From Stratiformator vulcanicus (GTDB lineage Bacteria > Planctomycetota > Planctomycetia > Planctomycetales > Planctomycetaceae): a stretch of 64,000 nucleotides of DNA. The notes under the pieces are model-generated. The model saw nothing but the letters and a program-made list of their open reading frames with translations. It searched no databases and was not told the DNA's origin. This document shows positions 1 to 64,000 of this stretch, piece after piece (position 1 is the stretch's first letter; each line of letters starts with the position of its first letter). Location of the stretch: the NCBI RefSeq assembly GCF_007744515.1, contig NZ_CP036268.1:3015712-3079711 (forward strand), in the 5' to 3' direction. Made by a program: the position numbers and the translations under genes.

Positions 1-1072
1 GGGCTGTGGAAACGGCCTCCTTCATTGTGGTCAGAAAGAAGGGCACCATCGAAAGCAGTAGCAGCATCGGTCCGACCAAGCCGAGCACCAACATTGGTCG
101 ACGTTGCGATTCTCGGTCGCGGGCGTCCAAGGCATCGCGGACGGCCTGGGCGGTGGGAAATCGGGCGTCGGGATCGACACTCAGACAGCGGCGGACGATC
201 TCGGCGAGCGGGCGGTCGACATGTCGCCCCAGCGACAAATCGGCGGCTCCGTCCGTCGTGACGATCCGGCGATACGTCGCGAGTCGTTCATCGATCGTCT
301 CCGCTTCGCGCAGCTCCGCCTCAGCCTCTTCCGTGCGGTGCGGTGGTGCTCCCGTCAGCAATTGATACAGCAGAGCCCCGACTGCGTAGACGTCCCATCG
401 GACATCGGGCACCGCATCGGAGGCGGCCTGCTCGGGAGCCATATAGAACAACGTGCCGAACGAGGGACTGCGATCGATCGATCGCCGGCTCTGCCCGAAG
501 TCACACAGCCGAGGTTCATCACCGGCGTCGAGCAGCACGTTCGCCGGCTTCAAATCGCAATGCAAAATCCCGCTGCCGTGCGCGTGAACGAGTCCTTCCA
601 GAACTCCGCGGATCAGCCGGACGGCGTTCGCCGTTTTGAGCGGACCACCTTCGAGGGTCCGATCGAGCGACCCCCGTGGCAGAAATTCCATGATGAAATA
701 AGGCGGATCGACATCCCAACCGACGTCAATCAAATCGACGATATTTCGCGAGGCATCCAGCGCGGCCAGTCGCTCGACCTCCCTTGATAGCGACGCCCAT
801 TCGATCCCCCGGCCACGCAAAAACTTAATCGCGGCTGCCCGTCCCGTTCGTCGCTCACGCGCCAGCCAGACATCACCGTAGCCGCCACTGCCCAACCGAC
901 GTTCCAACGACCAACCGGGCGGAGCGGACGGCGCATCGGACAAGTCCGTCAGCAAACTAAGTTCGGCAGAGCGAGCCCGGCCCGCAGGGTCTTGCAGGGG
1001 CGTAGCGTCGATCAAATCAGCGCCGCGTTCACCGCGGACGGCCGATATGTCGTTGCCTTCGAATTCTTGCAT
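1..1072 (-). CDS. Serine/threonine protein kinase, 3' end outside window
   Basis: About 357 codons read leftward from ATG at 1072 with no stop, so the C-terminus lies outside the window. A Hanks-type kinase domain is visible: glycine loop GSGGYGDVW (61-69), AAIKFL with the ATP-binding Lys at 83, HCDLKPAN catalytic loop (171-178; Cys replaces the usual Arg of HRD), DFG (191-193), and a DVYAVG helix F motif. The HCD form means no RD-type activation-loop control. A hydrophobic segment (LVLGLVGPMLLLLSMV) near residue 330 suggests a membrane anchor followed by a periplasmic part that is cut off. Catalytic residues look intact. It is divergent from gyrA; the substrate is unknown. Confidence 0.9.
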   Translation of the reverse strand, partial: MQEFEGNDISAVRGERGADLIDATPLQDPAGRARSAELSLLTDLSDAPSAPPGWSLERRLGSGGYGDVWLARERRTGRAAAIKFLRGRGIEWASLSREVERLAALDASRNIVDLIDVGWDVDPPYFIMEFLPRGSLDRTLEGGPLKTANAVRLIRGVLEGLVHAHGSGILHCDLKPANVLLDAGDEPRLCDFGQSRRSIDRSPSFGTLFYMAPEQAASDAVPDVRWDVYAVGALLYQLLTGAPPHRTEEAEAELREAETIDERLATYRRIVTTDGAADLSLGRHVDRPLAEIVRRCLSVDPDARFPTAQAVRDALDARDRESQRRPMLVLGLVGPMLLLLSMVPFFLTTMKEAVSTA

Positions 1073-1474
1073 ACTGCTGCTTATTGCCAGCCTGCCGGGA
1101 CGAATCGTTTCACGCGATTATTCGCAGTTGCCGTCCCGTTCTCAATCCCGACTCATTTCGGAAGGTAATTGCCGAATCCGCGTCAAAAAACACGGAAAGA
1201 CGCGGTTGTAGGTTTGAGGAATCCATCGCCCAAATATATACTGTGGAGGCACTTGGGCCGATGGTCATCAGGCATTTACCAATATTGGCCAGCGTCCTCC
1301 GTGGCGGCCCTGTGTTCAGGACAAAATTTCACTTTTTGGCAGCGTGTGCGTCGACCTGCGGTTTCGCGGTCGCCATCACCGGGCTGCCGTTTCTGACCAA
1401 TCGCGGCGACCGCGCGCATCATTGAAACCTGCGGATCGCAACGCTCGCGAGATTTTTCACGCTAGGAGTCGAAT
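1073..1474. other. Intergenic region between kinase and gyrA
   Basis: About 400 bp between divergent genes. It carries a promoter-like element for gyrA (1214-1242) and the gyrA ribosome binding site. A 113-codon plus-strand frame (1084-1425) has no recognisable domain or convincing start, so I see no gene here. The transcript from the promoter candidate would have a leader of about 230 nt. Confidence 0.6.
1214..1242 (+). promoter_or_regulatory. Sigma-70-like promoter candidate for gyrA
   Basis: TTGAGG (1214-1219; 4 of 6 to TTGACA), exactly 17 nt spacing, then TATACT (1237-1242; 5 of 6 to TATAAT), in an AT-rich patch that stands out from the GC-rich surroundings. It points toward gyrA. This is motif matching only. 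Confidence 0.4.
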
Positions 1475-4360
1475 TTGGCGGACGGAGACCTTCCCGGCGA
1501 TCCGGGCGAAGTGATCGGTGCGAATGACGACCGCATAGAGCGTCTCGACATCGAAGACGAGATGCGGTCGAGTTATCTCACCTACGCGATGAGCGTCATC
1601 ATCAGCCGGGCGCTGCCCGACGTGCGTGACGGCCTCAAGCCATCGCAGCGACGCATTCTCGTCGCGATGAACGACCTCAACCTTGGACCGTCCGGCGGAC
1701 GGAAAAAGTGCGCCAAAATTGCCGGCGACACCAGCGGTAACTACCACCCGCACGGCGAAACGGGTGTTTACCCGACTCTGGTCCGAATGGCACAGAACTG
1801 GGTCATGCGGGAAGTGCTGGTCGACAAGCAGGGGAACTTTGGCTCGCTGGCCGGTTTGCCCCCGGCTGCCATGAGGTACACGGAAGCGCGACTCTCGGCC
1901 GCTTCAGCCGAGATGCTCCGCGACCTGAACCGCGACACGGTCGATTTCATTCCGACCTACGACAATTCGGCATTCGAACCGGTCGTATTGCCTTCGAGAT
2001 TCCCAAATCTCGTGGTGAATGGCTCGACCGGCATTGCGGTCGGCATGGCGACGAGTATCCCGCCACATAATCTGGCGGAGGTCTGCGATGCGGTCGGCGC
2101 GCTGCTCGAAGATCCTGACATCTCGATGGACGGGCTGCTCGAATATTTACCCGCTCCGGACTTCCCGACCGGGGGGGTGATTTGCGGCCGGGCCGGGATT
2201 CGGCAGGGATATCTGACCGGTCGCTCGACTATCACGCTGCGTGCCCGAACGCATTTCGAGACCGAGCGAAACAGCGACGTCATCGTGATCACCGAGATCC
2301 CGTATCTCGAAACACGCGATCGCATCCGCGAGCGGCTGGAGCAGATCGTCAAAGACGGTCGTGTCGATGGCATCTCACGTGTGACCGACCTGACGGATCG
2401 GACGTGTCCGTCGTGGCAGGTTCGGCTGCACGTCACGCTCAAGCGAGATGCCGACAAGGAAATCGTTCTCAATCAGCTCTTCAAGTATTCGCCCCTGCAG
2501 AGCACGGTCAGCATCATTTTGCTGGCACTGGTGGGCAATCGCCCGCAGACATTGACGATCAAGCAGTTGCTCCAGGAATTCGTCCGGCACCGGATCACGG
2601 TTATCCGCCGACGGACCGAATTCCTGCTGGCCGAAGCCCGTAAGCGAAAGCACACGGTCGAGGGCCTGCTGATCGCGCAGGTCGATATCGATCAGGTCAT
2701 CCAGACGATTCGCGACTCGGCCAGCCGGGCGCAGGCGAAAGAACGTCTGCAGGAGATTCAGGTTCCGTCCGAACTTGTCGAACGGGCCTTGGGCGAAGGC
2801 GGGTTCAAGCACTTCGTCAACGAGAAGGGACCGGCCGAGAACTACAGCCTGTCTTCGAAACAGGCCGAAGCCATCGTCTCGATGCAACTCGGTTCGCTCG
2901 CGAGCCTTGAGCGAGAAGAACTTAGTGGCGAATTCAATAAGCTGCTCGAAGAGATCGACGAATACCTGCGTTTGCTGTCCGACGAAGCGAACATCCGCGA
3001 AGTCATCCGGCAGGACATGCAGGAGATCAAGGACAAGTTCGGTAATAAGCGACGAACGGAGATCTCAGACGAAGAACTCGGCGACGTTGACCGGGGCGAC
3101 TTAATCGCCGAAGAGCCGATGGTCGTCACGATCTCGCAGCGGGGCTACGTCAAGCGGACGGCACTGTCGACCTATCAGGCACAGGGCCGCGGCGGGAAGG
3201 GCATCAAGGGAGCGAAATCAGACGATGAGGACCCGCTGGAGCACCTCTTCATCGCGAGTACGCACGACTTTCTGCTCTTCTTTACAGACCGCGGAAAAGT
3301 CTACTGGCGGAAAGTTTACGATCTGCCACAGCAGGCGCGGACGGCGAAGGGGCGGGCACTGGTCAATCTTCTCGAAGTTTCCGACGAGAACGAACATGTC
3401 GCGACCTGCTTCCCCGTTCGCGAGTTTCCGGATGACCTGTTCCTGCTGATGGCGACACGCTCGGGGACGGTTAAGAAAACCGCACTGTCGGCCTACAGCC
3501 GTCCGCTCAAGGGCGGAATCATCGCCATCAAGCTGGACGATGGCGACGAGCTGATCGACGTCAAAATCGTGGGGGGAGACGATGACGTCGTCCTCGCAAC
3601 CCGCGATGGGATGGCGATCCGGTTCTCACATCACGACGCCCGCTCGATGGGTCGCAACACCCGGGGCGTCCGCGGAATCGGACTCGTCAAAGGCGACGCC
3701 GTCGTGGGGCTGGTGCGAGCCGATACAGAATCAGAACTGCTCACCGTCTGTGAGCACGGCTACGGCAAACGGACGCCCTTCGGCAACGCGAGCGTCGCTG
3801 AAACCTCGGACGCCGATGATTCCGAAGATTCGTCAGCCGATATTTCGAGCGACGATTTGGACGACAGCGGGACAGACGCCGGTGGAACCGACAACAGTGG
3901 CGCAGACGGGGGCAGTGACGAGGCGACTCCGACCAGCAGTGGAATGAGATATCGCCGACAGAAGCGCGGCGGAAAAGGCCTGCGTGACATCAAGACGACC
4001 GATCGAAACGGCAAAGTCGTGGATGTCGTTGCCACAAGCCCCGACGACGAAATCTTGATGATCACCGCGACCGGCAAGATTCAACGAATCCGTGCTGCCG
4101 ATGTCCGCCGTGTCGGCCGAAACTCGCAGGGCGTTCGCGTGATCCGCTTGTCTGACGGCGACCGACTCGTATCACTCGCCCGAATTCCCTTTGAGATTGC
4201 GGGCGAAGAAGAAGACGACGATGCGGAGGAATTGGACAATCCGACTTTAACGGAAACGCCCGAGGCGAACTTGCCGCCTGAAACAGTCTCCCCTGAATCG
4301 GACGATTCCTCGCCGCCTGAAACCGGCGAAGATTCGGAGAACTCCGACGAAGAGGCCTGA
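1475..4360 (+). CDS. gyrA: DNA gyrase subunit A
   Basis: Breakage-reunion subunit of gyrase, 961 residues, longer than the usual 800-900. Start is TTG at 1475 with AGGAG at 1464-1468 (6 nt spacing). The N-terminal topoisomerase fold is clear; catalytic Tyr135 lies in [10 protein letters not shown]. The quinolone region reads [10 protein letters not shown]: Thr96 at the position of E. coli Ser83 and Pro100 at Asp87. The C-terminal beta-pinwheel has a GyrA box QGRGGKG (570-576) and, unusually, a second perfect box QKRGGKG (829-835), preceded by a roughly 55-residue Asp/Ser/Gly-rich insertion (about 770-825). The C-terminus is another acidic tail. No gyrB is adjacent. A terminator hairpin follows at 4431-4460. 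Confidence 0.97.
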
Positions 4361-4430
4361 CATTTCACCGTCGCCACCGCGAATGAGTGATCTCGCCCCA
4401 TTTGACGAAATCGTAGAACTTGAAGCGATG

Positions 4431-4460
4431 GACTCGGCGTCTTATTGAAGCCGAGTCTTT
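4431..4460 (+). terminator. Rho-independent terminator after gyrA
   Basis: Perfect 8-bp stem GACTCGGC (4431-4438) with GCCGAGTC (4450-4457), 11-nt loop, then TTT. It lies 70 nt after the gyrA stop and before ugd, so gyrA is probably a single-gene transcript. The T-tract is short. Confidence 0.6.
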
Positions 4461-4481
4461 CATAACGAACGGATACAACTC

Positions 4482-5810
4482 ATGAAGATCACGGTGATCG
4501 GAACGGGATATGTCGGCCTCGTCACGGGCACCTGCCTTGCCGACAGCGGACAGGACGTGACCTGCCTCGACATCGACGAAGGCAAGATTGAACGCCTGAA
4601 TGCGGGCGAAATACCGATCTACGAACCGGGATTGACCGAATTAGTCACCCGGAATCATGCGGCGAAGCGGCTGACCTTTACAACCGATTACGCAGCATCG
4701 ATCCCCTCGGCTCGCTGCGTTTTTATCGCCGTCGGCACGCCGCAGGGGGATGACGGTTCGGCAAATCTGTCCGGATTGTGGGCCGTTGTGGAAACCATCG
4801 CTCCGCTGCTTGCGGAGAATGCGATCGTGGTCATTAAGAGTACGGTACCGGTCGGAACGAATCGCAAAACCGCAGCGCGACTCGCAGAACTGACCGGGCG
4901 CAACGTCGATGTCGCCAGCAACCCGGAGTTCCTTAAAGAAGGGGCTGCCATCGATGACTTCACGAAGCCTGATCGCATCGTCGTCGGTGTTGATCGGCCC
5001 GAAGTTGCCGAGGTGCTAAAGAATATCCACAAGCCCTTTCTGCGAAACGAACACCCCTTCCTGGCGATGGGCTGGGAAAGTGCGGAGATGACGAAATACG
5101 TCGCCAACTGCATGCTCGCCACGAAAATTAGTTTTATTAACGAGATGGCCAACCTGTGCGAACATGTGGGGGCTGACGTCAACGAAGTTCGTCGCGGCAT
5201 CGGACACGATGCACGGATCGGATTTAAGTTTTTATTTCCGGGCGTCGGGTACGGCGGGTCGTGCTTCCCTAAGGATGTCCGGGCTCTCATTCGGGTCGCC
5301 GATGACAACGACATGACCTGCCGCATGCTCGCCGCGGTCGATGAAGTCAACGACGTTCAAAAGCATGTTCTGGGCGAGAAACTATATCGCTATTTCGACG
5401 GTGACCTCTCAGGAAAAACGATCGCCGTTTGGGGTCTTGCATTCAAACCGCGGACCGACGACATCCGCGAGGCGCCGGCGCTCGTGCTCATCGACCGGTT
5501 GCTAAGCGAGGGGGCATCGGTCCGCGTTCACGATCCGGTCGCGATGAAGAACGTGAAAGCCGTTCTTGGCGATAAAGTTGCGTTCTGCGAACACCACTAC
5601 GATGCGGCCGAAGGAGCCGATGCCGTTGCCATTTGCACCGAGTGGAACGAGTATCGGATGCCGGACTGGGAATTTCTTCGACATAAGATGAAAAATTGCG
5701 CGATCTTCGACGGCCGAAATCTCTTTGATCCCGCTGCCATGAGAGACTTGGGAATCTGGTACACCGGCATTGGGTTGGCCGGGGATGACATGGCGACTCC
5801 GACGACCTGA
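4482..5810 (+). CDS. ugd: UDP-glucose 6-dehydrogenase
   Basis: Oxidises UDP-glucose to UDP-glucuronate with two NAD+, supplying sugar for polysaccharide synthesis in the cytoplasm. 442 residues, the normal size. The N-terminal Rossmann motif is [12 protein letters not shown] (Gly7, 9, 12). The central domain carries the catalytic Cys261 in [10 protein letters not shown] and the preceding [13 protein letters not shown] helix. The C-terminal domain has [18 protein letters not shown], which binds UDP-sugar. GDP-mannose dehydrogenase is a relative, but the substrate motifs match UDP-glucose enzymes better. No polysaccharide genes are next to it. Confidence 0.93.
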
Positions 5811-5842
5811 CGCTTTGACGATTTCGCGTCGGCGAACAACGA

Positions 5843-5868
5843 ATCCCTCTCTCGCGCTGCGGGCTTGT
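5843..5868 (+). repeat. Dispersed intergenic repeat, copy 1
   Basis: 26 bp between ugd and prfB, reading ATCCCT-n6-CGCTGCGGGCTTGT. It differs at three positions from the reverse complement of the copy at 40949-40974 and at four from the copy at 34915-34940. All copies lie between genes. Confidence 0.6.
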
Positions 5869-5903
5869 TTTGGGATGATCACCTTCCACCAGGAACAACG
5901 CAT

Positions 5904-7023
5904 ATGGACCCGGAATTGACGGCGCGGTGTGATGATCTCACCCGCCGGATTGTCCACCTCCGGGACAGTCTTTGACTACGACAGCCTCCAGCAGCGTATT
6001 AGAGAGATTAATGAGCGGATGGCCGCGGCGGACTTCTGGGATGATCAGGAGTCGGCGCAGGCGACGGTCTCGGAACTGCAGCGAATTCAGGGAACATTGA
6101 AGCCCCTCGAATCGCTCGTGCAGTCGGCTGAAGACATCGAAGTGATGATCGAACTGACCGAGGAGGACGACTCTGACGAGAGTAAAGCGGAGCTTGCTCA
6201 GACGGTCAACAAGGTCGAGCGGGATCTCGAGGCGCTCGAAATCCGCGCTATTATGCGGAACCCGGAAGACGCCTGCGATGCGTTTATGTCGGTGCAGGCG
6301 GGAGAAGGCGGGACCGATGCGGCCGACTTCGCCGAAATGTTAATGCGAATGTATCAGCGATGGGGCGAGCAGAACGAATACAAAGTCTCGCTCGAAGAAA
6401 TATCACCGGGAGAAGAAGCGGGTATTCGCAGCGCGACGTTGCACGTTAGCGGCGACTACGCCTACGGCTATTTAAAAGCCGAAAACGGAACGCATCGGCT
6501 CGTCCGCAACAGCCCGTTCGACTCGGCTGGCCGACGGCAGACATCGTTTGCCGCGGTCGACGTTACCCCGGACATCGGCGATTCGATCGATATTGATCTG
6601 AATTGGGATAGCGACGTCCGCGAAGATACGTTGCGTGCCGGCGGAGCGGGGGGCCAGCACGTTAATAAGACGGAGTCCGCCGTTCGGCTGACCCATTTGG
6701 AGACCGGTGTCGCCGTTTTATGTCAGAGTGAGCGTAGTCAGCACCAGAATCGAGCCACCGCCCGCAAAATGTTGACGGCGAAACTCTATCAACTGGAGGT
6801 CGAAAAACGGGAAGCCGATATTGCGGCCAAGCGTGGCCAGAAGACAAAGATCGGTTTCGGCGGCGAAACAATTCGCCACTACGTTTTAAATCCCGATCAG
6901 TACGTCAAAGATTCGCGAACAGGAACGAAAACCGGCAATCCCGGTGCGGTTCTCGATGGCGATCTTAACGAATATATTGAAGCCTATTTAAGGTGGAGCA
7001 TCAGCCATGAGCCTACGAAATAA
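5904..7023 (+). CDS. prfB: Peptide chain release factor 2 (programmed +1 frameshift)
   Basis: Releases peptides at UGA and UAA. The true start is ATG 5904: 23 codons run to an in-frame TGA at 5973-5975 inside CTT TGA C, the classic RF2 autoregulatory +1 site. Reading then continues in the next frame from GAC 5974 (join 5904-5972, 5974-7023) for 372 residues, matching the roughly 365 of E. coli RF2. The join yields ...[12 protein letters not shown], aligned with the E. coli GYL/DYDAKK junction. RF2 specificity motif SPF ([11 protein letters not shown]) and catalytic GGQ (249-251) are present. The usual strong internal Shine-Dalgarno before the shift site is weak here (only CGGGAC at 5961-5966). 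The 3' end overlaps the next gene by 17 nt. Confidence 0.95.
5970..5976 (+). promoter_or_regulatory. Programmed +1 frameshift site of prfB
   Basis: CTT TGA C: slippery Leu codon (5970-5972), in-frame UGA (5973-5975) and following C. Low RF2 lets the ribosome slip forward one base and make full-length RF2; high RF2 terminates at codon 24. Confidence 0.93.
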
Positions 7024-8335
7024 GCGTCGGCAGCCTTACACAAAATTGCCGGGTTGGCCGACAGCGTCTCATTCGACTTATTGGTTGATTACCGGTTCGG
7101 TCTTCGTGCTCGTCGGCATCGCTGGTTGCGGACAGGAAGCCGTCGACGAGTCGCCAACTAAAGAGAGCCCCACTGTTTTGGCGACTAAAGATGCGGCGCA
7201 ATCGGCCGACACGTCTGCGGCTTGGCATCCCATCGCATTGAAAGATGTTGAGCAAGGTTGGATCGCCTTATTCGATGGCCGGACGCAGTTCGGCTGGAGT
7301 GCAAACTCCGAGACGAACTGGCGGATCGACGATGGGGAGATTGTTGCCGACGAAGGTGACGTCGGGTTGCTACGAACGACGACCCAGTTTGCCGACTATG
7401 AGTTCCGCTGCGAATGCCGCCTTGCCGAAGGCGGAAATAGCGGTGTTTTCCTGCGAACAACCGCTGATCCGGAATCACCAATCGAAGGCTGCTACGAGTT
7501 TAACTTGTGCGATCAGCACGACACGCATCCAACCGGGAGCCTCGTCGGCCGCAATACGCCGACGAAACCGTTTCAACTCGGCACCGACTGGCATACCGTA
7601 TCGATCACACTCAGCGGCAATCGCATCACCGCGAAGATTGACGAAACGGTGGTGCTCGAAAATGTCGAAGTTGAAGGCGAGACGCGGTCAATCGGATATA
7701 TCGGTCTGCAACACAACAAAGGCCAAGTCCGGTTTCGGAACGTCGCACTTAAACCACTCGCACTAACAACGCTCGACGAATCCGACGATTGGGAGGTCGT
7801 GCCCGGCTCGAAAGGGCAGGCGACAGTCCAAGAGGAACAAATTAAGATCGAAGGAGGCCCGGGCTTCTTACAAACGACGGAAACCTTCGGTGACTTCGTG
7901 CTGCAGCTTAATGCCGAGACCGGCGCGGAAGACGTCAACAGCGGTGTCTTCTTCCGGGCGGAGAAGGGCACGACCGAAGCCCCGTCGAACGGTTATGAAA
8001 TGCAGGTTCAGTTTACGACTGATGGTGGCGATCGGACCAACCCGGATGACTACGGAGACGGTTTCGGTGCAGGGGCAATCTTTCGCCGGCAAGCGGCCCG
8101 CTACGTCAACGGCTCCGACTTTAATCCCGTCTATTTCACGCTGATTGCCAACGGGCCGCACATCGCCAGTTGGGTCGACGGTTTGCAGGTGACCGATTTT
8201 GTTGATGAACGTGAGCCGGACTCCAATCCGCGGAAAGGACGGCGGCTCGATCCGGGACATCTCAGCCTCCAAGGTCATGATCCCGGCACGAAGATCGTTT
8301 TCCGTACGGTCGGTATCAAAGAACTACCGAAGTGA
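7007..8335 (+). CDS. Two-domain DUF1080 (3-keto-disaccharide hydrolase family) lipoprotein
   Basis: 442 residues. A long N-terminus leads into a hydrophobic stretch ending in lipobox GIAG-Cys41, so it is probably lipid-anchored. Two copies of the concanavalin-like DUF1080 fold follow: about 70-235 ([13 protein letters not shown] ... [21 protein letters not shown]) and about 245-440 (ending [24 protein letters not shown]). The family is very abundant in planctomycetes and linked to glycan breakdown; the substrate cannot be read here. ATG 7007 sits inside the last codons of prfB with AGGTGGAG just upstream, so translation is probably coupled. The pairing with prfB looks positional rather than functional. 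Confidence 0.88.
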
Positions 8336-8353
8336 TTTTTCTGTACCGACAGC

Positions 8354-9163
8354 TTATTTGACGAGTTGCATTGCGGCGGTGTGAAGTTCAGACGGACTGA
8401 CAAATTTCGATTGCACTTCGACTTCATCGCGACCGATCTCAGCCTTGACCGATCCGAGATCGGGCTCAGACGACAACACCAATACGCGATTGCCGTCTTC
8501 GGCCCTTTGCCAGATCGTTTGAACGGTTGCCTCCGTAAGTGGATCTGCATCGATGACGGCCAGTGGCTGAGCGTTCGGCAATCCTGTTAGCACGTCATCC
8601 AGATACCGCCGAAACACGCGATCGGCCGTAGATAAGAACGGCATTGAATCGCAGACCTCGCCGTCTTCCGTCGCGTAGAGCTTTGCCGATGCCTCGATGG
8701 CACCGAATGTTTCATCGCGACCGGCCATGACAGGCAGCGCCGCAATGTCCCCGGTCATCGCCGACCGCTCCAACAGCAGCCGTTCACGCGATTCTCGTCC
8801 GCGAACGGCCAATGCGACCGGCCAGTGCCCCGGGTACGCCCGCATTTCAGATTCGCACCACTCCCCCAACACAACGACCCAACTCAGTGCGGCGGTCCCG
8901 ATGAGCCGATCGATGTCGTGGCGTCGATGACGCAGCGGCCGATCCAGAGCGACAATTCCGAGATCGAATTCCGCTGGATCGGGAGTCAACGACCGGGCTG
9001 TCGTCAGTGTGCTGACTGCTCCGCTTAATTCGCGTCGAAGTACGATCGTCGATCGGCCGAACACATCCAGGCACGCCTGTCCGACCTCTCGGCAGAGCGA
9101 ACTTTCGATGTCGCCTACAAGCAGAATTCGACCGAAACGACGGTCAAACGGCCGAGTTGTCAT
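8354..9163 (-). CDS. Unknown protein with two receiver-like halves
   Basis: About 269 residues from ATG 9163, chosen because GAGG lies 9 nt upstream and the protein then opens just before the first beta strand (RRFGRILLVGDIES). In-frame ATGs at 9217 and 9235 are alternatives with poorer spacing. The N-terminal half alternates hydrophobic strands and helices like a response-regulator receiver (RILLVGDI ... FDLGIVALDRP ... SWVVVLGEW), and the C-terminal half repeats the pattern (PLAVIDADP ... NRVLVLSSEP), without a clear phospho-acceptor set. I do not recognise a named family. It ends 18 bp from the convergent DUF1080 gene. Confidence 0.7.
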   Translation of the reverse strand: MTTRPFDRRFGRILLVGDIESSLCREVGQACLDVFGRSTIVLRRELSGAVSTLTTARSLTPDPAEFDLGIVALDRPLRHRRHDIDRLIGTAALSWVVVLGEWCESEMRAYPGHWPVALAVRGRESRERLLLERSAMTGDIAALPVMAGRDETFGAIEASAKLYATEDGEVCDSMPFLSTADRVFRRYLDDVLTGLPNAQPLAVIDADPLTEATVQTIWQRAEDGNRVLVLSSEPDLGSVKAEIGRDEVEVQSKFVSPSELHTAAMQLVK

Positions 9164-9426
9164 TCCCAGTTGCCTCGCTGAAAAAACCCTGTCTCGCTGA
9201 AAGAACTCAGACGTCATGGCACACGCGATCAGCACGCTTCCGAGACCTGATTACCCACAGGGACTTCAAATAATACCGAAATCGGTTCGATTTCTGCGAT
9301 TGACGAGGTTTCGCCGAATCCTCGGTCTTGTCCGCCATTGGTGTTCTGACATAAGTTCCGCTCCGATGTCGAGACCGACGTATCGGGTTTCGCGAACGCT
9401 AAATCGCATCATCCGCAGGCATATCG

Positions 9427-11706
9427 TTGTCGGACCGACCATCTCCGCAGCTCTCCGAACTGCTCACGAGGTTCGGCCTCGGCGAGCGAGAGACGGTGCG
9501 CTGCTGTCGCCGACACATCCGCGCGGTCGGACGCAAGATTCCGATCTTCGACACGATCTGGGTCGACGCGCTGGTCGCCCAATCGAAATTGACCTTCTAT
9601 CAGGCCGACAAAATCGCGGCCGGTCAAAGCGAGGAACTGTTCTTTTCGGACTACGTTCTTACGGAACCGATCCGGCCGGGATCCGACCCGAGAACATTTT
9701 TGGCGAAAGACGAGACCGGCAACATTGTCGTGCTGACGATGATCACAGAGCTGTCGGGGCCGGGCTCGGGATTGCTCGATCGTCTGTCCCGCCTTTGCGA
9801 TCTCAGCACACCCGGCATTCATCAGTCGATCCGATTGCCGCACCAAGTCGTCACGCACGGCGAAAAAGTCGGACTCGTCAGTGAGCCGGTCACGGGACCG
9901 AGTGTCGCAGAGCTCATTCTGCGGCGGGGACGGCTGGAAACTGCTTTTGTCATCGACGCCGCCCGCCAACTTGCGTCGGCATTCGATGCATCAATTCGTA
10001 GCGGCGTGGTTCACGGAGCGATCTACACGACCAATATTCGCGTGGAGGATTCCGGTCGCGTGATCGCCGTCGGAGGAGGAATTGCCCCGATCACCGCACC
10101 GGTCATTCGCTCGGAGACCTTCGATTCCCCCGAGTCTTGTGACGGAATTGCGCCGGAGCGAATCGGCGGTTCGGCTCCCCCCACTGAGACCAGCGATATC
10201 TATGCGTTCGGATGCCTGATTTGGGCCATGAGCGCGGGACGAGCACCCTTCCTTCAAGGCGATCCGCTGGCGAGGCTGACCGCGCATCGAACGGGGCGGG
10301 TTCCCGATCTTCGAGATTACTGCGGTGACGCGGCCGAACCGATCGCCGACCTTGTGGCCCGATGCACCGAACCTGATCCGGGAAAGCGTCCCGAATCGTT
10401 CGTAGAAATCAGCGCATCGCTCGGTAAACGAAACCAACGAGTGAAATCGGGTTTGCGTTTACTGGCCCCGACGCCCTCAACCTCAACCGCTTCGCTCGAC
10501 GTCAGCAGTGACTCGTTCAATCAAACGCGACCGCGTTATCCGCTCAGAAAACAAGCGACTCTCTGCGGCGCGATCGCCTTGGCCGCGGTGCTGCTAGGTT
10601 TCGGTCCGACGTTCTTTTTCCAATTGATGACCCCCAAAAACGTCGTCGCGGTCACAGAGCACGAACTCGATTCGTCGAGAAATTTGACGAACGCAGCGGC
10701 GGCGACCGAAGACGCATTATCGTCTCCCGAAGTTTCCCGACAGGACGAGTTGGCGACGGCGGGCGAATCGCTGACCAATAACGGCCCGACGAACCTCCGC
10801 AAGATGCCGCCCCCGGATGAGGCGGGAGTCATTCGACTCAGTTCGTCCGGTTACTATGAAGCATCGACGATCGACTACAGGGGCGACCTGAAGATCATCG
10901 GCCCTCCGCAGGCGACCGCAACGATCAAAATCGTCGAGCAGCCGCTTCGAGTGCGGGCCCGAACTGTCACACTCGAACGTGTTGGGCTTTCGGCATCAGC
11001 CGGAGCCACCTCACCCGCTCTCATTTTGGCGAACGCTCAATCGCTCTTCGTTCGCGATTCTTCTTTTGACGGCGGCGACGGTCGACGCACGATCGGTCTC
11101 GGCTGGCGACGCCTCGATTCGCGAGATCGGTCCGGCGGCGTCGTGCGGCTATCCGACTGTCGCTATCGCGGCCTTTCGACCGGACTGTTTCTCTCCGAAA
11201 TGCCGAACGGTCTCTCGGCGCAGAATTGCCTGGTCTACTCCTCGCGCTCTTTCGTAACCGTCAATAAGACGGCCGGGGCGGACTCCCTGCGTGTCCTCTT
11301 CCGACGGGTCACGTCGCGGGAAGTCGATCGCGTCATCGACGTGCGATTCGATTCAGAAGGATTCTCTCAACTCAATCTGCATGCCGAAAAATGTGCGTTC
11401 TCGGGCGACGACGGCGCAGCGGTCTTCGGCTGGATTCGGGCCGAGGAGGCGAGTCGCTTCGCCATCGAGATCGACGGTCGCGAGAATCTGATTGATCCGC
11501 CCGTGTCGATCTCTCGTCGATTGAAAGATTCGAGCCGCCTTTCTCCGTCATCGGAACCACGAGTGAAGGTCGCCGGCGTTGTCGCCGGGCAGATCAAATT
11601 CGCAGGCAAAGTCGGTGCGAATCCCGACGGATCACGCGTTGTCGATTTTGTAGGGCCGCGGCGCGGTGACCTCGATGTCGGCTACCGTCCCGTTGAGCCG
11701 AACTGA
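9427..11706 (+). CDS. Membrane pseudokinase with repetitive extracytoplasmic domain
   Basis: 759 residues from TTG 9427. Residues 40-75 (LVAQSKLTFYQADKIAAGQSEELFFSDYVL) match the module found before many planctomycete Ser/Thr kinases. A kinase-like fold follows but the active site is gone: no glycine loop, no beta-3 Lys (VVLTMI around 101-106), HGA at 196-198 instead of HRD, VGG at 215-217 instead of DFG. APE (242-244) and DIYAFG (257-262) remain, so the C-lobe fold is probably kept. A transmembrane helix (376-400) precedes about 350 residues with repeated short strands that look like a right-handed beta-helix. Likely a signalling or scaffold protein rather than an enzyme. Confidence 0.82.
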   Translation: MSDRPSPQLSELLTRFGLGERETVRCCRRHIRAVGRKIPIFDTIWVDALVAQSKLTFYQADKIAAGQSEELFFSDYVLTEPIRPGSDPRTFLAKDETGNIVVLTMITELSGPGSGLLDRLSRLCDLSTPGIHQSIRLPHQVVTHGEKVGLVSEPVTGPSVAELILRRGRLETAFVIDAARQLASAFDASIRSGVVHGAIYTTNIRVEDSGRVIAVGGGIAPITAPVIRSETFDSPESCDGIAPERIGGSAPPTETSDIYAFGCLIWAMSAGRAPFLQGDPLARLTAHRTGRVPDLRDYCGDAAEPIADLVARCTEPDPGKRPESFVEISASLGKRNQRVKSGLRLLAPTPSTSTASLDVSSDSFNQTRPRYPLRKQATLCGAIALAAVLLGFGPTFFFQLMTPKNVVAVTEHELDSSRNLTNAAAATEDALSSPEVSRQDELATAGESLTNNGPTNLRKMPPPDEAGVIRLSSSGYYEASTIDYRGDLKIIGPPQATATIKIVEQPLRVRARTVTLERVGLSASAGATSPALILANAQSLFVRDSSFDGGDGRRTIGLGWRRLDSRDRSGGVVRLSDCRYRGLSTGLFLSEMPNGLSAQNCLVYSSRSFVTVNKTAGADSLRVLFRRVTSREVDRVIDVRFDSEGFSQLNLHAEKCAFSGDDGAAVFGWIRAEEASRFAIEIDGRENLIDPPVSISRRLKDSSRLSPSSEPRVKVAGVVAGQIKFAGKVGANPDGSRVVDFVGPRRGDLDVGYRPVEPN

Positions 11707-11935
11707 AACCGAACCCGACTGACCGCGTGATATTTGAGCGGTTTGCCACAGGGTTCTCATTATGATCGATTCGCTCGACTTCACACGGCCGCATCCAAAG
11801 AATTGATCGACCGATCGCGGAGCGGTACGCTGTCGCTTCAGCAAGACATCTGATTCGATCGATCGCGGGTCACAAGTCGTTTGGTCGGTTCGGCTCAATG
11901 TGACATGGTCGCAGAACCACGGAAACGGGGGCTTC

Positions 11936-12916
11936 ATGGATGCAGTGGCCGGGATGACGCCACGTCGTGTCGGAGGTAGCGGCATCGGTTGGAATCGCAA
12001 AAATTTGCTCGGCCTCGAGGGTCTCTCCGCCGAGGAATTGACGCTGATTCTCGACCGCGCCGCCGAGTTTAAAGCCGCGTCGACAAGCGGCCCTCAACGG
12101 TTCGACCATTTGGCCGGGTGCATTGTTGCGAATCTCTTTTTTGAACCATCGACGCGAACGCGAACGAGTTTCAGTCTGGCCGCGAAGCGGCTCGGGGCCG
12201 ACACCGTCGACTTCTCTCCTTCCGGCAGCAGCCTGTCGAAAGGCGAAACCTTTCTTGACACGGCACTGACGATTCAGGCCCTCGGTGCATCGCAAATGGT
12301 CGTCCGGCATCCCGCCTCCGGAGGACCACATCAACTCGCACGGCGTCTGAATGCGGGTGTGTTAAACGCCGGCGATGGCACTCACGAACACCCCACTCAG
12401 GGCCTGCTCGATATCTTTACGATCCGCGAGAATCGCGGGTCGATAGAAGGCCTGACCGTCGCACTGGTCGGCGATATCTTACACAGCCGCGTTGCCCGTT
12501 CGAATATCTGGGGGCTTAAGGCTCTCGGGGCCCGCGTGATCGTCTGCGGACCGGCAACCCTGATTCCCCCTCACATCGAGAAGCTCGGCGTTGAGGTCTC
12601 CACAAACTTCGACGCGATCCTCGGCGAGATCGATTGCGTCAACCTGCTGCGAGTTCAATTTGAACGACAGCGCGGGGCGTTCTTTCCGTCGATCGCAGAA
12701 TACGCCCACCTGTTCGGAATGAATGCAGACCGCATTCGGAGGTCCAGAAAGGACATACTCGTCCTGGCACCGGGACCGATCAATCGTGGTGTGGAACTGA
12801 CTCCCGAGGTTGCCGACGGTCCGCATTCGGTCATCCTCGATCAGGTGACGAACGGCTTAATGGTCCGAATGGCAGCGCTCAGTCTGCTGCACGAGGCCGC
12901 TACCAAACACAGTTGA
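11936..12916 (+). CDS. pyrB: Aspartate carbamoyltransferase catalytic subunit
   Basis: Condenses carbamoyl phosphate with aspartate in pyrimidine synthesis. About 326 residues from ATG 11936, chosen for the GGAAACGGGGG purine run upstream; an ATG at 11900 lacks one. Carbamoyl-phosphate motif [12 protein letters not shown], aspartate-side [12 protein letters not shown], and [12 protein letters not shown] are intact, as is [12 protein letters not shown]. No PyrI regulatory subunit is next to it. The following gene is an inactive-looking dihydroorotase homologue, the arrangement known for pyrB-pyrC' in Pseudomonas, where the second protein is a structural partner. Confidence 0.95.
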
Positions 12917-12999
12917 TCGTTGAAAAACTGATCCGCGGACTGGAGACATCAAATGGATGATGATCTGGGGCCTGAAGCAAATCAGAGAAGGTTTCACTA

Positions 13000-14304
13000 A
13001 TGTCGGCGACGGTGACACAGGTGATCCGTGGCGGACGCGTCGTCGATCCTGCGATTGGGACTGACGCCGTCATCGACGTGGTGGTCCGCGACGGTCGGAT
13101 CGCGGCATTGACGAACGAGCCGATTGACGCAGATGAGGTGATCGACGCGACGGGTCTCGTCGTGGCTCCGGGCTTGGTTGATCCGCACGTTTCCTTTCGG
13201 GAGCCCGGTGACGAGTCAGATGAGACGACCGAATCAGGTTCCGCAGCGGCATTGGCCGGCGGCTACACGTCGGTCGCTTGCCTGCCGGACACCGAACCGG
13301 CCGTCGATGACCGAGCGGCAGCCGAATTTATTGCGCTGCAGGCCGAGCGGGCGAAGAATTGCCGTGTCTATCCGCTTGGCGCGGTGACGAAGGGAATTGC
13401 CGGAAAAGAGTTGGCTGAGATCGGACAACTGGTCGACGGGGGGGCGGTCGCTTTCACCGACGGCAAGCATCCGATTCAAAGCGCCGAGATCATGCGTCGC
13501 GCCCTGATGTATGCTCGGATGTTCGATCGACCGATCCTCGCTCATCCGCAGGATTCGACGCTCGTGGCTGGCGGCGTGATGCATGAGGGTTTCATCTCGA
13601 CGGTTCTGGGTCTGCGTGGGATGCCGGCGGCCGCCGAGTACATCAGCGTTGCCCGCGACATTGCCTTGGCGGAACTGACTGAAAGTCGGCTACACATCAT
13701 GTGCGTTTCCACGGCTTCGAGCGTCGAAGCCGTGCGGCAGGCGAAAGCTCGTGGCGTCAAAGTCACCGCCGACCTCACGCCGCACCACCTTTGTCTGACC
13801 GACACGGTCCTTCGGTCTTACGATTCACGATTTAAAGTGAATCCTCCCCTCAGATCAGAAGAGAATTTGGACGCTCTGATCGCAGGCTTATGCGACGGCA
13901 CGATCGATGCGATTTCCGCCGACCATCAACCGTACGCCGAAGAGAAAAAAAGCGGCGACCTGCTTTCTGATCCGTTCGGCGTTTCGGGAATCGAAACTGC
14001 TTTTTGCATGTCGGCCCGCGTCCTCGTGGGCGGCGGCCATCTGACATGGCCCAAGTTAATACGGCTGCTGTCAACCAACCCGGCCGGTGTGTTGGGGATT
14101 GAGGCCGGAACGCTTCAAGTGGGACGACCGGCCGATCTCGTGATTTTCAACGCCGAAACCGCAGCGCCTATTTTGGCGAGAAATTTCCGGTCCAAGGGCA
14201 AGAGCAGCCCGTTCGAAGCCATGGAGGGGCTCGGACGAGTTGAGGTTGTGATTGTCGGCGGCGAAATTCGATATCGCTGGCCTGAAACAGATTCAACGGC
14301 CTGA
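13000..14304 (+). CDS. pyrC: Dihydroorotase-like protein with lost metal ligands (PyrC'-type)
   Basis: 434 residues with the full dihydroorotase TIM-barrel layout, but key residues are changed. The zinc motif DPHVHLREPG reads [10 protein letters not shown] (His63 kept, second His is Ser65). The HVSTA histidine is Cys235 (IMCVSTAS). The substrate Asn of MPNTxP is Asp (LPDTEP, 95-100). DHAPH reads DHQPY (308-312). Asp154, His182 and Asp308 remain. Active type I enzymes need both lost histidines for the metal centre, so catalysis is unlikely. It lies 83 nt after pyrB, suggesting a structural role in an aspartate carbamoyltransferase complex, as established for Pseudomonas PyrC'. A true dihydroorotase should then exist elsewhere. 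Confidence 0.88.
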
Positions 14305-14383
14305 CGATCTTCTGCTCCGCGCGATCGATGTCGACGCGCGGGCCTTCACGGCTTCCGTAAGCCTGCCAACCGTCGCCGAGTTG

Positions 14384-15142
14384 ATGAACGATATTTTAGT
14401 CGACGGTTACAACCTGATGCACGCCGCCGGGTACGCCCGCGAGCGATACGGACGCGGCGAATTGGAAAGGCTTCGTAACTCCTTTTTAGCCGCGCTGGCG
14501 GAACGGCTGGATGATCCGCAGCGCCGCCGAACCACGGTTGTGTTCGACGCCCAAGACGCCCCCGACGATGTCCGGAGACGGTACCGCCAGCTCGATCTTC
14601 TAATCCTGTTCGCCGGCGGTGATGGAATTGCGGATGAGGCCATTGAGAAGCGAATTTCGTCGCATTCCGCCCCGAGCAATCTACTGGTCGTCTCATCCGA
14701 CCGTCGCATCCGAGATGCCGCGCGGCGTCGCGGGGCGCGCGACATCGGGAGCGAAGACTATTGGGACCGACTCGCACGGGAATTCCGTCGGCGTGACGTC
14801 GACGAAGTCAGCCAACCCGATATGAAACGGACCGGCGATATACTCGGGACTAACGAAGTCGACTATTGGCTCAAGGAATTCGGCGACGACTTGCCGCAGA
14901 CATCAGGCGATGTTGATGACTCTCCGACAAATTCACCGCGATCTGGCGGCGGTCATTCGAATCGAAAACCGGATCGGGATTCGTCGACAAAACATGCCGC
15001 CGAATCCGATGCTCCCACCGTCGATTCCGCCGAAGCCTCGACCTCCGATCGAGAACCGCAATCGAGAGCCGGAGACATCGATTATTGGCAATCTCAGATC
15101 GATGACGTGATCCGCGAGGAACGTAATTCCGACAAGCGTTAA
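14384..15142 (+). CDS. YacP-like NYN domain ribonuclease
   Basis: About 252 residues from ATG 14384. The frame is open further upstream, but the conserved family N-terminus begins here (NDILVDGYNLMHAAG). NYN/PIN-type acidic residues are visible in ILVDGYN, VVFDAQD and VVSSDRRIRD. Relatives of Bacillus YacP (Rae1) cut mRNA on the ribosome. After the domain (about 150 residues) comes an acidic, Ser-rich tail holding short repeats: SEDYW, EVDYWLKEFGDD and DIDYWQSQIDD, which could be protein-binding motifs. It may be cotranscribed with pyrB-pyrC' (79 nt gap), with no obvious functional link. Confidence 0.8.
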   Translation: MNDILVDGYNLMHAAGYARERYGRGELERLRNSFLAALAERLDDPQRRRTTVVFDAQDAPDDVRRRYRQLDLLILFAGGDGIADEAIEKRISSHSAPSNLLVVSSDRRIRDAARRRGARDIGSEDYWDRLAREFRRRDVDEVSQPDMKRTGDILGTNEVDYWLKEFGDDLPQTSGDVDDSPTNSPRSGGGHSNRKPDRDSSTKHAAESDAPTVDSAEASTSDREPQSRAGDIDYWQSQIDDVIREERNSDKR

Positions 15143-15271
15143 ATCGTGACGGGACGCGATAAGTCATCTCAGCTCCGGCTGTCGCATTGACGGCGATGCT
15201 GCCGGACAGTCCAATACGGAACTGTACAAACTATGGTTAAGCGGTCTCACCAGCGCGACGCGAAGAGTTTT

Positions 15272-16090
15272 ATGCGAATAACGAGCGTAGTTACCGGGCT
15301 TGTCTGTGCCACTTTGCTGACCGGATGCGGTTCGGGCACGTACGAATCGCGGATGCAGCAGGCGACGATCCCCTACTTCAAATATCGAAACGAAGTCGAC
15401 GCGAACCTGTCGGCCGAATGGGCACGTGATACGCTGCGGTTTCGCGTGCCAAAACAGTTTCAGGAAGTGTTGGGGGGCAAACCCAAAGACGACGAACGAG
15501 ATCCGCGACAGCCCGAATTCCTAGACGCCGATTTGCCCGGATTGGTGGCGGCGTGGACGGCCCAAATCGGCATTGATACGCCGGTCGAGCCTCGGCAACC
15601 GGGGGAAGAGCCGCGGGCCGCTCCGCTGCAACGACCGACGGTGCAGTCTTACGTCTACCTGCTATGGAATCGCGCGGTGAAGGGATCGCAGGGCGAAAAT
15701 TTTGACTTGGTTGTCGTCAATCGAATTCTCGGCGGGCTCGGCCAATCGCGATTTACTTCGGAAGGATTAGCGTCGGCAACGAACTCGAAATTGGTGGGGG
15801 TCGGCGACTTCAAAGTCGAAAAACGGATCAGCCAGGTCGGGTTTCGGACCGAGGAGATCGTCGACGGCGTTCCGATGGACATCATCGTCGCGTTCTACCA
15901 GCAGCGAAGCGATCAGGTCGCCATGGTCTACGTGGTCCCACAAACTGCGAACTTCTCCGAGAGCATCCCGAAAAGAATTGATCTCTCGATCGAGTCTCTT
16001 CGCGTGGAATCCATGGCGGCTCCGGTTGGTGTGACTCCAGCGGGTGGAGAGCCTGCGGCGCCAGAAGGTGGCGGCGGACCGGCGTTTTAA
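15272..16090 (+). CDS. Hypothetical lipoprotein
   Basis: About 272 residues from ATG 15272, which gives a compact lipoprotein signal (MRITSVVTGLVCATLLTGC); an ATG at 15233 would add 13 basic residues. After the lipobox LTGC there is no domain I can name. The mature part is mixed alpha/beta with a strand-rich C-terminal half (DIIVAFYQQRSDQVAMVYVVPQ) and a Pro/Gly tail. Probably anchored in the cell envelope. It converges on the DUF4175 gene. Confidence 0.75.
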   Translation: MRITSVVTGLVCATLLTGCGSGTYESRMQQATIPYFKYRNEVDANLSAEWARDTLRFRVPKQFQEVLGGKPKDDERDPRQPEFLDADLPGLVAAWTAQIGIDTPVEPRQPGEEPRAAPLQRPTVQSYVYLLWNRAVKGSQGENFDLVVVNRILGGLGQSRFTSEGLASATNSKLVGVGDFKVEKRISQVGFRTEEIVDGVPMDIIVAFYQQRSDQVAMVYVVPQTANFSESIPKRIDLSIESLRVESMAAPVGVTPAGGEPAAPEGGGGPAF

Positions 16091-16156
16091 GCCAACTATC
16101 CCGCTGATTGGTGCGACTCCGGTCGCAAGTAGCACACATGCGCTGTTCCGCCGGCA

Positions 16157-19100
16157 CTACTCTTCTCCGGGCAGACCATTCTTGCCTGCGATCGATCGCG
16201 TGAAAGCATCATAAAGATCGCGGTATTCAGGCGGGGCTTTCGTTCGACGACCGGCCGAGCCACCCTGCGGTGACGAATCGATTTGGCGATTGCGGACCTC
16301 GGGAATCGGGTTGTCGAAGTCGATCGATTTGAGCATCTCGTCGAACTCGCGAGACTTCGCTTGCTCGCGTGCCGTCTCTGGCTTCTTCTGCGAAAGTCGA
16401 TCTCGTAACCGCTGGCTGAATCGTTTCAGGTCGTCATCACCCCAGCCAAGTTTTTCGAGCAATTCCGGATCGGGTTCGCCTCGCTCCAAATCTTCCTCGA
16501 GCCGTTTGAGAACCAGATCGGTCGCCTGTTTCGCATAGTCGAGGTCGGCTTCTTCACCTCCGGACGATCCTCCGCCGGTGCCGCCTTCAGAGCTGCTTTC
16601 TCCCGCGGCAGTTCCGCCGCCTGCTCCAGCGCTATCTTTCGCAGAATTCTGGTCGTCGCTCGACGACTGCCCACCGGTTCCGCCTCCTCCTTCTGAGGAG
16701 CCACTTTCCGAAGAAGAGCTTCCGGCTTCTCCACTCGAAGAGCTCGAGCCGTCTGAACTCGAGCCACTCCCTTGGCCCTTGCCGGATTCACCCGCGGACG
16801 ATGAGGACTCGCTGGACGACTCTCCACTCGATCCGCTGCCTTGCGATTCTCCATCCGATTTGGACTTCTCGCTCGAGCCGCCCGACTCAGAGGACTCGCC
16901 ACTTTCGTCGCCAGCGGATGACTCGCTCTGAGATTTCTCACTTCCGTCTTTGGGAGTCATCGACGGATCGCTCTCCTCAGGCGAACCCGACTCACCGGGT
17001 GTCCCGTTCGGGTCCTGTTGATCGGTCGTCTCAGCCGTTCCCGTCCCGTCAGGTCCTCGGTTTCCCTCACTCGCTTCCTGAGAGCCTCCCGCTTCCCCTC
17101 CATCGGGCTGATCAGACTTCTGACCGTCGGGCTGGCCGGAACCGGCAGGTTCATCTGCGCCGGCAGGGGCATCGCGAGTCGACTGTTGGGTGCCATTATC
17201 TTCCGCGTTGTTGGGACTCTCGCGATCGACATCGGAGTTCCCGTTGCCTTCATTCGCTGAAGGATCAGATTGCCCACCATCGTCGGAGGAGCCGCGGTCC
17301 GGTCGGGCACCTTCGGGCGGCGGTCCCTCTTCGGAACGAGAATTTTCAGGTCGCTCACCTTCGTCGGGAGTCCGCTGTTCGGTCGCCCCCTTCGGTCCTT
17401 CGCGCTCGAGCGGCCCGTCGGCCTTAGCCGCATTCGGATCTCGTTCGTCCGAGCCGCGGGCCGGGCCTTTCTCCGAGCCATCCGCGGGCCGCGACTCTGC
17501 ATTGCCGTCGTCCGACGCCGGGGTCTGTTCGCCAGAATCCGTTCCGTCTTCAGATTGCGCGGCGTCTCCTTCGTCACTGCCCGGTCGTTCGTTCTTTCCG
17601 CGTCCGGCCTGCGGATCGGCTTCGCCATCACCGGGACCAGTGGATTCTCCGCTGCCCGCGCCTTCATCGCTCGCTTCGCCGGCATCGGGAGCGCCGTCGG
17701 TCGCGTTGCCACCATCGCCCTCGGAGCCGTCACCCGGCTTGGGCATCCCGCCATCGGAATTCTGACCGCCTTGGGCGTCTTCCCCTTTCTGACCGTTCTC
17801 ATCCGGTCGCTGTTCGTCAGATTGATTCGAGGGCGCCTCAGGGTCCTGTTCTTCTCGCCCCTGCGGATCTCGCTCCCCGGACTGATTCTCGGTTCCCGCT
17901 TCCCCGGTCCCGCCTGAGTCTTTCGGCTCGTCTTCTCCGTCTTTCTGCTCATCGAGTTCGTTGAAGTGCTCTACTGCCCGACGCAACGCCTGATCGTCGG
18001 CGGAACCATCATTGGCCAGCGGTTCGCTTGGAGAATTCTGTTCGCCGGATGAACCGTTCTTCGACTGCGAACCGTCCTGCCCGCCGGTATCGGACGAATT
18101 GGAGTCCTCCGAGTCGCCGGCGTTTTTATCGTTGCCCGGCTCTCCCGGTCCATCCTGCTTTCCGATCTCCTGCTTCGTTCCACTTTCGCCCCCTTCACCC
18201 TCAGACGAATCGTCGTCGGCGGACGGGTCGTCGCCGCGATCATCGTTCGCATCCGAGGCGTCGTTGCGATCTTTAACCAGTTCGTCCTGCTTGCGACGGT
18301 CTTCTTCGAGACGCTCTTCGACTTCTTCGGGCGAAACCGGTTCGATGATCGAGATACGGACCCGTTGGCTGTTCGTCGCATTCGGCTTGGGCTCGCGGTT
18401 GTCGAACGCTTTGAGCCAGAAGGTCAATTCATCGCCGGCTTCCAACCGGAAGTTCTCGAGTTTGAGCTGGCTTTGATTTCCGACCGACGAAGCCGCCCCT
18501 TTGGCCAATTGCAATTCTTTGGGCAACGCGGAACCGTTCTTCTCAAAGCGGACCGCGACCGAAGTGACCGCGAAGTCATCGCGCGCCGCCCACAGCAAAG
18601 GGACGATCGCGTTGGCCGGTCGCTCGATGTCGGAGCGTGGATCGCGCAGCAGGATTTCCGGATCGAGGTCGGGGCGAATTCGTACTTCGTAAACGGCGTG
18701 ATCGCGACTCTTCAGGCCCGATTCGGAGACGCACTCGATGCGGTAGTACTTCGGACTCGATTGATCGGATCGCAACCGCAGCGGAAAGCGCGCGGTCAGC
18801 CGTTCGCCGGAAGAGCCGAGTTCGAATGAACGCTCTTCAGCGACCGCGCTGATTCCGCCCTCGGCATCGAAATTCGGGCTATCGGCAAAGACCAGCCGAG
18901 CCGAACGAAGTGGCTGATTCGCCAACGCCGTCACCGTAACTTCGGTTCCTTCGTACGCATCGATTTCCGGCTCGCTGCGGGTCGTGTCTTCGAAGCCCAT
19001 GTAGTCGGGAAAGTCATAGGCGATCGTTTCCACCTCGGCCGAAGGGGGCCGCACAACTTCGATCCGGAATGGTCCGGCCGAAGCGTCACCCGCTTTGACG

Positions 19101-19951
19101 CGATAGGAGAAACCAACGTCGATGCCTAAGCCTTCCGGCCCCGACCACGACCGGCTCCACAGGCGGCTCACTTCGTCTTCGGCACTCAGCTTTAAGGATT
19201 CGTCAACCAGTCGACGATCATCGGTGGTCACGGTCAGGCTCACGACCTCGGGCTGCTTGCCGCCCAGATTGACTTCGAACAGAACCGGCTCTCCGGCCGC
19301 CAGCGTCGCGTCGCCGGGAAGAACCTTGAGAATTTCCGTTTCCGTGTCGACATCGACCGCGGCAGCCGGCAGAAAAGCCCGAACGATCGAATTGCCGATC
19401 GACTTCGGAGAGAAGACCGCATAGAGGCAGACCAAAACCACGGCTGCGAGGACGGCGTACGACAACCACAGCAATCGTCGCCGATCAATCGCATGATCGA
19501 CGTCGACCTTGGTGAGCGCGGTCGCCGCCCGCTTTTGAATCGCCTGCCGCACTCCGAGATTGACGCCACCTGTTCCGCCGGCACCATCGACCAGACTGAG
19601 AAGCGACCCGCGCATCTCGGGACTGGAACGCTCGATCTGCCAAGCAGCGTATAACGAGTTGACCTTACGCCAATAGGGGACCACGACGCGCCAAATGATC
19701 CAGCCGAGGGAGACGATCGCCAATCCGCCGAGCATCAAGGCTCGACCGAGCTTGCTCATCCCGCCTTCAATAACCCAGTGATCCAAAATCGCGAACGCGA
19801 GCAGATAGACCAACCCGAGCAGAGCGATTCCAGCCAGCGACGTCAGGATGTCGGTCCATTTGATCGCGGACCGGGCCTTATCAACCTGAAAGTCGACGTA
19901 CTCCTGAAAATCGAGGTACTTGCGGCTCGATTTTTCGACGGTCCCTGCCAT
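16157..19951 (-). CDS. DUF4175-like membrane protein with very long acidic low-complexity region
   Basis: 1264 residues. Two membrane helices near 36-60 and 68-92 and a third near 167-190 resemble the DUF4175 N-terminus, followed by Ig-like beta domains (about 210-540, with FRIEVVRPPSAEVETIAYDFPDY). From about 545 to 1150 the protein is a Ser/Gly/Glu/Asp/Pro-rich low-complexity stretch (repeated GES, SEG, GQDG, SSSSGE-type units), probably disordered. A charged helical C-terminus (DLVLKRLEEDLERG) ends it. It is the last of three same-strand genes after the BatA and VWA proteins. Function unknown; likely a cell-envelope stress or scaffold component. Confidence 0.8.
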   Translation of the reverse strand: MAGTVEKSSRKYLDFQEYVDFQVDKARSAIKWTDILTSLAGIALLGLVYLLAFAILDHWVIEGGMSKLGRALMLGGLAIVSLGWIIWRVVVPYWRKVNSLYAAWQIERSSPEMRGSLLSLVDGAGGTGGVNLGVRQAIQKRAATALTKVDVDHAIDRRRLLWLSYAVLAAVVLVCLYAVFSPKSIGNSIVRAFLPAAAVDVDTETEILKVLPGDATLAAGEPVLFEVNLGGKQPEVVSLTVTTDDRRLVDESLKLSAEDEVSRLWSRSWSGPEGLGIDVGFSYRVKAGDASAGPFRIEVVRPPSAEVETIAYDFPDYMGFEDTTRSEPEIDAYEGTEVTVTALANQPLRSARLVFADSPNFDAEGGISAVAEERSFELGSSGERLTARFPLRLRSDQSSPKYYRIECVSESGLKSRDHAVYEVRIRPDLDPEILLRDPRSDIERPANAIVPLLWAARDDFAVTSVAVRFEKNGSALPKELQLAKGAASSVGNQSQLKLENFRLEAGDELTFWLKAFDNREPKPNATNSQRVRISIIEPVSPEEVEERLEEDRRKQDELVKDRNDASDANDDRGDDPSADDDSSEGEGGESGTKQEIGKQDGPGEPGNDKNAGDSEDSNSSDTGGQDGSQSKNGSSGEQNSPSEPLANDGSADDQALRRAVEHFNELDEQKDGEDEPKDSGGTGEAGTENQSGERDPQGREEQDPEAPSNQSDEQRPDENGQKGEDAQGGQNSDGGMPKPGDGSEGDGGNATDGAPDAGEASDEGAGSGESTGPGDGEADPQAGRGKNERPGSDEGDAAQSEDGTDSGEQTPASDDGNAESRPADGSEKGPARGSDERDPNAAKADGPLEREGPKGATEQRTPDEGERPENSRSEEGPPPEGARPDRGSSDDGGQSDPSANEGNGNSDVDRESPNNAEDNGTQQSTRDAPAGADEPAGSGQPDGQKSDQPDGGEAGGSQEASEGNRGPDGTGTAETTDQQDPNGTPGESGSPEESDPSMTPKDGSEKSQSESSAGDESGESSESGGSSEKSKSDGESQGSGSSGESSSESSSSAGESGKGQGSGSSSDGSSSSSGEAGSSSSESGSSEGGGGTGGQSSSDDQNSAKDSAGAGGGTAAGESSSEGGTGGGSSGGEEADLDYAKQATDLVLKRLEEDLERGEPDPELLEKLGWGDDDLKRFSQRLRDRLSQKKPETAREQAKSREFDEMLKSIDFDNPIPEVRNRQIDSSPQGGSAGRRTKAPPEYRDLYDAFTRSIAGKNGLPGEE

Positions 19952-20127
19952 CAGCTCCCCCGAATAGAATGACTCTGCTACCGATTATAGTCGGCGATCG
20001 CCTTGAAGGGACGGCAGTGCCAACACTTCTGAACAGAAAATCGCGGTCACCGCTCCCGAGCAATAACCGGTAATACCGTTCCAAACAGTCTAATTCTGTA
20101 TTCGACACGCGGACATCGCCATTCGCG

Positions 20128-22419
20128 TTACGCGAGCCCCGATCGCTTCCTCACAATCCACTCCGCGGTCATCAGTGCGATGAAGGCGGCCAAGACCAAC
20201 GGGTGATCCCACAACGTTTGACGGCGTGTGCGTTCAAGAAGTTCCTCGCCCGGGGGCGAGCGGTTCCAGCGGGCCAGCAACTGCCCTAATTCTTCGGGCG
20301 CGAGGAATGCTCCGCCCGAGAGATCGGAAATTTCGCGCAACAGCGTCAAATTGGCCGCGGGCTCGTCCAGCTCGAGGTCGCGTTGATCGACGATAAACCG
20401 CGCGAATGCATCGAGGCCGAGAAATCGTCCGCCCCGAGATGCCGACACTTTGGCCCAATAGTCTCCCGGCTGCCCGGTACCGTCGAAGGTCGATCTCCGG
20501 ACTCCGTCGACATTGACCGAGTCAGCACTGACTGCAGCGGATTGACCATCCGGAATCAAAATTGTGGCTTTGATGTCGGCGTCGGCAAGGGTTTCGGCCG
20601 TTTCGTCTTGAACGCCGTATTCGAGCTCGATAGTCCCGTCAGGCAGGACATTGCGCCGGTCGAGTCGAACGAAGACCGGTTGATCCGTTTCGGCTTCTTT
20701 CCGGGCGAGCCACAAAATGACCTGCCGCCAGAATCGCTGATGTTTTTCGCCCAAGCCGCCAAGCACCCAGAGGAACGTCGTATCGCCCGCAAACGCCAGC
20801 ACGCGTGAGCCCCCGACCTCCGAAGCCATTAGGAGCGGTACTCCCTTTTCGCTTTCCGCCCAGATCTCGACCAGTGGATTGGCTGCAACCAGACGATTCG
20901 CTCCTTCGAGCCTCGGCAACTCCGCCCATGCCTCGGCATTGTCGGCCCCCGATACCAGTTGCATCACATATCTGCGATCCCCGATCGACGTCGGCACCAT
21001 CGCGACAGCCTCACCGATGTGCCGCTCTGCGGGAACGGGCTGCCCCGTTGGGATCGGCCGATCGTTCAGACGAACCGGGAGATACTGAGCGAGTGCCGAG
21101 CGGCCGTATCCGCCGGTCGCAAAATTCTGATAACCGCCGAGCATCATCAGCCCGGACCCATCGCGGAGGCATCGAATCAGGCGAGCCGTCCTATCGGAAC
21201 CGAACGCTGACGCCGGTACATCTCCGATGATGTAAGCATCATAGAGACCGGGCTCGAAGTACTTCACATCGATTGAACTCGCAGTGCCGCCGGGCAAGAC
21301 GGGGACGAAATCGAGTTGGATTTTGTCCGACGTGTTGATCAGCCGCAGAAATTTTTGCTCCGGTCGAAGTCGATCGAAATAGGCAACGCGAATACCGCCC
21401 TGCTTGACGGTGACGATCGTTTCGCGGCGATTGTTTTGCGTTCGCACTTCGCCGTCGACCGCTTCAATTTCCAAGCCGACCTTGATCTCTCCATTTCGAT
21501 CGGGAATGAAGGACAGCTCGACGGGAATCCGTTCAGAATTGGAGACCGGTTTGACGGTCGTGACGGGATTGGCCCCGCCTCCGCCGGCGACGGGGTTCAT
21601 CGGACCGCTCTCACCGAGCGTTTTGCCGGTTCGATCTTCGACCAATAATCGTACTGAGAATTCGCGTCCCGCTCCTCCGATGATTCGCACGACGCCGTTG
21701 ACCGGGACGATCTTCTTTTCGAACACGACCGGATCAATTTGAAACTCTTCGACGGCCAGTTCCGTTCCGCCGCCGGTCGCCCCGTCACTACCGAACCCGA
21801 CGGTGTAGATCGGAACGCCGGACAGACCCAACCGACGTGCGACGCCACGAACGTCTTCAGCCGGATCGACGTTCGGAGTTCGTTCCGCCCCGTCACTCAG
21901 GACGAGAACCGCTGCCGATCGATCCGATGCCCCGCCTTCGGCAATGCGAGAGAGAACCCGACCGATCGCGCTTTCTTCGCCCATCGCGTCGGACGACCAT
22001 TGGCCGTCGTCAGCGTCGAGCAAAGTTAACTGCGCCGCAAAGTCATAGAATTTGACTTCGACCTGCTCTGAAATCGACCGGAATGCCGGCAATTGCTCTT
22101 TCACGACAGCGAGTGCTCGTTCGCGACGCGGCAGTCGTCCAGCGGTATCCGCGATCGTCATACTGCGGCTTTCGTCGATGAGGACATGCACCGTGACGAC
22201 GTCGTCGGAACGATCGCGGAATCGGAACTCCGGACGCAACAAAGCCAACAGCACGAGTAGCAACGCGAGGAAGCGACAAGTCAGAATCGACCACTTCGCC
22301 GCCGGAGAGAGCGAGCCGATGCGACGTCGATAGGTCCACCACGTCATCGCGACCGCGACGACGATCACACCGAAAGTGACAGGCCACGACCAGATCGGAC
22401 TGACGCCAAGCTCGATCAC
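20128..22419 (-). CDS. VWA and glutamine-amidotransferase-like membrane protein
   Basis: 763 residues. Two N-terminal membrane helices (about 7-28 and 40-62) precede a von Willebrand A domain with a MIDAS-type motif (VHVLIDESRSM), then beta-sandwich segments, then a class I amidotransferase-like domain (YDAYIIGDVPASAFGSD ... GLMMLGGYQNFATGGYG), and a C-terminal membrane helix (PLVLAAFIALMTAEW). The start overlaps the stop of the upstream BatA-type gene by 4 nt (ATGA), so the two are translationally coupled. Such proteins occur with MoxR ATPases and act in envelope maintenance; here no MoxR or DUF58 gene is adjacent. Confidence 0.83.
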   Translation of the reverse strand: MIELGVSPIWSWPVTFGVIVVAVAMTWWTYRRRIGSLSPAAKWSILTCRFLALLLVLLALLRPEFRFRDRSDDVVTVHVLIDESRSMTIADTAGRLPRRERALAVVKEQLPAFRSISEQVEVKFYDFAAQLTLLDADDGQWSSDAMGEESAIGRVLSRIAEGGASDRSAAVLVLSDGAERTPNVDPAEDVRGVARRLGLSGVPIYTVGFGSDGATGGGTELAVEEFQIDPVVFEKKIVPVNGVVRIIGGAGREFSVRLLVEDRTGKTLGESGPMNPVAGGGGANPVTTVKPVSNSERIPVELSFIPDRNGEIKVGLEIEAVDGEVRTQNNRRETIVTVKQGGIRVAYFDRLRPEQKFLRLINTSDKIQLDFVPVLPGGTASSIDVKYFEPGLYDAYIIGDVPASAFGSDRTARLIRCLRDGSGLMMLGGYQNFATGGYGRSALAQYLPVRLNDRPIPTGQPVPAERHIGEAVAMVPTSIGDRRYVMQLVSGADNAEAWAELPRLEGANRLVAANPLVEIWAESEKGVPLLMASEVGGSRVLAFAGDTTFLWVLGGLGEKHQRFWRQVILWLARKEAETDQPVFVRLDRRNVLPDGTIELEYGVQDETAETLADADIKATILIPDGQSAAVSADSVNVDGVRRSTFDGTGQPGDYWAKVSASRGGRFLGLDAFARFIVDQRDLELDEPAANLTLLREISDLSGGAFLAPEELGQLLARWNRSPPGEELLERTRRQTLWDHPLVLAAFIALMTAEWIVRKRSGLA

Positions 22420-24854
22420 CGTCGGCCCTCCGTCGGGGATACGCCACTCGCCTCTTCGCCGCGACCGCCGTAGAAGCGATTTGCTAGAAGACCCTCACCA
22501 AAAAACGCCAGCAGCAAAATGATGATCAGGCCCGGCCCCGCTTCGACACCGAGTGTGGTTTCTCGCAACTCAAGGTTCACGCCGTCCATATCGGTGATGA
22601 CGTCGTATCCATCCGGACCGAGCGTTTCATCGAGCCGCTCCGCCGGAACCCGTTCAAAATTTGATTCTCGGTCGGACGCATTCACGGCCAACCAAGTGGA
22701 ATCGGTCGTCGAATCACGTCGAACCGTCAGCCGGTAAAGCCCGGCTTCCTCGAACGGATCAAGCGTGATTTCCGATTGCTCGCCACTGACCGGCAGAATC
22801 TGATCTTCGAGCGAGGGTAATTTCAACACAACGTTAGCTGTGTCGGTGGTCGCCGACTCGGAGAGCCGAACCGTCGCGATCTCTCCGGCCCGAAAATTGA
22901 GTCGCTGCCCGGACAGATCAATCAGCCAGCTGGTCAACTGGTCGACCAACGCCACGAACGCCCATTGAGCCGACGTCAAATCGTTCCAATCGGAGCTGCC
23001 CAGCCCGGTCGTCATGAGGGCCGTCCGACCGGCACCGACCGTTGCCGTCAGTAGCGCCGCACGCGGCTCGCCCGGTAGCGTATATTTGAGCAATTCGCGA
23101 GCGGTCGGGTCGACGGCGACCTTCCAGTGACGACGAATATCCCACGCGGTCAATTCGGTCAGTCCTTCGAACTCATCGAGTCGGCGGATGACTCGGTGTG
23201 ACCTGTCGCCGGAGACCAAACGCTGCGGTGGTTCGAAAGCGAGATTCACGAGCAATTCCGCAGGCAATATCGACTGGGCCTCCGCCGAGTTATAGGCGAA
23301 GCTCTCGACCGCCGTCCCCAGCACCACGCCGAGACCTCCTCCGGCTCGGACGAATTTCCCGAGACGTTCCCACTGCCTGTCGGAAGGCTCTCGCACATCG
23401 ACAAGCAGGACGGCGTCGAACTCGTCGAGCTTCGCGTCATAAAACGCGGAGGTGCTGATGCGGGTGACGACAAATCTCGCAAGGTTCTGTCGCACCAAGA
23501 TTGAGGGGGCCAACGCTTCACCGGTCAGATACGTCGCCTCAAGCGAGTCGGAGACCAACAGCACCCGAGGCGGGTCGACGACCCGAACCACGAAGAATCG
23601 TCGGTCATCGGCCGAGAAGGGATCGCCGACCGTCGTACCCACGGTTCCGCGGACGAAGCCGGCATGATCGACAGGAATCCGAAATTCGAACGTCCCCGTT
23701 CCATCAGTCGAAATACTCTTCTGACCGCGGACGACTTCCGAGTCCGCCGATTCTTCGACTCGTACTTCAACGGGCACCTTCGACTCAGTCGGATTGACGC
23801 CGACGATCCTCCCGCGGAGCGTCGCAATGCCGCCAGCGAGCACGCCGTCATCAGCCAGTTCAACATCGGCGAGTCCGATATTCGAAGGTTCGGTCACACC
23901 GACATCGACGAAGAACACCGGGTAGGCGGGGTCGGCAACTTCTTCCGAAACAATCTGTGAGCTGTCCCAAGATGATGCAGTCAGATCTGTGAACACAAAG
24001 ACCGCGCGAGCGAACGGGTCACGTCGAAGTTCAGCCGGGCCGTCTCCGAGGTCCTCGATCAATCGGGAGCGATCATCCTCGAGCGTCCTAATCGCTTCCC
24101 GAACGCTGCGATTTAATGCCCCTCCACCCGCTCTCGGTTCGAGGGAATCGATTTTCGCCCTCACTCCTTCTTTGTCCCGAAAGAAAACCGGCCGCACGTT
24201 CGTCGATGAGTCGGCCACCGCGATGCGCGAACCGCTCGGAAGGTCTGAGAGGTGTTGCTCCGCAAGTTCGGCTGCCGCCTCCAACCGGCTTTGTCCCTCG
24301 CGGATGTAGCCCATGCTGAGGCTTGTGTCGAACAGATAGACGGCGGCGAGCGGAACGTCATCGTCAGCATCCATCGAAGGCGACTGGGCATCAGCAAATA
24401 CGCGAGAGCCGTAGGGCCAACCGACGAGCAAACCGACTACAACGACGACCAACGTGATCACCGCGGTCGCCGAAACTGACCGTCGATACGACTCTTCATG
24501 CTGTTGAGAAGCACGCCGATTCCAAAGCAACTCAGACACCAAGAATATCAGCCCTCCGGTCACGACAATCGCCAGTGCGGTAATCCACTCGGTCGATGTC
24601 GGTCGATAGCTCGCCGCCGGCAACAGCGGTCGGGCTAGCAGAAAGATAAATGCGGCCAGCAGGACCAGCCGCAGTACGAGCAACCAGAAGCGTCTGAGTC
24701 GAATTCGTCGTACATTCCGTTTCTTGCGCCGTGCGACGAGCTGCAACGCAGGGAACAGCATCCGCTTCGGCTTCGGACGCATCAACAGATGGATAATGAC
24801 CGGCACCGCCAACGCGGCCAGGAAGGCGAGCAATCCCGGATGAATGAACGACAT
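22416..24854 (-). CDS. BatA-type VWA membrane protein
   Basis: 812 residues. It opens with the aerotolerance BatA N-terminal motif (FIHPGLLAFLAALAVPVIIHLL ... KRMLFPALQLV), with membrane helices near 5-25, 57-75, 90-110 and 130-148. A von Willebrand A domain follows with the MIDAS motif DTSLS (AVYLFDTSLSMGYI), then a long region ending in a C-terminal helix (GPGLIIILLLAFFGEGLL). It is the first gene of the BatA-VWA-DUF4175 set and is divergent from the sulfatase (ATG-to-ATG about 180 bp). The normal upstream MoxR and DUF58 partners are absent from this place. Confidence 0.85.
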   Translation of the reverse strand: MSFIHPGLLAFLAALAVPVIIHLLMRPKPKRMLFPALQLVARRKKRNVRRIRLRRFWLLVLRLVLLAAFIFLLARPLLPAASYRPTSTEWITALAIVVTGGLIFLVSELLWNRRASQQHEESYRRSVSATAVITLVVVVVGLLVGWPYGSRVFADAQSPSMDADDDVPLAAVYLFDTSLSMGYIREGQSRLEAAAELAEQHLSDLPSGSRIAVADSSTNVRPVFFRDKEGVRAKIDSLEPRAGGGALNRSVREAIRTLEDDRSRLIEDLGDGPAELRRDPFARAVFVFTDLTASSWDSSQIVSEEVADPAYPVFFVDVGVTEPSNIGLADVELADDGVLAGGIATLRGRIVGVNPTESKVPVEVRVEESADSEVVRGQKSISTDGTGTFEFRIPVDHAGFVRGTVGTTVGDPFSADDRRFFVVRVVDPPRVLLVSDSLEATYLTGEALAPSILVRQNLARFVVTRISTSAFYDAKLDEFDAVLLVDVREPSDRQWERLGKFVRAGGGLGVVLGTAVESFAYNSAEAQSILPAELLVNLAFEPPQRLVSGDRSHRVIRRLDEFEGLTELTAWDIRRHWKVAVDPTARELLKYTLPGEPRAALLTATVGAGRTALMTTGLGSSDWNDLTSAQWAFVALVDQLTSWLIDLSGQRLNFRAGEIATVRLSESATTDTANVVLKLPSLEDQILPVSGEQSEITLDPFEEAGLYRLTVRRDSTTDSTWLAVNASDRESNFERVPAERLDETLGPDGYDVITDMDGVNLELRETTLGVEAGPGLIIILLLAFFGEGLLANRFYGGRGEEASGVSPTEGRR

Positions 24855-25034
24855 TCTCGAGCGACGTGATAGGCAAAGATTGGCGGCTGGATTCCGAATG
24901 TGTCATTCTACGCAGCCGAGCCGTCCTTCGCACCGGCAGAGGTCTTCATCGACCGGGCTCTTTACGCGATGCGAAGCTCTAATCGCTTTGAGAATCGTTC
25001 CCCGACCTACGCCACCCTCTCCAGAAATTTGACA

Positions 25035-26555
25035 ATGCGCGTCTCGCTCGCCGCTCAATGGCTCTTTCTCACCGCAGTAATACCCACAGGATGGGACTGT
25101 TTCGTCAGTGCAGCTTCTGGATCGGAGTCGAATCCGCCGAACATTCTGCTCGCGATTTCAGATGATCAATCTTTCCCCCACGCCGGCGCATATGGGTGTC
25201 GCGGCATATCGACCGCCGCGTTCGATCGAGTCGCCGCGGCGGGTGTCCTATTCACGAACGGTTATTGCGCCTCGCCGGGATGCAGCCCATCTCGTGCGGC
25301 ACTATTGACCGGTCGGCACACCTGGGAACTGTCCGAAGCCGGCACGCACGCGAGCTATTTTCCGAAAGAGTTCGACACGTTCCCATATATGCTGGAGCGC
25401 TCAGGCTATCACATCGGCAGTACCGGCAAGACGTGGGGACCGGGCAACTGGCGCGACGCGGGCTGGGACGAGAGCCCCGGCGGCCCGAAAACTATGACCG
25501 AACGAATGAAGTCCCCGAAGTTCATCGGCACCCCCGACTACGCCGGCAACTTCGAAAGTTTTCTCGACTCGGCCCCGGACGAGAAACCGTTTTTCTTCTG
25601 GTTCGGATCGTACGAACCCCATCGCCCCTATGAGCCCGGCATTGGCGTCAAAAACGGCAAGTCGATCGATGATGTCGAAGTCCCTCCTTATCTGCCCGAT
25701 ACACCCGAAGTCCGATCGGACCTGCTCGATTATTACTTCGAAATCGAATGGTTCGACCAGCATCTCGCCCGGATGCTCAAACGCCTCGAGCGCGACGGCC
25801 AACTTGAAAACACATTGGTGATTGTCACTTCTGACAACGGGATGCCGTTCCCGCGTGCCAAAGCGAATTGCTATGAAGCCGGCATTCACGTTCCGCTGGC
25901 AATCAGTTGGCCGAATTCCGTTCCGCCGGGCCGGCAGTCGGACGACCTCGTCGGTTTCGTCGATCTGACCGCAACAATGCTGCAGGCAGCCGATGTCGAG
26001 GCAGCGACGCCACTGTCGGGTCGCAGTCTTCTGAGCCTGCTGAAGTCGAACGCCGAAGGCGTCATCGAACCCGACCGCGACGCCATCTTCGCCGGGCGTG
26101 AGCGACATTCGTGCTCGCGTCACAACAATCTTGCCTATCCCATGCGGGCCATTCGGACGCGGGACTATCTGCTGATTCATAACTTTCGCCCCGACCGCTG
26201 GCCCGCAGGGCATCCCAAGGGCTTTCGCGATGATCCGTTCGGCTTTTACGACATCGACGCGGCGCCGACGAAGACACTGATGATCGAGCGGCGAAAGGAG
26301 CCGGACATGAAAAAACTGTTTGAACTCTCGGTCGCCAAGCGTCCGGAGTATGAACTCTTCCGACTTTCGGACGATCCGCACTGCTTGAAGAACTTGGCGC
26401 AGGATCGCGATTTGTCCATTGAGATGGCTGAACTCAAGGTCAAACTTCGAAAAGAACTTCACCGAACCAAAGACCCGCGCATCGGCCCGGGCGAAGGCAA
26501 CGTCTACGAGACTTACCCGCGCTTTAACGTGATGCGCACATTCCCCCCGAATTAA
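25035..26555 (+). CDS. Sulfatase, formylglycine type
   Basis: 506 residues from ATG 25035, where a clean signal peptide starts (MRVSLAAQWLFLTAVIP); the open frame upstream is not signal-like. Metal ligands are in PNILLAISDDQS. The active-site motif is Cys83-Ser-Pro-Ser-Arg (GCSPSRAALLTGRH), where Cys is oxidised to formylglycine. TGKTWGPG, FFFWFGSYEPHRPY and VTSDNGMPFPRAK complete the site. The closest type by eye is the heparan N-sulfatase-like (SGSH) group, common in planctomycetes that degrade sulfated polysaccharides; the exact substrate is inference. Probably secreted or periplasmic. It needs a maturase encoded elsewhere. Confidence 0.9.
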   Translation: MRVSLAAQWLFLTAVIPTGWDCFVSAASGSESNPPNILLAISDDQSFPHAGAYGCRGISTAAFDRVAAAGVLFTNGYCASPGCSPSRAALLTGRHTWELSEAGTHASYFPKEFDTFPYMLERSGYHIGSTGKTWGPGNWRDAGWDESPGGPKTMTERMKSPKFIGTPDYAGNFESFLDSAPDEKPFFFWFGSYEPHRPYEPGIGVKNGKSIDDVEVPPYLPDTPEVRSDLLDYYFEIEWFDQHLARMLKRLERDGQLENTLVIVTSDNGMPFPRAKANCYEAGIHVPLAISWPNSVPPGRQSDDLVGFVDLTATMLQAADVEAATPLSGRSLLSLLKSNAEGVIEPDRDAIFAGRERHSCSRHNNLAYPMRAIRTRDYLLIHNFRPDRWPAGHPKGFRDDPFGFYDIDAAPTKTLMIERRKEPDMKKLFELSVAKRPEYELFRLSDDPHCLKNLAQDRDLSIEMAELKVKLRKELHRTKDPRIGPGEGNVYETYPRFNVMRTFPPN

Positions 26556-26632
26556 ATTCGGTTCGTCCTTCCAATACTGCGGTCGGACGCAGCAGTCCGT
26601 CAGCGTAAGGGAGCACGATTCGCAATCAACGC

Positions 26633-27448
26633 TTAGAGCGGTGCCGGGCCGAACTCGGCGGCAAAGCGGTCCAGCGTCTCGTCGCGAGGGCGTTGATTGG
26701 CCGGACCGCTTATAGCGGGACGCTTGGGATTCGGCGTCGCTTTTTGATCGGGCGTTGCTGGGCCTGTCTGTTGTTCCAGCGGTTCGACCTGTTCCACAAT
26801 CATCCGCGGCGGCAGAAGGCGGTCGGACTTCATAACGACCGCGTAGCTCAGAAACATCAGCAGGCCGTACGTGATCGCATTGGGGCCGAAGCCGGGACCG
26901 AAGAATTTGATCGCTGTTCCCGCAGACTTCGCCAAGCGAGGGCGAATTCCGTTCCACTGCACACTGTAGAATTCGTCAAGCAACAGGTGAGAGAAGAAGC
27001 CAACCCCCACACCGGCTGCCATCAATAACCGGACGGACAACTCGGGGCTCTTATAGGCCAGGAACACAATCTGTGCCGCGATCAGCATCGCCGGCAGACT
27101 ATGGAACATCCCGCGATGGACCGTGAACTTGTCGAGCAGCCAGGTGCCGCCGTAGCGGATCGCGGCATAGAGCAGAATTCCTGTCAGGATCGTCGCGTCG
27201 ATCCCGCCGGTCACGTCGACCAGCCGCCGAATGGCAATCATCGGTCCGACCGCGGCAAGAAGTGCCGTGATCTCGCGAACCGGTCGGCCGCCGCGAGCAT
27301 CGAGATCAGGCAACATTCCGCCGATCCAGGTCAGGCAGCCAGCGATCGCTCCCTGAACCGGATCGAACCCGAGCAGCAGCGTGGTCGCAGTACCGTAGCC
27401 GACACCGCAAAGTCCACTGACGGTAATGTGCTCGCGATATCCGGCCAC
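26633..27448 (-). CDS. YdjM/DUF457-type membrane-bound metal-dependent hydrolase
   Basis: 271 residues. Conserved metal-ligand patterns of the family are present: an early His (YREHITVSG), [17 protein letters not shown] and [10 protein letters not shown]. There are about five membrane helices (including [25 protein letters not shown] and [15 protein letters not shown]). The C-terminal 55 residues are Pro/Gln-rich and probably cytoplasmic. E. coli YdjM is LexA-regulated; I see no LexA box here. The substrate is unknown, though phospholipid-like substrates are suggested for relatives. Convergent with the sulfatase. Confidence 0.8.
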
Positions 27449-27610
27449 CGGGAATCCTTTCCCTCAACGCGTTCGGCAATTTCCGCACTGCCGCCCAATC
27501 GAATTAACAATTGGCGATTGAGGACCTTCACGCTCGAGACGATTCGAACAAGCTCAACCGGCAAGGCTCGCGCGATCGGCGGGCAAACCGGCATGACGAC
27601 GGGGTCGACG

Positions 27611-28255
27611 CTAAAATAAGCCCTCACCGAATTCATCGGTCGCATGAGCCTGTCGACTGCGGGATTTCATGTTCGCGTGGCGATCTCCGGCCGAATTCGT
27701 CGGTTTGCCGCCGCTTGAGTCCGACCGCGCCGGCGGGTCCACGCGGTGCTTCCGCTCGCCCTGCAGGAACGAAACGGACTGCGGGCGTTTATCCTCTTCA
27801 ATGGGATTCAAATCTTCGTCGTGCAGGCCGGCGTAGCGCTCTTCGCCGTAATCGTCGTATTTGCAAATGTATTCGGGCGATTCGGAAAGCAATATCTCAC
27901 TCTCGTACGCCGTGACGACCGCTTCCTGAATCATCTCGCGACAAGCGGCATTAATCGGATGAGCGATGTCGGCATAGAGCTTTGCTCGCCCCTCCGAGTC
28001 TTTTTCGGCGCGCTCGTCGCTCAGACGGGCACCACACTGATTGCAGTACTCGGCGCGCAAATGGTTCTTGCAGTGGCAACGCGGACAATGATCGGTCAGC
28101 TTGCGGCTGGGCATGGCGACGAAAATGCCGCGCCCGCCCTGAATGATTTTTAAATCACGAATCACAAAGGATCCGTCGAACGTAATCGAGCAGAACGCGA
28201 GCAGCCGGTCCTGCGCATCGGACATTAATTTGATTCGGACCTCAGTAATCTCCAC
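27611..28255 (-). CDS. spoVG: SpoVG family RNA/DNA-binding regulator with zinc ribbon
   Basis: 214 residues from GTG 28255, which has a near-perfect AAGGAGGA upstream. The first 55 residues are classic SpoVG ([11 protein letters not shown] ... [18 protein letters not shown] ... [11 protein letters not shown]). Ordinary SpoVG is about 95 residues; here a four-cysteine zinc ribbon (CPRC at 57-60, CNQC at 71-74) is inserted right after the core, then the SpoVG C-terminal piece ([21 protein letters not shown]), and then a charged tail of about 85 residues. It follows ispE on the same strand, an order also seen around ispE-spoVG in Bacillus. It probably binds nucleic acid post-transcriptionally. 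Confidence 0.9.
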
Positions 28256-28294
28256 TGCCGTCCTCCTTCTCGGTCGCACGTATTCAAGTTGCAG

Positions 28295-28312
28295 CCGTGC
28301 CTCCGGGCACGG
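28295..28312. other. Hairpin in the ispE-spoVG gap
   Basis: Perfect 7-bp stem CCGTGCC / GGCACGG closed by TCCG (CGGA on the minus strand), 28 nt before the spoVG ribosome binding site. There is no T-run, so it is unlikely to be a terminator; it may be an RNA-stability or processing element in the spoVG leader. Confidence 0.35.
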
Positions 28313-28389
28313 GGAAGTGTCACACTGTCCGCAGTTGTCAGTTCAGTCGAAGTCAGTCGGAATCGTGCTCATGATCAATCCGCAAGGTG

Positions 28390-29277
28390 TCAGAGTGTGT
28401 GAGTCACGAAGACGTGACCCAGGCGTTGCTGTCGAAGTCGCTCAGCCACGCGACTTACTTCGCGCTTGGATCGACTAATCGCGAAACAGGTCGTTCCGCT
28501 GCCGCTCATAAGAACTCGGCCGGGAAGCTCGCGGCGCATCGCGTCACAAACCTTGGAGACTTCAGAACTGAGCCGCTGCGCCGGTTCCTGCAAACCGTTC
28601 GAAAGGGCACTGACAACGTCTGCAAAATCTCCGTGCTCAAGCCCACGGATCATCCGTGTCGTTTCTTCGGTATCCCCGGGTTCGACAGCCCGATAGACGG
28701 CTCCCGCGGAAAGCCCGGAAGCCGGTTTGACTAAGACAACTTGTAATCGCAGAGGCGACGGAATCTGTTCGATTTCCTCTCCACGCCCGCGACCAACCGC
28801 GTACGGGACGCCGGAAACGAAGAAGGCCACGTCGCTGCCGAGTTCGGCTGCCATTTCAGTAAGGCGATCGCGGCCCAAGTTGAGGGACCACAGATTATTG
28901 AGGGCGAGTAGCGTGGCCGCCGCGTTTGCGGAACCGCCGCCCAAACCAGCTTCGACCGGTACTCGCTTCCAAAGCGTGATCGCAGCACCGCTACGACAGC
29001 CCGCGCGCTCACGGAGAAGTTCAGCGGCTTGCATGATCAGATTGCGAGAGTCGACCGGTAGGGGCGTACTCAAACCGCCGGTGCAATCTCTGACTCGCAG
29101 CGTCAACGCATTGTCTGGCTCGATCGCGAACGCCAAATCGTCGCCGAACTCAAGCGCCGCAAACACCGTCTCAATATCGTGGAAACCGTCCGAGCGGCGC
29201 TTCCGGATATCGAGTGTCAAATTGATTTTGGATGGCGATCGGACCGTCAGACCACCGCCGTCACGTCGCAGAACCAT
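28390..29277 (-). CDS. ispE: 4-diphosphocytidyl-2-C-methyl-D-erythritol kinase
   Basis: GHMP kinase of the MEP isoprenoid pathway, phosphorylating CDP-methylerythritol. About 295 residues from ATG 29277; the frame is open further up but family homology begins here (LTVRSPSKINLTLDIRKRRSDGFHDIETVF). The ATP loop is PVEAGLGGGSANAAATL; the third motif is RVLMSGSGTTCFAI. AAGGA lies 11 nt upstream. spoVG follows on the same strand after about 130 bp, likely one transcript. Confidence 0.93.
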   Translation of the reverse strand: MVLRRDGGGLTVRSPSKINLTLDIRKRRSDGFHDIETVFAALEFGDDLAFAIEPDNALTLRVRDCTGGLSTPLPVDSRNLIMQAAELLRERAGCRSGAAITLWKRVPVEAGLGGGSANAAATLLALNNLWSLNLGRDRLTEMAAELGSDVAFFVSGVPYAVGRGRGEEIEQIPSPLRLQVVLVKPASGLSAGAVYRAVEPGDTEETTRMIRGLEHGDFADVVSALSNGLQEPAQRLSSEVSKVCDAMRRELPGRVLMSGSGTTCFAISRSKREVSRVAERLRQQRLGHVFVTHTL

Positions 29278-29546
29278 CGCCGGCCGCGTCCTTTCACCGG
29301 TGAATCGGGCCGCTGCGGCAATCCCGACGATGCTGAGCGTCCGGAACCGAGCGCTTTCGTATTCCAAACCTGCCGACAATTGCCAAGATCACGCTAGGAG
29401 AGACTTCTCAAACTGTCAAGATAATTCCGATCCGTTCAGTACATTGGACGAAGAACGACGATTGCTGTTCTTCATCATTTTGACTGACGGCTATTGGCCA
29501 ATCTGCTTCGTCGTCACGACCGACACTCCGTGAGCCCGTGCTAGAA

Positions 29547-29581
29547 ATAAAAACGGCCCTCCCCACTGCGGGGAAGGCCGT
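29547..29581 (-). terminator. Terminator after Gfo/Idh gene
   Basis: 12-bp stem (29553-29564 with about 29570-29581, one mismatch) followed on the minus strand by TTTTTATTT. It lies about 40 nt after the oxidoreductase stop and separates it from ispE. Confidence 0.8.
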
Positions 29582-29618
29582 CGTCATGTTTTCACTGCCG
29601 AACTCAAACGGAGGTCGA

Positions 29619-30950
29619 TCAGATGAACGGTGAATAGACGCCCGGCATCGGAACCGGATACTCGCCTTTGTCATTCGGCATGACAGGAGGTTCGCTTTCC
29701 CAGGTCATTTCGGTGGGAACCAGCGACTTGTCAGAGGCCAGTGCCTTCTCCATTGAGATATCTTTGCCGGAGTAGGTCGCCATCCGGCCCAAAATTGCCG
29801 TCATGGTGCTCATCGCGCCGTATTCGCCTTCGTTGTAGCTCTTTCCTTTGCGAATGGCCTCTTGCATATCATCGTGCTCGATCTGATACGGATCGCCGTC
29901 GGAGGTCAGGCGGACCCGTTCAGAATCGGTCATCATGCGACCGCGACGGTCGGCCATGTCGAGCATACCTTTGGTCCCGTAGGCTTTCTCGGAAACGCTG
30001 TTCCAAACCCGAGGGATGTGACGGCACTCGCTGAACACGTGGGTATCGTCATCGAACTCGAATTGCACTGCAAAGTGATCGAAAATCTGACCGTACTTCG
30101 GATCGGTGCGGAACTGTCGACCGCCCATCCCGCGTGCCACCGTCGGATATTGGTCTTTGAACCAGCAGGCCACGTCGATGTTATGGATGTGCTGTTCGAC
30201 GATATGGTCGCCGCAAATCCACGTGTAGTAGTACCAGTTGCGAAGTTGGTACTCGAGTTCGTTCTTGCACTGGCTACGCGACTTGCGCGGGTCCCACACT
30301 CCGGCACTGTTCCAATAAACCCGCCAGAACAAGACTTCGCCGAGGTCGCCGTTGCGATACCGGTCGAGCGCCTCGAGGTAGTTCGGTTGATGCCGCCGCT
30401 GGAGGCCGACGCCGACTTTCAAGTCTTTCTTCTTCGCCTCTTCAACGGCCGCTAGAACTTTCCGCACTCCCGGCGCGTCGACCGCAACCGGCTTCTCCAT
30501 AAAGATGTGTTTGCCCTTCTCGACGGCGTACTCGAATTGTCCCGGTCGGAAGCCCGGCGGGGTGGCGAGAATCACTAGGTCGATGTCACTGTCGATCACC
30601 TTCTTGAACGCGTCGAAGCCGACGAATTGGCGGTCTTCGGGAACGTCAACCCGCTCGGGACGTGACTTGAACTGAGCCTGCAAGTTGCCCAGTTTACTTT
30701 GCAGATGATCTTCAAAAATATCGCCCATCGCGACCAGCTTGACGCTGCCCTCGGTGCTGAGAGCCTGCTTGGCTGCACCGGTTCCGCGTCCACCACAGCC
30801 GACCAGACCGACTCGAATCGTGTCGTCACCGCCGGAGTACGCCTTTGCCGAGCCGGCAAAGTTACTCAACACGCCGGTGCCGATCGCGGCGGCAGTCCCG
30901 GCCTTCATAAAATCACGACGGGACGAATCGATCCGAGGAGTATCTGCCAT
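29619..30950 (-). CDS. Gfo/Idh/MocA family oxidoreductase with Tat signal
   Basis: About 443 residues from ATG 30950, which has AGGT 7 nt upstream (an ATG two codons earlier leaves no room). The N-terminus is a twin-arginine signal ([19 protein letters not shown]), so the folded protein is exported. The Rossmann motif [13 protein letters not shown] binds NAD(P), and the [10 protein letters not shown] motif with catalytic-type Lys is typical. The C-terminal domain follows ([25 protein letters not shown]). Planctomycetes have dozens of these exported paralogues, thought to act on sugars; the substrate cannot be assigned. Confidence 0.9.
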
Positions 30951-31140
30951 CGTCATACCTGCTTTTGGATTAAGAGCGAATTGCTCGGTCAGTTTTTAGA
31001 GGCCTCAAACAACCTATCAACATTGACTGATTGTTGTACGGCGTCAGCTGTTTGAACGCAAATGTCGATCCTGACGAGGCAAAGCGGCTCGTATGACGCA
31101 TCAAGATCGGCCAGACCAATCCGGCCGAACCGATCGCGAC

Positions 31141-32313
31141 CTAATCTTTCAGCTCCCGACGCACATCGGCAGGTGCGGAGCCATCGCCATCGTCGATCCA
31201 GCCGCCTTTAAGGCCGTCTTCAGTCACCTCGCCCGGCAATGGCTCCCAACCCATCTCGATCCGTTTCTCCTTTGCAGGAACGTGAAGCGGACGGACCACG
31301 CGGAAGCCGACATGCAGGGCGTCGGTAAAGTACCAGATACTCTGCGGAATCTGCGGGTCCTGAATCTTCCAATCAGGATTTGACGACAGACGTGATGCAC
31401 TTCTGAGTTCGTCGGCCGGCTGATCCCACGATCCGCCCCGCGCCACACGTGGATACTCCTCGGTCGCTTTCGGAACGACGACCGGATTGACCAGCAGGTC
31501 GCCTTCCATGCCGGGGTAGAGCGTCGGCGTGTAACGGTCGAGGACCCACTCGGCGACGTTGCCGTGCATATCGAACAGGCCCCAAGCGTTCGGCTTCAGT
31601 TGCCCGATCTTCATGTATTGAAAGTCGCTCGTGTCCTCATTCCAGGCGTAGTCTTCCAGGTCGTCGGGATCATCTCCCCACGAGTAGGGCGTGTTCGTCC
31701 CGGCCCGGCAGGCATACTCCCATTCGGCTTCCGTCGGAAGCCGATAGTAGTGCCCGGTCTTTTCGCTCAGCCAGACGCAGTACATTTTCGCAGCCAAATG
31801 CGTCATCGAAATTGCTGGAAAGCCGTCATGACCCATCTCAAACGTCATGTCGACGTAGGGCTTGGTCGGCCGCGTGACGGCGTCGGCCTTCACGTCGAGA
31901 TTCGTCGGTTTGATACCAGCCTGCTCACGACGGAGCTCGTCGAGGCGAAAGCTCCAGATGTCGTACTCATCCCACGTGACCTCGTGCTTGCCCATCCAGA
32001 ATGGTGAGACCTTGACCTTCCGCTGTGGACCCTCGTCCGGATTGCGGCCCTCTTCATCGGCCGGGCTGCCCATCGTAAAGGTGCCCCCCGGGATTGGAAC
32101 CAAATCAAACTTCACACCGGTCCCGCTAATGACTTCGGTGTAAGGTTTCATTTCCGAAGCCGGTCCGGACTCGGGCGTTCCCGTTTCGGCTTTTGCCGTA
32201 GCCGCTTCGGCTTCTGCGGCTGGCGCAACCTCAGCCCAAGAGGCAGAGGCCAAAATCACGGCGGAAAAAACGAGCCATTGAGAACCGGCGTATCGCGTTC
32301 GTATGGTTTCCAT
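31141..32313 (-). CDS. SUMF1/FGE-fold protein without the FGE cysteines
   Basis: 390 residues with a Sec-type signal peptide, then a Glu/Ala-rich linker and the formylglycine-generating-enzyme fold ([19 protein letters not shown] ... PVSMTH-like region ... [16 protein letters not shown] ... [17 protein letters not shown] ... [19 protein letters not shown] ... VGFRVVRP). True aerobic FGE has two catalytic cysteines in the segment after RGGSW; here that stretch has none, so sulfatase maturation is unlikely despite a sulfatase in the window. Such proteins may bind ligands or act in other modifications. Divergent from apbE with only 27 bp between starts. Confidence 0.88.
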
Positions 32314-32340
32314 AGATATCGAGATCAGTCGAGGACGGTG

Positions 32341-33366
32341 ATGATGCGGGGCGGGATTGTTGTGATCGGAATCCTGACGTTCGTCGCGGCCATGCCTTTA
32401 GGCTTTGGCGGCGAAACGAACGAAACGCCTAAACTTTCGAGATATGCGTTTCGGCAAATCCAGATGGGGGTTCCGTTCACTCTGATAATGTACGCCCCCG
32501 ACGAAGCGCGAGCAAATCGGGCGGCCGAAGCGGCCTTCGCGCGAGCGAAAGAACTCAACGCGATCCTCAGCGATTACGACCCCGATAGCGAACTCCGCCA
32601 ATGGCCGAAATCGGCACAACCCGGAGAACCGTATCCGATCAGCCGAGAACTGTCCGAGGTCTTGCATCGCTCGCAGGAAATCGCTCGAAAGACCAACGGC
32701 TCATTCGATGTGACGGTCGGTCCGCTATCGCGACTTTGGCGCATCGCCCGTCGCAAAAAGGAATTGCCGAACACCGAGGCTGTTGCAAGCGCGATGCAAT
32801 CGGTCGGCTACCGACACCTCGAAATCGATGCTGACGAGCAGATGGCTACGCTGAAACGACCGAACATGCGGTTTGATCTCGGGGGCATTGCCAAGGGCTA
32901 CGCGGGCGACGAGATGCTGCGAATCCTCCGGGAGCATGGAATCACGCGGGCCATGATCGACGCCTCCGGCGACTTGGCATTAGGCGATTCACCACCGACG
33001 AAAAAGGGTTGGACGATCGCCGTTGCCGCCCTCGACACGCCCGACAGCGAGTCGTCCAGAACCATCATTGCCAGAAATTGCGGCATTGCGACGTCGGGCG
33101 ATGCCTACAACTTTCTCGAAATCGACGGCACCAGATATTCCCACATCGTCGATCCCCGAACCGGTTACGGCCTGACCGATCGCAGCAGCGTCACGGTCAT
33201 TGCGAAGAACGGGACTGACGCCGATGCCTACGCGTCAGCGATTAGCGTCCTCGGGCCGGAGAAAGGCCTCGCATTGGCTCGCTGCACCGACGACCTCGAA
33301 GTACTCGTCGCCTATTCGGAGGCTGAAGAAATCAAAGTGTCGCAGAGTGCAGGGTTTCCGAAATAA
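32341..33366 (+). CDS. apbE: FAD:protein FMN transferase
   Basis: About 341 residues from ATG 32341, supported by GAGG at 32331-32334. A signal-like hydrophobic start ([18 protein letters not shown]) predicts export. ApbE motifs include [26 protein letters not shown], and the Mg/FMN-binding segment [11 protein letters not shown]. The [10 protein letters not shown] loop replaces the more usual N-x-GGD form. It attaches FMN covalently to Thr/Ser of flavoproteins such as Nqr or Rnf subunits, or in secreted flavoproteins. None of these targets is adjacent. It is divergent from the SUMF1-domain gene with overlapping regulatory space. Confidence 0.9.
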
Positions 33367-33683
33367 CGCGGCGTATCGAGGAAGAACTTTCCTTCGCGCG
33401 GGACGCTTTTCAGATTTCCGATCCCGTGACTCAGCTCTGCCCGAAATACTTTGACACCGCACTATTGCGCGGCTCCGCCGGAGCAATCGATCGAGTCCGC
33501 ACTATTAGTGCCATCCGATTTTGCGGAGTTCCGTGCGACAACGGAGCAGCCGATTCCGATGTTTGAGACCAGAAGACAAGGAATCCGGCAGAGCGACGCT
33601 CGTCGATTCCATCTCCGTTTCCACACGACAATATCGGCCTGCACGGACGCGGGCCGAGCCAAGCAACAAGCACGGAAGCACGA
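33367..33683. other. Intergenic region without recognised gene
   Basis: 317 bp between apbE and the next plus-strand gene. A TTGACA (33451-33456) has no matching -10 at proper spacing. I see no hairpin with a T-run, no small ORF with a good ribosome site, and no repeat copy. Confidence 0.5.
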
Positions 33684-34850
33684 ATGATGTCTACGATCTC
33701 TCGCCTCGCGGTCGTCCTCTGTCTAATCCCCTTGGGAATGGAAGCCCGAGCGATGTCGCCCGACGACATATTCGCGTACCCGGCTTCCCACAAAACGTGC
33801 GACCGCGACTCGACTCACCAAAGTTGCGGCAATATGGGCTGCGATGAGCGCCCCCTTGATGTCGACTGCGGCACTGATTGTTGCGGAGAGATCGGCTGTG
33901 GCTCGGATTGCTCCGCCTGCGGCTTCGGACTCTGCGATACGCTCGGCGGGCTGATCATCCCGCAGCCGTCCTGCCGATACGACCGCACCAAATGCCACCC
34001 GATTCCCCAACAGGGTATTCTCTTCGGCTTGCTGCCGCCGGAGTATTTCCTCAGCGATCACTGCTTCGACGACTTCATCCAGCCGGTGACGAACCCGGTC
34101 TACGCGACCGACCCGCGGTCGTTCACCCGGGCTCGCTTCCTGTTCATCTCTCAGACCGTGCCCGAAGACATCTTCGGCGGAGGCGACTTCCAGGTTTATG
34201 CGCTCCAAGCCACATTCGCGATCAATGAACGATTTGCGATCATCGCGGAAAAAGACGGCTTCATCGTGACCGACCTGCCGGGACTGGCACCGCTCGGAGT
34301 GGGCGACGGCTGGGCCAATATCGCCCTCGGGGCCAAATACGTCGCACTCCGTGACGTTTGCAACCAGCAGCTCCTGACAGTCGGTTTGATGTACGAAACC
34401 GCCACTGGTGAAGCGGACGCCCTCCAAAGCGGGACCGATGGCATTTGGAACTTCTTCGCCAGTTACGGGAAAGAAATCTTCGACGATACTCACTTCGTCG
34501 GCGTGTTCGGGTGGTCGCTGCCCAACAACGGCAGCCTCGATTCCGAATCGATTTACTACAGCGCTCACCTTGACCATGAAGTCTTCGATGGGATCTATGC
34601 TCTCGTCGAGTTCAATGGGCGAACCTACATCGACGGCGCTGACGAGTTCCCGTTGCCGATCGAAGGCTTTGACCTGATCAATCTTGGAGCGGCCGGCGTC
34701 GACGGCCAGACGACCGTGACCGCGGCGATCGGCGGGGCCTATAAGCCCAACCCGCACTTGGAATTCGCCGCCGCTTGGGAATTCCCGATCTCCAGCAACC
34801 GACACCTGTTCGACAATCGAACGACGGTCGGAATCAGCCTGATCTATTAA
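33684..34850 (+). CDS. Putative outer-membrane beta-barrel protein with Cys-rich N-terminus
   Basis: 388 residues. A signal peptide (MMSTISRLAVVLCLIPLGMEARA) is followed by a Cys/Gly/Asp-rich stretch (about 35-80) with around a dozen cysteines in CGxxxCGxxGC-like spacing, then a region (FTRARFLFISQTVP onward) of alternating amphipathic strands ending in a C-terminal Tyr (TTVGISLIY), as in outer-membrane barrels of the phenol-degradation transporter-like group. The Cys block may form disulfides or bind metal. I cannot name a family with confidence. Followed by a repeat-containing hairpin. Confidence 0.75.
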   Translation: MMSTISRLAVVLCLIPLGMEARAMSPDDIFAYPASHKTCDRDSTHQSCGNMGCDERPLDVDCGTDCCGEIGCGSDCSACGFGLCDTLGGLIIPQPSCRYDRTKCHPIPQQGILFGLLPPEYFLSDHCFDDFIQPVTNPVYATDPRSFTRARFLFISQTVPEDIFGGGDFQVYALQATFAINERFAIIAEKDGFIVTDLPGLAPLGVGDGWANIALGAKYVALRDVCNQQLLTVGLMYETATGEADALQSGTDGIWNFFASYGKEIFDDTHFVGVFGWSLPNNGSLDSESIYYSAHLDHEVFDGIYALVEFNGRTYIDGADEFPLPIEGFDLINLGAAGVDGQTTVTAAIGGAYKPNPHLEFAAAWEFPISSNRHLFDNRTTVGISLIY

Positions 34851-34885
34851 GCGTTGAATCCGGCGAGTTCAGGGACGGAAGGCCG

Positions 34886-34924
34886 AGCAAGGGATTTCGC
34901 GAGTCGAGAGCGAAATCCCTTGCT
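34886..34924. terminator. Strong intergenic hairpin after barrel gene
   Basis: 15-bp perfect inverted repeat (34886-34900 with 34910-34924), 9-nt loop. It lies between the convergent barrel and HisN-type genes and incorporates part of the dispersed repeat. No T-run follows on either strand, so it may be a transcript-end stabiliser rather than an intrinsic terminator. Confidence 0.5.
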
Positions 34925-34940
34925 TGCGATGCGGGCTTGT
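34915..34940 (+). repeat. Dispersed intergenic repeat, copy 2
   Basis: 26 bp that matches the reverse complement of the copy at 40949-40974 with a single mismatch. Its first half is the right arm of the hairpin at 34886-34924. Confidence 0.65.
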
Positions 34941-34950
34941 GTCGATATCC

Positions 34951-35745
34951 TCACTCCGCCAGCATCCTGAGTACGTCGTCCTTTAATCCGGGCACCACGG
35001 AAATTCCGTCGCCGCCGTAAATGGTGGCTTCACCTTTCCACGTCACGAAGTGCCCGCCCGCTTCTTCGACGATCGGCAGCAGAGGCGCCGCATCCCAGGC
35101 ACTCATCGCCGGGTCGATCATGAGTTGAGTGCGGCCTGTCGCGACCAAGCAGTGCCCATAGCAATCGCCCCACCCACGGGTCAGCTTCGCCCTTCGGCAG
35201 AGCTCTTCAAACGTCGGTTGCCGGCCCATTGAGGCCCAGCGTCGCATCGTTGTGGTGCAAAAGACACCCTGTTCGAGCTTGGGAACGTCGTTCACTCTGG
35301 CTCGTCGTGGCTCCCGATTTCGAATCTGCCAATACGCCCCGCCTCCTTTGGCCGCGTACACGACTTCGTCCAGAGCCGGAAACCGCGAGACGCCCGCGAG
35401 TGCTTGCCCCTCGTGCTCAATTCCGATCAGCGTGCCGAACAGCGGCACGCCCTGCACGAACGATTTTGTCCCGTCGATCGGATCGAGAATCCAGCGGTAC
35501 CCGTTCTTCGAGGGCACCTCTTCGAATTCCTCTCCGAGAACCCCGTCTTCAGAAAAGACGGTGTGAATCAAATCCCTGAGTTTCTCCTCGGCTCCCTTAT
35601 CGGCCACCGTCACCGGGGTCGCATCCTCTTTCGACTCGACCACCAGATCGGGATTCTGAAAGTACTCGAGGATGAACGGACTGACGTCGCGCGCGATCTT
35701 CACCGCGAAGTCGAGTCGTGATTGAATTTCAGGATCAACGGGCAT
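34951..35745 (-). CDS. hisN: Inositol-monophosphatase-family phosphatase, probably histidinol-phosphatase
   Basis: 264 residues. The Mg-dependent phosphatase motifs are intact: GEEFEE (Glu ligand), WILDPIDGTKSFVQG and MSAWDAAPLLPIVEEAGG. The segment TRGWGDCYGHCLVATGR is typical of the HisN (histidinol-phosphatase) branch more than inositol monophosphatase or CysQ, so the call is by motif comparison. It dephosphorylates histidinol phosphate in histidine synthesis if correct. No other his genes are close. It is bracketed by copies of the dispersed repeat on both sides. Confidence 0.82.
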   Translation of the reverse strand: MPVDPEIQSRLDFAVKIARDVSPFILEYFQNPDLVVESKEDATPVTVADKGAEEKLRDLIHTVFSEDGVLGEEFEEVPSKNGYRWILDPIDGTKSFVQGVPLFGTLIGIEHEGQALAGVSRFPALDEVVYAAKGGGAYWQIRNREPRRARVNDVPKLEQGVFCTTTMRRWASMGRQPTFEELCRRAKLTRGWGDCYGHCLVATGRTQLMIDPAMSAWDAAPLLPIVEEAGGHFVTWKGEATIYGGDGISVVPGLKDDVLRMLAE

Positions 35746-35842
35746 GGAGAGTCGAGGGTTAAGAGTCGAGGGTCGAGAGCACGTCCCGTGCGTCCGCCGA
35801 CACTAAATTCGCGTCGGCACAAACTCAATCGTCCCATATGAT

Positions 35843-35863
35843 CCCGCCGCGCGAGCAAGGGAT
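35843..35863 (-). repeat. Dispersed intergenic repeat, copy 3 (partial)
   Basis: 21 bp matching the core of copy 5 (CCCGC-n-GCGC-n-AGCAAGGGAT) with two mismatches. It is inverted relative to the copy at 35954-35973, 90 bp away. Confidence 0.5.
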
Positions 35864-35937
35864 TTATTCATCGGATACCGACCGAGTAAAGCGAATGACC
35901 AACGTCCGACGCCAACCGGCAAGAGTTGAACGAACAA

Positions 35938-35990
35938 AGCCCTGAGAGCGACGCCTCGCTTGCGCGTCGGGCTATCGAGCAGGGCTTTTT
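35938..35990. terminator. Terminator-like hairpin with repeat copy 4 inside
   Basis: Outer stem AGCCCTG (35938-35944) with CAGGGCT (35980-35986), followed on plus by a run of T. The loop holds CCTCGCTTGCGCGTCGGGCT (35954-35973), another repeat copy. On the minus strand it lies just after the stop of the LarA-like gene (35999) and so probably ends that transcript. Confidence 0.55.
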
Positions 35991-35998
35991 TAAGCGCA

Positions 35999-37423
35999 TT
36001 ACTCAAGCCGATGCAAATACTCCCCGGCTTTCCGCACGAGCAATACGCCCTCGTTTTCGCGATTGGCAAATGACTCAACATCGATCGTCGCCGGGTCGCG
36101 ATAGCCGAGATTTATCTTCGCACACGTCTCCGGCGATATCTGTGATGCGAGCGTCACCTGCACGCGGCAGCGCTCTTCACCATTCTCGAAAGTTCCTCCG
36201 CCGCGAACATGGGTCGAGTGCGCGAGGACGCCCCACGGGTAGTCCTTGAACTTTTCCCACTGGCCGAGAAAGTAATCGCGGCAGTGATATCCGATCTCTT
36301 CAATCACCCGTCCATGAACCTGTGAAATCTCATTCAGGTGCGGTGCGTAAATGATGAGCTCTCCGCCATCGGCAACGACGGGTTCGAGCTTATACATGCA
36401 TTTTCCGGCAACCCACACCTCGTCGTACATCGGCGGAGCGCAGGAGAGAACCGTGTGAAACGGCTTTGGCTTACGGACGATGTGGACGCGTTCGGAAAGA
36501 TCGGCCGCATCGTGCCAGGCCTCCTCCGGCGTGCCGTAGAACATGCCGTGAATCGCCGCATCGGACCTTACAACGAAGGTGATACACCGCCGCCGGGTGG
36601 GGATCATCGCCCCCGCGCGATCGACGACCCGACGGACCGGCGTATCTTTCACGCCGATGATCCCGACGTTGGTGACCAGCGCCCCGAGCCAGTGGAAAAA
36701 ATTAAGAAGCTCCGGCCCCGACAGACCGGGAAAGAAGTATTTATTCCCGCCTGAGAACCCGACGACCTCGTGAGGAAAGACCGGCCCGAGAACCAGCAGC
36801 GTGTCGTAATCGAGAATTCGCCGATTGATTTTCACCGGGACGTCGAGCCGTAGTCGTTCGTCTGAAAGCGCAGCCGTCTGCTCTTCCGTCAGCGTACCGA
36901 TCTCAGTCAATGCTTCGGGTCGGTCCCATTCATGGTTGAGCAGTTCGACATCGCGGTAGCGTTCCGCACGTTCGGTCTCGGAAATGCCGAGTAACCGGCA
37001 GATATCGTCCTGAGGCATCGGGCGGTGCGTGCCCAAAGCAATCATTACGTCCAGCTTCGAAAGCTTTGCCCCCAAATGGGAATGCAAAGCGTCAAACAGC
37101 AGAGGCAGCGGCGCGGTGCGAGTCGCATCCGGAACGATCAGCAGCACTCGTTGACCCGCAAAGTCGTCAGCCGGCACGTTGGCGGAAATCCAGGTACGGA
37201 CAGCATCACTGGTCAGGACCGGAGCGGTGGGCGGAACGTCAGACATCAAATGTCGCTCGGGAAAATACTTTTCGTAATCGATATTGCCGATTCGTACCGG
37301 CACGCCTTGAGGAATGCCAGCGGACGGCGGGGGGAACCGGTTCCGCGACGCTGAAACCAGCACGCAGCGCTTGACATCCTCGAAGCCGCGATCAGGATGG
37401 GGGACTTGGCGCGCCGGGATCAC
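35999..37423 (-). CDS. LarA-like protein (DUF2088, lactate racemase family)
   Basis: 474 residues from the longest start; an in-frame ATG at 37246 would give about 415, close to LarA size, so the true start is open. Residues matching known LarA active-site positions are kept: Asp in VPDATRT, His in ALGTHRPM, His and the cofactor-bearing Lys in FPHEVVGFSGGNKYFFPG. These bind the nickel-pincer cofactor in lactate racemase. The C-terminal half differs from true LarA, so the substrate is probably another 2-hydroxy acid. No larBCE cofactor genes are nearby. Divergent from the SNF2 helicase. Confidence 0.78.
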   Translation of the reverse strand: MIPARQVPHPDRGFEDVKRCVLVSASRNRFPPPSAGIPQGVPVRIGNIDYEKYFPERHLMSDVPPTAPVLTSDAVRTWISANVPADDFAGQRVLLIVPDATRTAPLPLLFDALHSHLGAKLSKLDVMIALGTHRPMPQDDICRLLGISETERAERYRDVELLNHEWDRPEALTEIGTLTEEQTAALSDERLRLDVPVKINRRILDYDTLLVLGPVFPHEVVGFSGGNKYFFPGLSGPELLNFFHWLGALVTNVGIIGVKDTPVRRVVDRAGAMIPTRRRCITFVVRSDAAIHGMFYGTPEEAWHDAADLSERVHIVRKPKPFHTVLSCAPPMYDEVWVAGKCMYKLEPVVADGGELIIYAPHLNEISQVHGRVIEEIGYHCRDYFLGQWEKFKDYPWGVLAHSTHVRGGGTFENGEERCRVQVTLASQISPETCAKINLGYRDPATIDVESFANRENEGVLLVRKAGEYLHRLE

Positions 37424-37593
37424 TCGGCGTCAGCCGACTTTCGCACACCCTGTTTCTCGGTGGTCGTACCAACCGCGTCCAATACCGATCGAAGCCTGAA
37501 TCGCTTCGAAGAAACAAATCCTTGGTGTCGCGGACGAATCCCGACCGCACGGACCGCACTCATTTCCCGGGACCTTCCCGCCGACTCGCCTCA

Positions 37594-40500
37594 ATGACAC
37601 TCGCGGAACTTCTCGAAAAACAATTTCGGGCCGACCTCCGATTTCGGGGGGAAGCGTACGTCAAGACTGAACGGGTCGCGGTGCGCCGCGTCAAACCCGA
37701 TCAGGTCGAAATCACAGTGCGCGACGGCGAAGATCACTTCGTCCAGTTGGACCGCACCGGCGGCAAATTGAAGCAGCACTGCACCTGTCCGCAATTTCAA
37801 AAGCTGGGGCTATGTAAGCACGTTTGGGCAGCGATCGTGATGGTCGATGCCGAAAAATTGCTGACGGCTGACCCAAGGGCCGGACACGTCCCCCCCTTCG
37901 CCGCCGAGCCGGAAGAACCGGCTTACTTCCTGCCAGAAGAAGATGAGGACGAGGATTACAGTTCGATCCCTGCCTCCGCATTAATGCGGGAAGGGGCAGG
38001 CGAGACTTCGACCGGGACTGTCGTTCGCAAGCCGAAGCTCAAAGGCTGGGAACGAAAGTTCGTCGGGCTGATCGAAGAGTTCGAGCGGCCCGGCGGTTCT
38101 CGCGGTTCCGATTCGCGCGAGCGCGAAATCTTTTATGAGATCGACGAGGAAGCGACCCGCAAAGAGCAACTTCTTGTTCTGCAAATTTCCCAGCGGCAGC
38201 GACGGGTCAACGGCCAGTGGGGCAAACTCAAAGCCCTGCGGATGCGTCCGGGCGAAATGAATCAGCTGGAACATGAAGACGATCGCACGATCTTGTCCTA
38301 CCTGTTCGGCGGCACGCCCGATCGCTCGGATTGGGCCGCGCAGCGAACGGAATCGACCGCGGCGACGTCGAAGTTTCACGTGCCGCACGAGTTGAGCGTG
38401 CGACTGCTTCCCATGATTTGCCGCACCGGCCGACTCCGCTTCGCAGGGGCGTCCGAGAAGGGTCCCACTCTCTCGTGGGACGACAATCAACCTTGGGAAT
38501 TGACCGTCAAAGTCGAACGGTCGGCCGATGAGGACGAGTGGTTGCTCGGCGGCGAACTCGTACGTCAGGATGCGATCCGCTCGATCTCCGATGTCCGGGT
38601 GTTGATCCCCGGTGGATTGGTAATCGACGACGATAAAATCGCCATGCTGCGTGACTTTGAAGCGTTCGCGTGGGCGAAACTTCTTAATTCTGACGAAAAG
38701 GTAACCGTTCCCGACGGCGAGGAAGTCGCGCTGGTCGATCGGCTGCTCGATATGCCCGTTCTACCGCGACTCGATCTGCCCGAGGAATTGCACCTCAAAG
38801 AAGAGCGGGTCAAGCCTCGCCGGCAACTCACGGTTCGATCTCCCGGCGGCCCGGGGCCGCGCACCGATCGCCTTCTGGCCGCAGTCGAGTTCGTTTACGA
38901 CGGGGCCGTTATCTCCGGCACAAGTGACCGCTGGGCGATCGTGCAGCGCGAAAATGGTCGTTGTCTCGTGAGAGATGATGAGGTCGAATCGACCGCGTGG
39001 AATGAAGTCCTCGATGCGGGATTCCGTCGCCGACTCGACCATGGCGAGCAGGATGCGAATGTCGAAATCCTGTCGCGGGAATTGGGCAGTGCCGTCCGGA
39101 AGCTGGTCGAGATCAATTGGAATGTTCGAGCCGAAGGCAAGCCGGTCGCCAAGCCGTCGGAACTGTCGTTCCGCGTGGCCTCGGGCATCGACTGGTTCGA
39201 ACTTCATGCCGACGTCGATTTCGACGGACGAACCGCGCAGTTCCCGGAAATTTTGGCGGCCTTGGCCCGCGGCGACAGCACCGTGCGGCTAGACGACGGG
39301 TCGCTCGGAATTATCCCGGAAGCCTGGGCGGCGCAATTCGGGCTGCTGGCGGGAATCGGCGTCGCGCACGAAGATCACGTTCGCTTTTCTGCCAATCAGG
39401 TCGCGCTGCTCGATACGCTGCTTAGTCGGCAGGATTCGGTGGCCTATGACGATACCTTCCAATCTCTCAGCGACACATTCCGAAACTTCGACGGAATTAA
39501 GGCAGTCACAGAGCCGTCCGGCTTCGGCGGAGAACTGCGGCCCTATCAGCGGGATGGTCTGAGCTGGCTGACATTCTTGGAGCAATTTCAACTCGGCGGC
39601 TGCCTGGCCGACGACATGGGTTTGGGAAAAACAGTGCAACTGCTGGCTCACTTGGAAGCCCGCCGCCGCACTAAGGAGAAAAGCAAAGAAAAGCTGCCCC
39701 GACCGTCGATCGTCGTCGTTCCCAAATCACTCTTGTTTAACTGGTTGCAGGAAGCGGAGCGATTCACGCCGGACATGCAGACGCTCGAATACACCGGCAG
39801 CGATCGTCACGATCTGGTTGAAGAATTTGCGGCGACCGACCTCGTCGTCACGACCTACGGCACACTTCGCCGCGACATCATGCGGCTTAAAGATTTCGAC
39901 TTCGACTATGTGGTGCTCGATGAAGCCCAAACAATTAAGAATTCGAATTCTCAAATTGCGAAGGCGTCTCGCCTCTTAAAATCTCGACACCGACTCGCAC
40001 TGAGCGGCACGCCGATCGAAAACCATCTGGGCGATCTCTGGTCGATCTTCGAGTTCTTGAATCCGGGCATGCTCGGACGCAGCCGATTGTTTAAATCGAA
40101 CACTGCTGACGAAGCCGACGCGAAATCACGGGAATTATTGGCTCGCGCACTGAAGCCGTTTATTCTTCGGCGAACGAAATCGCAAGTTGCCCGCGATCTG
40201 CCTGAAAAATCAGAGCAGGTTCTCACCTGCGATATGGGACCCGAACAGCAAACGATCTACAACGATTTGCGCGAACACTATCGCGCGTCGCTGCTCGGTC
40301 GAGTCAAAAAAGACGGTCTTTCGAAGTCTCGAATGCACGTTCTTGAAGCGTTGCTTCGGTTGCGGCAGGCGGCATGTCACCCCTCGCTTCTAGGCGAAGG
40401 TGACCCGTCGCAGGAATCGGCGAAAATTGACCTGCTGATGCCAAAGCTCGAGGAACTGATCGACGAAGGGCACAAAGCGCTGATCTTCTCGCAGTTCACC

Positions 40501-40923
40501 AGCATGCTCAGCGTCGTGCGGCATCACCTCGACGAGCGCGGCTTTAAATATGAATATCTCGACGGCCAGACGCGCGACCGCGAAGCCCGGGTTAAACGTT
40601 TTCAGGATGATCCTACGACTCCACTATTCTTAATCAGCCTCAAGGCCGGCGGCCTCGGATTGAACCTGACCGCGGCCGATTACGTGTTTCTTTTGGATCC
40701 GTGGTGGAACCCCGCCGTTGAATCTCAGGCGATCGACCGCGCTCACCGACTCGGTCAGCAGCGACGCGTTTTCGCTTATCGCTTAATCGTCCGCGGGACG
40801 GTCGAAGAGAAAATAGCGGCGTTGCAGAATCAAAAGCGAGAGCTGGCCGAGGCGCTGCTCGAAGAAAAACGAGGCGGACTTGGCGACCTCACCCTCGACG
40901 ATATCGACCTGCTGCTGTCTTAA
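37594..40923 (+). CDS. SWIM zinc finger SNF2-family helicase
   Basis: 1109 residues from ATG 37594; a TTG 72 nt upstream is less likely. N-terminal SWIM finger CxC...CxH (Cys63, Cys65, Cys74, His76: QHCTCPQFQKLGLCKHVW). A long middle region holds an HepA-like accessory domain. The C-terminal SNF2 ATPase has the Walker A motif DDMGLGKT (about 673-680), DEAQ box (about 775, LDEAQTIKN), SGTPIENHLGDLWSIF, and helicase motifs V-VI (SLKAGGLGLNLTAAD, QAIDRAHRLGQ). Bacterial members remodel nucleoprotein or recycle RNA polymerase. No partner gene suggests a defence system. Confidence 0.93.
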   Translation: MTLAELLEKQFRADLRFRGEAYVKTERVAVRRVKPDQVEITVRDGEDHFVQLDRTGGKLKQHCTCPQFQKLGLCKHVWAAIVMVDAEKLLTADPRAGHVPPFAAEPEEPAYFLPEEDEDEDYSSIPASALMREGAGETSTGTVVRKPKLKGWERKFVGLIEEFERPGGSRGSDSREREIFYEIDEEATRKEQLLVLQISQRQRRVNGQWGKLKALRMRPGEMNQLEHEDDRTILSYLFGGTPDRSDWAAQRTESTAATSKFHVPHELSVRLLPMICRTGRLRFAGASEKGPTLSWDDNQPWELTVKVERSADEDEWLLGGELVRQDAIRSISDVRVLIPGGLVIDDDKIAMLRDFEAFAWAKLLNSDEKVTVPDGEEVALVDRLLDMPVLPRLDLPEELHLKEERVKPRRQLTVRSPGGPGPRTDRLLAAVEFVYDGAVISGTSDRWAIVQRENGRCLVRDDEVESTAWNEVLDAGFRRRLDHGEQDANVEILSRELGSAVRKLVEINWNVRAEGKPVAKPSELSFRVASGIDWFELHADVDFDGRTAQFPEILAALARGDSTVRLDDGSLGIIPEAWAAQFGLLAGIGVAHEDHVRFSANQVALLDTLLSRQDSVAYDDTFQSLSDTFRNFDGIKAVTEPSGFGGELRPYQRDGLSWLTFLEQFQLGGCLADDMGLGKTVQLLAHLEARRRTKEKSKEKLPRPSIVVVPKSLLFNWLQEAERFTPDMQTLEYTGSDRHDLVEEFAATDLVVTTYGTLRRDIMRLKDFDFDYVVLDEAQTIKNSNSQIAKASRLLKSRHRLALSGTPIENHLGDLWSIFEFLNPGMLGRSRLFKSNTADEADAKSRELLARALKPFILRRTKSQVARDLPEKSEQVLTCDMGPEQQTIYNDLREHYRASLLGRVKKDGLSKSRMHVLEALLRLRQAACHPSLLGEGDPSQESAKIDLLMPKLEELIDEGHKALIFSQFTSMLSVVRHHLDERGFKYEYLDGQTRDREARVKRFQDDPTTPLFLISLKAGGLGLNLTAADYVFLLDPWWNPAVESQAIDRAHRLGQQRRVFAYRLIVRGTVEEKIAALQNQKRELAEALLEEKRGGLGDLTLDDIDLLLS

Positions 40924-40948
40924 TTTTCGACACAACGAGCGCCCCCCT

Positions 40949-40974
40949 ACAAGCCCGCAGCGCAAGCAAGGGAT
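40949..40974 (-). repeat. Dispersed intergenic repeat, copy 5
   Basis: 26 bp (ACAAGCCCGCAGCGC then AAGCAAGGGAT) between convergent genes. It is the reverse complement of copies 1 and 2 with 3 and 1 mismatches respectively. Confidence 0.65.
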
Positions 40975-41041
40975 ACCGTCGTAAGCCTCGCCACGCTCTT
41001 TCAGAAATGAGCGTGCCGCACAAATCAACAGGCGAGGGCTT

Positions 41042-44000
41042 CTAGCGGCGACGGCTCCCCGAATTCGACGAGGGGCGACCGTCTAGCGCATTACGCAGCC
41101 GCCGCATTGCGGTGTCGAGTGCGGGGGCCGCGACGACCCGAGCGGTCGGCGTTTCGACCTGCCCGCGTACTTGAATTCCGACCCACCCATTGGTGGCGCT
41201 CCGCATGAGCGTGTCAATAATCGGGATTGTCACTCGGCTCCGCGGCAACGTTGAAAAGAAGTCGAGCTTCAACTGTTCCTCGTATGTTGCCGTTCCGCGC
41301 CCGCGAAAGCTGACCGCGTCGCCGACCATGTCGATCTTGTCAAAAATAAATTTTTCGTCGTCCATCCGGAAATCAAAGAATGCGTAATTAAATGCCGTGC
41401 GGTCCGGTTTGGCAAAGTTCAAAACGTTGAAGAGTTGGGCGAAGACCGGCAATTCGTAAAGTGCGGCCGGACTTATTTTGACCTGACCACGGCCGACCAT
41501 GCCTCGCTCAAGCAGCGCTTCTCCACGGACATTGGTCCATCCATTCATGACGCCTTCGAGGTTTTGTGCGCCGGAGAGGTATTCCGCCGCGTATTTCTCG
41601 AGCCGACCGCCGGAAACCTCCGTGCGGACTTGATAGGGATAGTTGTTGATCGCCTCCAACTTCGCATCAACCGTCACGACACCGCCGATAAATTCGCCGG
41701 CAATCCGTTCCGAAGTGGGGACGGAAGCAGGACGACGAGCAGAGAAGAGCTTGGGACTACCGGCGATGAAAACACCATCGGCATATCGGAACGGACCGCG
41801 GCAATTCTTAATAACGTGCTCCAGCGAGGTGACCTTACGCAGTTCGACTGCGCCGACGACGTCGGCATCCGACCCGTCATAAGTTCCCCGGCAACGGACC
41901 CGACCGGAAGCATTCAACAAGTCGATTCCGGCCGTAAAGTCGGTCCCCTCGAAATCAGAAACGAAATCCCATGCCGCAGTGACCGGACCATCCGCCTGTT
42001 CGGTCCCGCGCAGCTCGAGAAAATCGAACGTCAGGTCGATCACTCCTCGCGGATTAAGCGAATCAATTAAATCTTTCAAAGTCGGTGCGATCGCCCTGCG
42101 AAAGCGAGCCCCGGCAACAAACCCGTCGATCGATAATTGGTTAAACCTCAGTCGCCAGGTGTCGTCACGTTCTGCGACAACACTACCATGGCCGGTCAAT
42201 CGTGCGTCGTCGTGCCAGCCGACAAACTCACTCACGCTTATCTTATCGTCGGCATACGAGAGCGATGCTTGAATTTGTTCGATCTCGTAGGGGAATTCGC
42301 GATGCAAAATACGTCCGTCGGTAAGGCGAACGGAATCGAGCTCGACTATGGGATCTGTGCCCGGTTGCCAACTCACTTTTCCGGCCACATCGACCCATCC
42401 ACTGGGTCGTAGAACATCCCAGCGTTCCTTCAGGAACTGTGGAATCGCCGCCCTTAAATCACGGTCGAGGGCCATATGGTCGGCCCAAACCTCTAAATTC
42501 AGTAAGTCGGTACCGTCAGATTTGACCATGCTGCCCTTGCCCCGAATCACGGTCGGACCGTGACGCCCCGACACGTTGGCAAACGCCCAATTGTCTGTGA
42601 CGGAGTCGAATCGCACATGCCCCTTGATTTCTTCGACCCGATAGGGGAAATGCTCGAAATTTGCGGAAGCCGACTGCATTGCAATATCGAGCACCCACTG
42701 TAGCGGCGCCTTGTTGATCGGCGGGCGATAGTAACGCAAACGAACATCACCGCGACCTGCCAAGCCGAGAGAAGTTAACGTCTTACGGACTTCAGGATTA
42801 CAGGCGTCGTAAACCTGCTGCGTCAGTGCGGCCGAATTGGCATCGATCTGAATCGCCGCCTCTACCGGCTTTCCGACGTTGAGCACAACACCTTTTAACT
42901 TTAATCGTGTCGACCCGCCTTTGCCCTCGAAATCCAAATCGAGTCGATCTTTGCCCCGTTGCGTCATCGTCCCTCGAATATCCGTAACCGGATGCGGGAA
43001 GGGCTCGGGCAACGCAGTCATCCCCTTGGCGGTTCCCACGAAGTTTTGAGCCTTCCACAAACCCTGCGACGTTTTAATGAGGTCAACTCGGAAGTCAGCC
43101 AGACCGTCGGGTCGAATCTTCTCCAGGAGATTTCGGAGTTTCCGGGGCGTCCGGCGAACTTGATCGGGTCCGAATCGCACATCGGTTCCGGAAACCACGA
43201 GGTGACCGTGACTGTCGCCATATCGATACTCACCATTAACGTCGACAATGGCGTCGCCATCTCGACCTGTTAAATTTTTCACCGTGATGCCGCCGTTGTC
43301 GGCAACAATTTGTCCGGTTAAGCGTTCCAAAGAAATCGGCAACATTGGGTTATTAATCAGACCATCTTTAAGGTCGGCAAGGACGCGATACCCGACCGGC
43401 CCGCCTGATGTCGTTTGACCGACTTCAAAATTGACGCCCAGCTTGACTGCAACGCCGAAGTCAGGCGTCTTCCGAACCCCAACAGAGTCCGGCGACGATT
43501 GCTCGAAACGCTGCTCAGATTGATCGCCGACGGGTCGCTGCATCAAGTCTTCAACTGTTGGCGCGGAATCGTCAGTTAAGGTTGACGACCCATACGACTC
43601 GGCATCCGAAATAAACGCGTTCGCATCCTCGGAACGGCTGACCGTCCGGAAGGGCATCTGATGCGAGCTTGCCTTGGGTTCGTAAGTTTCGCCTTCGACG
43701 TATTGGACACCGTCCGGGTTAATTTGTTTGGTGATGCCGTCCACCCGCTCCTGAATATTGCCGGAACTGGCCAGCAGGAATCCGGCCAACTCGCCCGACG
43801 TATCGACGCCGTCAATGTTTCCGCTGAGATTCCATGTTCGTCGTTCAAAGTCGAATCGCCCCGTGACTCGGCACTGCGACCCGCCTTCGATGTTCGTCAA
43901 TCCTTGAAGCACGTACTGCTTTTTGCCGTCCGGGATGAGCTGCAGGTTCGCTCCCGAAATCCGCAACGACAGCGGTTCGCTATCCCCGGGCTGCTCCAAA

Positions 44001-44476
44001 TTCACGGTGATGACGGCATCTTCAATCAGCCACTCCGGGCTCGCCCGATCCGCGTGCTGCAGTTTGGGCGGAAACAGGTCGGAGATCGTCCATTGCCCCG
44101 CGATCGAACGAGTCAGATTGATTTGCGGACTGATGACTTTAATTCGGCGAACGTCGACTCGGCGATGCTCAATTAATTCGTCTCGATCGATCGAAATCAG
44201 CAATTCGGGGATTTGCACGATCGGCATCGCATCAGATGACGACTGCGACAGCGTCAGGCTTCGCAACGTGATCGAGCTCTGCCAGTCAAAATGAGCGGCA
44301 TCGAGATCAATGACGACCTCGGGAAAGATTTCTGATAGGCCGCTCCGCGCTTCGGCCAGCAACATGTTGTCAAAGCGCGACCGAAACCAAGCGAACCCGA
44401 TCGCCGCGGCGATCGCGCCGAACACGACAAGAATGACCATCCAGCGAAAGGTCCGGCGGAGGAAAGTCGCGTTCAT
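41042..44476 (-). CDS. AsmA-like large membrane-anchored protein
   Basis: 1144 residues. One N-terminal membrane helix (about 12-31, WMVILVVFGAIAAAIGFAWF) is followed by a very long repetitive beta-rich body typical of AsmA/TamB-type proteins (LRSLTLSQSSS, strand-turn repeats, GRGTATYEEQLKLDFFSTLPRS near the C-terminus). AsmA-like proteins bridge inner and outer membrane for lipid transport. Residues 200-320 form a Gln/Ser-rich insertion. The start overlaps the stop of the upstream glycosyltransferase by 4 nt (ATGA), so the two are coupled. The C-terminal Arg/Ser tail is odd. Confidence 0.85.
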   Translation of the reverse strand: MNATFLRRTFRWMVILVVFGAIAAAIGFAWFRSRFDNMLLAEARSGLSEIFPEVVIDLDAAHFDWQSSITLRSLTLSQSSSDAMPIVQIPELLISIDRDELIEHRRVDVRRIKVISPQINLTRSIAGQWTISDLFPPKLQHADRASPEWLIEDAVITVNLEQPGDSEPLSLRISGANLQLIPDGKKQYVLQGLTNIEGGSQCRVTGRFDFERRTWNLSGNIDGVDTSGELAGFLLASSGNIQERVDGITKQINPDGVQYVEGETYEPKASSHQMPFRTVSRSEDANAFISDAESYGSSTLTDDSAPTVEDLMQRPVGDQSEQRFEQSSPDSVGVRKTPDFGVAVKLGVNFEVGQTTSGGPVGYRVLADLKDGLINNPMLPISLERLTGQIVADNGGITVKNLTGRDGDAIVDVNGEYRYGDSHGHLVVSGTDVRFGPDQVRRTPRKLRNLLEKIRPDGLADFRVDLIKTSQGLWKAQNFVGTAKGMTALPEPFPHPVTDIRGTMTQRGKDRLDLDFEGKGGSTRLKLKGVVLNVGKPVEAAIQIDANSAALTQQVYDACNPEVRKTLTSLGLAGRGDVRLRYYRPPINKAPLQWVLDIAMQSASANFEHFPYRVEEIKGHVRFDSVTDNWAFANVSGRHGPTVIRGKGSMVKSDGTDLLNLEVWADHMALDRDLRAAIPQFLKERWDVLRPSGWVDVAGKVSWQPGTDPIVELDSVRLTDGRILHREFPYEIEQIQASLSYADDKISVSEFVGWHDDARLTGHGSVVAERDDTWRLRFNQLSIDGFVAGARFRRAIAPTLKDLIDSLNPRGVIDLTFDFLELRGTEQADGPVTAAWDFVSDFEGTDFTAGIDLLNASGRVRCRGTYDGSDADVVGAVELRKVTSLEHVIKNCRGPFRYADGVFIAGSPKLFSARRPASVPTSERIAGEFIGGVVTVDAKLEAINNYPYQVRTEVSGGRLEKYAAEYLSGAQNLEGVMNGWTNVRGEALLERGMVGRGQVKISPAALYELPVFAQLFNVLNFAKPDRTAFNYAFFDFRMDDEKFIFDKIDMVGDAVSFRGRGTATYEEQLKLDFFSTLPRSRVTIPIIDTLMRSATNGWVGIQVRGQVETPTARVVAAPALDTAMRRLRNALDGRPSSNSGSRRR

Positions 44477-45741
44477 GAGACTGACTCCGCACGAGACGCA
44501 AGGGTCATCCGAGATCGGTCGATGGCCGCGAGCATGCCGGCCGCAGAGAGGATCAACAGCGGATATTCAGCCGGTACGCGGTAGCGCAACGACCCGACGA
44601 AAACCAAATGGACCGCAGCGAAGAACAAGACGGGAAGTAGCGACACGGCTAGCGTTGCAATGCGTTTCCGCATCAACCAGGCACCGAGACCGGCTGCCAG
44701 CATTACGATCGATTCGAACAACCCGACCGTGACGGCAACCAGCGGGTGGCCGACCTCACTCGCCGCGGGCCATGGGCGCCAAAATCGCAATTGCTTCGCA
44801 ACCGCCAGCGTGGCGGTCCTGAGTGGGTGGGACTTTGCGTACTCGACTGCCCGCTTCCGATAGGCCTGATCGACCTCGTACTCGCTCATCTGTGCGGAGA
44901 GCCGGTCCCGATCGAAAAACCGCATGTCGCTCGCGCCCGTTGCCTCGGGGTTGAGGCCATCATAGAGGCTCGGTCCGGCCCACAGGGTCGTCGGGACGAT
45001 TCGCCCGCCCGTGACAATCCAATTTCGCCAAATCCAAGGTGCAAAGAGCGAACTGAACCCGACAAATGAGGCGACGACAGCACCGTAGGTCTTCTTGCGG
45101 CCGAAGCCGTTCACGATCGCCAGAACCGCCACCATTCCGATGACGGGGAACCAAGTTGGCCGCGCAAACGTCGCCGCGGCATGAGTAAAGCCGGCCAGCA
45201 GGCCATTCCAAAGACAGATGAGAGTCGACGCATCGGATTTGATCGACCGGATCAGGTCGAGCGAGAAGCCGACCGCGAAGATCATGAAGAAGGCAAACAG
45301 TGTTTCCGACAGAATTAAAACCGTTTGCCCAATGAACAGCGGTGAGATGGCCGCCAGCCCCGTTGCGGCCAAAGCCGTTCTGCGATCAACGACTTTCAGA
45401 GCCAGCCAATACAGCCCACCGACGGCCGCCGTACCGACGAAGGCCAACAGCACGCGAGCGAACAGAATCGAGTCACCCGCGATGGAGCGCGACAGAGCCA
45501 ACAAGAGCGGAAACCCCGGCATACGATGTACACGCCGCGGCGGATCGTAAATCGCGTAGTCTGAACCGTTTACGATAGCACCGCCGAGTCGCCAATAGCC
45601 GTCGGCATCCCCGGCGACGAGGAATTGTCGGCCTTCCGTTTGCGAAACGACGGCATCGACCGCGACCGCTGCCACAAGCCGGAGCGTGAGCGCGACGAGG
45701 AGGAGGACGCAGAGCGGTCCGTGTGCGAGAAGACGGCGCAT
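44473..45741 (-). CDS. Glycosyltransferase family 39-like integral membrane protein
   Basis: 422 residues with about ten membrane helices. The first periplasmic loop carries an acidic DADGYW motif and PPRRVHRMPGFPLLLAL, as in GT-C enzymes such as PMT/ArnT that use polyprenyl-phosphate sugars. Short for the family, lacking the large C-terminal domain. Coupled (4-nt overlap) to the AsmA-like gene, so both may act on an envelope glycolipid; this is inference. Confidence 0.78.
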   Translation of the reverse strand: MRRLLAHGPLCVLLLVALTLRLVAAVAVDAVVSQTEGRQFLVAGDADGYWRLGGAIVNGSDYAIYDPPRRVHRMPGFPLLLALSRSIAGDSILFARVLLAFVGTAAVGGLYWLALKVVDRRTALAATGLAAISPLFIGQTVLILSETLFAFFMIFAVGFSLDLIRSIKSDASTLICLWNGLLAGFTHAAATFARPTWFPVIGMVAVLAIVNGFGRKKTYGAVVASFVGFSSLFAPWIWRNWIVTGGRIVPTTLWAGPSLYDGLNPEATGASDMRFFDRDRLSAQMSEYEVDQAYRKRAVEYAKSHPLRTATLAVAKQLRFWRPWPAASEVGHPLVAVTVGLFESIVMLAAGLGAWLMRKRIATLAVSLLPVLFFAAVHLVFVGSLRYRVPAEYPLLILSAAGMLAAIDRSRMTLASRAESVS

Positions 45742-45881
45742 ATCTGAACATTCGGCCCGAGGAGGGGCCGGAATCGTAGAATCCGCCGCGACCTACGGTC
45801 AATACGGCATCTCTGCGTGAGCAGAACCCAACGCCTTGAGACGTTGCGGCAACCGGCACAGACCAGATACCCATCCGAGCA

Positions 45882-46340
45882 TCAGACGGTGGATCGCGCC
45901 GCAACCTCCGGAACCTGATCGAGCTTCTCAATCCGGGTCGCGTGACGTCCGCCTTCGAATTGGGTCGAAAGCCACTGATCGATGGCGGCGAGGACGGTTT
46001 CCTGATCGATCATTCGCTGGCCGATCGAAATCATGTTCGCATCGTTATGCTGCCGCGCTAGGACCGCTGTCTCGATATTCCAAACCAACGCGCAACGGAT
46101 GCCACGAACACGGTTGGCCGCCATCGCTTCGCCGTTCCCCGAGCCCCCCAGAACCACTCCGCGCTCACATTCGCCGCTCGCGACCGCGACTGCCGCGGGG
46201 AAAATAAAGTCGGGATAATCGACCGGCTCGCTGGAGTCAGTGCCGAAATCCACCAACTCATACCCGAGTTCTTCGAGGTGCTTGGTGATCAAGAGTTTGT
46301 ACTCAAAGCCCGCGTGGTCCGAGGCGATTGCTATTTTCAT
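45882..46340 (-). CDS. rpiB: Ribose-5-phosphate isomerase B, Glu-type
   Basis: Interconverts ribose-5-P and ribulose-5-P. About 152 residues from ATG 46340 (MKIAIASDHAGFEYK, the family N-terminus); the upstream extension is not family-like. The active-site loop reads GGSGNGEAMAAN with Glu71 where E. coli-type RpiB has Cys in ICGTGIG. This is the mycobacterial type, where Glu is the catalytic base. The loop CALVWNIETAVLARQHNDANMISIG also matches that group. It lies in the same-strand run with the MBL and membrane genes. Confidence 0.93.
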   Translation of the reverse strand: MKIAIASDHAGFEYKLLITKHLEELGYELVDFGTDSSEPVDYPDFIFPAAVAVASGECERGVVLGGSGNGEAMAANRVRGIRCALVWNIETAVLARQHNDANMISIGQRMIDQETVLAAIDQWLSTQFEGGRHATRIEKLDQVPEVAARSTV

Positions 46341-46501
46341 GCGGTCACTTGGCGGAGACGGCTCGTCGGATGGGATTTCGTCAGGGATGCTCATGGCCAG
46401 AAGCCATGATTCGAGTAGATCAACGCTTATCTGACTCTGACTGCCGGAAATCTGCAAGAAGAGAATCGCCAGAAATCAGTTCGCACACTGACTCGGCACG
46501 A

Positions 46502-47278
46502 TTAAAAAGCGATTCGGAGACCGTCGTAGGCCAGTTCGACCCCATTTGGTAAGCGACGATTTGTTTCCTCGTGCTCCATCTCGGCAGAGATATGGGTGAG
46601 AAACGCACGCCGAGGGCTGACCCGTTCGATCACTTCCAGTGCTTGATCGATCGTGAAATGCGTGGGGTGAGGTCGATCACGCAACGCGCCGAGCACGAGC
46701 GTGTCGAGCCCTTCCAACAGCGGCCAAGACTGCTCGGGAATCTCACTGACGTCGGTGCAGAAGGCGACATCGCCGAAGCGAAACCCCAGCACCGGAAGCC
46801 GTCCGTGCAGCAGCCGAATCGGTTGTACGGACACGCCGAGCAACTCGAAGGGTTCCAACGCGACCCGGCGGAAGGCGAACTTCGGAATGGCAAATCGGTG
46901 AGCCGGTGGCGTGTCCGCGCTAAAAGCGTAGTTGAACGACTGTCGGATTTGCTCCTCAACCGGTTCCTCACAAAGCAGCTCGACGGGAGCCTCGAGTTTG
47001 AAGCCGCAAATCCGAAGGTCGTCGAGGCCAAAAATGTGGTCGGCGTGAGAATGGGTGAAAAGCGCCGCATGGACGATTGGAATCCGCTCTCTCGTCAATT
47101 GGATGCGAAGTTCCGGCGGGGTATCGACGACAAAGTTTCCGTAGGGTGCCGGGACGAACACGCTCGTGCGAGTCCGATTGTTCTTCGGATTGTCCGATAG
47201 GCACGCGTCGGTTTCACAACCGATCGCCGGTGTCCCCACGCTCGAACCGCTGCCAAGTACGATCAGTTCTCGCTTCAT
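46502..47278 (-). CDS. MBL-fold metallohydrolase, PhnP/phosphodiesterase-like
   Basis: About 258 residues from ATG 47278 (MKRELIVLGSGSSVGTPAIGC); an ATG six codons earlier is an alternative. The metal-binding signature THSHADHIFGLDDL is intact, with further ligands in LPVLGFRFGDVAFCTDVSE and AFLTHISAEMEHEE. It resembles PhnP-type phosphoribosyl cyclic phosphodiesterase and related enzymes. No phosphonate genes are near, so the substrate is uncertain. Confidence 0.87.
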   Translation of the reverse strand: MKRELIVLGSGSSVGTPAIGCETDACLSDNPKNNRTRTSVFVPAPYGNFVVDTPPELRIQLTRERIPIVHAALFTHSHADHIFGLDDLRICGFKLEAPVELLCEEPVEEQIRQSFNYAFSADTPPAHRFAIPKFAFRRVALEPFELLGVSVQPIRLLHGRLPVLGFRFGDVAFCTDVSEIPEQSWPLLEGLDTLVLGALRDRPHPTHFTIDQALEVIERVSPRRAFLTHISAEMEHEETNRRLPNGVELAYDGLRIAF

Positions 47279-47296
47279 AGCTTGAGCGAATTCCAT

Positions 47297-47656
47297 TTGG
47301 AAGTAGCGGGTTCCGCCGACGTTGCTGAAAAGCCGACGTTAATGAAATGTCAGTCGGTGCGATTCGTTGCGATGGGGTGAGCATAGGGGGAGGAGCCTTG
47401 AAGACAACCGATCGGCCACTCCGTGTGTTCGCCGGTGTCGGGGACTCTCGAGATCACTAATCGACGGACCCAGTTCGGGTATTGCCCGCCAATCGGCTTC
47501 AGCCATGGCCTTGCAGGGAAATCGCCTAAAGTACGAACAACCAGTGCCCGCTATTTCGGCGGCATTGGCATCGCCCATTTCTCACGGGACGCTTGGCAAC
47601 GGCGCAACCGCTTACAAATTATTGCTTTAAGAATTTCGCACTGCGTTGAGGCGGAC
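47297..47656. other. Intergenic region upstream of the sigma-54 element
   Basis: About 360 bp with no ORF that has family features or a good ribosome site. It would hold upstream activator sites for an enhancer-binding protein, but I cannot identify a palindromic site by eye. Confidence 0.4.
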
Positions 47657-47672
47657 TGGCACACATTCTGCA
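47657..47672 (+). promoter_or_regulatory. Sigma-54 (RpoN) promoter
   Basis: TGGCAC-N5-CTGCA: TGGCAC at 47657-47662, then CTGCA at 47668-47672, versus consensus TGGCAC-N5-TTGCA, one mismatch. GG and GC are exactly 10 nt apart. The expected start of transcription is about 47683. Confidence 0.75.
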
Positions 47673-47682
47673 TTACCTACAA

Positions 47683-47799
47683 ACGTCGTCGAAAGGCGAC
47701 CACTCAATTCGACTTGCGTGAACCGGCCGGAAGCATAGCCGGTCCGTCTCTGTGTGGGAGCGGTACCGGGCGAGCGCCTATGCTTCCGGTCGTTTTTTG
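47683..47799 (+). ncRNA. Candidate sigma-54-controlled small RNA
   Basis: About 117 nt from the predicted start to the T-run. No ATG-led reading frame with a ribosome site lies in it. A small hairpin (GTCGTC-GAAA-GGCGAC near 47685) is followed by a long structure: 12-bp stem CCGGAAGCATAG (47727-47738) with CTATGCTTCCGG (47778-47789), inside which CCGGT (47739-47743) pairs with ACCGG (47765-47769), ending in TCGTTTTTTG. Strand is plus; no homologue is known to me. It could instead be a leader for something downstream, but the terminator and the convergent small gene argue against this. Confidence 0.55.
47727..47798 (+). terminator. Intrinsic terminator with extended stem
   Basis: 12-bp perfect outer stem (47727-47738 with 47778-47789) followed by TCG then TTTTTT (47793-47798). 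There is no protein-coding gene on this strand upstream, so it probably ends a non-coding transcript. Confidence 0.75.
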
Positions 47800-47923
47800 C
47801 GCTCGTGAGAGCTGGCGAAGAACGCGTCGACGATCATTGCCGCGATTAGATGGTCTTTAGACCTCGCGCGGCAGCGGGCGAACCTCTGGCGTGAACCGAG
47901 ATTTTTTTCGGGCCGGTTTTGAA

Positions 47924-47944
47924 GCGGCACAAAGCGAGTGCCGC
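47924..47944 (-). terminator. Terminator-like hairpin after the small gene
   Basis: 7-bp perfect stem GCGGCAC / GTGCCGC on the minus strand, 35 nt after the stop at 47979. Only a weak TTC follows, so Rho-independent ending is doubtful. Confidence 0.3.
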
Positions 47945-47978
47945 AACTGCGTCGATCTCGGCCTTCTCAACCGGCGCG

Positions 47979-48176
47979 CTACTCGATCACTTCGCGGGCG
48001 TTGGTCCGGTAGCGGTGGTCGATCTCGTAGAGCCAGCGGCCATCAACGATGACCCGACCCGTCAGTTCATAGGCGCCGGGAGCCAGGGAAAGTGGCAGGC
48101 CCGTCCCGATCTCCCAGACCGGGAGATAGCGTGCGGTTTCGAATCGCTGGGACGCGATAGCTTCAGTCTGTGGCAT
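47979..48176 (-). CDS. Small 65-residue protein of unknown function
   Basis: ATG 48176 with GGGAGG 8 nt upstream, a better ribosome site than most in the window, supports translation. 65 residues, rich in Trp/Tyr/Arg in the second half (RYLPVWEIGTGLPLSLAPGA ... GRWLYEIDHRYRTNAREV), giving a compact, probably beta-rich, soluble fold. No signal peptide or known domain. It converges on the small RNA. An ATG 33 nt further up has no ribosome site. Confidence 0.6.
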   Translation of the reverse strand: MPQTEAIASQRFETARYLPVWEIGTGLPLSLAPGAYELTGRVIVDGRWLYEIDHRYRTNAREVIE

Positions 48177-48469
48177 GAGCGGTACCTCCCGATGAGCGAG
48201 CGATGCCAAGCGGGAGCGAAAGAAGGGATGAAGAGATTGTCAGCCGGCGGGAACAAGATTTGTGCCGCCAGTTCAATATTGCACGAAAATCGACCTTCCG
48301 TGCCCGAATCTGAAGCCGATCCTCCGAAGGATCAGAATTTCCCAATGCGTCAGAGCGGTTTGTAGGCCGCAAGACCCGCATTGATGCGACAACCGGAACC
48401 GGTCTCGATAAAATAATTTCGCAGACCCGCCAAGAGCATCGACGGCCCGGTTCAGCGAAAGGTCATTCT

Positions 48470-49288
48470 TTGTTTCGAATTTGCAGCTTCGAAAGCCGCC
48501 GCGCGTCCGATATGCAACGTTTGATCGAGCGATTTGGCGGCGTAGCGACCGTCGCGCCGTCGATGAGGGAGATCCCGCTCGAACAAAATGACGAGGCGCT
48601 CGCATTCGGGGAACGACTCTTCGCGGGTGAGATTGACGCGGTCATCTTCCTTACCGGGGTCGGCGCTCGGGCGCTGGTCGATGCGCTGTCGACCCGATAT
48701 GCAACTGAGGACGTGCTGTCCCAGTTTCGCCGGACGACCTTGATCGTCCGCGGTCCGAAGCCGACGGCCGTGCTCAAACAATGGAAGCTCGACATCGCCC
48801 ACCGCGCGCCGGAACCGAACACGTGGCGGGAGCTGATTGAGACACTTCGCCGAGAGACTGACCTCTCTGGCAAGACCGTCGCTGTGCAGGAATACGGCCG
48901 CCCCAACGAGCAGTTCTACCAAGAATTGAGGGCGCTCGGAGCGACGGTCATCGCAGCCCCCGTCTATCGCTGGGCTCTGCCGGAAGATACGGCGCCGCTC
49001 GAAGCCGCCGTGCGGTCCGCGACGGATGGCGATTTCGACGCCCTGCTTTTCACGAGCGCGAACCAAGTCGACAACTGCCTCGAAATTGCCGATCGAACCG
49101 TCGGCAAAGATCGATTTATCACGGCTGTAAAGCAGAGTGCGGTTTGCTCGATCGGACCGACGTGCTCAGAAGCGCTCGTCTCGGTCGGCCTAATGCCCGA
49201 TGTCGAGGCATCGCCGCCGAAAATGGGTCAGCTCGTCCGTGCGGCGTTCGAGTGCCTTGCCAACAGGGCTGAGGAAAGCCGAAGCTGA
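48470..49288 (+). CDS. hemD: Uroporphyrinogen-III synthase
   Basis: Cyclises hydroxymethylbilane to uroporphyrinogen III. 272 residues from TTG 48470, with GAAAGG 6 nt upstream. The two-domain flavodoxin-like pattern is typical of this poorly conserved family: [64 protein letters not shown] and [17 protein letters not shown]. First of three haem genes (hemD-hemE-hemY). Confidence 0.87.
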
Positions 49289-49350
49289 GTCCAACGCAAC
49301 TTTGTTGCGGACCAACTTTTTTAGACGCACATTCTTCTGAAACGCCAACT

Positions 49351-50412
49351 GTGACGACGCCAGAACTTGATGCCAGCCGATTCATGAAAGCGGTCCGCCG
49401 GGAACCGGTCGACACGACCCCGCTGTGGATCATGCGTCAGGCCGGACGCTATCTGCCCGAGTATCAGCAGATCCGTAAGGGGAAGACGTTCCTCGAATTT
49501 TGTAAGAACCCCGACCTGGCCGCCGAAGCAACCCTCTCTGCACGTGAGGTCCTCGGCGTCGATGCGGCAATCCTGTTCGCGGACCTGCCCACCATCCTGG
49601 AACCGCTGGGCTTCGGACTCGACTATCAACCCGGCCCGGTCATCGACAATCCATTTCGGATCGGGTCGACGATCGATGACGTGCGGGAACTCGAAGATGT
49701 CGGTGAGATGGGCTATGTCTTCGATACGGTCCGGAAAGTCCGCAAGGGACTGCCTGACGATATCCCCCTGATCGGCTTTGCCGGCTCGCCGTTCACACTC
49801 GCTTCGTACGCGATCGAGGGAAGCGGATCCAAACATTACATTCACGTTAAGACGTTGATGTATTCGGCTCCTGAATTGTGGCACGAGTTCTCATCGCGTT
49901 TAGCCCGAGCGATCACGAAGTACCTGATCGCTCAATTAAACGCCGGTTGCCAATGCGTGCAATTATTCGACAGTTGGGCCGGTTGTCTCGGCCCGAACGA
50001 CTATCGCGAGTTCGTGTTGCCGCATCTGAAATCGGTTATTGAACAGGTATCGCCGCACGGCCCGGTGATTAACTTCCTGACCGGGAATCCGGCGCTGTTG
50101 CCGCTTTGCGCCGAAGCTGGCGGCGAGGTCATCGGACTCGATTGGCGCGTCGACCTCGCCGACGGCTGGAAGATGGTCGGACACGACAGGGCGGTGCAGG
50201 GGAACCTCGAACCGGTCGTGCTGTTCGCGGAGCTGCCGACAATCGAAGCGCGGGCGAAAGCGGTGCTCGATGCTGCCGCCGGTCGGCCGGGACATATTTT
50301 TAATCTCGGCCACGGGGTGATGCCGGGGATGAATCCCGACCACGTTAAAGCGCTCGTCGAGATCGTGCATGAGCACGGATCGAAAACAAACGCCGCCTCA
50401 GATTTTGCTTAA
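49351..50412 (+). CDS. hemE: Uroporphyrinogen decarboxylase
   Basis: Removes four carboxyl groups from uroporphyrinogen III to give coproporphyrinogen III. 353 residues from GTG 49351. The N-terminal [15 protein letters not shown] substrate-binding Arg motif and [16 protein letters not shown] are intact; the catalytic Asp is in [15 protein letters not shown]-terminal [17 protein letters not shown] is conserved. 62 bp after hemD and 17 bp before hemY, so operonic. Confidence 0.97.
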
Positions 50413-50429
50413 GCCTTGGTAATCCTCGT

Positions 50430-51863
50430 ATGACCAATGCAATCGAAGTGCAGCAGCGGCGCCCGCGAGTGGCCGTCGTCGGCGGTGGTCTCGCCGGGCT
50501 TGCGGCGGCAAATCGTCTCTGCGAAGGAGCCAGCGGTGTTCGACCGGAGGTCACGCTATTTGAAGCGGGCGATCGACTAGGCGGCGTCATCAAGACAGAG
50601 CACGACGCCGGATTTCTAATTGAACACGGGCCAGACATGTTCCTGACGAAACCGGCGATCGTTTCGCTGTGCGAACGTCTCGGCTTGGCGGACCGGCTAA
50701 TTGCGACCAATAGCGAGAATCGGCGATCGCTCGTGCTGAGAAACGGGCGCCCCGTCCCTATTCCCGAGGGATTCTCATTACTTTCGCCCGGCAATCCCTG
50801 GGCAATTCTTAAGACACGTCTTTTCTCGCCGCTTGGTAAAATCCGCCTGGGTGCCGAATTCTTTATCCCCGCCCGTCGCGACGATGCGGATGAAAGCCTG
50901 AAGTCCTTTGCGACCCGCCGACTCGGGCGGCAGGTGTATGAGCGACTGATCGAGCCCCTCGTCGGAGGCATCTATACGGCTGATCCGGCGAAGCTGAGCC
51001 TTAATGCGACCCTCCCCCGATTTGTAGAGATGGAACGCAAGTCAGGAGGACTAATTAAGGCCAAATTGGCCGAGAGAGGGAACGCAACACAATCATCGGC
51101 AGCCGGCACCGGTGCCCGCTACGGCATGTTCGCCTCGTTCCCGAATGGTGTTTCGGAATTAATCGGACGACTGGCTGAACAAGTTGCTGACCGGGCGATA
51201 ATTAAAACGTCGACACCGATCCAAGGAATCGATCACACCGAAGACGGTTATATTATCTCGACCGAAAACGCCCCGGCAGAAACGTTTGATGGCGTCTTAA
51301 TGGCGGCATCGGCTCAAACAACGGCCAAGCTATTAAGGCAGATCGATGAAAAGACGGCCGATCTGCTCGACGGGATCGAATATGCGTCGAGCGCGGTGGT
51401 GGTGACGTGCCATCGACTTGAAGATATCAATAACCCGATGGACGCCTTCGGCCTCGTGATACCATCCTTGGAACACCGCAAACCGCTTGCGATCTCTTAC
51501 ACATCGCGCAAGTTTCCGGGCCGCGCGCCGGAGGGCACGATCCTGCTGCGAACATTTCTTGGCGGCGCAATGCATCCGGAAATCTTAAAGAACAGCAATG
51601 AAGAGCTGCTCCACATCACGCTGCACGAACTCGATGCGATTTTCGGATTGCGGGCGGAACCTCTCCTGTCGCGCGTCGTGCGATGGGATCAGGCGATGCC
51701 GCAATACAACCTCGGCCACTGCGAACGTGTCGATCAGATTGATCTCAGACTCGCCGACTTCCCGACCCTCGCCGTGGCAGGGAACGCCTATCGCGGCGTG
51801 GGGCTGCCCGACGTCGTCGAGAACGCCGAGCAAGCCGCGATGAAGATTCTGAACGCAATTTAA
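50430..51863 (+). CDS. hemY: HemY-type protoporphyrinogen/coproporphyrinogen oxidase
   Basis: 477-residue FAD-dependent oxidase. FAD-binding motif AVVGGGLAGLAAANRL, then LFEAGDRLGGVIKTE and GFLIEHGPDMF; the C-terminal motif GNAYRGVGLPDVVENAEQAA is characteristic. HemY enzymes oxidise protoporphyrinogen IX or, in Gram-positive-type pathways (CgoX), coproporphyrinogen III; sequence alone does not separate these. With hemD and hemE it forms a late-haem operon. It converges on rny. Confidence 0.93.
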   Translation: MTNAIEVQQRRPRVAVVGGGLAGLAAANRLCEGASGVRPEVTLFEAGDRLGGVIKTEHDAGFLIEHGPDMFLTKPAIVSLCERLGLADRLIATNSENRRSLVLRNGRPVPIPEGFSLLSPGNPWAILKTRLFSPLGKIRLGAEFFIPARRDDADESLKSFATRRLGRQVYERLIEPLVGGIYTADPAKLSLNATLPRFVEMERKSGGLIKAKLAERGNATQSSAAGTGARYGMFASFPNGVSELIGRLAEQVADRAIIKTSTPIQGIDHTEDGYIISTENAPAETFDGVLMAASAQTTAKLLRQIDEKTADLLDGIEYASSAVVVTCHRLEDINNPMDAFGLVIPSLEHRKPLAISYTSRKFPGRAPEGTILLRTFLGGAMHPEILKNSNEELLHITLHELDAIFGLRAEPLLSRVVRWDQAMPQYNLGHCERVDQIDLRLADFPTLAVAGNAYRGVGLPDVVENAEQAAMKILNAI

Positions 51864-51892
51864 ACAGACCGGTCGTAACCCGACATACTGAA

Positions 51893-53434
51893 TCAGCGCG
51901 CGAATTCAATGCTTCGAGTCTCACGCAGAACCGAGACTTTAATTTCGCCGGGGTATGTCAGCGTCTGTTCGATCGCATCGGCAATTTCTTTGCTCATCTT
52001 CGCGGCCTCGCGATCATTAACGGCGGTCGCGTCGACGACGATTCGAATCTCACGCCCCGCCTGCACCGCGTAGCAGTGGTCGACGCCGGGGAAACCGTTG
52101 GCGAGCGCTTCCAACTCTTCGAGTCGGCGAACGTATTTCTCCAAGGTCTCGCGCCGCGCGCCGGGCCGCGCTGCCGAGACCGCATCGGCCGCGGCGACGA
52201 GCACGGTGAAGATATACTCCGGCCGAATGTCGTCGTGATGTCCGCGGGCGGCGTGAACGACCTCGTCGCCTTCGCCATATCGCTTCAGAAGTTCGGCACC
52301 GACGGCGGGGTGCCCGCCTTCCATCTCGTGATCGGCCGCTTTGCCGATGTCATGTAAGAATCCACAACGGCGGGCCATATCACCGTCGAGTCCGAGTTGC
52401 TCGGCCATCAGGCCGGTCAGGTGAGCGACTTCGATCGAGTGCCGCCGCACGTTCTGGCTGTAACTGGTCCGGAACTGCAGTCGCCCCATCAGGTCAAGAA
52501 TCTTTTCGTGCAGCCCGGTCAGGCCGGCTTCCTGTGAGGCCTCGATTCCCATCTTGCGAATGTGGGCGTCCATTTCTTTCTGCGTCTCTTCGACGACCTC
52601 TTCGATCCGCGTCGGGTGAATGCGGCCATCTTCGATTAACTTTTGCAACGCGAGTTTGCCGATCTCCCGGCGGACGCTGTCGAAGGCGGAGACCACCACG
52701 ACCCCCGGTGTATCGTCGACCACGACATCGACTCCGGTCGCTTTCTCGAAGGCGCGAATGTTTCGCCCCTCGCGACCGATAATGCGGCCTTTCATCTCGT
52801 CGCTGGGGATGTCGACCGTTGAGACTGTCGTTTCGGATGTGTGCGGCGCGGCGTAACGCTGGACCGCCATGCCGATGATTTCTCGGGCCTGCTGATCGCA
52901 TTGCTCTTTAATTTCCGACTGATGCTTCAACAGCAAAGCGCCCGTCTCGTCCCGCAATTGCTTGTCCAGCCGATCCAAGAGCAACTCGGTCGCCTTGGGC
53001 TTGTCGAGTTCGCTGATCTTGTGCAGCAGGTCCTGCTCTTCCCGCAGCACGCGATCGAGTTCTTTCTGCCGGCTATCCATCGCCTTGCCGCGATCGGAAA
53101 TCTTCTTCTGCTGCGTTTCGAGCATCCGTTCTTTTTTGAGGTACGCCTCCTGCGATTCATCAAGCATCGCCTCACGTTTATCGAGGCGTTTCTCCTGTCG
53201 GCGGAGCTCGTCGCGATCCTGATCGAGTTCTTTTTCCGCCTCTTCGCGACGCTTCAGCAGAAGCTCTTTGGCCTCAAGCTCTTTCGACTTGAGCAAATTT
53301 TGGCCTTCCCGCTCGGCATCGGCGAGAATCGCGTCGCGATCCTTATAGGCAGCCCCGCGACGGAGCCGGTCGAAGAAAAATCCCAGCAAACAGCCCACGA
53401 CGAGCGCGATGGCGCCGATCACATAATCATTCAT
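51893..53434 (-). CDS. rny: Ribonuclease Y
   Basis: Membrane-anchored endoribonuclease starting bulk mRNA decay. About 513 residues from ATG 53434, with GAGG 6 nt upstream (a TTG four codons earlier is poorer). N-terminal membrane helix ([19 protein letters not shown]), long coiled coil (about 30-180), KH domain with [17 protein letters not shown], then HD domain with [10 protein letters not shown] and [14 protein letters not shown] metal ligands. Domain order and length match Bacillus RNase Y. Confidence 0.97.
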
Positions 53435-53672
53435 CTGCGGCCTCAAACTTCGCCGCGTCGAGCACTGTCCCCGTCAGGGAATACGTCGTGCGGCAAAGGT
53501 TAAAATGTTTGGCGGAGGTACTTCAGATGCCGCCGAAGAAAAAGGGCGGAATCCGAATAGATCGTTACCTACCGAACGGCGAGCCGACTGCTGAAGCAGA
53601 CGCTGCTATTCGGGATGCCCCGGCAAATAGAACCGCGGACCGACGAGAGGTCTCAGGCGAGGGGAGCAGGAA

Positions 53673-54137
53673 TCAGCGGATCGGGACCCGTCCGGCGAAA
53701 TCGGAATTTCTGCGGGACGAAGCTATCGCAAGCGTCGGCGTCGTAAGTCGATCAGCAGGTTGGTCGGTGATCCAAATTCGAGTTGTCTCGCCGAATCGAT
53801 TGATCTCAGTGGCGAAGTGGTCCGCAAGGCGATGAGACATCTCACGGTCCTTACTTGGATTTCGCTCTGATCGGTTGTCTGCTGCGTCGACAGTTGCCCA
53901 AAATGCCACCAGAAAAGTGACAAGGATGATAAGGAATATCGTGACCATTCGGGCATAGCCGGTTAACTTGCGGAATCCGCGAACACCGTCGCCCCATCGA
54001 TGATGGCCCAACGCCGGACGACGTTTCATGGTCGACCGGAACACGTTCGCCGGACGGTCGGAAGCCGCGATTGGCTCCGTTCCGTCCGTGGGCAGATGGT
54101 ATTCGTCGATGCGGAAAGGTTCAATCGACGCGGCCAT
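53673..54137 (-). CDS. Hypothetical single-pass membrane protein
   Basis: About 154 residues from ATG 54137, so it lies clear of the divergent tilS gene. The longer open frame (to 54632) would run antisense through tilS and is rejected. One strong membrane helix (MVTIFLIILVTFLVAFWATV) follows an Arg-rich stretch; the C-terminal part (SHRLADHFATEINRFGETTRIWITDQP) looks like a folded domain. No known family. The start is uncertain. Confidence 0.5.
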   Translation of the reverse strand: MAASIEPFRIDEYHLPTDGTEPIAASDRPANVFRSTMKRRPALGHHRWGDGVRGFRKLTGYARMVTIFLIILVTFLVAFWATVDAADNRSERNPSKDREMSHRLADHFATEINRFGETTRIWITDQPADRLTTPTLAIASSRRNSDFAGRVPIR

Positions 54138-54253
54138 TCCGCCACATCTTGCAACGAATGAGCGGGGTTTCGTTCGTGTTTTCGACCGGCTTATTCCGAG
54201 TACGTGACCGGTGAATTCATTTCCGACCCGCGACATGTCCGAAAATTTCGTCA

Positions 54254-55255
54254 ATGATTGATACCGTTCGCCGGTGCTTAGCCCGGTTCGAACTCTCGCC
54301 TCGTCAGTTGCTCGTTGCCGTTTCCGGCGGCCCAGACAGCATCGCGCTGCTGAGGGCACTCGCGGAAATCGCCGCCACAAGTCACGGCGGCGCACCGACT
54401 GCCGCGCATGTCGATCATCGACTTCGCTCTGAATCATCCGAGGATGCCGCATGGGTCGCTGACGAATGTCGACGCCTCGGCATCGCGTGCCACATTCGGA
54501 CGGCGGATGTCCCGCAGGCGATGGCGAGCGAAGCCGGATCGCTTGAGGAGTCGGCCCGCCGACTGCGATATGAGAACCTGACTGCTCTCGCCGATGAACT
54601 GGATTTGCCGACGGTCGCCACCGCTCATACACGCAACGATCAGGTCGAGACGATCTTGCATCACATCGTCCGGGGGACCGGTTTGGAGGGGCTCGGCGGA
54701 ATGCCGGAGATGCGGCCGCTGAATGAGAAGATTCAGTTGCTCCGACCGATGCTGGACGTCAGCAAGGCAGAGGTCCTGCGTTATCTCGAGAGCTGCGAGC
54801 AGCAATTTCTCGTCGATTCGACGAATCGCGACGAACGATTCACTCGGAATCGACTGCGTCATCAACTCATCCCGCTCCTGACGCAGCAGTACAATCCGGC
54901 AATCGAGGAGAGTTTGTTGCGTCTTGGGCAAACGGCCTCGGAGGCCCAAGCGGCCCTGCGAAGCATCGCGATCGAGAAGTCACGGACCGCGTTGATCATG
55001 CGGGAAGCCGATCGCCTTGTCGTTGCGACCGGACCGATCGCCTCGCTACCAAGGCATCTGATTCGCGAGGTATGGGTGGTGTTGTGGAACGAATCGAATT
55101 GGCCCCGCGCCGGGATGGGCAAGGCGGAGTGGGAGGCCCTGGCGGACGTGACCGTCGGCAATCGCACCGCCGTTTCGCTCCCCGACCTCGTCGAGGCCCG
55201 CCGTCACGTCGACCGAGTCATCGCGATTCGTCGCATTCGCAGTTCCAACGAATGA
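54254..55255 (+). CDS. tilS: tRNA(Ile)-lysidine synthase
   Basis: Adds lysine to C34 of the CAU anticodon of tRNA-Ile2 so it reads AUA. 333 residues. The PP-loop SGGPDS is at 25-30 (LLVAVSGGPDSIALLRAL); HVDHRLRSESSEDA and VATAHTRNDQVETILHHIVRGTGLEGLGGM follow, with LRPMLDVSK and the DSTNRDERFTRNRLRHQLIP motif. The C-terminal domain is short. Divergent from the small membrane protein gene. Confidence 0.96.
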   Translation: MIDTVRRCLARFELSPRQLLVAVSGGPDSIALLRALAEIAATSHGGAPTAAHVDHRLRSESSEDAAWVADECRRLGIACHIRTADVPQAMASEAGSLEESARRLRYENLTALADELDLPTVATAHTRNDQVETILHHIVRGTGLEGLGGMPEMRPLNEKIQLLRPMLDVSKAEVLRYLESCEQQFLVDSTNRDERFTRNRLRHQLIPLLTQQYNPAIEESLLRLGQTASEAQAALRSIAIEKSRTALIMREADRLVVATGPIASLPRHLIREVWVVLWNESNWPRAGMGKAEWEALADVTVGNRTAVSLPDLVEARRHVDRVIAIRRIRSSNE

Positions 55256-55428
55256 ACTCATCGACGTTTCTGGATTTCAACATGCGGCACGTTTAGACTG
55301 CGCTCCGCCATCGGTGTTGATCACGCGTCACCGGAATCGATTCAAGTCGATTCGACGTTTTGAGTCGATTCCAACGGTCCACACAACTTGTTCATCCATC
55401 CTTGACCATCCACTGAGGAGACTGCCCC

Positions 55429-57138
55429 GTGAGCGCCGAAGGGAGCAGCACCGCTGCCGCGAAACCCAGCCACAACCAAGTCCTGTTTTGGGGCTGCTTT
55501 ATCGCCCTAATTACAACGTCATTCGCGTTCGTCGGGCGATTAAGCCTGTTGAATGTCTGGGCCGCCGAGTTCAGTCTCGATCCGGCCGAGACCGGTCGGC
55601 TCGCCGGGATCGGTATCTGGCCGTTCGCGGTCAGCATCATCGGGTTCAGCCTGTTCATCGATCGCATCGGCTACAAGACGGCGATGATCGTCGCCTTCAT
55701 CGGGCATTTAACGTGGACCGTGATGGCGGTCACCGCCTACTACGTTGAAGACAAAGAAGTCGGTTTCCAGTTGCTCTACTGGGGCAGCCTGATCGTCTCG
55801 CTGGCGAATGGATCGGTCGAAGCGTTCATCAATCCGGTCGTCGCGACGATGTTCAGTGATGCCAAAACAAAATGGCTCAACATTTTACACGCGGGCTGGC
55901 CGGCCGGACTGGTCGTCACCGGTCTGTTCGTCATGGGGGTGGATGCCTACGACGCCGGTGCTGAGTCGGTCACTCCGTGGGCCGTCAAAGTCGGGGTCAT
56001 CGGCCTGCCGACCTTAATCTACTTCATCATGCTGATCGGCCAGAGCTTCCCGGAGAGTGAACGAGTCGCCGCTGGCGTCAGTTATCGCGACATGTTGCGA
56101 GAATTCGGGATCGGCGGAGCGCTCGTTGTCGGATTCCTGCTCACGCTGCAGTTGATGGACTTCTTCTCGGGCGGAGACACCGCGACATTGGCGTTGTGGC
56201 AGAAGCTGATGTTTATCGGCATTGGCGTCGGGGTTGTCGCTGCATTCGGGGCCTATACGCGGTCGATCGGTAATCCGATGTTGCTGTTCCTCATTCTGAT
56301 CATGATGCCGCTGGCAACGACGGAAATCGGAACAGATGGTTGGATCACCGCGATCATGGAAGGAGCTGCTGAGAACATTCCCGAAGGCGTCCCGTTCCAC
56401 CCCGCGATGGTTCTGGTTTACACGTCGGCGATCATGCTCGTGCTACGGTTCTTCGCCGGTCCGCTCGTTCACTTGGTCTCGCCACTCGGCCTGCTGGCGA
56501 TCAGCGCGATTCTGGCGATCGGCGGTCTGACCTGGCTCAGTTCCGCTCAAGCAATCGGGATTCTTGGTGCGGCAACGCTCTACGGCGTGGGTAAAACATT
56601 CTTCTGGCCGACAATGCTTGGCGTTGTGTCCGAGCAATGTCCGCGAGGGGGTGCCTTTACGCTCAATGCGATCAGCGGCATCGGAATGCTCGCCGTCGGT
56701 ACGCTCGGATTCCCTTATATTGGCATCCTGCAGTCGGACGCGCAGAAGAGCGCTCTGGTCGCCTCCGAAGAACTCAACGAAGCATTACCCGGTCTGGTGG
56801 AAAACGACAAACTTCAGCCGGTCACGCCGAAGGCGAGCTACGAAGTCCTCAAGTACACGGCAATCGATGATGCCGCTTTGACATCGCTGATCGAGGAAGA
56901 GGCCGGCTCCGCGGAAGCAGCGACGGAGTTGAAGGAGAAGGTCAAGAGCGTGCGTGACCGCAGTAATCAGAAGGCACTCTTAACAATGGCTGCCTTCCCG
57001 ACCTTCATGCTGGTCTGCTATCTGATTCTGGTGATCTACTTCCGGACCAAAGGCGGTTACAAAGCCGAGGTACTAACTCATGATCCCGGCGAGAAAGCCG
57101 ACGAGTTTGCCGGCGGAGTTGCCGCGGCAGTGGAGTGA
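55429..57138 (+). CDS. MFS transporter
   Basis: 569 residues from GTG 55429 with GAGGAG about 9 nt upstream. About 12 membrane helices; conserved signature-like loop [15 protein letters not shown] between helices 2 and 3. An unusual 90-residue soluble loop (about 445-530, [20 protein letters not shown] ... [25 protein letters not shown]) precedes the last helix. Substrate unknown. Ended by a strong terminator. Confidence 0.85.
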
Positions 57139-57181
57139 ATCAGGAACGCTGATTCAACATCCGCCAAGAAATTGCGATCGG

Positions 57182-57210
57182 CCGCCCGAGTTTTTCTCGG
57201 GCGGTTTTTT
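57182..57210 (+). terminator. Terminator of MFS gene
   Basis: 9-bp stem CCGCCCGAG (57182-57190) with CTCGGGCGG (57196-57204), loop TTTTT, then TTTTTT (57205-57210). A textbook Rho-independent terminator 44 nt after the stop. Confidence 0.9.
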
Positions 57211-57275
57211 GTTGGAGCGGCGCTGAATCTATTGAAGCGCTCCCTGTCGGCCGCGGCTAAACATTCGCCACACGC

Positions 57276-57312
57276 AAAAAAACGACCCCGGCTTCACGTG
57301 GAAGCCGGGGTC
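57276..57312 (-). terminator. Strong minus-strand terminator
   Basis: 12-bp perfect stem (57301-57312 with 57284-57295), 5-nt loop, followed by TTTTTTT (57282-57276) on the minus strand after a single G. There is no protein gene upstream of it on that strand apart from the 13-codon frame. Confidence 0.9.
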
Positions 57313-57423
57313 CGGAATTAGTCTCGTCAAATGCGTCTGTCGTTGCGATGACACGTGGTCGAAGCAATTCGAGTCGCGAGACGAGGAGGTGGCTGTCAGA
57401 CGGGACAGCCCGCCGGCGGTCCG

Positions 57424-57465
57424 CTATGCGACACCACCTCGTTGGCAATTAGAATCAGATATCAC
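57424..57465 (-). CDS. 13-residue leader-type peptide
   Basis: GTG ATA TCT GAT ... GCA TAG, giving MISDSNCQRGGVA (one Cys, one Arg, two Gly). Shine-Dalgarno AGGAGG lies 7 nt upstream, the best ribosome site in the window. No repeated codon typical of amino-acid attenuation is present. It could be a leader peptide or a microprotein; it is only a candidate. Confidence 0.4.
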   Translation of the reverse strand: MISDSNCQRGGVA

Positions 57466-57713
57466 TCGACCACCTCCTTTCTCAAATCGAACTTGCCCGC
57501 TACTGTCGGAGCCAATCTCGACACCTTCACGGGCGGGGCGACCCGTCGTGCTGCGTTCGCACGACCCGACAGGGGAATCCTGACCAATTTCTCGCCGAAG
57601 GCAAGCCCCGTTTTCAACTTTTTTAGCGCTGCCTGAACCGGTGTCGCACGATAGGCTCCTCTCGCCCAGTCCTTCGCGACTTGTTTGAATGCCCCCCGGA
57701 AGACACCACGTTT

Positions 57714-58589
57714 ATGAAAATCGCGATTCTGTCACGGGATGAGTCGCTCTATTCGACCCGTCGGCTGACCCACGTGGCCGAGCGAAACGGCCACTCCGTC
57801 CGGGTCATCGACTATCTTCGCTGCTCGATGGACATCACGTCAAAGCGACCGCGGGTTCTCTATCAGGGCGATGAGCTCAAGCGATTCGACGCGGTCATCC
57901 CGCGTATCGGTGTCTCGCAAACATTTTACGGGACTGCCGTCGTGCGGCAGTTCGAAACAATGGGGGTCCGCTCACTAAATTCGTCGACCGCTATCAGTTG
58001 CTCGCGAGATAAGCTCCGCTCGATGCAACAGCTCGCCGCGGCCGGCCTCCCGATGCCGACGACCGGCTTCGCTCATCTGACAAAAGACATCGGAGCCCTC
58101 ATCGATCTAGTCGGCGGGCCGCCGTTGGTCATCAAGTTGTTGGAAGGAACGCAGGGCATCGGTGTGATTCTCGCGGAATCGAGGAATGTGGCCGAAGCCG
58201 TCATCGAAGCCTTTCGCGGACTCGATGCGAATATCCTCGTCCAACAATACGTCGCCGAAGCCCACGGGATCGACTACCGCGCTTTGGTCGTCGGAGGTGA
58301 AGTCGTTGCTGCGATCGAACGGCGGGCCGAGGCAGGGGGGTTCCGGTCGAATCTGCATCGCGGCGGCAAAGCCCGTCGCATCGATTTGTCGACAGAGATG
58401 ATCGATGTCGCCGTCAAAGCCGCGGAGGTCAGCGGCTTGAACCTCGCCGGCATCGATCTCCTGCCGTCCGATCGCGGCCCGCTTGTGATGGAGGTCAACT
58501 CCTCACCCGGGCTTGAGGGCGTCGAGAAAGCGACTCAGATCAACGTCGCCGGCGAGATCATCGGATTTCTTGAAAGTGATTCCGAATGA
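57714..58589 (+). CDS. rimK: RimK-family ATP-grasp ligase
   Basis: About 291 residues from ATG 57714 ([18 protein letters not shown]); an upstream in-frame start at 57681 is less likely. ATP-grasp fold: [70 protein letters not shown] and [17 protein letters not shown]. RimK adds glutamates to ribosomal protein S6; relatives make other gamma-glutamyl products. No RpsF or RimB partner is adjacent, so the target is not certain. The long leader (57211-57713) is opposite the minus RNA. Confidence 0.88.
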
Positions 58590-58594
58590 GGAGA

Positions 58595-59068
58595 TCACCC
58601 CGACTGCTGCGATGAGGCAGCCGGTCCCGGCAGGATCATATCCGCCCGCCAAAAGCGACTGAGTTCCTTGATGACCTCCAAGAACCGGTTCATATCGATC
58701 GGCTTGGTGAGGTAACTTTCGACCTTAAGCCGCTCTGATACGATTCTGTCTTCCTCGCTTGTCGATGCCGTCAACACGACGATCGGAATTTGAAGTAAAT
58801 CAGGGTCCGCCTTAATCTCCTGGAGCACCTCTCGCCCATCCCGCTTCGGGAGTCCGAGGTCGAGCAGAATCAAATCCGGACGGGGCGCGCGGCTGAACTT
58901 ACCGCGTTGAAAAACGAATTCAATCGCTTCTTCGCCGTTAGGCACCCACGTGATTCGGTGCTGAAGATGGCCCCCGCGCAAGGTCGCCATCGTCAAACGG
59001 GCCGCCGTCAAACTGTCTTCGACGAGCAGTATCTCCATCGGCCGGCCGACGGTGCGATCACGCTGCAT
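58595..59068 (-). CDS. Stand-alone response regulator (Rcp1-like receiver)
   Basis: About 157 residues from ATG 59068, with AAGGA 8 nt upstream. A single receiver domain: EILLVEDSLTAARL acidic pocket (Glu17-Asp18), phospho-acceptor Asp70 in LILLDLGLPKRDG, Thr in VVLTAST, and Lys in YLTKPIDMNRFLEV. No output domain. It resembles the Rcp1-type single-domain regulators that partner phytochrome or hybrid kinases; the partner is not here. Convergent with rimK. Confidence 0.9.
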   Translation of the reverse strand: MQRDRTVGRPMEILLVEDSLTAARLTMATLRGGHLQHRITWVPNGEEAIEFVFQRGKFSRAPRPDLILLDLGLPKRDGREVLQEIKADPDLLQIPIVVLTASTSEEDRIVSERLKVESYLTKPIDMNRFLEVIKELSRFWRADMILPGPAASSQQSG

Positions 59069-59252
59069 CGCCCATTCCTTCGCTGGAACCGGACTGAAAC
59101 CGACCACGTTATTGAGAACGATTCCGAATCACGATCCACCCGCGAACGCGGACGGGTCACTAGAGTTCAGACGTTCCTTCGGTGGGCGGCAGTCTCCAAA
59201 ACATGTTGCCTCACCGGTTTAGCCTACGCGGAAAAACGCGGGCCAACGGTGA

Positions 59253-59323
59253 AGCGGGTGAAGGGAATCGAACCCTCGCCTAAAGCTTGGGAAGCTTTCG
59301 TTCTACCATTGAACTACACCCGC
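59253..59323 (-). tRNA. tRNA-Gly (CCC)
   Basis: 71 nt on the minus strand with a perfect 7-bp acceptor stem (GCGGGTG / CACCCGC), D-arm GTTC/GAAC, anticodon stem AAAGC/GCTTT around TTCCCAA (anticodon CCC), T-arm with TTCGATT, and discriminator U. CCA is not encoded. Reads GGG. Confidence 0.95.
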
Positions 59324-59480
59324 GCGTCTCGTAGCACGCTAGTCGGGGACGGCGTGTCGGTCAACAGTCGAGCGGACGCTGAAAGGGGGCCGCGGCTGGC
59401 GAGGCGAACCGACAGACTAAGCTGCGGGGCTGAACAGACATCTCGAACGGCTTTGCCAATCGAGCAAAGCTTCGCTCGCT

Positions 59481-62400
59481 CTATTTGAATCGAAGCCGCA
59501 CACCGGAGCGGAGGCCAAGCAAATCGAGCGAACGATTTTCGGCGTCGGGCCGGAACATCACCAAACGATCGGAGATGATGTTCGACGATTCGGCGAGGAC
59601 TTCGCCATCGGCCGCGTCGATGACTTCGACCCCCAAAACGACACTGCTGCGCCGCGAACGATTTCGCAGGCGAGATACCGCGATCAGAACCGGCAAATCG
59701 AGGTCTGGAACCGAAACGAATGAGGTTTGCGGCAACCGCCGTCGCCAAAGCTCCCGACCCGACTCGGCTTCAAACGCGATCAACAAGCCCTGCACATGAC
59801 TGACCGGCAAGAACGAATCGTTCACATAATAATGGTCATAAGGCCCGTCTCCTCGCTGCGGCGATTGAATGTTGACATAGAGGTTCGTGCCCTGCCGGAA
59901 CATACGGAGCGAGGAAGCCTGCTCCGCCTCCTCAACGGCGATCCGAGACTGCCACCGCGGAGTACCGGTCGCGGTATCAAATGACCGCAGCCGACCGTCT
60001 TCGGTCAGCAATAGCAGCGTGTCCGCGTTTGAACTGGAGGCCATCAGCAACGTCTCTCTCGCATCGATCGGTTCGTCGATGTCGTTGCAGCCGAACTTCG
60101 GATCCCACAGCCGGGCTCGCAGTCCGTCGGGGTTTTTCGCCACATAGAACAGTTTTCGTCCGATCGGTCGGCGCTGCCGACTCAGGTCGATCGGGAGAAC
60201 GCCATGATCGATCTCATCGCCGGTCGCCGTTGCGTAAACCGTGTATTGGCGGCGATCGGAACCGAACGTCGTCACCGTATGCGAATCGGCCGCTAAACCT
60301 GCGTATTGATCGGTCAAGAGTCCCGAGTCGCACTCGCCGCCGCTGCGAACCCACCGGGTCGACCCGTCCGTCGGATCGAGAACTCCCAGTTCGCACCGGG
60401 TTTGATAGATGCAAAAATCGGGGCCGAACGCACCGAGGTGCGGTTGCTCCGTAATGCGATCCCCGACCTCGACCGACCACAACGGCCGATCCTGCGGAAG
60501 TCCGGCGAGAGAGACGCCCATGATTCGTCCCGCAGTGGCGACCGGCAGCACACCGACGCCCGAGGTGGGACGAAACCGCAACGCCGTTCGAAAGTTCGAG
60601 TTGGTTCGAATCCGGCATCGCGTCGCGCCGTCCATCAGGTCAATCACAGCAAGTTCCGGCGCGTGGGCCTCGCCGATGTCGAGAATCTGATAGCGATCGC
60701 CGGGGCGAGTTGAAAGCCGACGCCGCTGCGTGCTGAAGACGTTCGAAATGAGTCCTCGCGATTCGTCCCAAAGCAGCGGCTCGATCTCCACGGTGGTGAC
60801 GCCGGCAAAGAACTTTCGTTCTGCCAGCGCCTGACGTAACGCCGTACGATCAGCATGAGCCAGCCGATCCACGACGCTGCCGCGATTTGTTGGGACTCTC
60901 GCAGTCAGCGGTCGTTTAGTCAGCGGTCGTTCGGCAGACACGGTAGCGCTGGCAAATCGGACGGCGCTGACAGGCTCATATTGACGGGGCTCCTCCTCAA
61001 TGATCGGATCGACTTGCGACAAGAGCCGCGCCGAATGACGACACTCCGAGCGTGCTGCCGCCAAACGCACGCTGAATTCGCGGAAGTGATTCGAGAATTC
61101 TTTGGTTGTCGCCATTTGGGCCAACAGACGGTCGCACTCGGCGAGATCATGCCGTGTGAAGGCATTCCGCAATTCCGCCAGAACCGTGTTGCCTGTGACG
61201 AGACCGTCGGGATCAAAATGGGTCGAAAAACGCAAGGCAGTCTTTGGCACCACCGCTTGATCGCAAAGCGTCGCGCAGAGGCGCTCAATCGCTGACTCGC
61301 CGTCTTGGCCGAACACGGTGCGAATTCGTTCGCCGAAGTAAATTGCGGTCGCGAGATGCGATCGGCGGATATCCCGATCATTCGGATCGAGTCGTAACGA
61401 ATCGGAACGTTCGACACGAATCAAATCCTCGAGGGATTCAATCGCGAGTGAGAGGTCGCCGCCGGAAATTGCCGCATTCGTGGCGGCCATCGAAATCTCA
61501 AGCCGTTCAGCCCTTCCGCTCGACTGAGCCAGTAGCAGTTCTACCTGCCGTGACAGATCCCGCGGCGAAGTGCGAAGTCGACGGAGGCCGACTTCTCGCC
61601 GCAGGTGCCGAAGCGATGGGTCCGAAAAAGCCTGCTCTGTTTTGTCGCTGACTGAAAGCGCCTCCTCGGCGAGATCGAATCGATCAAGCGAAAGTGCAAT
61701 CGCCGCCAACTTGAGACGTTGTTCGTTAGAAGCGGCCTGCGGATCATTCGACGCAAGATTGCTGAACATCACCCCGGCGGGCTCGAACACGTCGAGCCGC
61801 CCGGCCGTCGCCGAGACGATTCGGTCGGCTCCGTAAGCGAAATTCCCTAACGTGATCGGCGCGCCCCGAGAAACGACTTCGGCCCCAAACAGCAGTCCGG
61901 GCGTTTCAATTGCAACTTCGCGGGTCCGTCCGGTCGAGACATCGATCACCACAATGCCGCCCCGAACGGCCGGCATAATGAATCCGTCTTCACACAACAT
62001 GCCTCGTCCAGAGGCACGGCCGAGACGCCGTTCCCATAGCGTCGACCCGTCGGCCAGCAACATGCCCCGGCAGCGACGTGCGCCGGCCACGAGCAGCACG
62101 CCATCGGAAATGCACAGGAAACGCTCGATATCTTCAGCGGGGACCCGCCAGTGTTCGCGCCCCGAAGTTGCTTCGAGACAAACGATTTCCCGAGTCGACG
62201 GCGAAACGGTAATGACGCGGCCGTCCGCAACGGTCATGTTGACAACTGGCGTCTCCGATGCGGAGCGACGACGCGACGAGTGCCCGAATCCGTCTCCGTC
62301 CGCTTGATCGTCGAGCGACCGTCCCCAAAGGAGATGGCCCGTAATCGCATCAACGGCAACGACGCGTTCTTTCCCGACGCCGCAAATGACGATCCCTGCT

Positions 62401-64000
62401 GTGACACTCAGAGAGTTTCCGCACCAGCCGGCTCCGCGTTCGTTCCAGTGCGGACCGTCGCTGTAACCCAAAGGCTGCACACACAAAATCTCACCACTGG
62501 CCGCGGACACGACCACGAGATTTTGCTCGCCGGCGACTTCCGCCAAGACAAACAATTGACCGTCCGACACAACCGGCGGGGAGGAGAAATAGCCGTTCAA
62601 ATTGGCCGCATCGCGGGGAGCCGTCGCGGCAGAGACGGCGACGGCTTTCAGGTCGAGGCTCCAAGCTTCCGATGCGATCTCGGAATCGCTCGCCGACTGT
62701 AAATCGACGGCGACAAGACAATTCGGCAAGCTCGCTTTTCGTGGCGGAGTGGCTTCAACGGCATGATCGCTCGCCGAAGCGACAACGAGACTCTTACTAC
62801 CACTCTCATCGGCGGAGTCGAACAAGAACAGCCGACGACCGTCCGATGCGATACATTCGAAGGCCGACGTGAACTGATCACTTCCCTTTGCGGAAAGGCA
62901 AGCAGCACGCTCATGCCGCCAGACCTGTGCTCCCGTTTGGGCACTAATGCCGACGGTTAGCCCGGACCGACTCGTCCAGCAGATGGTGTCACCCACGATG
63001 ACGAGATTGCACGTGGCCGGCGTCTCGCCCGAGTTTGACCGGCTTCCGCCCCTACCGTATGAGCCGCGAGTAACGTCAGACGCATGGATTGTCAGGCGAG
63101 GATCGAGCCAGGGAATCGAACATTGCCGACGACGGCAACGATCGATTTGGACGCTCGACTGCAGCCACTCGTCATCGTTTCTCTCCCTCGGATGAGTCGC
63201 CAGCATTCGGCCACGGGCGGCGATCGGATGATTGAACTCGGAGTTTGGTGCGGCAACCGGTCCGGTGAGATTGCCAAAGTTCTGAGGCGGTCCGACTTCA
63301 AATTCAGAAATCTCGCCACCGCGCCCGCAACGTTCCATGGCGAGAGAAAATTTGAGATAGGTCGTCGAAGTACATCGATTTCGGTGCGCGGCTTCGTTGA
63401 CGAGGCGAAGCCACAGCCGAGCCGCCAGATCAAACTCACCTCGGTCGAAGGCGCGACTGGCGAGATGATCGACGACTTCGAACCCCGCAGCCGTCAAGAA
63501 ATATTCAGCGGCGACTTGTCGCCATCGGCGAACCATCGACGCGTCGTCATCGGTCGCAAGTATTGATTTCGCCTCGGGTTCGGCAAATAACTCGTAGACA
63601 CCGGGTTTGCTGCGCACGAGCTGAAGCACCATGGCTTCGGCCTGCCGCGAGGCCCCCACGATCGTTTTGTCCGGCCGGCGATCGACGAACGAATCAACGG
63701 GACGGCTCAGCAGGTTTTGCAGAACGCGAACCGCATTGACGTCGTTGTCCTGCTGCAAGGCGATCCGCGCTTCGCTGATCGCGAGCACATCCTGCCTCTC
63801 AAACACCAACATCGAATCGACCGGCCGGGTCGGCAGCGTGTCGAAAAAAGGTGACCGATCACCGTTTGAGTTGCTCGCCGGTTCAGGCTCCTGCTGCGGC
63901 GGGGGGTCGGCACCGAGTTGGCAGATTGCCTCGCTTGCCAAAAGAAAAACGCCCGCCAAGACGGCGAGCGTTACTCTGAGTGGAGCGGTCCCGAAGGTCG
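59481..64000 (-). CDS. Very long PQQ-type beta-propeller protein, 5' end outside window
   Basis: At least 1505 residues. In-frame codons continue upstream of 63959 to the edge (TAPLRVTLAVLAGVFLLASEA), clearly a signal peptide, so the start lies beyond the window. After a helical N-terminal region come two groups of PQQ/WD-like repeats marked by TG-x-x-x-W units: TGAQVWRHE, TGHLLWGRSL, SGREHWRVP, DGSTLWERRL in the first, and DGSTRWVRS, TGTPRWQSRI, SGRELWRRRL in the second, separated by a helical TPR-like stretch (about 770-1010). Probably an exported scaffold. PQQ cofactor residues are not evident, so it is likely a non-enzymatic propeller. Confidence 0.88.
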   Translation of the reverse strand, partial: TFGTAPLRVTLAVLAGVFLLASEAICQLGADPPPQQEPEPASNSNGDRSPFFDTLPTRPVDSMLVFERQDVLAISEARIALQQDNDVNAVRVLQNLLSRPVDSFVDRRPDKTIVGASRQAEAMVLQLVRSKPGVYELFAEPEAKSILATDDDASMVRRWRQVAAEYFLTAAGFEVVDHLASRAFDRGEFDLAARLWLRLVNEAAHRNRCTSTTYLKFSLAMERCGRGGEISEFEVGPPQNFGNLTGPVAAPNSEFNHPIAARGRMLATHPRERNDDEWLQSSVQIDRCRRRQCSIPWLDPRLTIHASDVTRGSYGRGGSRSNSGETPATCNLVIVGDTICWTSRSGLTVGISAQTGAQVWRHERAACLSAKGSDQFTSAFECIASDGRRLFLFDSADESGSKSLVVASASDHAVEATPPRKASLPNCLVAVDLQSASDSEIASEAWSLDLKAVAVSAATAPRDAANLNGYFSSPPVVSDGQLFVLAEVAGEQNLVVVSAASGEILCVQPLGYSDGPHWNERGAGWCGNSLSVTAGIVICGVGKERVVAVDAITGHLLWGRSLDDQADGDGFGHSSRRRSASETPVVNMTVADGRVITVSPSTREIVCLEATSGREHWRVPAEDIERFLCISDGVLLVAGARRCRGMLLADGSTLWERRLGRASGRGMLCEDGFIMPAVRGGIVVIDVSTGRTREVAIETPGLLFGAEVVSRGAPITLGNFAYGADRIVSATAGRLDVFEPAGVMFSNLASNDPQAASNEQRLKLAAIALSLDRFDLAEEALSVSDKTEQAFSDPSLRHLRREVGLRRLRTSPRDLSRQVELLLAQSSGRAERLEISMAATNAAISGGDLSLAIESLEDLIRVERSDSLRLDPNDRDIRRSHLATAIYFGERIRTVFGQDGESAIERLCATLCDQAVVPKTALRFSTHFDPDGLVTGNTVLAELRNAFTRHDLAECDRLLAQMATTKEFSNHFREFSVRLAAARSECRHSARLLSQVDPIIEEEPRQYEPVSAVRFASATVSAERPLTKRPLTARVPTNRGSVVDRLAHADRTALRQALAERKFFAGVTTVEIEPLLWDESRGLISNVFSTQRRRLSTRPGDRYQILDIGEAHAPELAVIDLMDGATRCRIRTNSNFRTALRFRPTSGVGVLPVATAGRIMGVSLAGLPQDRPLWSVEVGDRITEQPHLGAFGPDFCIYQTRCELGVLDPTDGSTRWVRSGGECDSGLLTDQYAGLAADSHTVTTFGSDRRQYTVYATATGDEIDHGVLPIDLSRQRRPIGRKLFYVAKNPDGLRARLWDPKFGCNDIDEPIDARETLLMASSSNADTLLLLTEDGRLRSFDTATGTPRWQSRIAVEEAEQASSLRMFRQGTNLYVNIQSPQRGDGPYDHYYVNDSFLPVSHVQGLLIAFEAESGRELWRRRLPQTSFVSVPDLDLPVLIAVSRLRNRSRRSSVVLGVEVIDAADGEVLAESSNIISDRLVMFRPDAENRSLDLLGLRSGVRLRFK

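Follow-up and report, generated by a model that had tools for sequence, protein, structure and literature searches.

What would an RNA do that is built like a translation-controlled switch but has no gene behind it to control? This question was raised by a minus-strand element in the window, the 64,000-nucleotide stretch of the Stratiformator vulcanicus genome that we analyzed, in which a first-pass annotation had picked out a Shine-Dalgarno (SD) sequence, a tiny reading frame, competing pairings and a terminator between 57276 and 57482. The calculated folding energy of that stretch is -86.5 kcal/mol (z -3.8 relative to dinucleotide shuffles), the genome of 5.2 Mb contains the 13-mer AAAGGAGGTGRTC a single time, and dozens of relatives have retained the element; for these reasons we regard the element as more than a product of chance.

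The element is probably a stand-alone RNA gene that extends from about 57570 to 57277 on the minus strand. It is longer than the stretch originally annotated, with a predicted promoter and a conserved 5' domain lying upstream, and because of these two features we set the transcription start near 57570. The predicted promoter (57604-57577, minus strand) is of the sigma-70 type, with TTGCCT and CAGGAT separated by 16 nt, and a -35 box (TTGC or TTGT) and a -10 box (often AATAAT) could be aligned upstream of the 5' domain in most planctomycete relatives. The -10 box of the window itself is weak, and the predicted promoter was absent from the output of a promoter scan of the window; we infer transcription from this promoter. 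At the other end, the 12-bp terminator claimed at the outset was confirmed by computation as a stem at 57312-57284 followed by a T run (57312-57276 in all, minus strand), and a GC-rich hairpin with a T run occupies the matching place in most planctomycete relatives. The full-length RNA folds with a z score of -3.1. ARAGORN and cmscan returned only a tRNA-Gly at 59253-59323 in the window, with no tmRNA or other Rfam match over the element. Two plus-strand ORFs that overlap the element (93 and 64 aa) were regarded as incidental.

The first-pass annotation had seen no downstream gene to control, and our results agree: the next gene in the window is convergent to the RNA and is separated from it by the terminator, so that no co-directional gene lies downstream. 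When ORFs flanking the planctomycete loci were clustered, any common gene was shared by at most 4 loci, and neighbors varied in both family and strand; cis regulation of a neighboring gene in planctomycetes was therefore rejected. The gene of a RimK-like ATP-grasp protein (57681-58589; Pfam RimK, 201.5 bits) is divergent from the RNA. These arrangements also argue against a cis-acting leader or attenuator, for example of a ribosomal-protein gene, whose target gene was lost here. Attenuators do consist of a short frame surrounded by helices that exclude one another, and seven acidobacterial (Bryobacterales-type) loci (L093, L094, L095, L097, L122, L125 and L137) have rpmE (bL31) behind the RNA and its terminator, but with a terminator before the next gene, variable neighbors in planctomycetes and a convergent gene in the window, we consider an attenuator the least probable of the readings that we weighed. 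The rpmE neighbor may point to a possible link of the acidobacterial loci to ribosome biogenesis.

The first conserved feature of the RNA is its ribosome-binding site. SD1, AGAAAGGAGGTGGTC (57482-57468, minus strand), is very strong, being complementary over 15 nt, with one G-U pair, to the 16S tail GATCACCTCCTTTCT, and is followed by a GTG at 57465, just as the near-perfect SD and GTG had first been described. The 16S 3' end was not found in the assembly of the window's own genome, so we used the tail of a same-class relative, G087; with a longer query, the duplex of SD1 with this tail was calculated at -31.9 kcal/mol. A DNA search matched the element in many of 99 related genomes, the strong matches spanning SD1 to the antisequence described below, and most of the retrieved matching regions carried SD1, a start codon, GAGGTG and a short frame. 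From an alignment of 30 planctomycete sequences (A1), in which GAAAGGAGGTG of SD1 is invariant, we built a covariance model (R1), which gave one match per genome in all 17 genomes sampled from the window's own family and, across the phylum, in 54 of 294.

The frame opened by the GTG runs for 13 codons (MISDSNCQRGGVA; 57465-57424, minus strand) to a TAG at 57426-57424, which confirms the 13-residue frame first noted, and the frame is maintained in relatives. Its length varies from 12 to 18 codons. Indels within the coding region in A1 are multiples of three, and both frame and stop are kept despite differing linker lengths. That indels come in threes and that a frame of varying length is kept indicate that translation maintains it, and this conservation supports the view that the mini-frame is translated.

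Inside the frame lies a second SD-type element, SD2 (CGAGGTGG; 57441-57434, minus strand), which is nearly or fully invariant in A1. In the window, the first G of its GAGG (within GAGGUGG) is 14 nt before the stop codon and the last sense codon is 7 nt after GAGG. We counted stop triplets by taxon, without picking a frame. All 100 distinct loci from outside the planctomycetes (Actinobacteria, Acidobacteria and other phyla) had a stop triplet at +15 from SD2. Of the 47 distinct planctomycete loci, 42 had one at +14 and most of the others at +17. Other offsets nearby carried one in only 0-11%. In 151 of 158 distinct loci, an ATG, GTG or TTG shares its frame with a stop that lies 13-17 nt beyond the first G of SD2. 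Some weak matches from the phylum but outside the class use the third frame, with the stop at +13 or +16, and three different frames thus read SD2 in different lineages. The distance from SD1 to SD2 ranges from 33 to 57 nt. With a stop codon in the A site, a P-site codon 7-8 nt after GAGG stands at the usual SD spacing, and the SD2-stop distances put the P site of a ribosome at the stop codon at just this place.

Since the same SD2 nucleotides are read in other frames, what is conserved is the distance from SD2 to the stop codon and not the peptide; peptide conservation as the driver was rejected for this reason. The locus could still be a gene for a functional micropeptide with a QRGGxA or xEVAxx C-terminus, and the frame is indeed kept, with C-terminal residues that are alike within each lineage. 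The frame changes between lineages, however, the N-terminus and the length are variable, and some Actinobacteria have no standard start codon, all of which makes a micropeptide gene very unlikely. The self-regulated microprotein that had been offered as one reading of the element was not supported either, its peptide not being conserved and SD2 being read in another frame elsewhere.

We then asked with what SD2 would pair. Downstream of the frame, antisequence D (GACAGCCACC; 57397-57388, minus strand) can pair with the GGTGG of SD2 and the codons that follow it; the antisequence core, CCACCTCC, is at 57392-57385, within a longer segment, GACAGCCACCTCC, at 57397-57385 of the same strand. RNAalifold run on A1 with no hints paired SD2 with CAGCCACC and predicted an inner hairpin. 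The consensus pairs were formed in 96.4% of the cells, with 9 double-change cells, and neither value was matched by any of 500 shuffles. All of the double changes sit in the inner hairpin; the SD2 helix hardly varies. The inner hairpin B:C, GACCGCC-GGCG-GGCTGTC (57421-57404, minus strand), lies just after the stop codon, is paired in 258 of 287 cells (0 of 5000 shuffles were as good), and has double changes in 4 of its 6 consensus pairs. This covariation-supported hairpin takes the place of the separate 7-bp hairpin first proposed, GGCUGUC/GACAGCC, which showed no covariation support, was reached by 491 of 5000 shuffles, and would have a loop of only 1-2 nt in several relatives.

To compare the two SD elements, we permuted own against cross pairings, bearing in mind that both shuffles and permutations leave sequence relatedness in. 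Among planctomycetes, SD2 preferred its own 3' segment (20/5000) and SD1 did not (3008/5000). For 73 other loci, the SD2 extension and the 3' segment gave 0/5000, which became 38/10000 when each genus or clade was represented by a single locus and 0/10000 with a motif-anchored 3' segment, the anchoring being partly clade-specific. A low value (9/5000) also came from an unbiased SD1 scan that covered the entire downstream regions of the wider group, used a longer query and included related loci. The 3' segment varies between phyla in its place and partly in its sequence. The earlier suggestion that SD1 is sequestered by 57384-57392 was not supported, in that the 9-bp match is largely private to the window and one of its 8 core pairs cannot form in 23 of the 30 relatives, whereas the second purine run, proposed as an alternative partner of the same antisequence, was borne out as SD2 by both RNAalifold and the permutation. 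Drift without compensation was seen in relatives in the outer part of the SD1:antisequence pairing and was not seen in the SD2:antisequence pairing. On these comparisons, the conserved partner of the antisequence is SD2, and SD1 is not conserved as a paired element. The maintained tiny frame, the competing SD-type elements and the RNA's own terminator support the original view of a regulatory type of RNA.

We also looked beyond the planctomycetes by scanning 84,980 species genomes for a pattern of SD1, 18-48 nt and CGAGGTGG. At least 120 stretches matched, where a rough arithmetic estimate predicts few chance matches, and the 80 matches listed included Planctomycetes, more Actinobacteria, and also Acidobacteria, Sumerlaeota, Nitrospinae and Deltaproteobacteria. 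A looser pattern matched exactly once in each of 12 genomes (reversed control, 0), and in a sample of 199 acidobacterial genomes it was present in 14, with one control match. Most loci from other phyla had sigma-70-like promoter boxes, read by eye, just upstream of SD1. When 12 loci were scanned with Rfam, 6 actinobacterial ones proved to be Ms_IGR-5 (RF02471), as did one locus from an acidobacterial MAG. Among 30 Ms_IGR-5 loci (L230-L259) selected with the Rfam model instead of our pattern, 6 escaped the regular expression and were read by eye; all 30 had the stop at +15 and the same layout. Several of these loci have no ATG, GTG or TTG and probably start at ATT, ATC or CTG, yet keep the stop, so that conservation is stronger at the stop than at the start.

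Ms_IGR-5, the nearest family among those known, resembles the window RNA in having SD1, a short frame, GAGGUGG before the stop and a 3' CAGnCACC element with a terminator after it, and in being a stand-alone transcript normally present in one copy per genome; pairing of its 3' C-rich element with SD2 was likewise found in our tests. It differs in its frame (..EVAxR with the stop at +15, against ..RGGxA and +14 in the window), in lacking the extra 5' domain of the window RNA, and in being catalogued as noncoding. The Ms_IGR-5 model gave no match in the window at the gathering (45 bits) or a relaxed threshold, and its best match in the whole genome, of 11.9 bits, was elsewhere; because the Rfam threshold was not reached, we do not claim membership. 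Conversely, R1 hit the right place in 48 of 48 non-planctomycete loci (E 1.7e-6 to 0.32), with scores mostly from SD1 and SD2, which could converge. The window RNA is built like Ms_IGR-5 and may descend with it. Homologues of Ms_IGR-5 have ribosome reads in M. abscessus and M. smegmatis (PMC4974804), one was detected by RNA-seq in S. lividans (PMC8079986), one is a transcription unit in S. avermitilis (PMC8780764), and M. smegmatis IGR-5 overlaps ncMSMEG15794c (PMC10454040). A match to the Acido-Lenti-1 RNA (RF01687; L134:2677-2722) lies in the same 8-kb locus as one copy of the element. The 'Rhodopirellula-1' motif, from Planctomycetes and Proteobacteria, has been described as ambiguous and probably cis-regulatory, and is given no Rfam accession in that description (PMC2864571).

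That Ms_IGR-5 is catalogued as an sRNA would fit another reading, an antisense sRNA whose functional part is the C-rich 3' segment, the frame only protecting or timing the RNA and its translation being a by-product. The conservation of the C-rich segment, the predicted promoter and terminator of its own and the unconserved neighbors all fit; the position of SD2 relative to the stop, however, is among the most conserved features, and a by-product would not need it. We regard an antisense sRNA of this kind as distinctly unlikely.

We give about an even chance to a switch operated by the ribosome itself, in which a ribosome on the mini-frame opens the SD2 helix and frees the C-rich 3' segment. 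In the free RNA, SD2 would be locked by the 3' segment (of the CAGnCCACC type). A ribosome would load at SD1, translate the frame and open the SD2:3' helix, and would then halt at the stop codon, where its 16S tail could pair with SD2. The 3' segment would stay free for as long as the ribosome sat at the stop codon, so that the state of translation, whether the supply of initiation or the speed of termination and recycling, would change the shape of the RNA. The exposed segment would most likely act in trans, on putative target mRNAs whose ribosome-binding sites are rich in G. Whether ribosomes pause at internal SD-like motifs is disputed, such pauses having been called an artefact of library preparation (PMC6377232), and SD2 therefore need not hold the ribosome. 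The same layout in distant phyla suggests an RNA switch operated by the ribosome that is probably old and so far uncharacterised. More tentatively, and at somewhat less than an even chance, we propose an ancient class of stand-alone ribosome-sensing RNAs in at least Planctomycetota, Actinomycetota, Acidobacteriota and several other phyla, in which SD2 at the stop would read the terminating ribosome and toggle the 3' anti-SD; the peptide would be irrelevant, since all three frames are used.

Much of this evidence would also suit a sink for ribosomes or 30S subunits, in which SD1 captures 30S and SD2 retains post-termination subunits, so that fewer ribosomes would be free under some condition, with the 3' segment only regulating capture. 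The whole 16S tail is complementary to SD1, SD2 is positioned for a terminating ribosome, the length of the frame is close to that of one ribosome footprint, and the peptide would again be irrelevant. A sink would nevertheless require amounts of RNA on a par with ribosomes, and it would not by itself explain the SD2:3' pairing; we think it rather unlikely.

The proposed ribosome-operated switch has partial parallels. In prfB programmed frameshifting, an internal SD near a stop also acts on the ribosome, together with a slippery site and a long second frame; its SD-stop spacing is much shorter than in the window RNA, where nothing follows the frame. SgrS/SgrT is a dual-function sRNA whose peptide or pairing function is separable. 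RyhB/RyhP is reported to be another (PMC5331693). Dual-function sRNAs are, like the window RNA, of a trans-encoded type with a small frame, whose translation here is suggested by its conservation, but the window RNA carries its regulatory SD2 inside the frame itself. In leader-peptide attenuators of the trp type and the S. aureus rbf uORF (PMC13009471), as proposed here, the position of a ribosome on a short frame selects between exclusive helices; unlike them, the window RNA has no downstream gene and no conserved peptide, and its conserved signal is an SD at the stop.

An actinobacterial sRNA family listed by Rfam as noncoding thus carries a mini-frame that is maintained and whose stop keeps a rigid distance from an SD, and planctomycetes and several other phyla have this layout in a single gene that stands alone. 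Should the ribosome-operated switch be real, it would be a new way of turning the state of translation into a regulatory signal. The layout also provides a natural test of whether SD:anti-SD pairing acts on terminating ribosomes; such an action on elongating ribosomes is disputed. It can be tested directly in laboratory actinobacteria, Streptomyces lividans and M. smegmatis among them.

The 5' domain of the window RNA contains two hairpins on the minus strand. P1 (57565-57545) has a GTCGTGC/GCACGAC stem and the loop GAACGCA (consensus NACGCR); its stem letters change among relatives while 6-7 of the 7 pairs and the loop are kept, and its position is constant in nearly all planctomycete loci tested. 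P2 (GCCCG...CGGGC; 57534-57495) is in the predicted fold, and its arms could be aligned in most relatives. P1 with its NACGCR loop is an extra of the planctomycete version; other phyla often have an ACGC resembling it directly before SD1, at the likely 5' end of the RNA.
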